A DNA stretch of 41,036 bases from a virus. A program made the translations under genes and the position numbers. Position 1 is the stretch's first letter. Each line of letters opens with the position of its first letter. Where the stretch lies: IMG/VR virus record IMGVR_UViG_3300026519_000022, positions 1-41,036 of that record. One strand, written 5' to 3'. Shown one piece after another: positions 1 through 41,036 of the stretch. Under the pieces are notes generated by a model. The model was not told where the DNA came from. It worked only from the letters and a program-made list of their open reading frames with translations, and searched no databases.

Positions 1-136
1 CGTGCTAAGTATCAACAACACACCTGTAGCACGAGTAAGCCGGGACGAAACTATTAACGTAGTACCGGCAAGTAGTGGTAGTAGTAGTAGTAGTAGCGGC
101 GTGGGTGGCAGTAGTGGCGGGGGTGGTAATGCAGGC
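1..136. repeat. terminal overlap, left copy
   Basis: These 136 bases are repeated at 40901-41036 with one difference: T at 127 against G at 41027. The change is silent, since both codons are Gly in the tape-measure frame. The reading frame that is open at the right end continues exactly through this copy, so this is the closing overlap of a circular or circularly permuted genome with a unit of about 40,900 bp. It includes a Ser/Gly-coding triplet microsatellite. Confidence 0.9.
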
Positions 137-256
137 AAGTACGTTACGAACTTCTATATAACAACGCCCGACGCTGACAGCTTTAAACTAAGCCAAAGCC
201 AAATTGAGGCCAAATCACAAGCTGCACAATTGAGAGCATCAATTAGAAACGGGTAA
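2..256 (+). CDS. tail tape measure protein, C-terminal end (5' part lies at the right end of the window)
   Basis: This is the last 84 codons of the tape-measure gene whose start is at 39141. The GTG at position 2 is an internal valine codon, not a start, because the same bases at 40902 lie in frame inside that gene. The segment holds the end of a compact C-terminal domain (..NNTPVARVSRDETINVV..) and then a Ser/Gly-rich linker of about 30 residues. It ends with a short polar helix. The stop TAA at 254-256 is followed three bases later by the DUF2460 gene. Joined across the ends, the protein is about 671 residues. Confidence 0.88.
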   Translation: MLSINNTPVARVSRDETINVVPASSGSSSSSSGVGGSSGGGGNAGKYVTNFYITTPDADSFKLSQSQIEAKSQAAQLRASIRNG

Positions 257-259
257 AAT

Positions 260-892
260 ATGGCTTTTCACGACATACGTTTGAATGTAAATATTGAGCA
301 AGGGGCTGTCGGTGGTGCACGGTTCAAAACTGACATATTTCCTCTTGCTTCAGGGCAGGAAAAACGCAATACGCGGTGGTCAACCACGCGGGGCTACTGG
401 AATATTGGGTACGGTATTCAAACACAAAAAGACTACGACGAACTACAAGACTTTTTTCACGCGCGCGAGGGTATGTCTCATTCATTCAGGTTCAAGAATT
501 GGAGTGATTACAAAATCGCACGGCAAGCTATGTTTGTAACCGATGCAACTGCAAACACATTTCAAATGTTCAAGCGTCGCACGTCTTTAGTCAATTATGA
601 CAAAGTTATTGAAAAGCCAACCGCTAGTGGAGCGCTAGCATGGGTGAATAGCGTGGCACAAACTGTCGTCTATGATGCGACTCCCGGGCCACTAGAGGTT
701 GCTATATCCACGCTTACAGGTGTTGTAACTGTTGGGGTCACGCACGCAGCCACAACGGGTCAATCGGTAGAAATAGAATGCGAATACGACGTGCCAGTAC
801 GCTTTGACACAGACGAATTCAGTTTGAATATTCTATTAGAAGATGCCGCGTCGTTGCCTTCTATACCAATTGTAGAGGTCAAGGGCGAATGA
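260..892 (+). CDS. distal tail protein, DUF2460 family (GTA g12-like)
   Basis: This 210-residue protein matches the DUF2460/TIGR02217 family. That family forms part of the distal tail or baseplate in gene transfer agents and many alphaproteobacterial siphophages. Supporting motifs are the N-terminal run ending in GGARFKTDI, the RRNxRW-like segment KRNTRWSTTRGYWNIGYG near residues 35-52, the DFFHAREG segment near 65-72, and the FRFKNWSDY motif near 77-85. The start is the ATG three bases after the tape-measure stop, with only a weak ribosome site, so translational coupling is likely. Its stop overlaps the next gene by four bases (ATGA). Confidence 0.85.
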   Translation: MAFHDIRLNVNIEQGAVGGARFKTDIFPLASGQEKRNTRWSTTRGYWNIGYGIQTQKDYDELQDFFHAREGMSHSFRFKNWSDYKIARQAMFVTDATANTFQMFKRRTSLVNYDKVIEKPTASGALAWVNSVAQTVVYDATPGPLEVAISTLTGVVTVGVTHAATTGQSVEIECEYDVPVRFDTDEFSLNILLEDAASLPSIPIVEVKGE

Positions 893-2487
893 AGACCATA
901 AGCGCTGGCTTATCCGCGCACTTAGGGTTAGCGACCACAAGCATTACCACTATTTGTCGTGTAACGCGAAAGGATAATAGTAACTTCTATTTCACAGAAC
1001 ATGACGCAGACATACGTTTTGACGACGGCGATGGGGAGCAAACATACAAAGCGGAAACCGGATACATTCGCACAGCTATAACGAATAGAACCGGGCTTAG
1101 TGTGGGTAACATGGACCTGACGGGTATATTTTCATCTGATGGTTTTTTGGAAAACGAACTACGTGCCGGGCTGTTTGACAACGCAGAAATAAAATTTAGT
1201 GTTGTAAATTGGAAAGACTTAACTAACGGCGCGCTTAAGTTGCGGCGCGGGACCATAGGCGAGGTCAATCTAAGTTCTACAGGAATATTTGTAGCAGAAT
1301 TGCGCGGGCTTACATCGCCACTAAGTCAAACGATTGTTACACGCTATCAAGCTGAATGTCGCACTAACGTAGGTTCAGCAACGTGTATGGTTCCTATCAA
1401 AAAACCAGCGCTAACAAGAAACCTACCTGTGCTAGCGGGCGAAATATTCATAGTACCCACATTACCGCTGACAGGTATAAACTTTAGCAACATCGCAAAT
1501 AACCCAGTTTTCGTTCAGGACACGGCGGAAGTTGACATACAGAGTATAAACAGTTGGGAAATCATCGCGGGTAAATGGGACATTACGGCCACGATAGCGG
1601 GGTTAGCCCCTTATTTCGGGGGGCAATTCTTGCATGGGGGCGAAACGGCCACACAATCCCACTTAAGGCAAGATACCGATTTGTCCCTGTTTGGTCTTAA
1701 TCTGGCTGCCGTGGATGCTGGTAATGTGACTGTTGATTTTTCAGTTCAACGGGCTAATTCTGACGTAGATGATACGGGCCGGGTACTGGTTACGTTCCTT
1801 GATGCGGCTAAAGCGCCGATAGGCACGTGCTACGATAGCGGTACAGAAGAAATCAGCCCGATAGGCGCGTGGGTCGCGCGAGGCGCTTCTAGCGTGACAC
1901 TGCCTACCACAACGCGGCATATCAGGGTAGACCTGTTTTCCAATTTGGTGACCGGCATACAGCAAAATAGCGCCTTTGATGGGGTTGATATGACGCTTGC
2001 AGATTTGACCACTACAAATACTTTTTTTGATGTTCACGAAGACAGGTTGTATAGGTGCGTAACAGCCGGTACGACAGGCGGCACTATACCAGCCTACGAC
2101 AAAACCCTAGGCAACCTCACAACGGACGGTACAGCCGTGTTCATAGCACAGGACGCGTGGACGCGGGCGGCTACCATCACAGAAATTATAGACCGGGTTA
2201 CTATGCGGATTGAAGTATCAGACGCACGGGCCGTTGATGGGTGGTTTAACTACGGTTCTGTTTATATTGAAAGCGGACCAAATGCGGGTCTTGTTCGTGA
2301 AGTTAAGGCGTGGTCGGCAACGGGGGGTCTACTCGAATTATTTATTGAAACACCCTTGCAATTATACCCCGGAACAAAGATAAAGTTGTATAGGGGTTGT
2401 GATAGAAGGTCGTCCACATGCCGGGGCGTTTTTAATAATATTATTAACTTCCAAGGTGAACCGTTTGCATTAGGGAGAACGGGATAA
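889..2487 (+). CDS. baseplate protein DUF2163-BR0599 with a carbohydrate-binding-like insert (GTA g13-like)
   Basis: This is a 532-residue tail-tip protein. Residues about 1-165 have the DUF2163 pattern (LSAHLGLATTSI, FTEHDADIRFDDG, YQAECRTNVG). The C-terminal 150 residues have the phage BR0599 pattern, ending in a Cys-containing segment (GCDRRSSTCRGVFNN) followed by INFQGEPFALG. In gene transfer agents these two domains are normally close together. Here they are separated by roughly 200 residues rich in beta strand (about 190-390) that resemble a jelly-roll carbohydrate-binding module. The start overlaps the DUF2460 gene (ATGA), with AAGGG just upstream. It is probably a tail-tip component contacting host surface glycans; the insert's function is inferred only. 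Confidence 0.8.
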   Translation: MKTISAGLSAHLGLATTSITTICRVTRKDNSNFYFTEHDADIRFDDGDGEQTYKAETGYIRTAITNRTGLSVGNMDLTGIFSSDGFLENELRAGLFDNAEIKFSVVNWKDLTNGALKLRRGTIGEVNLSSTGIFVAELRGLTSPLSQTIVTRYQAECRTNVGSATCMVPIKKPALTRNLPVLAGEIFIVPTLPLTGINFSNIANNPVFVQDTAEVDIQSINSWEIIAGKWDITATIAGLAPYFGGQFLHGGETATQSHLRQDTDLSLFGLNLAAVDAGNVTVDFSVQRANSDVDDTGRVLVTFLDAAKAPIGTCYDSGTEEISPIGAWVARGASSVTLPTTTRHIRVDLFSNLVTGIQQNSAFDGVDMTLADLTTTNTFFDVHEDRLYRCVTAGTTGGTIPAYDKTLGNLTTDGTAVFIAQDAWTRAATITEIIDRVTMRIEVSDARAVDGWFNYGSVYIESGPNAGLVREVKAWSATGGLLELFIETPLQLYPGTKIKLYRGCDRRSSTCRGVFNNIINFQGEPFALGRTG

Positions 2488-5400
2488 TGGGAACTAGCCT
2501 AGTAGGCATACCGAATGAGTTCTATAAGATATGTGATGGTACATCGCATGAGGTCGTACCCGTTCGTGTGAATGATTATTTGAGAAAACTAAAGCCGGGC
2601 GGTGGTGGGGGAATGAGGCTACTAAACGAGGGTGAAACCCCCGATTTCGTTTATATTCATGGTTTAGGCTGGCGCGGTATTTTTGGTACGGCGGGTTGTG
2701 ACGGCACCGCCGCGCCGTTAGCACCTCTACCAGCTATCGTAATAGATGGTCCGCGCTCCGGGGATTTAAGTGTAGCCAGTTCATCGTATGGTGTACCTCG
2801 ACCTATAGCCTACGGCACTGTACCAATTAAAGGCGAAATAATATGGTCTCGGGGGATAGACGAAACTAACGCAAGGTCATATCGCCGTGATAACGTAGAC
2901 GGTCAATTACAAACCACGATTGAGACTAATTATTTTTATAGTGCATCCGTAGCTTTTGCCTTTGGTGAAGGCCCATGCCAAGATGTTTTGCGAATATGGG
3001 CTAACGGTCAAGTTATATTTGACAAACGAGATATATCCAACACTACACGCATGGCCGGGCTTAAATTTAAGTTACACAGAGGTACTACCACACAACTGCC
3101 CGACAGCGTGATAGTTGCTAAAGAATTGATAGATTACACGCCAGCGTTTAGAGGTACGGTTTACATAGTATTTGAAGATTTCCCCCTAGCTGACTTCAAC
3201 AATCGTATACCCAAGATTGAGGCTGAAATATCTTACGATACAACACTGGTTAGGCCGCAAGAAATTAGCGGTTCATCAATACACACGTCACTAAATAGCT
3301 ATAGTGCCGAATTCTTAGGTGTTGACTGGGCGCGTGGTTACGCTTATTATGTTTCTGCTAACGCAGCACCTAATAATGGCATTTCACGCGTTAATTTGAA
3401 CACATTGCTAAAAGACAAAGAGGTATTCAACACAGACGCGTTCATACAAAACACAGGGCAAGGTACAACAAAATTCAGTAACTTAGGTGGTTTGGGTGTG
3501 ATGCCCGACGGGTCTATACTAGCTTCTGTGGGTATTGCCTTACCGTTTTCCTCAAATTCCGCCCCTCTTGTTCTACTGGACGGAACAACGCTTAAAGAGA
3601 TAGCTAGATTTGGTACGGGCGGTACGGGTTTAGGTATGGAAGCTACTAGGTTTAGTTGGGTGCAGGTTATAGTACCTATAACCGTCGCTACCGAGACGGG
3701 GCGTAAGATATATGCTATTTGCGGTTCAACCTTATTCAATGGGGTTGGCGTTTTGTCTATACCAGATTTGGCGTATGTGTGGGATAGCGACACGGCGATC
3801 ACAGGTGGGCTTCCCACAAGTAAGTTATTGGCTATTGTTCCGGGGGCGCAAGGTGAGGCATGGGTGTTGGCTGGCCCCGATTATACAGCGTCATCACCTG
3901 ATGATGTGCTATTGTATAAACTCACTGTTGGTAGTTCTGGACAAGTGAGTTTTAACCTATTCAAGACATTAACAGTAGCTGATTTGTTACCTTCTGACAC
4001 AGCCGCTAATCAGGTCGGTCCTATGGCCTACGACACGGCAAATAATAGGTTAATGATATTTTGTTCGGGGGCTACGTCCGCACAAAGAACTATAGTTATA
4101 TTTGATATTTTTGGTAAAACCGTAGTAGCCCGCACACCTGATATAGGTATCACACCTAGTAATAGTAATTGGGAAGCGTCAGTGATAGAAAATGATACAT
4201 TTAGTTTTATTGTTGGTAATAATGGAGTATTTATAAACACTGTAGATAGCACTATCAGTATAAATGAAGCACCAAATTTTGCAGAAGCTGAAACAGGTGG
4301 CGGGGCTGGGGTTTACGATAGTAAGTCAGAAAGTTTTATAGGGCTGTACGAAGGCGCTGGTGGTGGTCCTATGATACGTTTTTACTTTAATCGCAATCCG
4401 GGCAACGGAGAACCACTTTCAGTTGTTCAGGCCGATATTGCGGCCCGTGTGGGACTTGATGCTACTTATGTTGACTTCACCGATATTGCAAACATAGATG
4501 TGTCCGGTTTTGTTATTGACGGCACAACGTCTGCTAGGCGGGCCATGGACGCGTTGAACGGTCTATATCTAGTTGATATGTTTGAAAGTGACTTCAAGAT
4601 AAAGGCTAAGAAAAGAGGTGACGCGGTTGTAAGGTCGTTTACAGAAAACGATTTAGCTATTATCGACACCCGCACAGGGCAAGTGGTGCAAGAGGTCAGG
4701 GCGCAAGAAATTGAAATGCCAGAAGACTTTACCGTAGAGTATATGGACCGTACAAATGATTACGCGCAATCGGCGCATTCATCCAAGCGGGTAACAGAAC
4801 CCGACCCGTCTATGTATTCAGACAACAAAATGTCTATATCAATGGGACCAAAAAATAAGCTAAGGGTGTCGTTGCACCCTGATACAGCGAAACGGCAATC
4901 TGAAAAGATGATGTACAGCATATGGGCGGGCCGGTCGCAATACGGGCTTAATTTGTCATGGGAACACTTAGACTTAGACCCAGCCGACGTTATCGAATTG
5001 ACACTTGATAACGGTGTACGCTACAGACCACGCGTTATCGAGTTGGATATAGGGGCCGATTTAACGCTAAACCTTAAAGGCAAAAGCGAAGAATTAACTC
5101 AATATATTTCCACGGCCACAGCAGACCCCGGTAGTGTGGGTAAACAGCCCGTGACGGGGTCGAGTGCTGTGCAAACATTCCTATTAGATATGCCGTTGCT
5201 TAATGACGCTCACGAACAGACAGGTCGCACAGCTAACCCGTTGTACTTCTTTATGGGCGGTTATAGCGAAAACGCGTTTAGGCGGGGTGCGCTTTATGGT
5301 ACAGACGATGGTATTAATTTTAGTGTTTTAGGTGAAGAAGATACGGGTATGTCGTGGGGCATCGTAATCAACACGCTAGCGGACCCCATGAATGGTAACC

Positions 5401-6833
5401 CATTCATAACTGACACAACCAGCACTATAAATATTTCTATGAATGTAGGGGGCGCTACACTAGAAAGCACAAATCAAGCCGGTTTGGTTAGCGATGAAAA
5501 CGTGGCCTTAATCGTAAAATCTAATGGAGAAATAGAAGTAATAAACTATCGTGACGTTAATGTCGTAGGTGAAAATTCATACGAACTAACAACATTATTG
5601 CGGGGTAGACGAGGCACTGACACCATGGCGTTTGGTCATGGGCAGGGTGAATTAATTATTTTCGTACAAGGTGATGCAGGGGAGCGGTTTTTGTCCTCTC
5701 TAACGAATAAAGACGCGCCAAAGGACTATAAGGCTGTAGGTGGCGCGCAACTGTTTGACCGTGGTCAAGATATAAATTTAACCAGTAAGCATAGAGCACT
5801 TAAACCTTATTTTCCGGCTAATTCTACCGCTGCTGTAGATGTGTCTAACGATATTAACTTTATATGGGAACGACGAACACGGTTGAGTGGTGAATGGAAA
5901 CAAGCTACAACACAAGTCCCATTGAATGAAGACACAGAAGAATATGAAATTGATATTTACTCTGGTCCCGGCGCTGGTGCCGTTATAATTAGAACCATAA
6001 CTGGTATATCTACCAATTCGTATAAATACCTTAACGCGGATATAATAGCAGATTTCGGTTCTATACCCGGTTTATTGTCTTATGAGTTGTTTCAAATAAG
6101 CGCACAAGTAGGGCGGGGTTTTAGCAAGCGTCGTACAGTCGGGTTGCCTGATATTGAGGTAGACCCGCACTTTTCTTCTGTGGTCCTGCTTCTGTCTTTT
6201 GATGGTGTAAACGCAGCCACAACCACAATAGATGACAGCGATAGTTCCCACACAGTCACTATGTCCAATGGGGCAAAACTTGACACATCGCAAAGTAAAT
6301 TCGGTCCATCATCGTATATATGCGACGGTGTAGACGATATTGTATATATCGCCGACCACGCAGACTTTGACTTAAACACGCAAGAATTTACTTTCGAACT
6401 GTCCGTTAGGTGGAATACTATACAGGATAGTTTCAACGCCCTTTTGTCACAATGGTATAGTGAAATCAGCGCAAGAAACTGGCAATTCACATGGGACACC
6501 ACCGGGCTGCTACAGTTCTATACGTCACCTAACGGTATATCACAGGTAGTTACAGGTGGTTCTTGGACTCCGTCACTCAATACATGGTATCAATTAGCTA
6601 TCGACCGCGATGCTTCCAACGTAATACGAGTGTATGTCGATGGTGTGGTTGTGGCTAGCGCAACGGACGCTACGGACATTACCGCAGTTGGTTCACCCCA
6701 AATTGCTGTAGGGCACCGCCAAGGCACGAGACAGCTAGACGGGTGGATAGATGAAGTTCGAATGACTGTAGGTGTGGCGCGATATGCGGGGGCTTACACA
6801 CCACGTAATATCGCGTTCCCTAGACCGATTTAA
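2487..6833 (+). CDS. large tail hub / host-specificity protein with propeller-like insert and C-terminal LamG-like domain
   Basis: At 1448 residues this is the largest protein in the window. The N-terminal ~255 residues and residues ~640-920 look like the two halves of a tail hub of the gpJ/GTA g15 kind (for example ASVAFAFGEGP, then TVEYMDRTNDYAQSAH and the Phage-tail_3-like GLNLSWEHLDLDPADVIEL). Between them, about residues 260-640, is a repetitive beta-strand region with many G-D/N-V-Y-like strands, reminiscent of a beta-propeller. After fibronectin-like segments (about 1090-1225), the last ~215 residues look like a LamG/concanavalin domain (FDGVNAATT, CDGVDDIVYI, RQLDGWIDEVRM). The gene starts one base into the previous stop (TAATG). 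It probably determines receptor binding. Confidence 0.78.
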   Translation: MGTSLVGIPNEFYKICDGTSHEVVPVRVNDYLRKLKPGGGGGMRLLNEGETPDFVYIHGLGWRGIFGTAGCDGTAAPLAPLPAIVIDGPRSGDLSVASSSYGVPRPIAYGTVPIKGEIIWSRGIDETNARSYRRDNVDGQLQTTIETNYFYSASVAFAFGEGPCQDVLRIWANGQVIFDKRDISNTTRMAGLKFKLHRGTTTQLPDSVIVAKELIDYTPAFRGTVYIVFEDFPLADFNNRIPKIEAEISYDTTLVRPQEISGSSIHTSLNSYSAEFLGVDWARGYAYYVSANAAPNNGISRVNLNTLLKDKEVFNTDAFIQNTGQGTTKFSNLGGLGVMPDGSILASVGIALPFSSNSAPLVLLDGTTLKEIARFGTGGTGLGMEATRFSWVQVIVPITVATETGRKIYAICGSTLFNGVGVLSIPDLAYVWDSDTAITGGLPTSKLLAIVPGAQGEAWVLAGPDYTASSPDDVLLYKLTVGSSGQVSFNLFKTLTVADLLPSDTAANQVGPMAYDTANNRLMIFCSGATSAQRTIVIFDIFGKTVVARTPDIGITPSNSNWEASVIENDTFSFIVGNNGVFINTVDSTISINEAPNFAEAETGGGAGVYDSKSESFIGLYEGAGGGPMIRFYFNRNPGNGEPLSVVQADIAARVGLDATYVDFTDIANIDVSGFVIDGTTSARRAMDALNGLYLVDMFESDFKIKAKKRGDAVVRSFTENDLAIIDTRTGQVVQEVRAQEIEMPEDFTVEYMDRTNDYAQSAHSSKRVTEPDPSMYSDNKMSISMGPKNKLRVSLHPDTAKRQSEKMMYSIWAGRSQYGLNLSWEHLDLDPADVIELTLDNGVRYRPRVIELDIGADLTLNLKGKSEELTQYISTATADPGSVGKQPVTGSSAVQTFLLDMPLLNDAHEQTGRTANPLYFFMGGYSENAFRRGALYGTDDGINFSVLGEEDTGMSWGIVINTLADPMNGNPFITDTTSTINISMNVGGATLESTNQAGLVSDENVALIVKSNGEIEVINYRDVNVVGENSYELTTLLRGRRGTDTMAFGHGQGELIIFVQGDAGERFLSSLTNKDAPKDYKAVGGAQLFDRGQDINLTSKHRALKPYFPANSTAAVDVSNDINFIWERRTRLSGEWKQATTQVPLNEDTEEYEIDIYSGPGAGAVIIRTITGISTNSYKYLNADIIADFGSIPGLLSYELFQISAQVGRGFSKRRTVGLPDIEVDPHFSSVVLLLSFDGVNAATTTIDDSDSSHTVTMSNGAKLDTSQSKFGPSSYICDGVDDIVYIADHADFDLNTQEFTFELSVRWNTIQDSFNALLSQWYSEISARNWQFTWDTTGLLQFYTSPNGISQVVTGGSWTPSLNTWYQLAIDRDASNVIRVYVDGVVVASATDATDITAVGSPQIAVGHRQGTRQLDGWIDEVRMTVGVARYAGAYTPRNIAFPRPI

Positions 6834-6843
6834 GGATAACATA

Positions 6844-7659
6844 ATGTCAAACAATTTAAACATAACGCAACTGACTGATGTTCAAAACAACAACGACGTG
6901 ACAGTAAATGATGCTTTAGGGCTACTTGACGCGGCCCTAACCGAAAATCTTGTATCTGATTTCGCATCTGGTCCTGTTACACTGACAAACGACGAATTCA
7001 GGCAAAACATGGCCCACGTGCTTGAAAACGTGGCGGTCGCGCGGGATTTCAATATACCTACTGCTGTTAAACATCTATTTTTAGTTATTGGGGGCGCGAC
7101 CAACACAGGCACGGCAACGGTTACACTAGGTACAACAACGGTTGGTGTCGCCGCCGACGATGTGAAGTTGATGTACACAGATGGTACAGCTAACGGGTTA
7201 TTTGTTCTTTCAGGTGGGGGCGGGGGTGGCTCTACTACATTCGCTGCCCTGACCGATACACCGGCTACCCTGACTGGGCAAGCCGGGAAAACCGTCAAAG
7301 TGAATGCAGGCAGTACAGCTTTAGAATTTGTGACGGTTTCCGCCACTTCTGCAAGTGTTCGTAGTTTTGCCGGGGCTGCTGATACGCTCCTGCTCACTGA
7401 CGCTGAAAATATAGTAAGATCAACCGGGGCCGCTGCCGCCGCTGTCACGGTCCCTACAAACGCCGCTGTGGCCTATCCTATCGGGGCCACAGTAACGCTA
7501 GTTCAATCCGGGGCTGGGCAGATCACTGTGGCCGGGGCGGCTGGTGTGGTGGTCAATAAACCAGCAGCATTACCCTTAACCTTGGCTTCCCAGTATTCTA
7601 CCGCTGTTCTGATCAAGGTTCTCACAAACACTTGGATTTTGACAGGGGATTTAGGCTGA
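6844..7659 (+). CDS. tail fibre-like protein, Gly-linker and LTDTPATLTGQAG motif
   Basis: The protein has 271 residues. I chose the ATG at 6844 over an in-frame ATG 72 bases upstream because it follows AAGGA directly and the upstream option lies inside the hub gene. The N-terminal ~120 residues may attach to the tail. A poly-Gly linker follows, then the sequence FAALTDTPATLTGQAGKTVK, a motif seen in many phage tail fibres and spikes. The C-terminal half is Ala/Val/Thr-rich beta structure, as in trimeric fibres. The stop overlaps the next start (TGATG). Probably a fibre or accessory spike; the exact family is uncertain. Confidence 0.65.
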   Translation: MSNNLNITQLTDVQNNNDVTVNDALGLLDAALTENLVSDFASGPVTLTNDEFRQNMAHVLENVAVARDFNIPTAVKHLFLVIGGATNTGTATVTLGTTTVGVAADDVKLMYTDGTANGLFVLSGGGGGGSTTFAALTDTPATLTGQAGKTVKVNAGSTALEFVTVSATSASVRSFAGAADTLLLTDAENIVRSTGAAAAAVTVPTNAAVAYPIGATVTLVQSGAGQITVAGAAGVVVNKPAALPLTLASQYSTAVLIKVLTNTWILTGDLG

Positions 7660-8657
7660 TGGGAGTACCTATAAGAGTGGCGGGGGTTTCTGCTAATCTA
7701 TCACGGACAGGTATCCCACCTGCTGGTTCCATCAATAGTTATCTAAATTTGGGTGGCCGTGGCGACAGAACCGCGTACATTACACAAACTTCCACCTTTA
7801 CTGGACTACCTACCGCTGAATTAGCGGATTTGCTAGACGGAGTTGAAAGTATAAGTTCATCTGCGTATGCCGCTGATTTTACGGGTAGCGAGGCGGTAGC
7901 CGGGAAAGAGTTTAGATTTCAGTTTCCGACGGCGAAAAACATATCTGAAATTACGGTTAAATTTTCTGCTGTAACAACGCATGGTATTTGGAGATTTCAA
8001 GCGTCAAATGACGGTACTGTGTGGGTAGATCAAGGCGCTACATTTACGCTCGGTGGTAGCTTAGAGCAGATTATAGACGTGTCAGGTGACCCACTATTTT
8101 ACACGTATTTTCGAATGCTCGGTGTGTCTGGCAATGCTGTTTCCGCCCCGTGGGTGAACACCATAAATTTCAAAATAAAAGAAGCCACAAAATTAACGGG
8201 CTTGCCTGATTATGCTAATTACCCCGGCACGGGGGATTATACGGGTTGGGTAACATCTATAACTACCACAACAACTTTGGCTGGTACGGGTAATATAAAC
8301 CATTTATTTAATTATGCCTCGTTAAATCAAGTGTGGTTTAATTCGGGCCAAACTTTGCGGCAAATTGTTGTTCAATACCCAGAGGCTTTCGTATTTTCTG
8401 AAATGACTTTCAGGCAATCGAATGCGTCATCACACGGCACTTGGTTACTAGAGGGGTCAAACGACGGGGCCACGTGGGATGCGCTATCCACAGCGTTTAC
8501 ACTCGGTGGCTCGTCTGTTGTCGTGGTGCCAATGACGATAACACCTACCGGACATTCTTATGTTAGACTAAGGCAAACAACTGGCACAACGTCTAGTAGC
8601 CCCTATATACTGTCCGTTGAGTTTAAAATGATCAGGACGACACATTATGCGCCTTAA
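7659..8657 (+). CDS. tail-associated protein with two discoidin (F5/8 type C)-like domains
   Basis: This 332-residue protein starts at the ATG overlapping the previous stop; a TTG start 27 bases upstream is less likely. It contains two similar beta-sandwich domains. Domain 1 (about 55-180) has GIWRFQASNDGTVWVDQG followed by FTLGG. Domain 2 (about 200-330) has GTWLLEGSNDGATWDALS followed by FTLGG and SYVRLRQTTGT. The SNDG-x-x-W signature and the later 'fxYxRl' strand are typical of discoidin/F5-8C folds, which bind glycans or lipids. Probably a second receptor-binding or decoration protein of the tail tip. It is the last rightward gene: its stop overlaps the stop of the leftward polymerase gene. 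Confidence 0.62.
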   Translation: MGVPIRVAGVSANLSRTGIPPAGSINSYLNLGGRGDRTAYITQTSTFTGLPTAELADLLDGVESISSSAYAADFTGSEAVAGKEFRFQFPTAKNISEITVKFSAVTTHGIWRFQASNDGTVWVDQGATFTLGGSLEQIIDVSGDPLFYTYFRMLGVSGNAVSAPWVNTINFKIKEATKLTGLPDYANYPGTGDYTGWVTSITTTTTLAGTGNINHLFNYASLNQVWFNSGQTLRQIVVQYPEAFVFSEMTFRQSNASSHGTWLLEGSNDGATWDALSTAFTLGGSSVVVVPMTITPTGHSYVRLRQTTGTTSSSPYILSVEFKMIRTTHYAP

Positions 8658-10690
8658 TCGACATTACCCCAATTAGGGCCGTTTTCAACGTCAACGAATA
8701 CGGGCACACGCAATTGTACTGCGTTTTCCATTGTGTGTTGGATGAAGTCGAATGCTTCACGCATTTCTTTGGTGTCATCGCGTACACTAAAATCAAGTTC
8801 GTCGTGGACAGTTAAACGCGGTACACCTGTTATATCGAATACACCACTTTTCAAACAATTAAGCATACCAGTTTTCATTATATCTGGTTCGCTCGACTGA
8901 AATTTGTAGTTGACCCCCCGGTACTCATAGGCGCGTTTTATGTTATTACCGTATTCGCGTATAGCCGCATTATATTGGAGCGGTTCACTCCAGTCAGGTC
9001 CACGTATGGCTGGTTCCCAAAGGTTAAACCTACAGCGCCGACCTAGAATTGAAGTAGTAAAACCACGCGTTTGAACTTCCTCGCCTATCATCTTCATAGT
9101 AGGTTTGATATACGGCGCGCCCTTAAAATAGGCGTCAAAGAAACCCTTAACTTGTGCCGCTGTAAACCCTTCCCCGAAATAATCAGCAATCTTGTTCGAC
9201 AGCGCCCGTAATGATTGACCGTATAGTAACCCGAAGTTGACATTTTTTATTGGTCTACGAACAAAATCGTTGTGTTTTTCATCTGTTGTGTCCCACCCGA
9301 GCAAAGGGGCTACGGCGAATAATACATCTCTGTGGTAGTCTGTTTTCTTATCGTTTATATATCTTTGTCTTAATTCTTCCGACCCCGGCCCAATAGCAAA
9401 ATGCGCTAATATGCGGTAATGGATTTGCGAATAGTCTAACTTTTTCCAATTGAAATGCCCCGCGTCAGGCACAAACAACCCACGTATCTTTTTGCCTAAA
9501 ACCGTGCGTGTAGGTATGTTTTGTAAGTTAGGGTCGCTTGACGAAAATCGTCCCACTTTAGTACCTTTTTCATCACCTTTTAGTGGGTGGAATTGAGGGA
9601 ATATTTTTGCGATTGAGTTTGACCCAGTTGTGGGTACACTTTTATCAACTATGTACGATTTAATGAATGTCCCGCATATCTTTTCGCGCTCCCGTATGTC
9701 GCGTACTATCTCACCCAATGGGTGTTCGAGGTTGGCGAGCCATTCTTTTTTAATGCTGGGATTTCCCGCGTCAGTTATTGGCGTGTCAATACCTACCTTT
9801 TTAAATAACGGGCCTAATTGATTACTATGCACGCTTTTAATATCATATCTATATTCGTCAAGTATGCGCCTGTAAAGTAACTTGGTTTCCAACTCTAATT
9901 CGTCTTGTAGTTCTAAGGCTTTACCCACATCAACGCTAACGCCTTCAAGTCGCATTCTAATTAACAATAGTATAAGGTCGCATTCTAATCTAAATAAATT
10001 GGTTAATTCTTGTTGTTCAAGTTCTATGCGTTGGTGTTTGATTATGTCTATAGGTAGGTGTGCGTCGTCTTCCGCGTAAAAACCTACAAGCCGAGGCGGG
10101 CAACGAAATATATCGCCCCGTGTTTCTGATACAGGCGTGTCCGGGTATGCTTCACGCAGCCAATCGTACATTATTGTACTGGTTTTACCTACCCCTAAAT
10201 ACTTGTGTGCCATCGCGTCCAACGCTACAAACGCGAATTCGTCTATCAACGCTTCTGCAAATTGTGTGTCTTCGAGCGAACCGCCGACACGTATATTTTC
10301 TGTTGTTAACCACCCTATATCGTATAATAGGTTGGCACCTACTTTTGGTACATTGGTTTCCAGCACCGATTTTAGCCAACCAAACACATTAGCGGGGTCT
10401 AAGTTGTATTCTGGCTCAACTTCGTGTCTTGCCGGGAAATACCATTTAGCTTGTTCACCGTTTGCAGCCTCTACAGCTAGCGAAACCCCGACGATATGCC
10501 CCTGTCCTCGTCCCCAGCCCGGACCATTTTTAAAGTCGGTTTCTTTTGTTTCGCAGTCTAGCCCGATTATCTTAGCTGCTGACAGGTTTGGGAACTCACG
10601 CGGCGCAATCCAGCCTGTGCTAGGGATAGGTGGCGTGGCGCGCAATGTAGCGCGTTTGCGGGGTGTAAGGGTTGCGTCGTCAAAGAACAT
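8654..10690 (-). CDS. DNA polymerase, family A (Pol I type) with 3'-5' exonuclease
   Basis: This is a 678-residue replicative polymerase. The exonuclease domain has D45-x-E47 (GLDCETKE), the Exo II segment NLLYDIGWL and the Exo III segment YAEDDA, so proofreading looks intact. The polymerase domain has DPNLQNIPTRT, motif A DYSQIHYR (D419, with H424 where E. coli Pol I has E710), motif B RRPIKNVNFGLLYG (K482, F486, Y490) and motif C VHDE (D630, E631). F486 corresponds to Pol I F762, a residue reported to track with virulent phages. There is no 5'-3' exonuclease domain. GAGG lies 5-10 bases before the ATG, and a 31-codon ORF overlaps the start. It is the last gene of the leftward block. Confidence 0.95.
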   Translation of the reverse strand: MFFDDATLTPRKRATLRATPPIPSTGWIAPREFPNLSAAKIIGLDCETKETDFKNGPGWGRGQGHIVGVSLAVEAANGEQAKWYFPARHEVEPEYNLDPANVFGWLKSVLETNVPKVGANLLYDIGWLTTENIRVGGSLEDTQFAEALIDEFAFVALDAMAHKYLGVGKTSTIMYDWLREAYPDTPVSETRGDIFRCPPRLVGFYAEDDAHLPIDIIKHQRIELEQQELTNLFRLECDLILLLIRMRLEGVSVDVGKALELQDELELETKLLYRRILDEYRYDIKSVHSNQLGPLFKKVGIDTPITDAGNPSIKKEWLANLEHPLGEIVRDIREREKICGTFIKSYIVDKSVPTTGSNSIAKIFPQFHPLKGDEKGTKVGRFSSSDPNLQNIPTRTVLGKKIRGLFVPDAGHFNWKKLDYSQIHYRILAHFAIGPGSEELRQRYINDKKTDYHRDVLFAVAPLLGWDTTDEKHNDFVRRPIKNVNFGLLYGQSLRALSNKIADYFGEGFTAAQVKGFFDAYFKGAPYIKPTMKMIGEEVQTRGFTTSILGRRCRFNLWEPAIRGPDWSEPLQYNAAIREYGNNIKRAYEYRGVNYKFQSSEPDIMKTGMLNCLKSGVFDITGVPRLTVHDELDFSVRDDTKEMREAFDFIQHTMENAVQLRVPVFVDVENGPNWGNVD

Positions 10691-10775
10691 CTATAACCTC
10701 AGCATTTGATTGATAAATGGCTCTATAAACGCCACGCGGTGGCGCGCTTCGTGTAAACAAATAACGTCTTTTCAT
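10680..10775 (-). CDS. possible 31-residue basic peptide
   Basis: This small ORF starts with MKRRYLFTRSAPPRGVYRAI and ends 11 bases inside the polymerase gene. It has its own AAAGG eight bases upstream of the ATG and begins four bases after the clamp-like gene stops, so it fills the gap between those genes exactly. The N-terminus is strongly basic. It could be a real peptide or a leader ORF that couples polymerase translation. No family is recognised. Confidence 0.4.
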   Translation of the reverse strand: MKRRYLFTRSAPPRGVYRAIYQSNAEVIDVL

Positions 10776-10778
10776 AGT

Positions 10779-11783
10779 TTAAACCTTTCGTTGTGTGATT
10801 GCGCCGCGCATGTTATCACCAAAGAAAAATGATACGTTATTCTTACCTGTGAAATCAAACGATTTCACATGCGTTTTTATCATTGTTAAGTGCCGCGCGT
10901 TGAACGATAGACCCGGCGTTATACCCTTCAATTCGTATGTCGCACCCACACCCGAGATGTTACTTGAGGCTATACATTCATCAAGTACGTGTATAGCACC
11001 GTCGCGTGAAAATGGCGCTACGGCTTCCACAGCATCAAAAAACCCGTCTGGAACGGGTGGGGAATTAAACACGTCACCTTCGTTAAGTATGCGTGACACG
11101 TCAGGCCATTTGTCGCCATATAGCTGTGTGCGCAACCATGAACCACATTCATAATGAAATGTTACCGTTTGATTTGACACGCCTATACCTATTAGCGTTT
11201 TGCCAATGCGGCACACAGCGTTGATAGCTGCCTTTGGTATTGACAGTCCGTTAGGTAAGTTTATCCCGTGCCAGAATTCAATAATTAAATGCCTGTCTGT
11301 TGCAACCATACTACCGTTATTAAGCGATAAACTTGCTTCAATTGTGGTTTTCCCTGTACCAGATACAAGCGGGTTAAGTGCTGCAAATCCTACTTTGATT
11401 TCGTCGTTGATTTCACCAGCTACAGGGTCCGGGGCTGTGTATGCTAGTGCAGCCGGGTTGAGGCATGGTACTACAGCGCGAAATTTACCTGATTTTATTA
11501 CAATTGTGTCGTCATCCATTTGGGTTATAGAAACGGCTTTTTTGCATCTTTTCAATGCATCAATCAATCTGAATGAGTGTGGGCATACGTTCAATTCTTC
11601 ATCTATAGGATGCCCAACCGCCAATATACCGTCAAACGCCACAGCGTACCCATTAGCAAGCCTGCAATGAGATTTAGCCACAATGTCGTCTGCTTTGTCT
11701 ACTTGCGCATGTTTCATAAATGCAAGCGCTATAGCTAGGTTTAATGTTGGTTCTTTTTCTTTTGTCTTACGCGGTCTAGCCAT
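10779..11783 (-). CDS. sliding-clamp-like protein (DnaN-like), putative polymerase processivity factor
   Basis: The protein has 334 residues, against about 366 for bacterial DnaN. Clamp-like features include an N-terminal AYAVAFDG-like strand pair (GYAVAFDGILAVGHPI), the segment ATDRHLIIEFW, the GDKWPDVSRIL segment resembling the clamp 'G-x-[FY]-P-D-x-x-x-[VI]-L' motif, and the C-terminal ending DNMRGAITQRKV, like the '..MRG/MPMR' tails of clamps. The first ten residues are highly charged (RPRKTKEKE). It lies directly upstream of the family A polymerase in the same direction, which fits a processivity role. The assignment rests on short motifs; a three-domain clamp fold should be confirmed by structure prediction. 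Confidence 0.6.
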   Translation of the reverse strand: MARPRKTKEKEPTLNLAIALAFMKHAQVDKADDIVAKSHCRLANGYAVAFDGILAVGHPIDEELNVCPHSFRLIDALKRCKKAVSITQMDDDTIVIKSGKFRAVVPCLNPAALAYTAPDPVAGEINDEIKVGFAALNPLVSGTGKTTIEASLSLNNGSMVATDRHLIIEFWHGINLPNGLSIPKAAINAVCRIGKTLIGIGVSNQTVTFHYECGSWLRTQLYGDKWPDVSRILNEGDVFNSPPVPDGFFDAVEAVAPFSRDGAIHVLDECIASSNISGVGATYELKGITPGLSFNARHLTMIKTHVKSFDFTGKNNVSFFFGDNMRGAITQRKV

Positions 11784-11788
11784 TATTA

Positions 11789-12211
11789 TTATTTTCTACC
11801 CTTTATATACGGGTTGTTTTTACCCGTCCTGTTTTTACAGTATTCTATAAATCTGGGCGCATTAAGATTTTCTTTTTGTGTCCCCCAGTAAAGATTGTTT
11901 GGTTTATTATTTTTGCCGTTTTCGTCAATATGCAGTGTTAAATTTTTGCCCGCCGGGGCTGCACCGTGGAACGCTTCACATACCGCACGATGTACTTTTA
12001 TGTTACCATAAAATTTATTATAAACGCCCATATATACGTGTTGTGCGTTTTTATGCGCTTTGGTAACGCAACCGTAGGTTGGCTTTGGTTTATACACGCG
12101 AATACCGCCATTCGGCATTTTAGCTGTTCTTTCTGGAAATAATATTCGACCCCAAGACGAGGCAACCACGCCCGGTAGCGATGGCACAGGCTTCCAAATT
12201 TCATCAATCAT
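11789..12211 (-). CDS. free-standing HNH homing-type endonuclease with NUMOD4 domain
   Basis: This 140-residue protein begins with a NUMOD4-like DNA-binding module (EIWKPVPSLPGVVASSWGRI, residues 4-23). An HNH nuclease core follows: H74 in KVHRAVCEAFHG, then LTLHIDENGKNNKPNNLYWG with H94 and N106 as likely catalytic residues. Such proteins cut DNA and spread as selfish genes. It sits between the small zinc-protein gene and the clamp-like gene, and it has AAGGA plus its own consensus-like promoter immediately upstream (12237-12264). Both support a late insertion into the replication operon. No intron is evident in neighbouring genes. Confidence 0.85.
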   Translation of the reverse strand: MIDEIWKPVPSLPGVVASSWGRILFPERTAKMPNGGIRVYKPKPTYGCVTKAHKNAQHVYMGVYNKFYGNIKVHRAVCEAFHGAAPAGKNLTLHIDENGKNNKPNNLYWGTQKENLNAPRFIEYCKNRTGKNNPYIKGRK

Positions 12212-12236
12212 AATTGTTCCTTAAATGTGATACATC

Positions 12237-12264
12237 ATCATATCTAAAGAACATATATTGTCAA
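12237..12264 (-). promoter_or_regulatory. sigma70-type promoter for the HNH gene
   Basis: On the minus strand, TTGACA (12264-12259) is followed by 16 bases and TATGAT (12242-12237). The predicted start would be near 12230, about 19 bases before the HNH start codon and just upstream of AAGGA (12222-12218). The -35 box abuts the stop codon of the upstream gene. It would also transcribe the clamp and polymerase genes downstream. Confidence 0.7.
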
Positions 12265-12471
12265 TCAAAAAGGCAAATTATCGTGGTCTTTGCACCCGTT
12301 AACTATAATATGAGCAGGTGGGCGTGCTGCGTGTTTGTTACAGTGTTCTGGGTCGTTGTTCCAGTGGTCACAGCTAAGACAGTTAAGTTCCAATAAACCT
12401 ATCGTATCGTCAAGTTTTCTTAATAATTTTTCTGCGTCGTTTATTATCTGAACTCGGGTTTTAGTATTCAT
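12265..12471 (-). CDS. small zinc-binding protein, 68 residues
   Basis: The N-terminal ~28 residues form a charged helix. The rest carries C31-x2-C34-x9-C44-x15-C60-x2-H63, a probable zinc site. The same pattern, with the same last two spacings, ends the Cas4-like nuclease encoded at 14222-15148 (C269, C272, C285, C301, H304). The start overlaps the helicase stop by 11 bases and has GGAGA nine bases upstream, so it belongs to the leftward operon. No function is known. It may bind DNA or a shared partner, or derive from the nuclease tail. Confidence 0.7.
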   Translation of the reverse strand: MNTKTRVQIINDAEKLLRKLDDTIGLLELNCLSCDHWNNDPEHCNKHAARPPAHIIVNGCKDHDNLPF

Positions 12472-14119
12472 GGCTTATAATCTCCGGGAATTTTTTATTT
12501 AACCACACACGTATGCGGCGTGGTGCGCGTAACTGTGAAACGAGCGATAGCGCTTCGTCAACAGTTGCTGGTGGTTCTGACGCATGGCGTTGATGCCACC
12601 ATTCATGCGCTTTGTGTTTCGCCATACCTTTACCCTCAAAACTAACCCATTCTGGGAACCTCTGTAATCCACTATAATAGTCACACCGTAGACTAACAAC
12701 CCCGTTAGATTTCTTAGTGTGTTTACGGTAAATAACTTGCGTTACATTAAACATTTCGGTTTCTGGTGCTTCTGATCTCATTAATTCCATATCAGAAGCG
12801 GTTGCACTTATATTGTGTCCTTGTTCATGAACTTCAAATGCGTCACCACAACACATACAATTTCGTGCTGATATGTGGTTAAACGTGCCGCATTCAACGC
12901 CTGTACCCGCTAATATAGCTGTACATATTTTAATAGGTGCATCGCCTGTTTTATCGCCCTTGGCCTTTGGTATCAACGGGTCGTTTATCGGGCCTAACCG
13001 TTCGGTATTGCCTGCAAAATCCATACATAAACAATTCTGTTTTGCAGGCCAATAAATTTGCACACCAGCAACATCTATATGACCACCCGGCCAAGGGCGC
13101 GTGCCACGCCCCAGCATTTGTACCCACAGACCGGGAGACATTGTTGGGCGAAACATACCTATTAAATCTATGGGTGGAAAATCAAACCCAGTGGTGAGTA
13201 CGTTGTTATTTACCAGACACCGCAATTCGCCACGTTTAAAGGCGTTCAACCTGTCTGTACGATCTTTGCTCGTTATTTTAGAGTGAATAGCCGCCGTTAG
13301 TACACCGAAACTATTTAGAATAGCCGCTATGTGCTCCGCATGGTCTACACCAGCGGCAAAGACTAACCAACTATTTCTATCCCAACCCGCTTGACATAGT
13401 TCGGTTAGCGCCCTCTGTGTAACGTCGGGTTGGTCTATTGCCGCCTGTAACGCTCCCACTTTAAATTCACCACCGGACGAACCTACATTACTCGTGTCAA
13501 GTTTGGCTATGGTTCGTTTCGGGTATAGAGGGGACAAATAGCCTTCTGCGAGTAACCTAGAAAAACCGTCTATGTCTGTCATGTTGTAACAAACGTCTGT
13601 AAATATACCATCACTATCCGCAAGCCTACCCTGTCCTACCCTAAAGTCTGTAGCAGTCAGGCCCAACACCTTCATATGCGGGTTGATTGTCTGTAGTGCG
13701 CATATAGTCCTACCGTACATGGTTTCGGCGTTAGGCGACACCAAATGCGCTTCGTCGATAATCATAATATCACGCCAACCGAGCGACAACGGTTTGCGTT
13801 GTATGCTGGCAATACCGGCAAAGATTATTTGTTCATCTATATCCCGTTTATTTAGTCCAGCGCTATTTATACCTATAGGCGCTTCGGGCCATTCTTGACG
13901 CATTTTAGCTGCGTTCTGTTCAACCAATTCTTTCACATGCGTCAGGTTGATGAACCGTTGGTTAGGCCATTGTTCGATTGCGCGTTTCTGAAATCCAGAA
14001 ATGACGTGCGATTTGCCTGTACCTGTGGGCAAAGCAATAACCGGATTACCTTTATTACCGCTTTCGAAATAATCAAACACGCTTTCTATGGCTTCGTCTT
14101 GGTACCAGCGCAATGTCAT
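12461..14119 (-). CDS. superfamily II DNA helicase (DEAH box)
   Basis: The protein has 552 residues. Motif I is PTGTGKS (31-37), motif II DEAH (122-125), motif III GLTATD and motif VI QMLGRGTRPW. The N-terminal RWYQDEAIESV resembles the Q-motif region of the RecQ/RadD/UvsW-like SF2 group. A cysteine cluster (ICTAILAGTGVECG, then CMCCG) in the C-terminal part suggests a zinc site, as in RadD-like helicases. It probably acts in branch migration, recombination-dependent replication or repair alongside the neighbouring annealase-like ATPase, SSB and nuclease. The start is the ATG at 14119 with a weak GAGA ribosome site. The 102 bases upstream (14120-14221) hold no convincing gene. Confidence 0.9.
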   Translation of the reverse strand: MTLRWYQDEAIESVFDYFESGNKGNPVIALPTGTGKSHVISGFQKRAIEQWPNQRFINLTHVKELVEQNAAKMRQEWPEAPIGINSAGLNKRDIDEQIIFAGIASIQRKPLSLGWRDIMIIDEAHLVSPNAETMYGRTICALQTINPHMKVLGLTATDFRVGQGRLADSDGIFTDVCYNMTDIDGFSRLLAEGYLSPLYPKRTIAKLDTSNVGSSGGEFKVGALQAAIDQPDVTQRALTELCQAGWDRNSWLVFAAGVDHAEHIAAILNSFGVLTAAIHSKITSKDRTDRLNAFKRGELRCLVNNNVLTTGFDFPPIDLIGMFRPTMSPGLWVQMLGRGTRPWPGGHIDVAGVQIYWPAKQNCLCMDFAGNTERLGPINDPLIPKAKGDKTGDAPIKICTAILAGTGVECGTFNHISARNCMCCGDAFEVHEQGHNISATASDMELMRSEAPETEMFNVTQVIYRKHTKKSNGVVSLRCDYYSGLQRFPEWVSFEGKGMAKHKAHEWWHQRHASEPPATVDEALSLVSQLRAPRRIRVWLNKKFPEIISHEY

Positions 14120-14221
14120 ATTATTCGTCTCAATCTAAAAATTCTTGGTAAACACATAATCTAGTGGCGTAACTGTGCTATCCATAATGCTTTGGCTATT
14201 TCTTTTTGGTCATACCATTAC

Positions 14222-15148
14222 CTAAACAATTGGGTTGTGCTTATCACAGCCGTTTTTGATAAAATCAGCGGGTATAGCTGCGTTAAATGCGCTGCAATGC
14301 CATTGACCATTTTGTATAGGTGAAGCGTTAGAGCATGATCGGCAATTTTTCTCTACTTGTTCACCCTTAAAACAAATGTCCGAAAAATGACACCATTTGC
14401 ATTTTAAAAATGCGGGGCTTTCCGATATTTTAGCAGGGGGTAATTGTGAAGTAATTATATCTGTAGCCTTTCGCTCCATTTCTTCACCCACGTTCCAGTC
14501 AAGTTCAACAACCTCAATGTGCAAATCATCGTCATTTTTATTGGCGGCCATATATAGAGCATATTTGTAACTGTATTCTCTACCGTAAGCGGACATTTGC
14601 GCAAAGTGTTGTGGTGCGGTGAATTTTACCCCTCGTTTTTTAAGTTCGTTAAACCCCCGCCCTGTGCCCTTGGTTTTATATTCGGATAGCACACCGAACG
14701 GTACACCGTACTTTTCGGGTAACGTTAGTTGGCCATCCAATGACCCACCGTAATGGCCAAATACACCGGATATACGATACTGTTTTTCACCTTTATTCGC
14801 GTTGCCGTCTGCGTCGGGTTGGAACTCAACGACAGTTGCACCAATGCCCACAAGGTATTCGGTAAATCTCTTTTCTTCCAAATGTCCGCGTTGGAATAAC
14901 CGTAGTTGTCTACCTGTGAATGTTTCAGCCTTGAGCCAACGAAACACGCTCCAAAGATAGCGGCTGCAGTCGTGACCTATTAGTGACGCGCCTAAGTGGT
15001 TGCGATGCCCATCGCCGTATTGATCAACGCAATATTGATCAATATCAGAGGCGATTAAGCGGGATAATTCGGCGCGCGCGCCGGGGGCGGCTAAAGGGTC
15101 TTGCCCGGTTTCGTCTGTCATTGGTACATCGTTATCAATCTGTAGCAT
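14222..15148 (-). CDS. Cas4/RecB-like PD-(D/E)xK nuclease with Fe-S cysteines
   Basis: I place the start at the ATG at 15148, six bases after AAGGGG; a TTG at 15154 would touch the ribosome site. The product has 308 residues. The nuclease core shows D138 in GGSLDG, E156-x-K158 in LSEYKTK and Q184 in QMSAYG. Four cysteines, C61 (GHDCSRYLW) and C250-x2-C253-x5-C259, have the spacing of the Cas4/AddB iron-sulfur site. A second cluster at the C-terminus (C269, C272, C285, C301, H304) matches the 68-residue zinc protein downstream. It is probably an exonuclease making 3' overhangs for the adjacent SSB and AAA_24 protein. No CRISPR array is present. Confidence 0.85.
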   Translation of the reverse strand: MLQIDNDVPMTDETGQDPLAAPGARAELSRLIASDIDQYCVDQYGDGHRNHLGASLIGHDCSRYLWSVFRWLKAETFTGRQLRLFQRGHLEEKRFTEYLVGIGATVVEFQPDADGNANKGEKQYRISGVFGHYGGSLDGQLTLPEKYGVPFGVLSEYKTKGTGRGFNELKKRGVKFTAPQHFAQMSAYGREYSYKYALYMAANKNDDDLHIEVVELDWNVGEEMERKATDIITSQLPPAKISESPAFLKCKWCHFSDICFKGEQVEKNCRSCSNASPIQNGQWHCSAFNAAIPADFIKNGCDKHNPIV

Positions 15149-15214
15149 TATCAACCCCTTAAGGCTAAAACGAGGGCGGTATTGCCCCCGCTCATTATTC
15201 GATATTGTACCAGA

Positions 15215-15850
<636 letters not shown>

Positions 15851-15872
15851 GATTTTAAATCCTTGTTTATGG

Positions 15873-16583
15873 TTAGGCCATGCACTTATTAATCAACTTA
15901 GCTAAGTCGCATGGTTCAAATGGATCTAAGCGCCCGGACCTATCACGGGCCGTCGCGTCCAGACTTTCTAGCGTGCGGAATGCTCGCTGCTCACCTACAA
16001 CGCCGGGAATTTGCGTAACCCCAGCGTGTAGTATTTCATCATAAAGATGTGGAACCTTTATGTTTAACTCGCGCCCCGGAAAGTAGGGGCGTTTCTTAAA
16101 GAACCCCCCGCCTTCGTCAGTCAATTGTTGTTTGGCAATTAAGTAAACATGTTTTTCTTGCATGTAATACAGACCGGTCGGTCTACCCATAGGCGACGAC
16201 GAAGAACCTAAATGCTGCATAACACTCTTAGACATTTCCCCGTAGGCTTTCATACCGTGTTTGTGGGTAGTTAATTCAGCGGCTAAATATATTTCCGCCA
16301 TTTGTGATGCGCTATCGACGCACACGGTGTCAAAGTTTTTGGCTTCATTGGAGTTGTTCAACCATTGAAAGAAATCATCAATCGCCGGTACGTTGTGGGC
16401 TTCCCACACTGGTCCGTCCCAGTCGCGCAACGACAACAAACCCGGTTCACATGCGATTACAACAGGGTTAGGGGCTGTGCGCATGATAGGAGTTTTACCG
16501 CTACCCGGCCCACCGTAACAAAGCATCTTCACACCGTACTGTTGTGCGCAAGCGTAAGCTGGCTTAAGTTGTGACATTTGCAT
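15873..16583 (-). CDS. AAA_24 ATPase, Sak4-like recombination protein
   Basis: A 236-residue RecA-fold protein with Walker A GGPGSGKT (24-31) near the N-terminus and a Walker B-like segment FDTVCVDSASQM near residue 100. The size, the early P-loop and the adjacency to a DUF669 protein match phage AAA_24 proteins of the Sak4 group. Some of those promote single-strand annealing with a partner SSB. The segment with PMGRPTGLYYM and KKRPYFPGRELN is typical of the family's central part. The downstream SSB gene starts 23 bases away in the same direction. The role in annealing is inferred from the family and neighbours. Confidence 0.78.
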   Translation of the reverse strand: MQMSQLKPAYACAQQYGVKMLCYGGPGSGKTPIMRTAPNPVVIACEPGLLSLRDWDGPVWEAHNVPAIDDFFQWLNNSNEAKNFDTVCVDSASQMAEIYLAAELTTHKHGMKAYGEMSKSVMQHLGSSSSPMGRPTGLYYMQEKHVYLIAKQQLTDEGGGFFKKRPYFPGRELNIKVPHLYDEILHAGVTQIPGVVGEQRAFRTLESLDATARDRSGRLDPFEPCDLAKLINKCMA

Positions 16584-16585
16584 TA

Positions 16586-16894
16586 TTATTCTGCCGTTAT
16601 GATATTTTTAAGGACGTTAAAGTTTTCTGCTGATTTTGTTTCTTCAAATTCTGCCATAGCGGCACGTACACCGGCTTTGTAATCATCAAACTCGCCTGCG
16701 ATAAAACCTTCCTTGCCAGCAACGTCTTGTTTAGCAACTTCAATTTCAAGTAACGCTTCTGTACGTACTTCTATAATTGTGGCCCATATGCGCGGACCAT
16801 CAATATGTTTGTCAACATCCTCATATCCGAATGGTTTAGCGGTGTACGCGGCATGTATTGGTGATAATCTGTTATCTAACCATCTACTAGACAT
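16586..16894 (-). CDS. hypothetical protein, 102 residues
   Basis: No family is recognised. The first half is mixed (SRWLDNRLSPIHAAYTA), and the second half is a charged helical segment rich in Glu, Ala and Lys (AKQDVAGKEGFIAGEFDDYK). GAGG lies about nine bases upstream of the ATG. The stop is two bases before the start of the AAA_24 gene, so the two are probably co-translated. A strong hairpin lies just upstream (16923-16952). It may be an accessory of the recombination module. Confidence 0.75.
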   Translation of the reverse strand: MSSRWLDNRLSPIHAAYTAKPFGYEDVDKHIDGPRIWATIIEVRTEALLEIEVAKQDVAGKEGFIAGEFDDYKAGVRAAMAEFEETKSAENFNVLKNIITAE

Positions 16895-16922
16895 TTAATG
16901 TACCTCTTATTTGTTAAAATAC

Positions 16923-16952
16923 CCGGGCCGCCCACACGACGAGGCGGCCCGG
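16923..16952 (-). terminator. hairpin, probable leftward terminator or attenuator
   Basis: A perfect 10-bp GC-rich inverted repeat (CCGGGCCGCC and GGCGGCCCGG) with a 10-base loop follows the stop of the 16962 gene. Read leftward it is followed by TATTTTAA, only a partial U-tract. Read rightward there is no T-run. It probably lowers transcription into the recombination genes rather than stopping it fully. Confidence 0.6.
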
Positions 16953-16961
16953 AATTAACCC

Positions 16962-17393
16962 TTATACGTTCTTGGGCGGAACAAGAGTTAATGTTGGTGA
17001 TGCCAATTTTATAGTTAAGATTTCATTCATAGCTTCACGTGCTGTGTTGTCCAACTGGTCGTATTCGGATTTCATAAGCCGTGGGGACCATTTCACCAAA
17101 CGGTCAGCTTGCCATTCTTCTAGCCCATCAAGGAACCCTTCAACCTTGTCGTTGTCTTTATCCAGCGTGTATGTGTGTTTGATTACAGCTTTTAGTCCCC
17201 ATCCATTACCCAAGTCTACGTTTTGGGTTCCGACGGCTTCCGGGTCAAATTCTGGTGCCGCGCTTTCAATTATTGTTTTACGCATAATCATTTCACGCTC
17301 TTTAATAGCGTCAAGTTCTTTTTTAGTTTCGTTCCACGCAATAATTTTACCGTCGCGGTTCAGTTGCTCAAATTGTTCTAGGGTCGTGTTCAT
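16962..17393 (-). CDS. hypothetical early protein, 143 residues
   Basis: This is the first gene of the leftward block. The N-terminal half is a charged helix (NRDGKIIAWNETKKELDAIK). A middle beta-like segment follows (LGNGWGLKAVIKHTYTLD), then a helical stretch with EEWQADRLVKWSPRLMKSEY. Proteins of this general layout occur in the replication blocks of many phages, but I do not know a function. AGGAAA lies about a dozen bases before the ATG. A leftward TTGACA box at 17461-17456 is upstream, and a strong hairpin follows the stop. Confidence 0.75.
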   Translation of the reverse strand: MNTTLEQFEQLNRDGKIIAWNETKKELDAIKEREMIMRKTIIESAAPEFDPEAVGTQNVDLGNGWGLKAVIKHTYTLDKDNDKVEGFLDGLEEWQADRLVKWSPRLMKSEYDQLDNTAREAMNEILTIKLASPTLTLVPPKNV

Positions 17394-17540
17394 CGTGTAT
17401 TTTTCCTGTTTGTTTCCTGTTTTAGTCGTTGGACATTACATATTATGGTTTTTGGTGTCAACCCTTATAATGTACTTGACGGACGTTATAGCGTACTGTA
17501 GTTAATTGCATCAAATTAAATTTCATAAAGGCTACATATT
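17394..17540. promoter_or_regulatory. divergent control region between the leftward and rightward blocks
   Basis: This 147-base AT-rich gap is the only divergent point in the genome. Leftward, TTGACA (17461-17456) with TAATGT after 17 bases (17438-17433) is a plausible promoter. Rightward, a perfect TATAAT at 17466-17471 has a weak -35 region, and a TTGACG at 17476-17481 lies just beyond it. The two promoters would overlap back to back. AAAGG at 17527-17531 serves the GTG of the HTH gene. No clear operator palindrome is visible. Confidence 0.55.
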
Positions 17541-17744
17541 GTGTTTGAGCCAAAATTAGACACTAAAACAAGAGAATTGTTATTTAAACGCCCTATAGAT
17601 CTGTCCTATAAACAGATAGCAGAAGAAACCGGGTTAAAAGAACGGTGGATAAAAAACTTTGCCCATAATTCAGACTGCGACGCTGGGTCAAGAAAAGTAG
17701 AACAGCTATACACATACCTTACAGGTCAACCATTAAATGTATGA
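17541..17744 (+). CDS. small helix-turn-helix DNA-binding protein
   Basis: This 67-residue protein starts with GTG, ten bases after AAAGG. The segment LSYKQIAEETGLKERWIKNF (residues 22-41) is a clear helix-turn-helix: 'IAEETGL' is the first helix and turn, and 'ERWIKNFA' the recognition helix. Its position as the first rightward gene, next to the divergent promoters, suggests it regulates them. It is much shorter than a CI-type repressor and has no cleavage or dimerisation domain. The stop overlaps the primase start by four bases (ATGA). Confidence 0.78.
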   Translation: MFEPKLDTKTRELLFKRPIDLSYKQIAEETGLKERWIKNFAHNSDCDAGSRKVEQLYTYLTGQPLNV

Positions 17745-20182
17745 AGCATTACATAAGGAATTTGGCCGTGTTTGAACAACTGCATAAAATTCCAGACGAA
17801 ATGAAAGCCTACGACCAGTGGATTGTATGGCGTTATGAACAGTCTACCAAAGGCAAGCCCACGAAGGTTCCTTACAGTGTAAAAACATGCCGCAAGGCTA
17901 GTGTTACAGACCCAGCAGCGTGGTCTACGTTTGATGATATGTTTCAAGCGCTACAGACAGGCAATTGGGCCGGGGCTGGGTTTGTTTTCTCGACCAACGA
18001 CCCTTTTTGCGGGATTGATCTTGATGTTAGTGAAGGCGGGCGCGCGACAGACATACAACAATTTACTATCACCAAGTTGGCTAGTTATGCGGAATTGTCC
18101 CCATCAGGACGCGGCGCGCATATAATTGTGCGGGGTGAAGTGCCCAAAGGTCGCAACAATCAAGAATTAGGTATTGAAGTTTATTCGTCTGGTCGTTTCT
18201 TTACAATGACGGGCAACGCTATCAACACGCTCAATATTGAACCTCGTCAATCAATACTCAAAGAACTTTGGGAAGAAATAGGCGGTGTGTTTGATGGTGA
18301 CGAAACGATACACGAAATAGTCAACCCTACCGCCATTGACGATGCTACATTGATAGAGCGTATATGCGGGTCCGGGCGCAACAAAGCCTACTTTGAATGG
18401 ACTGCTGCCTTTAATTGGAGTGAGGCCTACAGGTCTGTGCTGGGTGCTGCTTGCCTGTTTTCAAGTGATAGCACTCAAATCATGCGTGTCATTATGGGCA
18501 GCGGCCTTGTGCGTCGCGCCCCCGCCCACGGCAACGAAGCCCGTTCCCGGCGTGTGACTAGGTTGTGGGCAACTGAATATAATTATGCCAGCCGTCAGGG
18601 TGATTTTGAACGTGGCGATGCCGGGTATAGAATTTGGTCTACACAGCATTTCAAAGGCGGTACCCGCGACCAATACAACGAAACCATGTTACGGGTTGCC
18701 GATAGTGTTGGATACATTATAAAAGAATTTAATGAGAAATTCATAGTACAGGCCCACGAGGGGGCAGCACAGGCCCGTCAGGCAATTGGAATGGTTGGTA
18801 GTGGCGAATTACCCGTACCACTACGTAAGGCGGGTCTGCTGACTGATAGCGACCTTATCGGGGCTTGCCCGGTTGGAAATTTCACGTCAATTCTCGATGA
18901 AATCAAAGTGCGCACACGTAATCCGTCGCACATCATGGCCACATGGGCGTTGTTAGGGTTTGTGTCTGGGTCAGTTGGCCGTGCATATGTAACAGAAGAC
19001 GGTAGCGGGATTAATAACTTTTACATTCTAGCAGCTAAATCGAATACAGGTAAGACACAACATTGGTCATCGCTCATGCGTATGATCAAGCAGACAGCAC
19101 CTAACCTAACTGCAAGTATATTTGGTGGTGAGGCATCCAGCCCACAGATTATAGCCAAAGAGGCACAAAACAAGCCTTCAATGGTATTAAGGCTTCCTGA
19201 CGCTGGTACGTGGCTACAAGGGGTCATCAGTGAACATAACCCGGTGCAAAAACAGCTAAGTTCTGCACTATTAAATATATATGAAAGTGCAGGCGACGGT
19301 GAAGCATGGCACATTCCTAAATCTATACGAGCAAAAGAAGACAAAAACGATACTATCGACGAATTTAATATGTCTATTGTTATGGATACTACACCTCAAT
19401 ACTTGACAGAATTTGATCTATCGCACTTTACCAGTGGTTTGTTGTCCCGGTTTCTGATTGTGCATGGTGATGAACGCATCGCAGATTTGCAGAAGCCCAA
19501 CAAAGGTGCTTACCCACAAGAGTTTAGAACACTATTTGAAACCATGTTCACCATCTACAATCAACACAGCAGACCGACGACAACAGGTGATGCCGGGTCT
19601 ATGGGTGTACCTAATCGTGTGGTAGTTGGTTATGATGATAGCATAGCTGAATATATGTGGGGTATTGAACAAGAAATAAATAGCATAGCGCAACAGATAC
19701 ACGACGGTAAACGTCCAGAACACCACACAACGTCGTCAAGAGTTGTGCTCAATGCTAAACGTATAGCCGCTACTGTAGCAATCATAGAGCGGCCTACAGC
19801 ACCAATAATAACCAAAGAAATATATGACTGGTCGCTGCGTTTCACTATGTCGTCGGTTACGTCAATCATTAGAATGTTTGACAGCGGCGAAATGGGGTCG
19901 CTAGAAGGCAAGCAAGAACGATCTATAATAGATTTCATAGAGAAGTCTATAGTCAAACACCCGAATAAACCGTGGGTTACTCTAAGTGAGTTAGGCGGAT
20001 ACGTTGACAAATTATCGCCGTTTACTAGCGGAAAGTGGGACAAACCCTCAGAAGCGCGTAATCGCAAACTTAAAGACATGTACGAACGCGGTATTTTAAT
20101 ACGTATGGAACGTGTAATAAACAACAGGACAGTGAAAGTTATCGCGTTTGGTGAGGTTCAGTCGTATGACGATTTTGAGTAG
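17741..20182 (+). CDS. primase-helicase (PrimPol-like N-terminus, DUF3987-like ATPase)
   Basis: The protein has 813 residues. The N-terminus matches bifunctional primase-polymerase proteins: YDQWIVWRYE with KGKPTKVPYS (about 24-46), AGAGFVFSTNDPFCGIDLDV containing D93-x-D95, then ELSPSGRGAHIIV and EVYSSGRFFTMTG carrying the conserved His and basic residues. The second half has a P-loop-like AAKSNTGKTQ near residue 432-441, which departs from the strict Walker A at its first Gly. Further conserved segments of DUF3987-type helicases follow. It probably primes and unwinds at the replication origin, for which the adjacent 20183-20527 region is a candidate. It is coupled to the HTH gene by a four-base overlap. 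Confidence 0.85.
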   Translation: MKHYIRNLAVFEQLHKIPDEMKAYDQWIVWRYEQSTKGKPTKVPYSVKTCRKASVTDPAAWSTFDDMFQALQTGNWAGAGFVFSTNDPFCGIDLDVSEGGRATDIQQFTITKLASYAELSPSGRGAHIIVRGEVPKGRNNQELGIEVYSSGRFFTMTGNAINTLNIEPRQSILKELWEEIGGVFDGDETIHEIVNPTAIDDATLIERICGSGRNKAYFEWTAAFNWSEAYRSVLGAACLFSSDSTQIMRVIMGSGLVRRAPAHGNEARSRRVTRLWATEYNYASRQGDFERGDAGYRIWSTQHFKGGTRDQYNETMLRVADSVGYIIKEFNEKFIVQAHEGAAQARQAIGMVGSGELPVPLRKAGLLTDSDLIGACPVGNFTSILDEIKVRTRNPSHIMATWALLGFVSGSVGRAYVTEDGSGINNFYILAAKSNTGKTQHWSSLMRMIKQTAPNLTASIFGGEASSPQIIAKEAQNKPSMVLRLPDAGTWLQGVISEHNPVQKQLSSALLNIYESAGDGEAWHIPKSIRAKEDKNDTIDEFNMSIVMDTTPQYLTEFDLSHFTSGLLSRFLIVHGDERIADLQKPNKGAYPQEFRTLFETMFTIYNQHSRPTTTGDAGSMGVPNRVVVGYDDSIAEYMWGIEQEINSIAQQIHDGKRPEHHTTSSRVVLNAKRIAATVAIIERPTAPIITKEIYDWSLRFTMSSVTSIIRMFDSGEMGSLEGKQERSIIDFIEKSIVKHPNKPWVTLSELGGYVDKLSPFTSGKWDKPSEARNRKLKDMYERGILIRMERVINNRTVKVIAFGEVQSYDDFE

Positions 20183-20241
20183 TAATACCGTATAAGAGAA
20201 CAAGAAGGGAACGCTTTTTCGAAATCATTGAGGAAATTGCC

Positions 20242-20331
20242 TAGATTACCCAGAATACCCATGGTTCTAAGACACAAATATATATAGGTCATTCTCAAAC
20301 ATACAAATTTTTGGTAAATCTGGGTAATCTA
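20242..20331. repeat. 13-bp perfect inverted repeat, 64-bp spacing
   Basis: TAGATTACCCAGA (20242-20254) is the exact reverse complement of TCTGGGTAATCTA (20319-20331). The long spacing argues against a simple terminator and fits two binding sites in opposite orientation. Confidence 0.8.
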
Positions 20332-20380
20332 ATCAAATAGTTATTATAATTCAAATAGTTAGGTATATATATATATATGG

Positions 20381-20405
20381 GTATTGACTGGTATTGACTG
20401 GTATT
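20381..20405 (+). repeat. tandem decamer GTATTGACTG, 2.5 copies
   Basis: Two perfect 10-bp units and a third partial unit (GTATT). Each full unit contains TTGACT, close to a -35 box, so it may be an iteron or a duplicated promoter element. Confidence 0.8.
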
Positions 20406-20415
20406 AATATTTGTT

Positions 20416-20443
20416 CACTTAATGTTCTAAAAATCATTAAGTG
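20416..20443. repeat. 9-bp inverted repeat (hairpin)
   Basis: CACTTAATG (20416-20424) pairs with CATTAAGTG (20435-20443) around a 10-base AT-rich loop. No T-run follows, so an operator or origin element is more likely than a terminator. Confidence 0.65.
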
Positions 20444-20470
20444 TGTGTTAACTAACGATAACAACGTAGG

Positions 20471-20499
20471 TTGATTAACGCTGGATGTTACCGTAGATT
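20471..20499 (+). promoter_or_regulatory. putative sigma70-type promoter for the small early genes
   Basis: TTGATT (20471-20476) is followed by 17 bases and TAGATT (20494-20499), each matching consensus at four of six positions. The expected start near 20506 leaves a short leader before the AAAAGGAG ribosome site and the ATG at 20528. Confidence 0.45.
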
Positions 20500-20527
20500 G
20501 TAGTCATAGAAAAAGGAGACGAAATAA

Positions 20528-20917
20528 ATGCACACATATTGGATAAGGTACAAAATGGATGATGGTAGAACCTATCAATGTTCTATTCATGCTGACACGA
20601 AACACGAAGCAGAAAGGTTATTCAGACAACGAAATACTCGAACAGCCAGCTACGAATTTATCGAACAATCGCATAGTGTGGGTAAAATTATGAAAAATAT
20701 CGAAAAAGCTATAGCATCGGCAAGACGCGTATATTCTAGCAAAAATGACGACACCAACGATTATGAACATGTTGTGTATAAGGAGTATGGAGTTAGAGAC
20801 GAATTAATAGCACGTGGCTATGTATGGGTTGATTACGACGACGCGCTTAACTTAACCCCTGATGGCGATGAAGTGCGCAAAAAACTGATAAAATGCGAGG
20901 GTAATAAGAATGTGTAA
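20528..20917 (+). CDS. hypothetical early protein, 129 residues
   Basis: No family is recognised. The N-terminus (YWIRYKMDDGRTYQCSIHAD) looks like paired beta strands followed by a helix (TKHEAERLFRQRN). The C-terminal part is acidic and may contain a winged-helix-like segment (RDELIARGYVWVDYDDALNL). A strong AAAAGGAG site precedes the ATG, and the gene is the first after the candidate origin. It overlaps the next gene by eight bases. Probably an early host-interaction or regulatory protein; the role is unknown. Confidence 0.75.
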   Translation: MHTYWIRYKMDDGRTYQCSIHADTKHEAERLFRQRNTRTASYEFIEQSHSVGKIMKNIEKAIASARRVYSSKNDDTNDYEHVVYKEYGVRDELIARGYVWVDYDDALNLTPDGDEVRKKLIKCEGNKNV

Positions 20918-21335
20918 ACAACGCACAAGTAAATTTGCTTTAGGTGACAAAGTTAATGTAGGAGACATTAAAGGTATTGTTCAAACAATATCATTCCACC
21001 GTGATATGTGTAAACCACTTTATAAAGTTGAATGGTGGCATGAAGGTGGCGTGCATTGTAGTATCTTCAATGAAAACGATCTAGAACGCGATAGTACCAC
21101 CGAGATGGAGGCACAATGCGCGGTGCAAGAAGTACCTGATGGGCTTGAAGTCAACAAACGGTTTAAAATTGGTGACAATGTTTATAGGGCGCATGGGTAT
21201 AAGCGGCCGGGGGTGGTTGTAGCATCGTTTACTACGTTAGCTGGGGCGAATAGAATTGTAGTTGAATGTACTATACCAGAAATGCAAGGCGCGCTCCACA
21301 TTTACAGTAACTCGCAAGTTAAAATTGTTGATTGA
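20910..21335 (+). CDS. hypothetical protein with two tandem SH3/KOW-like repeats
   Basis: The 141-residue protein contains two similar small beta-barrel-like units. The first (about 8-62) runs from FALGDKVNVGDIKGIV to a strand with YKVEWWHEGG. The second (about 84-141) runs from FKIGDNVYRAHGYKRPGVV through RIVVECTIPEMQG to the C-terminus. Both begin 'F-x-[LI]-G-D-x-V' followed by a G-V/I-V strand, the pattern of SH3-like modules that mediate protein or nucleic-acid contacts. The function is unknown. The stop overlaps the possible TTG start of the next ORF. Confidence 0.75.
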   Translation: MCKQRTSKFALGDKVNVGDIKGIVQTISFHRDMCKPLYKVEWWHEGGVHCSIFNENDLERDSTTEMEAQCAVQEVPDGLEVNKRFKIGDNVYRAHGYKRPGVVVASFTTLAGANRIVVECTIPEMQGALHIYSNSQVKIVD

Positions 21336-21346
21336 AGGCTAAAACA

Positions 21347-21562
21347 ATGGCACTACCTAAACGATTGTCTACTAATCCTCATAGCAAACACTACAATGAG
21401 GCCGCGTGCCTGTGCATAGATAGCGTGTTTGTTGATGGTGAGTATATTCCAAATTGCATAGCCTACGATATGATTGCGGGCTGGGCATTAGGTAAGGATG
21501 AAAAGACTAAGCTATGGTTACCCAAAGCGCATGGTAAAGTGACTGTAACGGAAAGGAGATAA
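21347..21562 (+). CDS. hypothetical protein, 71 residues
   Basis: I chose the ATG at 21347 because GAAGG lies eight bases upstream; a TTG at 21332 is the longest alternative. The sequence has two nearby cysteines (AACLCIDSVFVDGEYIPN) and a Trp/Lys-rich C-terminus (WALGKDEKTKLWLPKAHG). No family or function is recognised. It lies in a tight rightward series of small early genes; the next gene starts two bases after its stop. Confidence 0.65.
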   Translation: MALPKRLSTNPHSKHYNEAACLCIDSVFVDGEYIPNCIAYDMIAGWALGKDEKTKLWLPKAHGKVTVTERR

Positions 21563-21564
21563 CA

Positions 21565-21855
21565 ATGGCTAATCCAGTAGGATTTGATGGGGCCAATACA
21601 GTGTTCCGCGCCCCGGATGATGAAGAAAATTGCGTTGACCTAGAGGCGCTTAGGCTTGACAGTGAAATAGTTTCGTGCTGGCGCTTGACAGATGAGGAAT
21701 TAACCAACATTCAGAAAACGGGTGTAATATGGTTGTCTGTGCTTGGTAAGCAAATGCCAATGGTGTTAGTGTCAGGGGGCAATTATGTTGAGATGGGGGG
21801 TAAGCCCGCCGTGGCTCAACCCTACATCAAACCAGCCAAGAGAAGCAAAACATGA
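21565..21855 (+). CDS. conserved-looking phage protein, 96 residues
   Basis: A strong AAAGGAG precedes the ATG. The central segment SCWRLTDEELTNIQKTGVIW, followed by LSVLGKQMPMVLVSG, resembles a small protein that recurs in phages, usually beside nuclease genes and without assigned function. The C-terminus is basic and proline-containing. It overlaps the VRR-NUC gene by four bases (ATGA), implying coupled translation. Function unknown. Confidence 0.7.
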   Translation: MANPVGFDGANTVFRAPDDEENCVDLEALRLDSEIVSCWRLTDEELTNIQKTGVIWLSVLGKQMPMVLVSGGNYVEMGGKPAVAQPYIKPAKRSKT

Positions 21856-22406
21856 TACCCGACACACTAGCTAAAAGCGATACAGAGCACAGCCACCAGC
21901 GGGCATTCTTTCAGTGGCTTAACATGGCCTCTGTGTATGGCTTCATGGGGGCGTGCGACGATTTGAGTTATGAACTACCCGGACACGCTAGAACCAAATA
22001 CGGCATTGTTTTGTCGGGTTCGACCCAAGCCCACCCAGAATTGAACCTATTTCATGCCATCCCCAATGGGGGCAAGCGTGATAAGATCACGGGGGCTAAG
22101 ATGAAACAGGAAGGTGTCAGGCCGGGGGTATGCGACACGTTCCTACCTGTGGCTAAATCGTTCTACTTCCCTGAAATGGATGATCAACAGGTAGGTGGCG
22201 GCCAAGGCTTTTATTACGGCCTGTACATAGAGTTCAAAGCACCTAAATACATTACGCGCAAAAATGGTGGTGTGTCCGACAAGCAGGACGCGTTCATGGA
22301 AGGTGTGCGGGGTCAGGGCTATTGCGCCCGTGTGGCCTATTCGTGGCGTGAGGCCGCTAACCTAGTGATGGCATATTATGGCAGCGAAACACGGCTAGAC
22401 ACTTAA
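21852..22406 (+). CDS. VRR-NUC domain nuclease
   Basis: This 184-residue protein has the VRR-NUC signature: NLFHAIPNGGKR (about 65-76), a basic helix ending in EGVRPGVCD with D95, then YIEFKAP with E127-x-K129 completing the PD-(D/E)xK-like site, and a final helix DKQDAFMEGVRGQGYCARV. Free-standing viral VRR-NUC proteins are thought to act on branched DNA as Holliday-junction resolvase-like enzymes. Insertions of about 20-35 residues occur both before the NLFH motif and between D95 and E127, lengthening it compared with the compact viral form. It probably processes replication or packaging intermediates. Confidence 0.85.
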   Translation: MIPDTLAKSDTEHSHQRAFFQWLNMASVYGFMGACDDLSYELPGHARTKYGIVLSGSTQAHPELNLFHAIPNGGKRDKITGAKMKQEGVRPGVCDTFLPVAKSFYFPEMDDQQVGGGQGFYYGLYIEFKAPKYITRKNGGVSDKQDAFMEGVRGQGYCARVAYSWREAANLVMAYYGSETRLDT

Positions 22407-22418
22407 CCATTTATTAAT

Positions 22419-22454
22419 CTTTCGTTGTTATAGTGTAGACCTACGCAACGAAAG
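22419..22454. repeat. 9-bp inverted repeat spanning a ribosome binding site
   Basis: CTTTCGTTG (22419-22427) pairs with CAACGAAAG (22446-22454). The right arm contains most of the AAAGG ribosome site of the gene at 22463, so the hairpin could hide that site in the mRNA. Confidence 0.6.
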
Positions 22455-22462
22455 GTAGCATA

Positions 22463-22582
22463 ATGGCCCTCAATGATATAATAGAAGATGAACTAATAGC
22501 AGCAAGCCAAGAACAACGCCGTATAATGTGCGGAGCTAACTACTCAGGAACCGAACGCCGTGACAAAACACAGACCAAGTAA
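22463..22582 (+). CDS. small hypothetical protein, 39 residues
   Basis: A short ORF beginning MALNDIIEDELIAASQEQRR. AAAGG sits seven bases upstream of the ATG, inside the right arm of an inverted repeat. The N-terminal half is an acidic amphipathic helix and the C-terminal half is basic with one cysteine. It overlaps the next gene by 23 bases in another frame. Function unknown. Confidence 0.55.
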   Translation: MALNDIIEDELIAASQEQRRIMCGANYSGTERRDKTQTK

Positions 22583-22784
22583 TTCACAATTATGCATAAA
22601 CTACCGCGACGCACTAACACGCGGCTTTTATGTCGTAGACCCTATAGACGGTAAGAGCCACCGTGATGGTGATCAGCACCAAGCAGGGCTTGACGCAACA
22701 AAAGAGTGGCGCAATACGCTATGGAAGCAATTTAAAGAAATTGAAGAAAGATTGTGCCCACTTGGAGTAGATAAAATGGGCTAA
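22560..22784 (+). CDS. hypothetical protein, 74 residues
   Basis: It starts with GTG ten bases after AGGA and overlaps the preceding 39-residue ORF. The sequence is polar with a likely helical second half (GLDATKEWRNTLWKQFKEIE), followed by a single cysteine near the end. No family is recognised. It lies between the VRR-NUC gene and the Spo11-like gene, so it could be an accessory of either. Confidence 0.6.
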   Translation: MTKHRPSNSQLCINYRDALTRGFYVVDPIDGKSHRDGDQHQAGLDATKEWRNTLWKQFKEIEERLCPLGVDKMG

Positions 22785-22826
22785 TCTGGTGTTTACACAA
22801 TTATACAAATTATTAAAGTTGAAAAG

Positions 22827-23711
22827 ATGAAAGAACTATTTCAAGAGCTAAACTTTAGGCCGAATACCCTAGAGCGTATCGAAACGGCTAACGATATTAT
22901 CGAAGAATATCAAGCGGACGGGCTACGACTGTCGCTGCGACAGTTGTACTACCAGTTCGTAGCGCGTGGTCTATTGGAAAACACTAAGAAGAATTACAGC
23001 GCTCTAGGCGACACTATATCTAAAGGGCGTGTATCCGGTCTTATAGACTGGGACGCTATCGAAGACCACGAACGTTACCTACGCGGGCGTTCTAACTGGG
23101 CTAGCCCCGATCAAATGTTGCGGTACCAAATGCGACAATATTCTATCGATATGTGGCGCAACCAAGAAGTACGCCTTGAAGTATGGATAGAAAAGAACGC
23201 GCTTATAGGTGTTATCGGTGGCACATGCCGGGCGAACGATGTTGATTATTTCGCCTGTCGTGGGTATGCTTCACAGTCTGAATTGTACAAGGCTGGTAAA
23301 CGCATTAAGCGCCGGTACGAAGAAGACGACCAACATACCGTAGTTATCCACTTAGGCGACCACGACCCTAGCGGGCTGGACATGACGCGGGATAACCTAG
23401 AAAAACTATGGATGTTTAGCGAAAGCGACCCAGAAGTACGTCGCATAGCTTTGAACATGGAACAAGTCGAACAGTACAGCCCACCACCTAACGTAGCTAA
23501 GGAAACAGACAGCCGGTACGGTGCTTACGTAGACGAATACGGCGAAATGTGCTGGGAACTGGACGCGCTAGAACCGCGCGTTATGACGAAGCTTATTCAG
23601 GATACTATCGACGAATACAAAGACCCGGACATATGGCAGGAGAGCGAAGACGAATTACAGGACGATAAAAGCCTGTTGAATGAAGCTTTAAACCATATGA
23701 ACAGTATTTAG
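22827..23711 (+). CDS. Spo11/topoisomerase VI subunit A-like protein with TOPRIM domain
   Basis: The N-terminal region (to about 85) reads as a winged helix containing LSLRQLYYQFVARGLL, with R38 and the paired Y41-Y42. This resembles the R-x-x-Y-Y motif that carries the catalytic tyrosine of Spo11/TopoVI-A. A TOPRIM-like core follows: E122 in LEVWIEKNAL and D178-x-D180 in HLGDHDPSGLD, matching the D-x-D-P-x-G metal site of those enzymes. The protein has 294 residues, shorter than TopoVI-A (about 360-390), and no GHKL ATPase B subunit is encoded in the window. Related lone A-like proteins in phages are mostly unannotated. It may cut or bind DNA during replication or recombination; activity is unproven. 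The next gene begins one base after its stop. Confidence 0.75.
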   Translation: MKELFQELNFRPNTLERIETANDIIEEYQADGLRLSLRQLYYQFVARGLLENTKKNYSALGDTISKGRVSGLIDWDAIEDHERYLRGRSNWASPDQMLRYQMRQYSIDMWRNQEVRLEVWIEKNALIGVIGGTCRANDVDYFACRGYASQSELYKAGKRIKRRYEEDDQHTVVIHLGDHDPSGLDMTRDNLEKLWMFSESDPEVRRIALNMEQVEQYSPPPNVAKETDSRYGAYVDEYGEMCWELDALEPRVMTKLIQDTIDEYKDPDIWQESEDELQDDKSLLNEALNHMNSI

Positions 23712-23712
23712 C

Positions 23713-23943
23713 ATGGGCAGAAACCGGGGCTACTTCAACGCGCACATATTCACACGTATTAACCATAACTACGGTTGGGATGGGGAAGGGCTTTGGTGCA
23801 CAGAATGTCACTCAATACGACTAAAGGTGATAAGCAGTCGAGACCATCGCAGGACTAAACGGCGCATTCGTGAATGTATCGCGTGTGGCCATAGGTTTTA
23901 CACGAAAGAGGTCTACACAAATATTAACTGTGATGATATATAG
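23713..23943 (+). CDS. zinc-ribbon protein resembling the NrdR N-terminal domain
   Basis: This 76-residue protein has C29-x2-C32 and C55-x2-C58. The segment from VISSRDHRRTKRRIRECIAC through GHRFYTKE is strikingly like the NrdR zinc ribbon ('V-x-x-S-R ... R-R-R-E-C-x-x-C-x-x-R-F-x-T-x-E'), which binds DNA. The ATP-cone regulatory domain of NrdR is absent, and no ribonucleotide reductase gene is visible here. A 28-residue aromatic and basic N-terminus precedes the ribbon. The gene begins one base after the stop of the Spo11-like gene, suggesting a joint function. It could be a DNA-binding regulator or a targeting partner; this is inference. Confidence 0.72.
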   Translation: MGRNRGYFNAHIFTRINHNYGWDGEGLWCTECHSIRLKVISSRDHRRTKRRIRECIACGHRFYTKEVYTNINCDDI

Positions 23944-23946
23944 CAA

Positions 23947-23975
23947 TTGACACAGCCACCACCATATTATAGCAT
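23947..23975 (+). promoter_or_regulatory. putative sigma70-type promoter
   Basis: TTGACA (23947-23952) is followed by TAGCAT (23970-23975) after 17 bases, or TATAGC after 15. It sits just after the zinc-ribbon stop and about 30 bases before the start of the DUF7303-like gene, which also has a strong AGGAAAAGGAAA ribosome-site region. Confidence 0.55.
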
Positions 23976-24007
23976 TAACCGAATTTAACAGGAAAAGGAA
24001 AAGTATA

Positions 24008-24658
24008 ATGTCACTATCAGCTACGCAGCTTAAAAAGCTACAAATAATTTCAGAAGCAACCGCAGGTGAACACGGTTCTATTTTTATGACTGAAAAGAAT
24101 GTAAAAATTCTTATTGACGGCGGGTACGCCGAATGTAATACACAAATACGTGAGGGTGAGGCAGTCGCCGTACGCTCAACCCCATTAGGTGAAGCGCTAC
24201 TTGCCTCACCCGATCAAACTGAAACAGGAAGAACAACTATGGACAAACCAAACTTTTCAATCGACGATAATATAGCAGTCCCAGCTATTCGGCGGGCCAG
24301 TGGTGGCAAACCATCTATCTATCCGTTCGACCAGCTTGAATTAGGTCAATCTTTCTTCGTACCGGAAACAGAAGAACTACCAAACCCCGGTAAGTCTTTG
24401 GCCTCTACGGTATCAGGTGCATCTAAACGCTTTGCTACCAAAAACGGTACACGCACGATCAGGCGCAGACCAAAACTCACCAATGAAGATGGTTCACCGA
24501 TGTTGGACGAAAACGGCAAACAGATCAAAGGTGAATTGACAGATGTTGAGGTGCCTGCGTTTATCTATGAACGAAAGTTCATAGTGCGCAGTGTTGAGGA
24601 AAACGGCGTTGCTGGCGCGCGCGTATGGCGCGTTGAGGCACCTAACGAAGCTGAATAA
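24008..24658 (+). CDS. DUF7303-like protein with N-terminal winged-helix-like extension
   Basis: The second half (from about residue 78) matches a widespread phage family: YPFDQLELGQSFFVPE, then SLASTVSGASKRFATKNGTR and a C-terminal GARVWRVE. The function of that family is not known to me. The first ~75 residues form a separate domain (LKKLQIISEATAGEHGSIFM, MTEKNVKILIDGGYAE, STPLGEALL) that reads like a winged helix. An in-frame ATG at 24239 begins the DUF7303 part and could give a shorter product. The start at 24008 follows a rich purine ribosome site. A terminator lies downstream, closing this gene set. Confidence 0.75.
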   Translation: MSLSATQLKKLQIISEATAGEHGSIFMTEKNVKILIDGGYAECNTQIREGEAVAVRSTPLGEALLASPDQTETGRTTMDKPNFSIDDNIAVPAIRRASGGKPSIYPFDQLELGQSFFVPETEELPNPGKSLASTVSGASKRFATKNGTRTIRRRPKLTNEDGSPMLDENGKQIKGELTDVEVPAFIYERKFIVRSVEENGVAGARVWRVEAPNEAE

Positions 24659-24678
24659 CCCGCGAGGGTTTAGGATGG

Positions 24679-24711
24679 CAAGCCGGTAAACTCGCCACCA
24701 GTTACGGCTTG
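24679..24711. other. stem-loop upstream of the terminator
   Basis: CAAGCCG (24679-24685) pairs with CGGCTTG (24705-24711), with further pairing of GTAA and TTAC beyond a one-base bulge. It precedes the intrinsic terminator by nine bases and may form part of a composite termination or processing site. Confidence 0.5.
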
Positions 24712-24719
24712 CGGTTAAA

Positions 24720-24750
24720 GGGTGTGCTTCCGGGTGCACCCTTTTTCTTT
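24720..24750 (+). terminator. intrinsic terminator
   Basis: GGGTGTGC (24720-24727) and GTGCACCC (24734-24741) form an 8-bp stem with two G-T pairs around loop TTCCGG. TTTTTCTTT follows at once. It ends the early/middle rightward transcript before the lysis genes. Confidence 0.85.
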
Positions 24751-24777
24751 GACACTACCGCCACTGTACGCTATGCC
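24749..24777 (+). promoter_or_regulatory. putative promoter for the lysis/late genes
   Basis: A perfect TTGACA (24749-24754) begins inside the T-tract of the terminator. It is followed after 17 bases by TATGCC (24772-24777), a three-of-six match to the -10 box. The endolysin start codon is 25 bases further on, with CAGGAG between. A terminator-promoter junction is plausible; the weak -10 may mean activation is needed. Confidence 0.45.
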
Positions 24778-24801
24778 TGTAATAATACAGGAGAAAATCA
24801 C

Positions 24802-25635
24802 ATGAATTTGTATGTAAGAGATGTTCAACGCTTGCTGGCAGATGCGGGTTATTACAAGGGGGGCATTGACAATGACGCTGGACCTCTCACACATACCGCC
24901 ATTGAAAAACTACTAAAGGCGCATACGGATATGATGCCAGGTGGGCGCGTAAACGACAAACGAAAATTTGTGATTGCTACACAACTAATCTTGCATTATG
25001 GTGGTTTTGAGCCGGGCGTTATTGATGGCTACGTGGGCCATAACACCATTGAGGCACTCAACGCGTGGGATTATGAACAGTCATACGGTGGGGACAATGT
25101 AGAGCGACCCGGGCGCGATGAAGAAGAACCGGCACGCCCGGGTATCTATACAGGACCAAAGAAGGGCGCTGACATATGGCCTCGTCAACGTGATGTAGAA
25201 CGTTTCTACGGTAGTGTGGGCACTAATCAGACAATGTGCCAACTGCCATTCACGATGCGCCTTGCGTGGAACCGGGGCAAGAAGCTAACTAAATTCTCTT
25301 GCCACGAGCGTGTGCGCAGACCGTTAGAAACTATCTGGACCAAGACCCTAGAGCACTATGGCCACGATGGCATTAAACGGCTCGGTCTTGATATGTTCGG
25401 TGGTTGCTTGAATGTACGTAAAATGCGTGGCGGTACAAGAATGTCCATGCATAGTTGGGGTATTGCGGTAGATATAGACCCGGCGCGCAACCGCCTGCGT
25501 TGGGGTAAAGGGCGCGCACATTTGGCCCGTCCCGAATATAGAACATTTTGGCGGATTGTTGAAAGCGAGGGCGCTATATCTTTGGGCCGCGCGCGTAACT
25601 TTGACTGGATGCACTTCCAGTTTGCTCGCCTATGA
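24802..25635 (+). CDS. endolysin, M15 family peptidase with two peptidoglycan-binding repeats
   Basis: I chose the ATG at 24802, eight bases after CAGGAG; longer in-frame options run back through the terminator. The product has 277 residues. Two PG_binding_1-like repeats occupy roughly 1-90 (VRDVQRLLADAGYYKGGIDN; ATQLILHYGGFEPGVIDGYVG). A Pro/Glu/Gly-rich linker follows to about 120. The M15/VanY-like peptidase shows SMHSWGIAVDIDP, with H217 and D224 as zinc ligands, and WMHFQF with H271. It should cleave the peptide part of peptidoglycan (L-Ala-D-Glu or D-Ala-D-Ala type). There is no signal peptide, so release through the holin is expected. The stop overlaps the next start (ATGA). Confidence 0.9.
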   Translation: MNLYVRDVQRLLADAGYYKGGIDNDAGPLTHTAIEKLLKAHTDMMPGGRVNDKRKFVIATQLILHYGGFEPGVIDGYVGHNTIEALNAWDYEQSYGGDNVERPGRDEEEPARPGIYTGPKKGADIWPRQRDVERFYGSVGTNQTMCQLPFTMRLAWNRGKKLTKFSCHERVRRPLETIWTKTLEHYGHDGIKRLGLDMFGGCLNVRKMRGGTRMSMHSWGIAVDIDPARNRLRWGKGRAHLARPEYRTFWRIVESEGAISLGRARNFDWMHFQFARL

Positions 25636-25814
25636 TTATTAAAATAATATTATTTATTGTTTTATTAACCATAATTGCTATGGTGGCAACGGTTGCTATA
25701 GCTTTAGTGGTTGTCGTAATCCTGTTTACGACAAACGGGGCGGTCACGTTTGATGTGGTCTTTGGGTTGCCTTTTGGGGCTGGGCTTCTGATAACGTGGC
25801 CGCTTTTGGTGTAA
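25632..25814 (+). CDS. small membrane protein, possible holin-like
   Basis: A 60-residue, almost wholly hydrophobic protein with a long first membrane segment (about residues 3-33) and a second hydrophobic C-terminal segment (about 38-59), separated by the polar TTNGAV. It overlaps the endolysin by four bases and precedes the holin gene. It could be a second holin, an antiholin or a lysis regulator. No family is recognised. Confidence 0.65.
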   Translation: MIIKIILFIVLLTIIAMVATVAIALVVVVILFTTNGAVTFDVVFGLPFGAGLLITWPLLV

Positions 25815-25842
25815 ACTAATTGAAACGGTAGGAGTTTATTAA

Positions 25843-26010
25843 ATGAACAAAAACAAAGTAATGGGTATTATTCGCCATATGCTTACATTTGCTGGGGGTT
25901 ACGTTACCGCCCGTGGTTGGCTTGATGAAGGTACAGTAACCGAATTGATCGGCGCGGCTGTAACTATCACGGGCGTATTGTGGTCGTATCTTGCCCCGGA
26001 AAAATCATAA
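25843..26010 (+). CDS. holin, Pam3-gp28-like
   Basis: A 55-residue protein, MNKNKVMGIIRHMLTFAGGY at the N-terminus, followed by a charged turn (ARGWLDEGTV) and a second hydrophobic helix (IGAAVTITGVLWSYL). The 'IRHxLTFAGG...V-x-x-G-x-[LV]-[DE]...' pattern matches the small two-helix holins often annotated as the Pam3-gp28 family in alphaproteobacterial phages. GGAG lies eight bases upstream of the ATG. It lies between the small membrane protein and the spanin genes, the expected place for a holin. Confidence 0.8.
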   Translation: MNKNKVMGIIRHMLTFAGGYVTARGWLDEGTVTELIGAAVTITGVLWSYLAPEKS

Positions 26011-26012
26011 GC

Positions 26013-26243
26013 ATGGTTTGGCTTTCACTACTTAAAGTCGTTCTTGGTCTCGCTAGTTCTTTATCCTCTTACTTGCGCGACAAGGGGTTGTTAGAAGCTG
26101 GCGAGACCAAGGAATTAAGTAAAATGTTGGATAATTCAATTGATATACTTGACAGGTCAAATACATCGCGCAACGATGCTATTAAGCGTTTTGATGATAC
26201 TGACGGCGTGCCAGACGACAACGACCCAAACCTACGGGATTGA
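26013..26243 (+). CDS. putative inner-membrane spanin (Rz-like)
   Basis: I chose the ATG at 26013, two bases after the holin stop; the frame is open further upstream. The 76-residue product has a short hydrophobic N-terminus (MVWLSLLKVVLGLASSLSSY) and a charged helical region (AGETKELSKMLDNSIDILDR) with an acidic C-terminus. The length and layout fit a compact i-spanin. The o-spanin gene starts inside it in another frame, the classical nested Rz/Rz1 arrangement. The family match is weak; the call rests mainly on the nesting. Confidence 0.65.
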   Translation: MVWLSLLKVVLGLASSLSSYLRDKGLLEAGETKELSKMLDNSIDILDRSNTSRNDAIKRFDDTDGVPDDNDPNLRD

Positions 26244-26499
26244 CACGCGCACAGCTTGTAATATTGTTAAACCTATTAGTTATTCTAGGCTTGACACCGT
26301 GATCACACGCAGGCGGGTTGTAGAGCACAATGCCGCCCGAAAAGAATTGTGTTCCCAACCGTCAAATATAATTGACAGGCGTGTGCTGTGTGGTATTTTC
26401 CCCACCATTCGATACTCACGGCTGGACACAAAGCAGACGCGCCGGGGTATTATCGGCTTCAATGCCGGGCGCGGGCCGGTCTGCACACCCGCTATTTGA
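26176..26499 (+). CDS. outer-membrane spanin (Rz1-like lipoprotein) with duplicated periplasmic module
   Basis: Starting at the ATG at 26176, the 107-residue product begins MLLSVLMILTACQ, a lipoprotein signal peptide with lipobox LTAC and Cys12 as the lipid-bearing residue. The periplasmic part has two 32-residue copies, C28-C59 (PISYSRLDT ... NAARKELC) and C72-C103 (TIRYSRLDT ... NAGRGPVC), offset by exactly 44 residues. Each has the 'C-x(4)-P-[IT]...S-x-x-D-T...N-A' pattern seen once in related Rz1-like proteins. The gene starts 68 bases inside the i-spanin gene in another frame. It should link the outer membrane to the i-spanin in the last lysis step. Confidence 0.78.
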   Translation: MLLSVLMILTACQTTTTQTYGIDTRTACNIVKPISYSRLDTVITRRRVVEHNAARKELCSQPSNIIDRRVLCGIFPTIRYSRLDTKQTRRGIIGFNAGRGPVCTPAI

Positions 26500-26514
26500 T
26501 TTTAGGGGAATATC

Positions 26515-26880
26515 GTGGTAGTTGAATTTGGGGGTTTGGTCAGCGCTATTGGACTAATCGTTGTCGTTGTTGGGGCGTTGATCGCGCGGGATAGGCAAAT
26601 CACCAATATGATACACACAAACCACGACGAAAACCAAACCGCCGTCAGTGCGTCATCAAAGTTGGCTGCCGACAACGACAAAGAGCTGCACTCGCGTGTA
26701 AACAGATTGCGTGAACACTCAGACAAAGAATTTGTTAGGCGCGCTGATTTAGACGGTCATTTACAACGTATTGAAAAGCGTGTAGACCTCATACACAGTG
26801 AAATGCGTGAGGAACGCCGGGAAACAAATTCGCGACTTGATGTGATACTCGCGACACTTGGAAAATCAAACGATAGGTAA
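26515..26880 (+). CDS. membrane-anchored coiled-coil protein
   Basis: It starts with GTG after AGGGGAA. The 121-residue product has one N-terminal membrane helix (LVSAIGLIVVVVGALIA, about 8-24) followed by a long charged helix with heptad-like spacing (LHSRVNRLREHSDKEFVRRA; LQRIEKRVDLIHSEMREERR). That layout would suit an inner-membrane spanin as well as, or better than, the 26013 product. It could also be a lysis-timing factor. It follows the o-spanin gene by 15 bases and precedes the deacetylase-fold gene by four. Confidence 0.6.
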   Translation: MVVEFGGLVSAIGLIVVVVGALIARDRQITNMIHTNHDENQTAVSASSKLAADNDKELHSRVNRLREHSDKEFVRRADLDGHLQRIEKRVDLIHSEMREERRETNSRLDVILATLGKSNDR

Positions 26881-26884
26881 CAAG

Positions 26885-28126
26885 ATGGTCAAAACTGTTT
26901 TCAGTACACTACCACGCGATCGCGCCCCCAATTTTTTGTCTGATGACGCTAGAATTAACAAAGCCACGGGGCTTATGAACGTCACCACATTTCCAACGGG
27001 TCATGGTTGGGGTTCCAACGCAAGTGGCGGGGGTTCGCACGACTACGAAGACCCAACAGACCCTTTTTATGGTTCAACAAGTTTCCGGGCTACAACAGAC
27101 GGCGCGGGCACGTACAAATATTGTCAATCCGTACCACTTGCAGCTACGCTTGACTTTACTGGCAAACATATCTGTTTTGTTGTGCGCGTTGACGACGTTG
27201 CGGTATTAAATGAATTACAATTGTTCATGGGTGATGCTACGCTTGCTAACAATTACCACTGGTCCGGTATTCAAGGCACAAGCCCAATTGAGTGGCTTGT
27301 AGAAAACCGTTGGGCCACTGTCACCTTGTCTTTAGCTGACGCTACAGTAAACGGTACACCAAATATTGCTGCTGTGGACGCAATTCGTATCCGGTTCAAA
27401 GACAACGCAGTCAAACCAATTACAGTGCATGTTGGTGCTTTCTTTGCTATAGGTGTGGGCACGCCTGTATTGTCATATTCGTTTCATGGCAGTTTTGCGT
27501 CTACGTTTACAACCGCGCGTGAAGTGCTTGACAACAGTATTACACCTGCAACCGCTTTTGTGTCTATGGACAAGGTAGGTGGGGTTGATGCGTTAACACT
27601 TGATCAAATTAGACGTATGCATACTATTTCCGGTTGGGAGATCGGGATGGAAGGTTCTGGGGGTAATATGCGTCAATGGGGTGAAGGTTCAATACGGAGT
27701 GAGATTGATGCCACACTTGACTGGGCAACAGTACACAGATTACCTATGATCGGATTTGCTTACCCAGAAGGTCAATTTTGCACATTATCCAGCGACACAG
27801 GCACCAGCGTATTTGAAATTATATCAGAATACTTTGACTATGGTCGCACTCTTAACCAAACTCACCAAGAACTACCAGCGGCACTGGACCCACACGGCTT
27901 ACGTGTCATCCATGCTACGAACGGGGTCACGGCTGGTACGATCACAGCGGCCATTACAGCAGCTAAGGCTAAGGGTGAATGGATTATACTTGCATTTGGT
28001 GATCTCGTGACGACACCGACCAAATCGGCTGAATATTCTATTGCTAATTTCAACACAATTACGGCGTTCGTTGAGGCCGACGGTATCCGCGTCGATACAA
28101 TCGGCCAAATCTTTAGCGAAGCATAA
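26885..28126 (+). CDS. virion-like protein with degenerate polysaccharide-deacetylase fold and N-terminal beta-sandwich
   Basis: I use the ATG at 26885; a TTG nine codons upstream is possible. The product has 413 residues. Residues about 35-185 form a beta-rich domain resembling a carbohydrate-binding jelly roll. The rest follows the NodB deacetylase order: VLSYSFHGSFASTFTTAREV, ITPATAFVSMDKVG, LTLDQIRRMHTISGWEIGME, MIGFAYPEGQF and YFDYGRTLNQ. The catalytic motifs are lost: the usual T-F-D-D-G is S-F-H-G-S (199-203), and the usual S-H-x-x-x-H after W-E-I-G is M-E-G (255-257). It is probably a glycan-binding fibre or decoration protein. There is no signal peptide. It lies between the lysis and terminase genes. 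Confidence 0.68.
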   Translation: MVKTVFSTLPRDRAPNFLSDDARINKATGLMNVTTFPTGHGWGSNASGGGSHDYEDPTDPFYGSTSFRATTDGAGTYKYCQSVPLAATLDFTGKHICFVVRVDDVAVLNELQLFMGDATLANNYHWSGIQGTSPIEWLVENRWATVTLSLADATVNGTPNIAAVDAIRIRFKDNAVKPITVHVGAFFAIGVGTPVLSYSFHGSFASTFTTAREVLDNSITPATAFVSMDKVGGVDALTLDQIRRMHTISGWEIGMEGSGGNMRQWGEGSIRSEIDATLDWATVHRLPMIGFAYPEGQFCTLSSDTGTSVFEIISEYFDYGRTLNQTHQELPAALDPHGLRVIHATNGVTAGTITAAITAAKAKGEWIILAFGDLVTTPTKSAEYSIANFNTITAFVEADGIRVDTIGQIFSEA

Positions 28127-28132
28127 AGATGT

Positions 28133-28588
28133 ATGGATATTTCCAACAAGCAAAAAGAAGCATTTGCACTGGCGCTGCTAAAAACGCCGGATGAACCGTA
28201 CAAAGCGGCCTTGCTGGTTTTCCCAGACGATATAACTTTAGCTATGGAAGCGAGCAAAGCCCTACCCAGCGATGCTTACGTGGTAGAATATATCGGGGCC
28301 ATACCGTCCGATGAAATTGACGCTATCGGTGTTCCTACCAAGAATGACGTTATTCGCTCTATATGGAATAGACTGGCGAAAGTTGTAGACCATGAAACAT
28401 TCTTCAAAGGCACGAAAGCGCTAGAACCGTGGTTACTCGAGAACGGTAATAACGGTGGGCTTGGAAACACATACAACGATAATCGCAGCGTAATATTGTT
28501 CAAAGACCATGGTACAGATGAAGAATGGGCTAAGGCTGCGGTGGAACAACAGTCAAAGTTAGTTGAACATGCTACCGGGCCGTCATAA
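28133..28588 (+). CDS. putative small terminase subunit
   Basis: The 151-residue protein precedes the large terminase and overlaps it, as small terminases usually do. The N-terminal NKQKEAFALALLKTPDEPYK followed by ALLVFPDDITLAMEASKALP resembles the helix-turn-helix that recognises packaging sites. A middle helix (NDVIRSIWNRLAKVVDHETF) and a polar, Gly/Asn-rich C-terminal part follow. Sequence similarity to named families is not obvious, so the call relies on position, size and the HTH-like N-terminus. Confidence 0.6.
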   Translation: MDISNKQKEAFALALLKTPDEPYKAALLVFPDDITLAMEASKALPSDAYVVEYIGAIPSDEIDAIGVPTKNDVIRSIWNRLAKVVDHETFFKGTKALEPWLLENGNNGGLGNTYNDNRSVILFKDHGTDEEWAKAAVEQQSKLVEHATGPS

Positions 28589-30185
28589 AGTCGAGGAAAT
28601 ATTAACGAGGTCAAAGGCCCAAGGGCTTGGCTTGCCCGTGGCGTGGGAGCCTATAAAGGGGTCCAGCCAAGAACTAGCGTTAGACACTAGGTGCCACCAT
28701 ACACTCTACCACGGGGCGCGTGGCCCCGGAAAAACCATAACGCAACTTATGAGATTTCACGCACGTGTGGGTATAGGTTACGGGTCGCATTGGCGGGGTG
28801 TTATTTTCGATAGAGAGTTTAAAAACCTTGCCGACTTGGTTGCGCAGTCCAAGCGTTTCTTTCTAAAAATCGGGGATGGCGCGCGATTTATGTCGAGCGC
28901 AAGTGAATTCAAATGGGTGTGGCCGTCGGGTGAAGAATTACTATTTAGACATATAAAGAAGCCCGGCGATTATGACAACTTCCACGGGCACGAATACCCA
29001 TTCATTGGTTGGAACGAGTTAACCAAATACCCTACGTCCGAATTGTATGATAAAATGATGAGTACAAACCGTTCGTCATTCAGCCCATTACGTGACACAC
29101 CTAAGCGTATGTGTCACAATGGTGGACCAGCTTTAACACACGATGACGGTAGTGTTATGTATTCCACCACAGACGGAAAACCCCTACCACCTATCCCGTT
29201 AGAAGTGTTCAGCACAACCAACCCCAATGGACCGGGACACAATTGGGTTAAAATGCGTTTCATCACACCGGCTAAGAATGGTGAAGTTGTGCGAACAGGG
29301 GTAAACGTGTTTAACCCGCAAACGCAACAGGATGAGGTTGTTGTAAAAACACAGGTAGCCATTTTTGGTAGTTACAAGGAAAACATTTATTTACCCCCGG
29401 AATACGTGGCCGAATTGGAGTTGATAACAGACCCAAACTTGCGCGCCGCATGGTTGTACGGTTCATGGGACGTTAACGCCGGGGGTGCGTTTGACGACTT
29501 ATGGTCGGTTAACACACATGTACTATCACGATTTCCTATACCCGAAAATTGGCGCGTTGATAGGGCTTTTGACTGGGGGTCGTCGCACCCGTTTAGTGTT
29601 GGCTGGTTCGCAGAAGCCAACGGCGAAGAAATTGAACTACCTAACGGTAGTACCTTCTGCCCGCCCCGTGGAACGCTTATACAAGTCGCTGAATGGTATG
29701 GCACCGACACTATAGGCACGAACAAAGGTACTAAACTATCCGCCCCTGACATTGCCATCGGCATTAGAGACCGCGAAATAACTTTGATGTTAAATGGCTG
29801 GATACCCATGCAACCGTTACCCGGACCCGCTGACAATCAAATACGCGACGTTCGCGAAAGCGACGTTGATACTATTGAAAAGAAAATGAGCGATAAAGGC
29901 ATACGCTGGACTAAATCAGATAAGTCAAGGGGGTCACGCAAAAATGGTTTCCAGCTATTGCGCGACAGGCTAGAAGCATCTACAAGAGGTGAGGGACCGG
30001 GGTTATATTTTATGACTAACTGTGTTGCTTCCATAACTCTTATACCATCGTTGCCCCGTGATGAAAACAACCTAGACGACGTTGATACGAACGCGGAAGA
30101 CCACACTTATGATATGGTGCGTTATCGCACATTAAAAGGCAGCAACCGCATGGCTACAACTATAAACATTAAACAAATAACGTAG
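28569..30185 (+). CDS. terminase large subunit
   Basis: The product is about 538 residues from the ATG at 28569; a TTG six bases upstream is possible, and the start overlaps the small-subunit gene. The ATPase domain has a viral-type Walker A, YHGARGPGKTI (near residue 47-57), and a Walker B-like YPFIGWNEL. The nuclease domain shows FDWGSSHPFSVGW, with the first catalytic Asp, and a later acidic segment NAEDHTYDMVRYR that resembles the last RNase-H-type motif. It powers DNA packaging and cuts the concatemer. The circular overlap of the contig allows either headful or cohesive-end packaging; the sequence alone does not decide. Confidence 0.92.
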   Translation: MLPGRHKVEEILTRSKAQGLGLPVAWEPIKGSSQELALDTRCHHTLYHGARGPGKTITQLMRFHARVGIGYGSHWRGVIFDREFKNLADLVAQSKRFFLKIGDGARFMSSASEFKWVWPSGEELLFRHIKKPGDYDNFHGHEYPFIGWNELTKYPTSELYDKMMSTNRSSFSPLRDTPKRMCHNGGPALTHDDGSVMYSTTDGKPLPPIPLEVFSTTNPNGPGHNWVKMRFITPAKNGEVVRTGVNVFNPQTQQDEVVVKTQVAIFGSYKENIYLPPEYVAELELITDPNLRAAWLYGSWDVNAGGAFDDLWSVNTHVLSRFPIPENWRVDRAFDWGSSHPFSVGWFAEANGEEIELPNGSTFCPPRGTLIQVAEWYGTDTIGTNKGTKLSAPDIAIGIRDREITLMLNGWIPMQPLPGPADNQIRDVRESDVDTIEKKMSDKGIRWTKSDKSRGSRKNGFQLLRDRLEASTRGEGPGLYFMTNCVASITLIPSLPRDENNLDDVDTNAEDHTYDMVRYRTLKGSNRMATTINIKQIT

Positions 30186-30194
30186 GACGGCACG

Positions 30195-31667
30195 ATGGCT
30201 AATAAAATTCAAAGCGGGGCAAATTTCACACGTACAGAACTACGGGCTAGACTGGCGGATTACAGGAAGATTATTGACTGTGTAACTGGCGAAAGTGCGA
30301 TCAAAAAGGGTGCTACCACATACCTGCCTATGCCCAATGCTGACGACCAAAGCAGTGAAAACATGTCGCGCTATGCGGCTTATCTAGCGCGGGCTGTCTT
30401 TTACAATGTCACACAGAACACACTATCAGGGCTTGTAGGCGAGGTGTTCCGCAAAGACCCGGTTGAAGAAATACCTACCGCCCTTGAGGTTGTTCTTGAT
30501 GATGCAAATGGGGATGGGCTTACACTAACACAATTTGCCAAGAAGGCCACACGGTTCACGCTGTCACTAGGCCGTGCTGGAATACTCACAGACTACCCAG
30601 CTATTGAAGGTGGGGTAAGTAAGGCGGATATTAATGGCGGGTCTATACAACCAACTATCACGGTCTATCGGGCGACAGAAATAATTAATTGGAAAACGAG
30701 CAAAACGCTCAATAAAACCGTGTACACTCTTATTGTCTTAAAAGAGTTCTACGACAGTGAAGACGATGCGGACGGCTTTTCCGTCACACTTAAAGAACAA
30801 ATACGCGTACTTAGGTTGCGCGACGGTGTTTACGGCGTTCAATTGTACAGAAGTGGAGCAGTGTATGGTGAAGAAATTATACCCACAGACAGTAATGGCA
30901 ATTCATTCGACGTTATACCGTTTACATTTATCGGCTCGGAAAACAACGACAGCGAAGTAGACTATGCCCCTATGCTTTCCATTGCGTCAATCAATATTGG
31001 GCACTACCACAACAGCGCCGACTACGAAGAAAGTTCGTTTACAACCGGGCAACCGACGGTAGTAGTTTCCGGTATTACAGAAGAATGGGCAAAGAATGTA
31101 CTAAATGGTGAGTTACGTATGGGTGCTCGTGGCGGTATTATGTTGCCAGAAGGTGGCGGGGCTAACCTGCTGCAAACAGAACCGAACACAATGCCGTTTG
31201 AGGCCATGTTGCATAAAGAGAGGCAAATGGTAGCATTAGGGGCTAAACTCGTTGAAAACAAGGAAGTACAGCGCACGGCCACAGAAGCAGGCATAGACAA
31301 CGCCAACGAAACGTCCGTGCTGGCTAATATAGCCAAGAATGTAAGCGCGGCCATTGTATTCGCTTTGGAGTTCGCTGCCCGATTTGTTGGGGTGGAAGGT
31401 GAAGAAATCAAGTACGCGCTGAATACTGATTTTATGATCGCCCGTATGACCGCACAAGACAGGGCACAAATCATTGCAGAATGGCAAGGTGGTGCTATCA
31501 CGTTTGAAGAAATGAGGGGAGCATTACGCAAGACAGGTGTAGCCACACTGGACGACGACGCAGCGAGGGCGGCTATTGATACAGAACTCGACGAAGCTAT
31601 GAAGCGGTCCATCGCGGCTATTGATACAGAACTCGACGACGACGACGTGACCGGGGGCGATGAGTAA
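30195..31667 (+). CDS. portal protein, DUF4055 family
   Basis: The 490-residue product follows the large terminase directly and has the DUF4055 portal pattern. Examples are RLADYRKIIDCVTGESAIKK, KGATTYLPMPNA, NMSRYAAYLARAVFYNVTQN, TLSGLVGEVFRKDP, LGRAGILTDYP and MGARGGIMLPEGG. It forms the dodecameric ring at the packaging vertex. The C-terminus is acidic and contains two copies of AAIDTELD, encoded by a perfect 26-bp direct repeat (31569-31594 and 31614-31639). The stop overlaps the next start (TAATG). Confidence 0.9.
   Translation: MANKIQSGANFTRTELRARLADYRKIIDCVTGESAIKKGATTYLPMPNADDQSSENMSRYAAYLARAVFYNVTQNTLSGLVGEVFRKDPVEEIPTALEVVLDDANGDGLTLTQFAKKATRFTLSLGRAGILTDYPAIEGGVSKADINGGSIQPTITVYRATEIINWKTSKTLNKTVYTLIVLKEFYDSEDDADGFSVTLKEQIRVLRLRDGVYGVQLYRSGAVYGEEIIPTDSNGNSFDVIPFTFIGSENNDSEVDYAPMLSIASINIGHYHNSADYEESSFTTGQPTVVVSGITEEWAKNVLNGELRMGARGGIMLPEGGGANLLQTEPNTMPFEAMLHKERQMVALGAKLVENKEVQRTATEAGIDNANETSVLANIAKNVSAAIVFALEFAARFVGVEGEEIKYALNTDFMIARMTAQDRAQIIAEWQGGAITFEEMRGALRKTGVATLDDDAARAAIDTELDEAMKRSIAAIDTELDDDDVTGGDE
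31569..31639 (+). repeat. 26-bp direct repeat in the portal C-terminus
   Basis: Identical 26-base copies at 31569-31594 and 31614-31639, offset by 45 bases (15 codons), encode the repeated AAIDTELD of the portal tail. Being in frame and identical, they look like a recent duplication. Confidence 0.85.
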
Positions 31668-32713
31668 TGCCAGCAAGCCTAGTTGACGCTTTCACGCGCC
31701 ATCAGATATATTTAGAGGGGTATAAGGACGGGCAAGAAAAACGCTTCGACCCTATCCTATTGGGGCTGTTCACGACCATAACTAGCGCGTTAGCGTCCAT
31801 GCGAGTAGAACGCCTAAATGAGTTAACGCGGGGTCAACTCTTTCTGTTGATACGTAAAATAAACAATATACAGAATGTTCCGCAGGCTAAATTCAAGCGA
31901 GAATTCATCGCCGAAATGAGGCGGCTAGCCAACACCGAAAACACTATTAACACAACCATAATGGGAACAATAGAAGGCAAGACGCTAGAACAGGCGCGCG
32001 ATGAAACTGGGCTTGCGGGGCTACTTGGTTGGGCCGCGTTGCGTAAAACCGATAAGGGCCGCAAGAAACTGTGGGCAAACCTGAAAGAGACTGTTGACCC
32101 AGCGAGTGGTCTAAAGCCATTGGTGTTAATGGACAGCTACCTAGCGTCTGTTCGCAAGAATATTAGCCAAATCATCACGCGTGGCTATGCTAACGGAGAT
32201 ACTGTGCAAACTACCATAAATAATATATTCGGTACTAAACCCAAACGGTTCAACGACGGGTATATATCTAAGGCTAAGCGACAAGGGGTGGCAGCTTTCA
32301 GAACTATAGCGCAACATATAAGCACGCGTGTTCAAGCCGGTGTAGCTTCCTTGTTCTATCGACAATATGAATGGGTGGCTGTACTCGACAATAATACCAC
32401 GGCCATTTGTCGGGGTCGTGACGGTAATATATACACCTACGGTATCGGACCCTTACCACCCGCCCATTATCAATGCAGATCGCGGGCCGTACCTGTGCCT
32501 AATGGGTCGGCGTATAATAGTAGCCCTGCTAGTTTCTTTGGTTGGTTGAAAGCGCAACCGGCAACATTTCAGCGCGACATAATCGGGTCACGCTTATCTA
32601 AGCGAATGCGTGACGGGCGATTGACCGCTGCGCAGCTTGGCAAATTTAGGTCGAATAGAGAATTGACCTTAAAACAATTTACCGATAAAATAAACTTGAT
32701 GTTAACAACCTAG
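31667..32713 (+). CDS. minor capsid / head morphogenesis protein (Mu gpF-like)
   Basis: The protein has 348 residues. The C-terminal third carries the phage Mu F/SPP1 gp7 signature: YEWVAVLDNNTTAICRGRDG, then PPAHYQCRSRAVPVP, with the conserved Cys and His residues. The N-terminal two-thirds is helical. Such proteins occur at low copy number inside the head near the portal and help morphogenesis or ejection. The start overlaps the portal stop by one base, which fits the conserved portal-F gene pair. Confidence 0.88.
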   Translation: MPASLVDAFTRHQIYLEGYKDGQEKRFDPILLGLFTTITSALASMRVERLNELTRGQLFLLIRKINNIQNVPQAKFKREFIAEMRRLANTENTINTTIMGTIEGKTLEQARDETGLAGLLGWAALRKTDKGRKKLWANLKETVDPASGLKPLVLMDSYLASVRKNISQIITRGYANGDTVQTTINNIFGTKPKRFNDGYISKAKRQGVAAFRTIAQHISTRVQAGVASLFYRQYEWVAVLDNNTTAICRGRDGNIYTYGIGPLPPAHYQCRSRAVPVPNGSAYNSSPASFFGWLKAQPATFQRDIIGSRLSKRMRDGRLTAAQLGKFRSNRELTLKQFTDKINLMLTT

Positions 32714-32746
32714 GACGGTGTTCTAGCGAATAGGAATGGTAGTACC

Positions 32747-33460
32747 ATGGCGCTTAAATTTAAAATTGATGAAAAGACTTTCAAGAAACTATCTAAAGAC
32801 CTTCAAGCTGAATATACAGAAAAAGACGGCGAATATACGCTTGATGTGGCTGGCGCTGGTGATATTGACAACGGGGCGCTTAAGCGGGCTAAAGACCGGG
32901 CCGTACAAGAGCGCAAAGAAGAAAAGAAACGAGCCGATGAGGCAGAGGCTAAACTAGCTGACCTAGGTGATGTTGACGCAAAGAAGCGCGGTGACATAGA
33001 AACACTTGAAAAATCATGGGGCGATAAGGCGGCAAAAGCTAAAGAAGATAACGACGCGATTATTGCAAGTAAGGATAAATTCATATCAAAAATGCTTGTA
33101 TCGAACGTGGCTACTGCTATGGCTTCTGAAATTTCTACAAGCCCCGCGCTAATTTTACCCCATATTCAATCGCGGCTGGTAGCTGATCTTGATGGCGACG
33201 AACCGACAACCAAGGTACTTGGTGCAGACGGTAAGGTGTCCGCGCTAACGGTTGCCGATTTACAAAAAGAATTTGTTGACAATAAAGACTTTGCGCCTAT
33301 TATTGTCGCGAGTAAGGCTAGCGGCGGTGCCGGGGATAAAGGCCAAAAAACAGGGTTAGGCGGTGCCCCCCGACAATCAGATGATAAGCCGCTAGACCTA
33401 ACTACGCTATCAAGCGCAGACCTTGCGGCTACTTTAAAAGCAAATAAAGAAGCCGACTAG
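32747..33460 (+). CDS. capsid scaffolding protein
   Basis: The 237-residue, highly charged protein lies directly upstream of the major capsid gene. The middle (about 45-115) is a long Lys/Glu/Ala-rich coiled coil (RAVQERKEEKKRADEAEAKL; KRGDIETLEKSWGDKAAKAK). The C-terminal part is polar and Gly/Ser-rich (SGGAGDKGQKTGLGG) and ends in a short helix (DLAATLKANKEAD) that could bind the coat protein. AGGAA lies ten bases before the ATG. The layout is typical of siphophage scaffolds. No protease motif is seen. Confidence 0.8.
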   Translation: MALKFKIDEKTFKKLSKDLQAEYTEKDGEYTLDVAGAGDIDNGALKRAKDRAVQERKEEKKRADEAEAKLADLGDVDAKKRGDIETLEKSWGDKAAKAKEDNDAIIASKDKFISKMLVSNVATAMASEISTSPALILPHIQSRLVADLDGDEPTTKVLGADGKVSALTVADLQKEFVDNKDFAPIIVASKASGGAGDKGQKTGLGGAPRQSDDKPLDLTTLSSADLAATLKANKEAD

Positions 33461-33471
33461 GAGACACCAAA

Positions 33472-34428
33472 ATGGCACTTTCAGACCTCGCAGTATTTTC
33501 AGAATACGCTTACAGCGCTGCTACAGAAGTTCTTATGCAGCAAGTACAATTATTCAATGCAGCTTCACGCAATACCCTTACCCTCACTTCGAAGGCTAAT
33601 CAGGGGGATTATTCCGACGAAGCATTTTGGAAAAAGATCGGCGGTCTCGTCCGTCGTCGGAATGCTTACGGGGCGGGGGCCGTCGCCCCGGTCAACCTTC
33701 AACACTTGGTCGATACAAGCGTGAAGGTAGCTGCTGGTACACCACCAGTAAATATGCCACCATCGCAATTTAAATGGATACAACGTAGCCCGGAAGAAGC
33801 CGGGGCCTTTGTTGGGCAGCAGCTTGCTATTGATATGCTCGCCGATATGATCAATACAGGGATTATCGCCACGACAGCAGCACTTGGCCAAGTTGCTGCT
33901 GTCGTACACGATGGTACAGCAGCAACCCTTAATGCTTCTGCGTTGAACAATGGGGCGCGACTGTTTGGTGACAATTCAAACTCTATTGTTGCGTGGATTA
34001 TGCACTCAAAAGCTGTACATGACTTCTACGGTGATGGTATCGCGAATGCTAATTCGTTGTTTACCTACGGTACAATTAACGTATTGTCAGACCCGTTCGG
34101 TCGCGTGTTTGTCGTTACAGACAGTACCGGGCTACTTACAGTCGGGGTGCCTAATAATTATCATACGCTGGGACTTGTTCCTGCCGCATGTGTAATTGAG
34201 CAAAACGACGACTTTGAAGACAGCATACAGACCACCAATGGCGATGAAAACATTGAGCGCACCTATCAATCTGAATGGTCGTACAACGCCGGTGTCAAGG
34301 GTTTTGCATGGGATAAAACCAACGGTGGTAAGTCACCAACCACGGCGGCCTTGGCTACTGCTACCAATTGGGACCAGTACGCTACCGATAATAAGTCGCT
34401 TGCTGGGGTTGTTGTTAACACACTGTAA
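33472..34428 (+). CDS. major capsid protein
   Basis: The 318-residue protein follows the scaffold and precedes a strong terminator, the usual context of a coat gene. AGGAG lies eight bases upstream of the ATG. The sequence starts MALSDLAVFSEYAYSAATEV and contains GDYSDEAFWKKIGGLVRRRN, IVAWIMHSKAVHDFYGDGI, INVLSDPFGRVFVVTDSTG and AACVIEQNDDFED. This is the strand and helix pattern of HK97-fold coat proteins in siphophages with DUF4055 portals. There is no N-terminal delta domain; scaffolding is encoded separately. Confidence 0.88.
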   Translation: MALSDLAVFSEYAYSAATEVLMQQVQLFNAASRNTLTLTSKANQGDYSDEAFWKKIGGLVRRRNAYGAGAVAPVNLQHLVDTSVKVAAGTPPVNMPPSQFKWIQRSPEEAGAFVGQQLAIDMLADMINTGIIATTAALGQVAAVVHDGTAATLNASALNNGARLFGDNSNSIVAWIMHSKAVHDFYGDGIANANSLFTYGTINVLSDPFGRVFVVTDSTGLLTVGVPNNYHTLGLVPAACVIEQNDDFEDSIQTTNGDENIERTYQSEWSYNAGVKGFAWDKTNGGKSPTTAALATATNWDQYATDNKSLAGVVVNTL

Positions 34429-34447
34429 GTTAAACGGTGTGTTGATT

Positions 34448-34483
34448 AATAAGGGCGGCGTACGCACGCCGCCCTTATTTTCA
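34448..34483 (+). terminator. strong intrinsic terminator after the major capsid gene
   Basis: A perfect 14-bp stem (AATAAGGGCGGCGT at 34448-34461 with ACGCCGCCCTTATT at 34466-34479) has a four-base loop ACGC and is followed by TTC. It probably reduces expression of the downstream neck and tail genes relative to the capsid gene. Confidence 0.9.
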
Positions 34484-34505
34484 CAAAAAAACAAGGATAA
34501 AACAA

Positions 34506-35021
34506 ATGTCAGTAAAATTTCCGCGTATTCTGTTTTTCATTAAAGGTAGTAACCCATCGCTTGAAGAACAACTCGCAGCAGAACAGTTAGCCCCGTGTCG
34601 TGTTGGTTTTCGAAATGTAATCTTTATGGATGATAATACAGCACTCGAGGATTGCGACGGTGTGATAGGTGAACATACCCCGAAAGCGTATAAGAAAAAG
34701 TATGCGTCTGCGAAGGAAGCTATCGAAAAGTATCAAGCAAACCGTCTTAAGGCGTATGAGGCCAAAACCGAACAGGCCAAAAATGCCAAAGTCAGCGTTG
34801 CAGAAGACAAGCAGAAACAAGCTGACAAAAGCGTGGATGCAGCACAGGCCGCGCTAAATGTGGCAGCTGATAAGAAGGTTATCAAAGATGCGGAAGCGAA
34901 AAAGGCTAAGGCTAGTTTGGCCTTAGCCAAAGAAAACGCAAATAAAAAGGTTACAGGCAAGCAGTCAACCACAACCAAGGAAGCAAATGCAGCCGGGGCC
35001 GGGTGGAAAAATAACGCATAA
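34506..35021 (+). CDS. hypothetical head-region protein with Lys/Ala-rich coiled coil
   Basis: The protein has 171 residues. The first ~60 form a compact domain (FPRILFFIKGSNPSLEEQLA, then APCRVGFRNVIFMDD and GVIGEHTPKAY). The rest is a long Lys/Ala/Glu-rich helix (AEDKQKQADKSVDAAQAAL). It lies between the major capsid and connector genes, with AAGGA upstream. It may be a head decoration, internal head or connector-associated protein. The function is unknown. Confidence 0.7.
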   Translation: MSVKFPRILFFIKGSNPSLEEQLAAEQLAPCRVGFRNVIFMDDNTALEDCDGVIGEHTPKAYKKKYASAKEAIEKYQANRLKAYEAKTEQAKNAKVSVAEDKQKQADKSVDAAQAALNVAADKKVIKDAEAKKAKASLALAKENANKKVTGKQSTTTKEANAAGAGWKNNA

Positions 35022-35044
35022 CAGTAGCAAGGGCGGCGTTTTAG

Positions 35045-35557
35045 ATGACACTTTTGGTAGAAGACGGCAGCAATGTGGCTGGGGCTAATACTTATGTTGA
35101 CCTAGCCGGTGTGCGTGCCTATGCGTTGACAAGGGGTGTCACACTAGACCCGAACGACGCTATACTAGAGCCTTTAGTGCATAAGGCCATGGACCTACTA
35201 GAGGGGTTCCGTTCGCGCTATCAGGGGACCAAAACGACGGCCACGCAGCCGCTACAGTTTCCCCGAACGGGGTTACAGATTGATTGTGTTGATTTTGATG
35301 CAAACAGCATACCTATCGAGTTGATCAACGCTGAAAATCAGATCATTATGGAACAGCACGCGGGCATTGATTTATCCCCCACCAAAAGCGGAGCGTTCAT
35401 CATTGAAGATACTGTAGGGCCTATAACGACCAAGTATTCAGACGTTGAAGGACCGGGGGTTGGTAAGGCCCCGATCATGCCAGTAGTCGAAGACCTCTTA
35501 GCACCGTTGTTCGTGGCGTGTGGGCAGGGGTTATTGTTAAAGACCATTAAGGTATAG
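35045..35557 (+). CDS. head-tail adaptor (DnaT-like family)
   Basis: This 170-residue protein starts TLLVEDGSNVAGANTYVDLA, then ARAYALTRG-like VRAYALTRGVTL, then a helix with HKAMDLLEGFRSRYQGTK and ATQPLQFPRTG. This matches the phage family annotated as putative DnaT-like ssDNA-binding proteins. From its invariant place after the coat gene, that family is a head-tail connector rather than a replication protein. It would form the first ring below the portal. The next gene begins two bases after its stop. Confidence 0.8.
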   Translation: MTLLVEDGSNVAGANTYVDLAGVRAYALTRGVTLDPNDAILEPLVHKAMDLLEGFRSRYQGTKTTATQPLQFPRTGLQIDCVDFDANSIPIELINAENQIIMEQHAGIDLSPTKSGAFIIEDTVGPITTKYSDVEGPGVGKAPIMPVVEDLLAPLFVACGQGLLLKTIKV

Positions 35558-35559
35558 TT

Positions 35560-35955
35560 ATGGGCGTGTATGACATACAGATAGCCAGTGCCAAACGACA
35601 GATAGCCGCTAAGGGCCGTATTGTCGAGTTTCGCCAGCTTGACGTAGCGCCTGCGGACAGAGCAAAACCGTGGCGTGGTGCTGAAAATCCCCGCCAAACA
35701 GGTACAGGGGCTAATCTGGTTTCTGCCTCTGCTGTATTTGTTCCTATCACGGGACAAACTAAACTGGGTTCACGCGCGATACCGGACGCGCTTTTGTTAG
35801 AAATGGAGCAAACACTAATAACAGCGCCTGATACGCCTATAGATGATTTCAATGAAATTGTTGACGCAGACGGTACAACATGGCGAATACTGCTTATGGA
35901 CGTATTACGGCCGGGCGATGCTACTATAATGTACTTTTTAGGAGTGGCAAGGTGA
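35560..35955 (+). CDS. head closure / neck protein
   Basis: The 131-residue protein has a short N-terminal helix (YDIQIASAKRQIAAKG) and then beta strands (RIVEFRQLD; ADGTTWRILLMDVLRPGDA), like the small barrel of SPP1 gp16-type head-closure proteins. Position also supports this: directly after the adaptor and overlapping the tail terminator gene by four bases (GTGA). The identity is inferred from gene order and strand pattern, not a strong motif. Confidence 0.65.
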   Translation: MGVYDIQIASAKRQIAAKGRIVEFRQLDVAPADRAKPWRGAENPRQTGTGANLVSASAVFVPITGQTKLGSRAIPDALLLEMEQTLITAPDTPIDDFNEIVDADGTTWRILLMDVLRPGDATIMYFLGVAR

Positions 35956-36374
35956 GTGTAACAATAGGTGAAGCGCGTGACGAAATAGAACAAATGTTTG
36001 CGACCGCGTGGGGCGGGGCTACCCAACTTGTGTTTGACGATACAACTGCCCAGCCGGATAGAGGTAACGACGCACACGGCAACCCTAACGAATTCGCCCG
36101 CGTGACTATAAAGCACAACGGCGGTGGCGCGGACGGTGTGTCTAATAAGTCTTTTCTGTACCACGGTGTGGTTATTATACAGATATTCACAGCGTACGGT
36201 ATGGGTCAAACAAGATCAGACGCGTTATTGCTTTTGGCCATGAAAGCGTTTAGGGGCAAGAAGACACCGGGTGGCATATGGTTTAGGTCGGTTGCCCCCC
36301 ACGAGATGGGCCACGACGGTTCATATTTTCAAGTAAACGTAACCGCAACTTTTGAGTATAACGATAGGGATTAA
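35952..36374 (+). CDS. tail terminator protein
   Basis: I chose the GTG at 35952, which overlaps the previous stop and follows GGAG; the frame extends 24 codons further upstream. The 140-residue product starts with a helix (TIGEARDEIEQMFATAW). It continues with FARVTIKHN, HGVVIIQIFTAYGMGQT, a helix RSDALLLLAMKAFRG and final strands (YFQVNVTATFEY). That is the alpha-beta layout of lambda gpU / DUF4128-type tail terminators. It caps the tail tube before joining to the head. The tail tube gene follows. Confidence 0.75.
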   Translation: MSVTIGEARDEIEQMFATAWGGATQLVFDDTTAQPDRGNDAHGNPNEFARVTIKHNGGGADGVSNKSFLYHGVVIIQIFTAYGMGQTRSDALLLLAMKAFRGKKTPGGIWFRSVAPHEMGHDGSYFQVNVTATFEYNDRD

Positions 36375-36379
36375 ACACA

Positions 36380-37924
36380 ATGGCCAACGTAGTAAAAATT
36401 GACAGTAACGATACCGGATTTCGCATTGCAGAAGAAGCGGTGTTTGGTCAGCTTTCTGGTAGCGAGGTCTGGTATCCTTACGAGCCTAACTCGCATAGCG
36501 ACAACGGACCGGAATACGTGAAAGAAAGCCGCCGCCCTATTAGTGAGGATGGCCAGCGGCTAAAGCCCGTCCTGATTGATTTGAACGTCGCGGATGGGTT
36601 TAACCAAGACCTGACACAGACAAACGTCCAGCGGCTACTACAGGGCTTTCTATCAGCCAACTATAGAACCAAAGGCGAGGAAGTTGTAACGGCTGTTGAC
36701 ATTGACACAATCAACCCTGATGAATATGAAGTTGCGTCTACTACTGGCTTTCTTGTGGGTAGCATCATAAAAGGTTCAAATTTCACGAACGCGGGGAATA
36801 ACACGGTTAATCTGGTTACAGCCATTGTGCCTGATGTGTCAGTTGAGGTAGCCGATGGTGTACTGACAGCGGAAGCATTGCCGCCTTCTGACGCTCAAAT
36901 AACTGTAGTTGGGCACGCGGCAGCCCTTGGTGACATTAATGTGGATGTTACGGGCACGTTTCCCGCTCTTACGTCCAGCGTGCTAGACTTTACAACCCTT
37001 GGGCTTAACGTGGGAGAAAAGATATTTGTAGGTGGTGATACTGCGAGCAATGGGTTTACTAACGTGGCAAACAACGGGTTTAAGCGCATTCGTTCTATTT
37101 CCGCTAATCGACTGGAATTTGATAAGTCACTACTGGAGATGGTCAATGAAGTAGCTGCGGGCGTTACCTTGCTTATGTATTTTGGCCGCGTACTCAAAAA
37201 TGAAAAGGGCGCGTTTAAGGTGCGCAAATCTTATGTTTCCGAACGCACGTTAGGTGCACCCGACGATGCACAACCTACGGAAATTCAGGCCCAATACAAC
37301 CATGGTCTTAGCTGTAGTGAGTTGACTATTAATGTGCCTATAGCAGGCAAGATAACTATGGACATGTCTTTTGTCGGTATCAGTAGTAGTGTTGTTGATG
37401 GACCCACACCACTAAAGGCTGGTGCGCGACCTGCTCTTGCTGATTGTGCCGACGCATACAACAGCTCAAGCGATTTTAACACATTCAATATGTCTGTGTT
37501 TACTGATGGCATTGAAGCGCCCACACCGTTGTTCGGGTTTGTTGAAGATTTGAGCATTACGATTAATACGAATATTACGGTCAATAAAGCCGTTAGTACA
37601 TTCGGCGGGTTTAGTGTGTCGTTTGGTTCCTTTGACGTAGGCGGCAGCGTTAACGCATATTTCTCGCACGTTGACTCTATCCTCGCTATTGAAGCAAATT
37701 CTAATATGACTATCAGCGCTGAAATGGTCCGTAATAACACGGGTATAGTTATAGATATGCCGCTAATCGGGCTTGGGGGCGGCCGACTTGCGATTGAACA
37801 GGACGCGCCACTAAAAATACCCGTAGACGTAGAGGCTGCTACAGCTAAATGTATCGACCCTAACCTTGATCATACTATCATGTTCGTATTTTATGATTAT
37901 CTACCCACAATAGCAGCCGTTTAG
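36380..37924 (+). CDS. major tail (tube) protein
   Basis: The 514-residue protein sits between the tail terminator and the chaperones. The N-terminus GFRIAEEAVFGQ and the later GLSCSELTINVPIAGKITM, FVGISSS and FGFVEDLSITINTN strands match long siphophage tube proteins. Residues about 100-280 look like inserted beta domains (for example EYEVASTTGFLVGSIIKGS), and the tail VEAATAKCIDPNLDHTIMFV is typical of the family. It is longer than lambda gpV (246), which is consistent with the insert decorating the tube surface. Confidence 0.82.
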   Translation: MANVVKIDSNDTGFRIAEEAVFGQLSGSEVWYPYEPNSHSDNGPEYVKESRRPISEDGQRLKPVLIDLNVADGFNQDLTQTNVQRLLQGFLSANYRTKGEEVVTAVDIDTINPDEYEVASTTGFLVGSIIKGSNFTNAGNNTVNLVTAIVPDVSVEVADGVLTAEALPPSDAQITVVGHAAALGDINVDVTGTFPALTSSVLDFTTLGLNVGEKIFVGGDTASNGFTNVANNGFKRIRSISANRLEFDKSLLEMVNEVAAGVTLLMYFGRVLKNEKGAFKVRKSYVSERTLGAPDDAQPTEIQAQYNHGLSCSELTINVPIAGKITMDMSFVGISSSVVDGPTPLKAGARPALADCADAYNSSSDFNTFNMSVFTDGIEAPTPLFGFVEDLSITINTNITVNKAVSTFGGFSVSFGSFDVGGSVNAYFSHVDSILAIEANSNMTISAEMVRNNTGIVIDMPLIGLGGGRLAIEQDAPLKIPVDVEAATAKCIDPNLDHTIMFVFYDYLPTIAAV

Positions 37925-37956
37925 GCCGCTATCCCCAACAAGAAACAGGAATTGTT

Positions 37957-38439
37957 ATGAGTAAAAATATTTTCGACCAGTACGAAACAAACAAAGAACT
38001 TGAAACTAAAGGTGTCGTATTAGACTACGGTACAGACCGCGTAACAGTACGGCCCGCCGGTGGTACGAACAAGCGCTACGTAAGCGTTTTAGATAAACAG
38101 GCTAAAGACCACAAACGGGCTATGAGCCTTGACGTACTCGACCACAACATAGGGCTGCGCATTCTGTACATTACTTATTCTCTTGCTGTAGTTATCGGGT
38201 GGGAAACCTGCGTATCTGGTGAGGAATTGAGTGACGATGGTGTGGATACGCGCAAATGGACTAAGGGTATAACTAACCCGGATGGGGATAAACCCACACC
38301 ATTCACACCTGAAAACGTCGTAAAGACTTTTACCCGGTTGCCCCGCCTGTTTCTTGACATGAAAGAAGAATGCGAAAGCGTGCAATTGTTCCAAGCACAG
38401 TCAAAGGAAGCAGACGCAAAAAACTTGTCCGGTTCTTGA
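37957..38439 (+). CDS. tail assembly chaperone G-like protein
   Basis: The 160-residue product of the first chaperone frame. It lies just after the tail tube gene and contains LETKGVVLDYGTDRVTVRPA and a helical C-terminal half (PENVVKTFTRLPRLFLDMKE). It ends with TGA at 38437-38439. Fifteen bases before that stop codon ends, the slippery sequence A AAA AAC lets some ribosomes move to the -1 frame and make the longer G-T form. These proteins chaperone the tape measure and are not part of the virion. Confidence 0.82.
   Translation: MSKNIFDQYETNKELETKGVVLDYGTDRVTVRPAGGTNKRYVSVLDKQAKDHKRAMSLDVLDHNIGLRILYITYSLAVVIGWETCVSGEELSDDGVDTRKWTKGITNPDGDKPTPFTPENVVKTFTRLPRLFLDMKEECESVQLFQAQSKEADAKNLSGS
38418..38424 (+). 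promoter_or_regulatory. -1 ribosomal frameshift slippery site A AAA AAC
   Basis: The heptamer lies in the right phase (GCA AAA AAC in the zero frame). Shifting back one base gives AAA AAA CTT and continues for 109 codons to the stop at 38751-38753. This is the expected G/G-T arrangement of siphophage tails. Confidence 0.88.
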
Positions 38440-38753
38440 TCTACACTTTAGAACAAGGACCGCATGAACGACGTATAATAGAGCAGTGTATGCGCTACGA
38501 ACAAGAAATACCGGACGCGATAAAGAATGCGCCCGAATTGGCGATAGGTCTAGGTATGTACTATGAAGCATTCCACGACTTATCAAGTTCTAGGGTAGGC
38601 AATGCTATACCGTGGCGTGAAGTGAACCACTATTGTAAAGAGAAGGGGTATTCAGAAGAACAACAGGATACAATGCACTATGTTATAGCTAGTCTAGACG
38701 AAGCACGGGCGGTTTTCATCAAAATGAGGAATAAAGGTAGTGAAACTGATTGA
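38424..38753 (+). CDS. T extension of the frameshifted tail chaperone G-T
   Basis: This frame is reached by the -1 shift at 38418-38424; the base at 38424 is read twice. The fusion would be about 265 residues (156 from G plus 109 from T). The extension is helical (LIYTLEQGPHERRIIEQCMR; MYYEAFHDLSSSR; EEQQDTMHYVIASLDEARAV), like other T domains that contact the tube protein. Independent starts exist in frame (ATG at 38370), but the slippery site and gene order favour the fusion. It overlaps the next gene by 14 bases. Confidence 0.82.
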   Translation, partial: LVRFLIYTLEQGPHERRIIEQCMRYEQEIPDAIKNAPELAIGLGMYYEAFHDLSSSRVGNAIPWREVNHYCKEKGYSEEQQDTMHYVIASLDEARAVFIKMRNKGSETD

Positions 38754-39144
38754 TTTAGACCGCGCACTTAAGCGAACAGTGAAAAACATAGTTGTTAACA
38801 CAAACAACACCACAAAGGAAACAGCTTTTGAAATAGTGCGCGTTCTTATCCCTGCTACTCCAGTTGATACGGGACTAGCCCGGGGTAACTGGCAGGGCAG
38901 TTTGGGTGGGTCAAATAGTGGTACTGTGGATACCAAAAGCAAGGAATCACAACGACAAGTTCGTAGACTATTAAATGTTATTAAGGGGAGAAAAGAAGGA
39001 CAATCAATCCACATAAGGAATAATCTACCATACATTAAACCGCTAAATATGGGGCATTCTAAACAAGCCCCGGCTGCATTTGTTGAATTAGCGGTAGAGA
39101 CCGGACGTAGGAAAGTTAAAACAGCAAAGTTGCTTAAGAAATGA
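38740..39144 (+). CDS. HK97 gp10-like neck/tail completion protein
   Basis: It starts with GTG after AAAGG. The 134-residue product fits the HK97 gp10 family: a first helix (LKRTVKNIVVNTNNTTKETA), then IPATPVDTGLARGNWQGSLG with the conserved 'P-V-D-T-G-x-[AL]-R-x-[NS]-W' core, and NNLPYIKPLNMGHSKQAPAA resembling the 'Y-A-x-x-x-E-x-G-T...A-P-x-G' segment. These proteins usually lie among the neck genes. Here the gene sits between the tail chaperones and the tape measure, overlapping both. Confidence 0.8.
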   Translation: MKLIDLDRALKRTVKNIVVNTNNTTKETAFEIVRVLIPATPVDTGLARGNWQGSLGGSNSGTVDTKSKESQRQVRRLLNVIKGRKEGQSIHIRNNLPYIKPLNMGHSKQAPAAFVELAVETGRRKVKTAKLLKK

Positions 39145-41036
39145 CCACAGAACATATTGAGATTGTCGTAACTGATAAGGGTACTAAGATAGTACGCCGC
39201 AACATTGAGACTATAGGTAAAGCGTCCAACAAATCAGCTAAAGATATTGGTAGGCTTAATAGCGTTCTTAGGAGCGTTAAGGGTAGCGGTGTGGGTAGGG
39301 CATTAAGTCGCAATATTTCCGATGTTGGCGTGGAAGCGCGCAAAAGTGCGTCGGGGGTTAATTTGCTTAGGGGTGCTTTGGGTGGGCTTAGTGTAATATT
39401 TGCGGGCCGCGCATTAATCAACTTGGTTGATACGTATGCTAACCTACAAAATAGGTTACGCCTTGTTACCACAGGTACAGAAGATTTAGCGAACGTAACA
39501 GAAGAATTATTTGGTATAGCACAACGTACACGCGTTGGCTTTGAAAGTACAGCAGACGCGTATAGCAAGATTATCACTGTTTCTAACTCGTTGGGCGTAT
39601 CGCAGAAAGAAACCCTAGAATTTGTTGAAGGACTTAACCAAGCTATTGTACTGTCTGGTGTTAGTTCCGATCAGGCCAGCGCCGGGTTGCGCCAATTCAT
39701 ACAGGGCTTTGGTAAGGGCAAACTGGATGGGGACGAACTTAAATCAACCGTTGAAAATATCGCTGGCGTGGCCGATGTGTTGGCTAAACAATTAGGCGTA
39801 ACGAGGGTAGAGTTAACCAAAATGGGCGAAAGCGGGGAAATTACAAGTAAAGTAATGCTAGAGGCGTTTTCAAATCAACGCGCGGAATTAATAGCTAAGT
39901 TTGCTAAGACGATACCCACGATAAGCCAAGCTATGACAAATCTAGGTACTGCGATGCTTAAATATATTGGTCAAGTTGATCAGGCTGCGGGGGCCAGTAG
40001 CGTATTAGCGCAAGCCATACTATTAGTGTCAAGAAACTTGCATATCATTATACCGCTTGTTGCTTCACTTGCCGCTGTGATCACGGTCAACCTAGTTGTA
40101 GGGGCGTTGGGGGGCCTGAAAAAGAACTTACTTTTAGCTGTTGTAGGACTAAAGAAATTCGCCGCCGGTGTCCTTATAGTGTCGCGGGCTATCAAAGTAT
40201 TGACGCTAGCGCTGGCTAGAAACCCATTTGGCTTATTGCTAATCATACTCACCACGTTCGCTGCCACCCTTTTAACCATATCGGGCAAATGGGAAGCATT
40301 TGTAGACACAATAATAGGGTATTTGCGCAAACTGAAAGATATTTTCTTTAATGTGTTTGGTTCTATAGCCGAATTCTTTGGTTTTAAGGCCAAAGAAATT
40401 GATAGAACATTTGACGCGCTTTCTTCTAGTGTTAGTAGTCTTGTATCCGATACGATTGACAGTGGCAACGCTGCGTCGGATGCGGCCAACAAAGCGGAAC
40501 GAGACGCGGCTAGAGCATTGAGGGCAGCGGAAAAGGCTAAGAAGGCTTCTATCGCCGCTAATAACTTCACACAGAAGAATAATTACGACCAACGTAGTGC
40601 CGTCAAGGGTGATAATTTCACTACTGTGGGTAATGGCATAGATAATAATACAGGCGTGCAGAACGATGATTTTACTATTACTGGCAGCACAGCAGGAAGT
40701 ATATCAACGGATAGTGGCGACAATGGTCGGTTCTCTACAGACGGTGATTTTACTGGCTCCACACAAAAGCGAAGCGGTTTTAAGTCATCAGGCAATCATA
40801 TCAAGGATTTATTATCTGGTTTCAACGCGCGTTCATCGCTTACTGGTTACGCTAACGGAGGTTCGTTTCAGGTAGGCGGTAACGCGGGGGTTGATCAAAA
40901 CGTGCTAAGTATCAACAACACACCTGTAGCACGAGTAAGCCGGGACGAAACTATTAACGTAGTACCGGCAAGTAGTGGTAGTAGTAGTAGTAGTAGCGGC
41001 GTGGGTGGCAGTAGTGGCGGGGGTGGGAATGCAGGC
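39141..41036 (+). CDS. tail tape measure protein (continues at 2-256)
   Basis: It starts at the ATG overlapping the gp10-like stop and is open to the window end; continuing at position 2 gives about 671 residues. The N-terminal half is helical with the lambda-type tape-measure domain (ALINLVDTYANLQNRLRLVT, then RVGFESTADAYSKI and GKLDGDELKSTVENIAG, MGESGEITSKVMLEAF). Two hydrophobic segments (IIIPLVASLAAVITV; FGLLLIILTTFAATLL) may insert in the host membrane during DNA entry. A low-complexity Asn/Asp/Gly/Ser region follows, then a YANGGSFQVGG-type C-terminal domain. The short length predicts a tail of roughly 100 nm, using about 0.15 nm per residue. Confidence 0.92.
   Translation, partial: MTTEHIEIVVTDKGTKIVRRNIETIGKASNKSAKDIGRLNSVLRSVKGSGVGRALSRNISDVGVEARKSASGVNLLRGALGGLSVIFAGRALINLVDTYANLQNRLRLVTTGTEDLANVTEELFGIAQRTRVGFESTADAYSKIITVSNSLGVSQKETLEFVEGLNQAIVLSGVSSDQASAGLRQFIQGFGKGKLDGDELKSTVENIAGVADVLAKQLGVTRVELTKMGESGEITSKVMLEAFSNQRAELIAKFAKTIPTISQAMTNLGTAMLKYIGQVDQAAGASSVLAQAILLVSRNLHIIIPLVASLAAVITVNLVVGALGGLKKNLLLAVVGLKKFAAGVLIVSRAIKVLTLALARNPFGLLLIILTTFAATLLTISGKWEAFVDTIIGYLRKLKDIFFNVFGSIAEFFGFKAKEIDRTFDALSSSVSSLVSDTIDSGNAASDAANKAERDAARALRAAEKAKKASIAANNFTQKNNYDQRSAVKGDNFTTVGNGIDNNTGVQNDDFTITGSTAGSISTDSGDNGRFSTDGDFTGSTQKRSGFKSSGNHIKDLLSGFNARSSLTGYANGGSFQVGGNAGVDQNVLSINNTPVARVSRDETINVVPASSGSSSSSSGVGGSSGGGGNAG
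40901..41036. repeat. terminal overlap, right copy
   Basis: It repeats positions 1-136 with one silent difference (G at 41027, T at 127). See the left copy; together they close the genome at about 40,900 bp. Confidence 0.9.

Follow-up and report, generated by a model that had tools for sequence, protein, structure and literature searches.

Top6A and Spo11 are regarded as requiring a B-type partner to control cutting, and Topo VIII includes a B part that bears a GHKL ATPase. Cleavage by Top6 is controlled by ATP-driven closure of the B subunit together with an R102–E342 clasp (PMC13040014). Mini-A proteins, encoded by bacteriophages and archaeal viruses, are truncated homologues of Top6A (PMC7614492), a definition credited to Takahashi et al. 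2020 in PMC7614492, PMC8185306, and PMC11302465, and one of them, “Pseudomonas phage NP1 Mini-A,” is drawn in Figure 4 of PMC7614492. Archaeal Topo VIII and Mini-A are without characterization according to PMC8185306, and the reviews found discussing Mini-A report no biochemical characterization. The protein analyzed here is encoded in the window, the whole 41,036-nucleotide stretch of IMG/VR record IMGVR_UViG_3300026519_000022. It is assigned to Mini-A, in family and in catalytic type, with a probability of roughly 85%; the Mini-A family has been described previously, and the window adds one member. The features discussed are as follows.

22827..23711, plus strand: Mini-A-type Top6A/Spo11-like protein, 294 aa (ORF, family match, fold, conservation)
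22827..23150, plus strand: predicted winged-helix (5Y-CAP-like) domain, residues 1–108, containing the invariant R38 and the candidate catalytic residue Y42 (AlphaFold2, VIA-align)
22938..22952, plus strand: codons of the R38-Q-L-Y41-Y42 motif (R38 and Y42 in 176/176; spacing as in methanogen Top6A R102/Y106)
22950..22952, plus strand: codon of Y42, presumed nucleophile (176/176 homologues)
23169..23618, plus strand: predicted TOPRIM domain, residues 115–264 (VIA-align to 1d3y_A)
23190..23192, plus strand: codon of E122, TOPRIM acidic residue aligned to Top6A E202 (176/176)
23358..23366, plus strand: codons of D178-H-D180, TOPRIM DxD aligned to Top6A D254/D256 (both D 176/176)
23556..23558, plus strand: codon of E244, within the C-terminal W-E-L-D-A-L motif; may correspond to Top6A E342 (identical in 176/176 of the main family)

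The open reading frame opens with ATG and comprises 294 codons. R38-Q-L-Y41-Y42, E122, and D178-H-D180-P-S-G occur within it in type IIB order, at the positions where an initial annotation of this DNA had read R38-x-x-Y41-Y42, E122, and D178-x-D180-P-x-G in the order used by Spo11/TopoVI-A. PHROG 6247, “DNA topoisomerase,” matches the protein (E 1.6e-104) and, alone among families, covers every one of the 102 sequences in the deep alignment. Pseudomonas phage NP1 encodes a 300-aa homologue that shares 42% identity with the window protein over 97%; the NP1 record labels this homologue “hypothetical” and gives the name “putative DNA topoisomerase” to a separate 63-aa ORF. The 300-aa protein is presumably the Mini-A drawn in PMC7614492 Figure 4. 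An archaeal plasmid protein labeled “Topo Mini-A/DNA topoisomerase VI” shows 30% identity over 89%. Homologues of the family were found in phages and plasmids, the phage hosts being very different. Thus named and related, and in keeping with the fold and residue conservation given below, the protein bears out the earlier description of a stand-alone, Spo11/TopoVI-A-like protein of Mini-A type.

Generic models of type IIB enzymes recognize the family poorly. The 294-aa protein itself matched no type IIB model in Pfam, including TP6A_N and TOP6A-Spo11_Toprim. Among its relatives DUF2399 was the commonest match (best E 1.6e-4), followed by TOP6A-Spo11_Toprim (1.6e-3) and TP6A_N (0.024); such bit scores as were given lie below the curated cut-offs (for a type IIB model, 16.4 bits against a 24.1-bit cut-off). 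NCBIfam has no family for the protein, and sequence-only searches for type IIB PDB entries returned none with phmmer (single protein) or hmmsearch (two family profiles). Profile–profile alignment with methanogen Top6A by hhalign was not significant (probability 1–3%) and nonetheless paired TLR-[QE]-LYY, E122 with E202, and D178/D180 with D254/D256, in order. The profile comparison with TopoVI-A that had been proposed as a check therefore succeeded in pairing the correct residues but not in reaching a significant probability. Top6A was matched by a profile built with one true Top6A among its sequences, a result discarded as circular.

To examine residue conservation, 176 homologues were drawn from phage records, IMG/VR contigs, and prokaryote genomes. 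All 176 share R38, Y42, E122, D178, D180, and E244, and Y41 is variable, with Y in 162, F in 7, H in 6, and A in 1. With Y42 invariant and Y41 variable, Y42 alone qualifies as a nucleophile candidate, and by sequence it is likely the nucleophile. The expectation that Y41/Y42 and D178/D180 would be conserved was accordingly borne out for Y42, D178, and D180, but not for Y41, with its 14 substitutions. Column conservation across this alignment averages 59% and reaches at least 99% in just 26 of 294 columns, so that the catalytic set lies where constraint on the protein is strongest. R38, Y42, E122, D178, and D180 also remain invariant in a broader alignment with archaeal and Streptomyces plasmid relatives (24–31% identity), from which Top6A was excluded. 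Methanogen Top6A sequences contain R-x-x-Y-Y with the same spacing (R102…Y106), plus E202, D254, and D256, which are the catalytic residues named for M. mazei Top6A (PMC13040014). By motif spacing and winged-helix alignment R38 matches Top6A R102 and is read as its counterpart. The main family also has a conserved C-terminal motif, W-E-L-D-A-L, containing the invariant E244, which is not conserved in plasmid relatives. A C-terminal motif is reportedly what sets Mini-A apart from Topo VI, Topo VIII, and Spo11 in Takahashi et al. 2020.

The AlphaFold2 model, built from a 102-sequence alignment, consists of a winged helix and a TOPRIM domain (mean pLDDT 96.1, pTM 0.90), consistent with a truncated Top6A homologue that retains both domains in 294 aa, as compared to 369 aa for methanogen Top6A. 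Foldseek found nothing in the PDB at E ≤ 0.001 and nothing informative among viral models, with no clear full-length relative in BFVD; the structural ranking thus depends on a second look with VIA-align. For the TOPRIM region (residues 115–264), the best PDB row was 1d3y_A, a Topo VI A subunit (Z 12.2, 138 residues, 2.8 Å), followed by MksG (Z 11.5), M. mazei Top6A (11.3), JetD (11.0), and Top6A 2zbk (10.8). Two small stand-alone TOPRIM proteins scored 10.1–10.3, Spo11 PDB chains 9.6–9.5, and unrelated Rossmann-like rows began at Z ∼8–9. The winged helix (residues 1–108, modeled alone with pLDDT 89) again returned 1d3y_A as the best row (Z 7.7, 69 residues, 2.4 Å), with generic winged helices at 6.8 or below. 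Residues 11–82 align with 72–143 of 1d3y_A, and because these ranges are of equal length and ungapped, Y42 falls on residue 103 of M. jannaschii Top6A, the established catalytic tyrosine of that protein. A Z of 7.7 is weak by itself; what makes the case is that 1d3y_A ranks best in both independent domain searches, with the catalytic residue in register. The proposed superposition of wHTH and TOPRIM on TopoVI-A thereby gave Topo VI-A as the best PDB match for both domains.

The presence of JetD and MksG among the nearest folds, together with DUF2399 (a JetD-type domain) as the commonest Pfam match in relatives, is what would be expected of a nuclease of JetD/MksG type, in which the TOPRIM domain hydrolyzes DNA without a tyrosine intermediate. 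However, MksG is without a tyrosine at the 5Y-CAP position (PMC10123090), at which Y42 is invariant in all 176 homologues here, and this disfavors such a nuclease. No SMC-type JetABC subunit was present among the window proteins examined by profile. PADLOC returned weak JetD echoes only, in relatives. We consider hydrolysis of this type quite unlikely, and a tyrosine-dependent Mini-A enzyme the preferred assignment.

A B subunit was sought as HATPase_c (PF02518), HATPase_c_3 (PF13589), and Topo-VIb_trans (PF09239) in 44 phage and IMG/VR records carrying the family. None of the three exceeded its cut-off in any of the 44 (the window and 43 others, some of which may be fragments), in agreement with the earlier observation that no GHKL ATPase gene is visible in the window. 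Positive controls performed as expected, with 14 genomes matching both ATPase families and four archaeal controls matching the transducer. A PF02518 match at 39135–39338 of the window (E 8e-5, 18.2 bits against a 26.4-bit cut-off) was rejected as chance, as it contains an internal stop and lies in the tape-measure frame. The most frequent neighboring family occurs in just 22 of 158 loci, so Mini-A has no obligate partner encoded next to it. Separately, in an archaeal MAG, of Candidatus Methanimicrococcus (locus L160, genome G028), Mini-A is present and a TOP6A-Spo11_Toprim match is absent, the latter being found in 37/41 genomes sampled from the family of this archaeon; its absence is likely due to MAG incompleteness.

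That the phages encode no B subunit, and that bacterial hosts have GHKL topoisomerase subunits, would fit a protein that borrows a host B-type subunit (e.g., host GyrB or ParE) to form an ATP-driven topoisomerase. GyrB and ParE, however, have their own TOPRIM and partner with GyrA/ParC, and the spread of homologues over phages with widely differing hosts speaks against a single fixed partner from the host; borrowing is accordingly judged improbable.

For a Mini-A protein acting by itself, the mechanism may be pictured by analogy with Top6 and Spo11. Two copies would pair through their TOPRIM domains and grip bent duplex DNA in a channel. Each winged helix would then use its Y42 to attack one strand, assisted by Mg2+ held by E122, D178, and D180, and the product would be a double-strand break with covalent 5′-phosphotyrosine ends. 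Dimerization, chemistry, metal use, and biological role are all inferred. Lacking a GHKL B subunit, the enzyme would have no ATP-driven strand-passage gate, and would either cut and reseal, relaxing or decatenating DNA weakly and without ATP, or leave Spo11-like breaks. Reversible cleavage, with replicating or supercoiled phage DNA as the likely substrate, is favored over permanent breaks at about even odds.

The gene lies in a ∼41-kb siphovirus-like phage. Paracoccus phage vB_PmaS-R3 is collinear with the window (terminase 78%, PolA 71%, clamp 61%, and Sak4 69%). Besides PolA, a clamp, and a Sak4-like annealing protein, the window encodes a primase, a helicase, a Cas4-type exonuclease, and a DUF669 protein (putatively SSB-like, by position). 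The Mini-A gene sits between the primase and endolysin genes, with gene order as in R3, which upholds its earlier placement in an early region. R3 itself lacks the Mini-A gene; its equivalent interval, from a VRR-NUC/small-gene pair to a DUF7303 gene, holds unrelated genes, while R3 otherwise shares the window's set of replication and recombination genes. Absence from a syntenic phage marks an exchangeable early accessory gene rather than a core recombination function, and this accessory status speaks against the gene being essential for replication in phages of this type. A promoter and terminator scan near the Mini-A gene gave no excess over shuffles.

Other features of the window differ from R3 or bear on the contig. 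R3 has a putative HD-domain gene between clamp and helicase, a slot occupied in the window by an HNH endonuclease (PHROG 959); a homologue of the R3 HD-domain gene (45% identity) lies on the other strand in the window, near the Mini-A gene. The coordinates of this HNH/HD-domain rearrangement are 21565–21855 (plus strand) and 11789–12211 (minus strand), and the R3-type HD-domain gene seems to have moved between slots of the two genomes. The contig ends (1–892 and 39135–41036) appear to lie in or near the tape-measure gene, and collinearity with R3, a circular record of 42.1 kb, points to a circularly permuted genome that is close to complete.

The initial annotation had proposed that the protein makes or holds double-strand breaks for phage recombination, a role that is plausible. 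In its Spo11-like form, the protein would stay covalently attached after double-strand breaks, either starting recombination through the phage Cas4-type exonuclease, SSB-like, and Sak4-like proteins or cutting host DNA. The complete Spo11/Top6A catalytic set is conserved, Sak4 and a Cas4-like exonuclease are encoded in the window, and no ATPase is present to drive strand passage. Nevertheless, R3 manages the same recombination genes without Mini-A, no recombination gene is consistently found in homologue neighborhoods, and Spo11 itself requires B-like partners (PMC12203943). Permanent break making is thus regarded as a possible but doubtful account. The accessory genome position and JetD-like fold could also suggest a catalytically dead DNA-binding or decoy protein, such as a JetD mimic blocking Wadjet; this is extremely unlikely, given that the catalytic residues, which a purely structural role would not need, are all strictly conserved.

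Mini-A relatives also occur on plasmids. In PLSDB, relatives occur in 46 records, 38 of them plasmids of Streptomyces or Kitasatospora, and the relatives on these 38 are divergent (23–30% identity; hits H63–H104, loci L238 and L240–L245). Of seven plasmids opened, six are linear and one circular, and in two cases opened a terminal helicase gene is close to the Mini-A relative. Relatives lie closer to plasmid ends than expected (median 0.28 of half-length; KS p = 5e-4 versus uniform) over 36 records, which include some near-duplicates and at least one circular plasmid. Some plasmid relatives (L242, L244, and L245) have Q at the E244 position, in T-Q-A-E-A-L. E244 is a possible counterpart of Top6A E342, and if the two do correspond, these relatives would amount to naturally occurring equivalents of the cleavage-prone E342Q mutant. 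Mini-A could, further, be a self-sufficient, ATP-independent type IIB enzyme, in effect a B-less Spo11, whose Y42-dependent breaks would be used for recombination or for the DNA ends of phages or linear plasmids. We hold this to be rather unlikely; were it true, the lean toward Streptomyces plasmid ends would reflect a role at or near telomeres.

Interest lies in the biochemically uncharacterized family, and not in an unusual locus. A widespread phage family with a full active site and no partner offers a simple test bed for a bare cutting module, and possibly a model for how Spo11 departed from topoisomerase chemistry. The window and R3 form a syntenic pair of phages in which one member has the Mini-A gene and the other does not.

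Compared with known systems, the protein shares with Topo VIII the character of a type IIB enzyme of mobile elements (PMC7614492), whereas the B part and GHKL ATPase of Topo VIII are absent from the window. With JetD/MksG of Wadjet/MksBEFG it shares the TOPRIM fold (Z 11.0–11.5) and a DUF2399-type sequence echo; those proteins, in contrast, are members of SMC complexes, and MksG is without the winged-helix catalytic tyrosine (PMC10123090). Spo11 resembles it in TOPRIM fold (Z 9.6), in catalytic logic, and in that strand passage is not expected, but is eukaryotic and meiotic and acts in complex with B-like proteins. The Topo VI A subunit (1d3y, 2q2e, and 2zbk) has the same two domains, active-site residues, and R-to-Y spacing, while the phage protein is ∼75 aa shorter, with no Top6B partner and no significant profile match. 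Closest is Mini-A of Pseudomonas phage NP1, assuming that the 300-aa NP1 protein is the reviewed Mini-A: it is alike in length, in winged helix and TOPRIM, in the R/Y/E/DxD set, in being virus-borne, and in having no B subunit, and it differs in nothing essential, the divergence between the two lying within the spread of the family.
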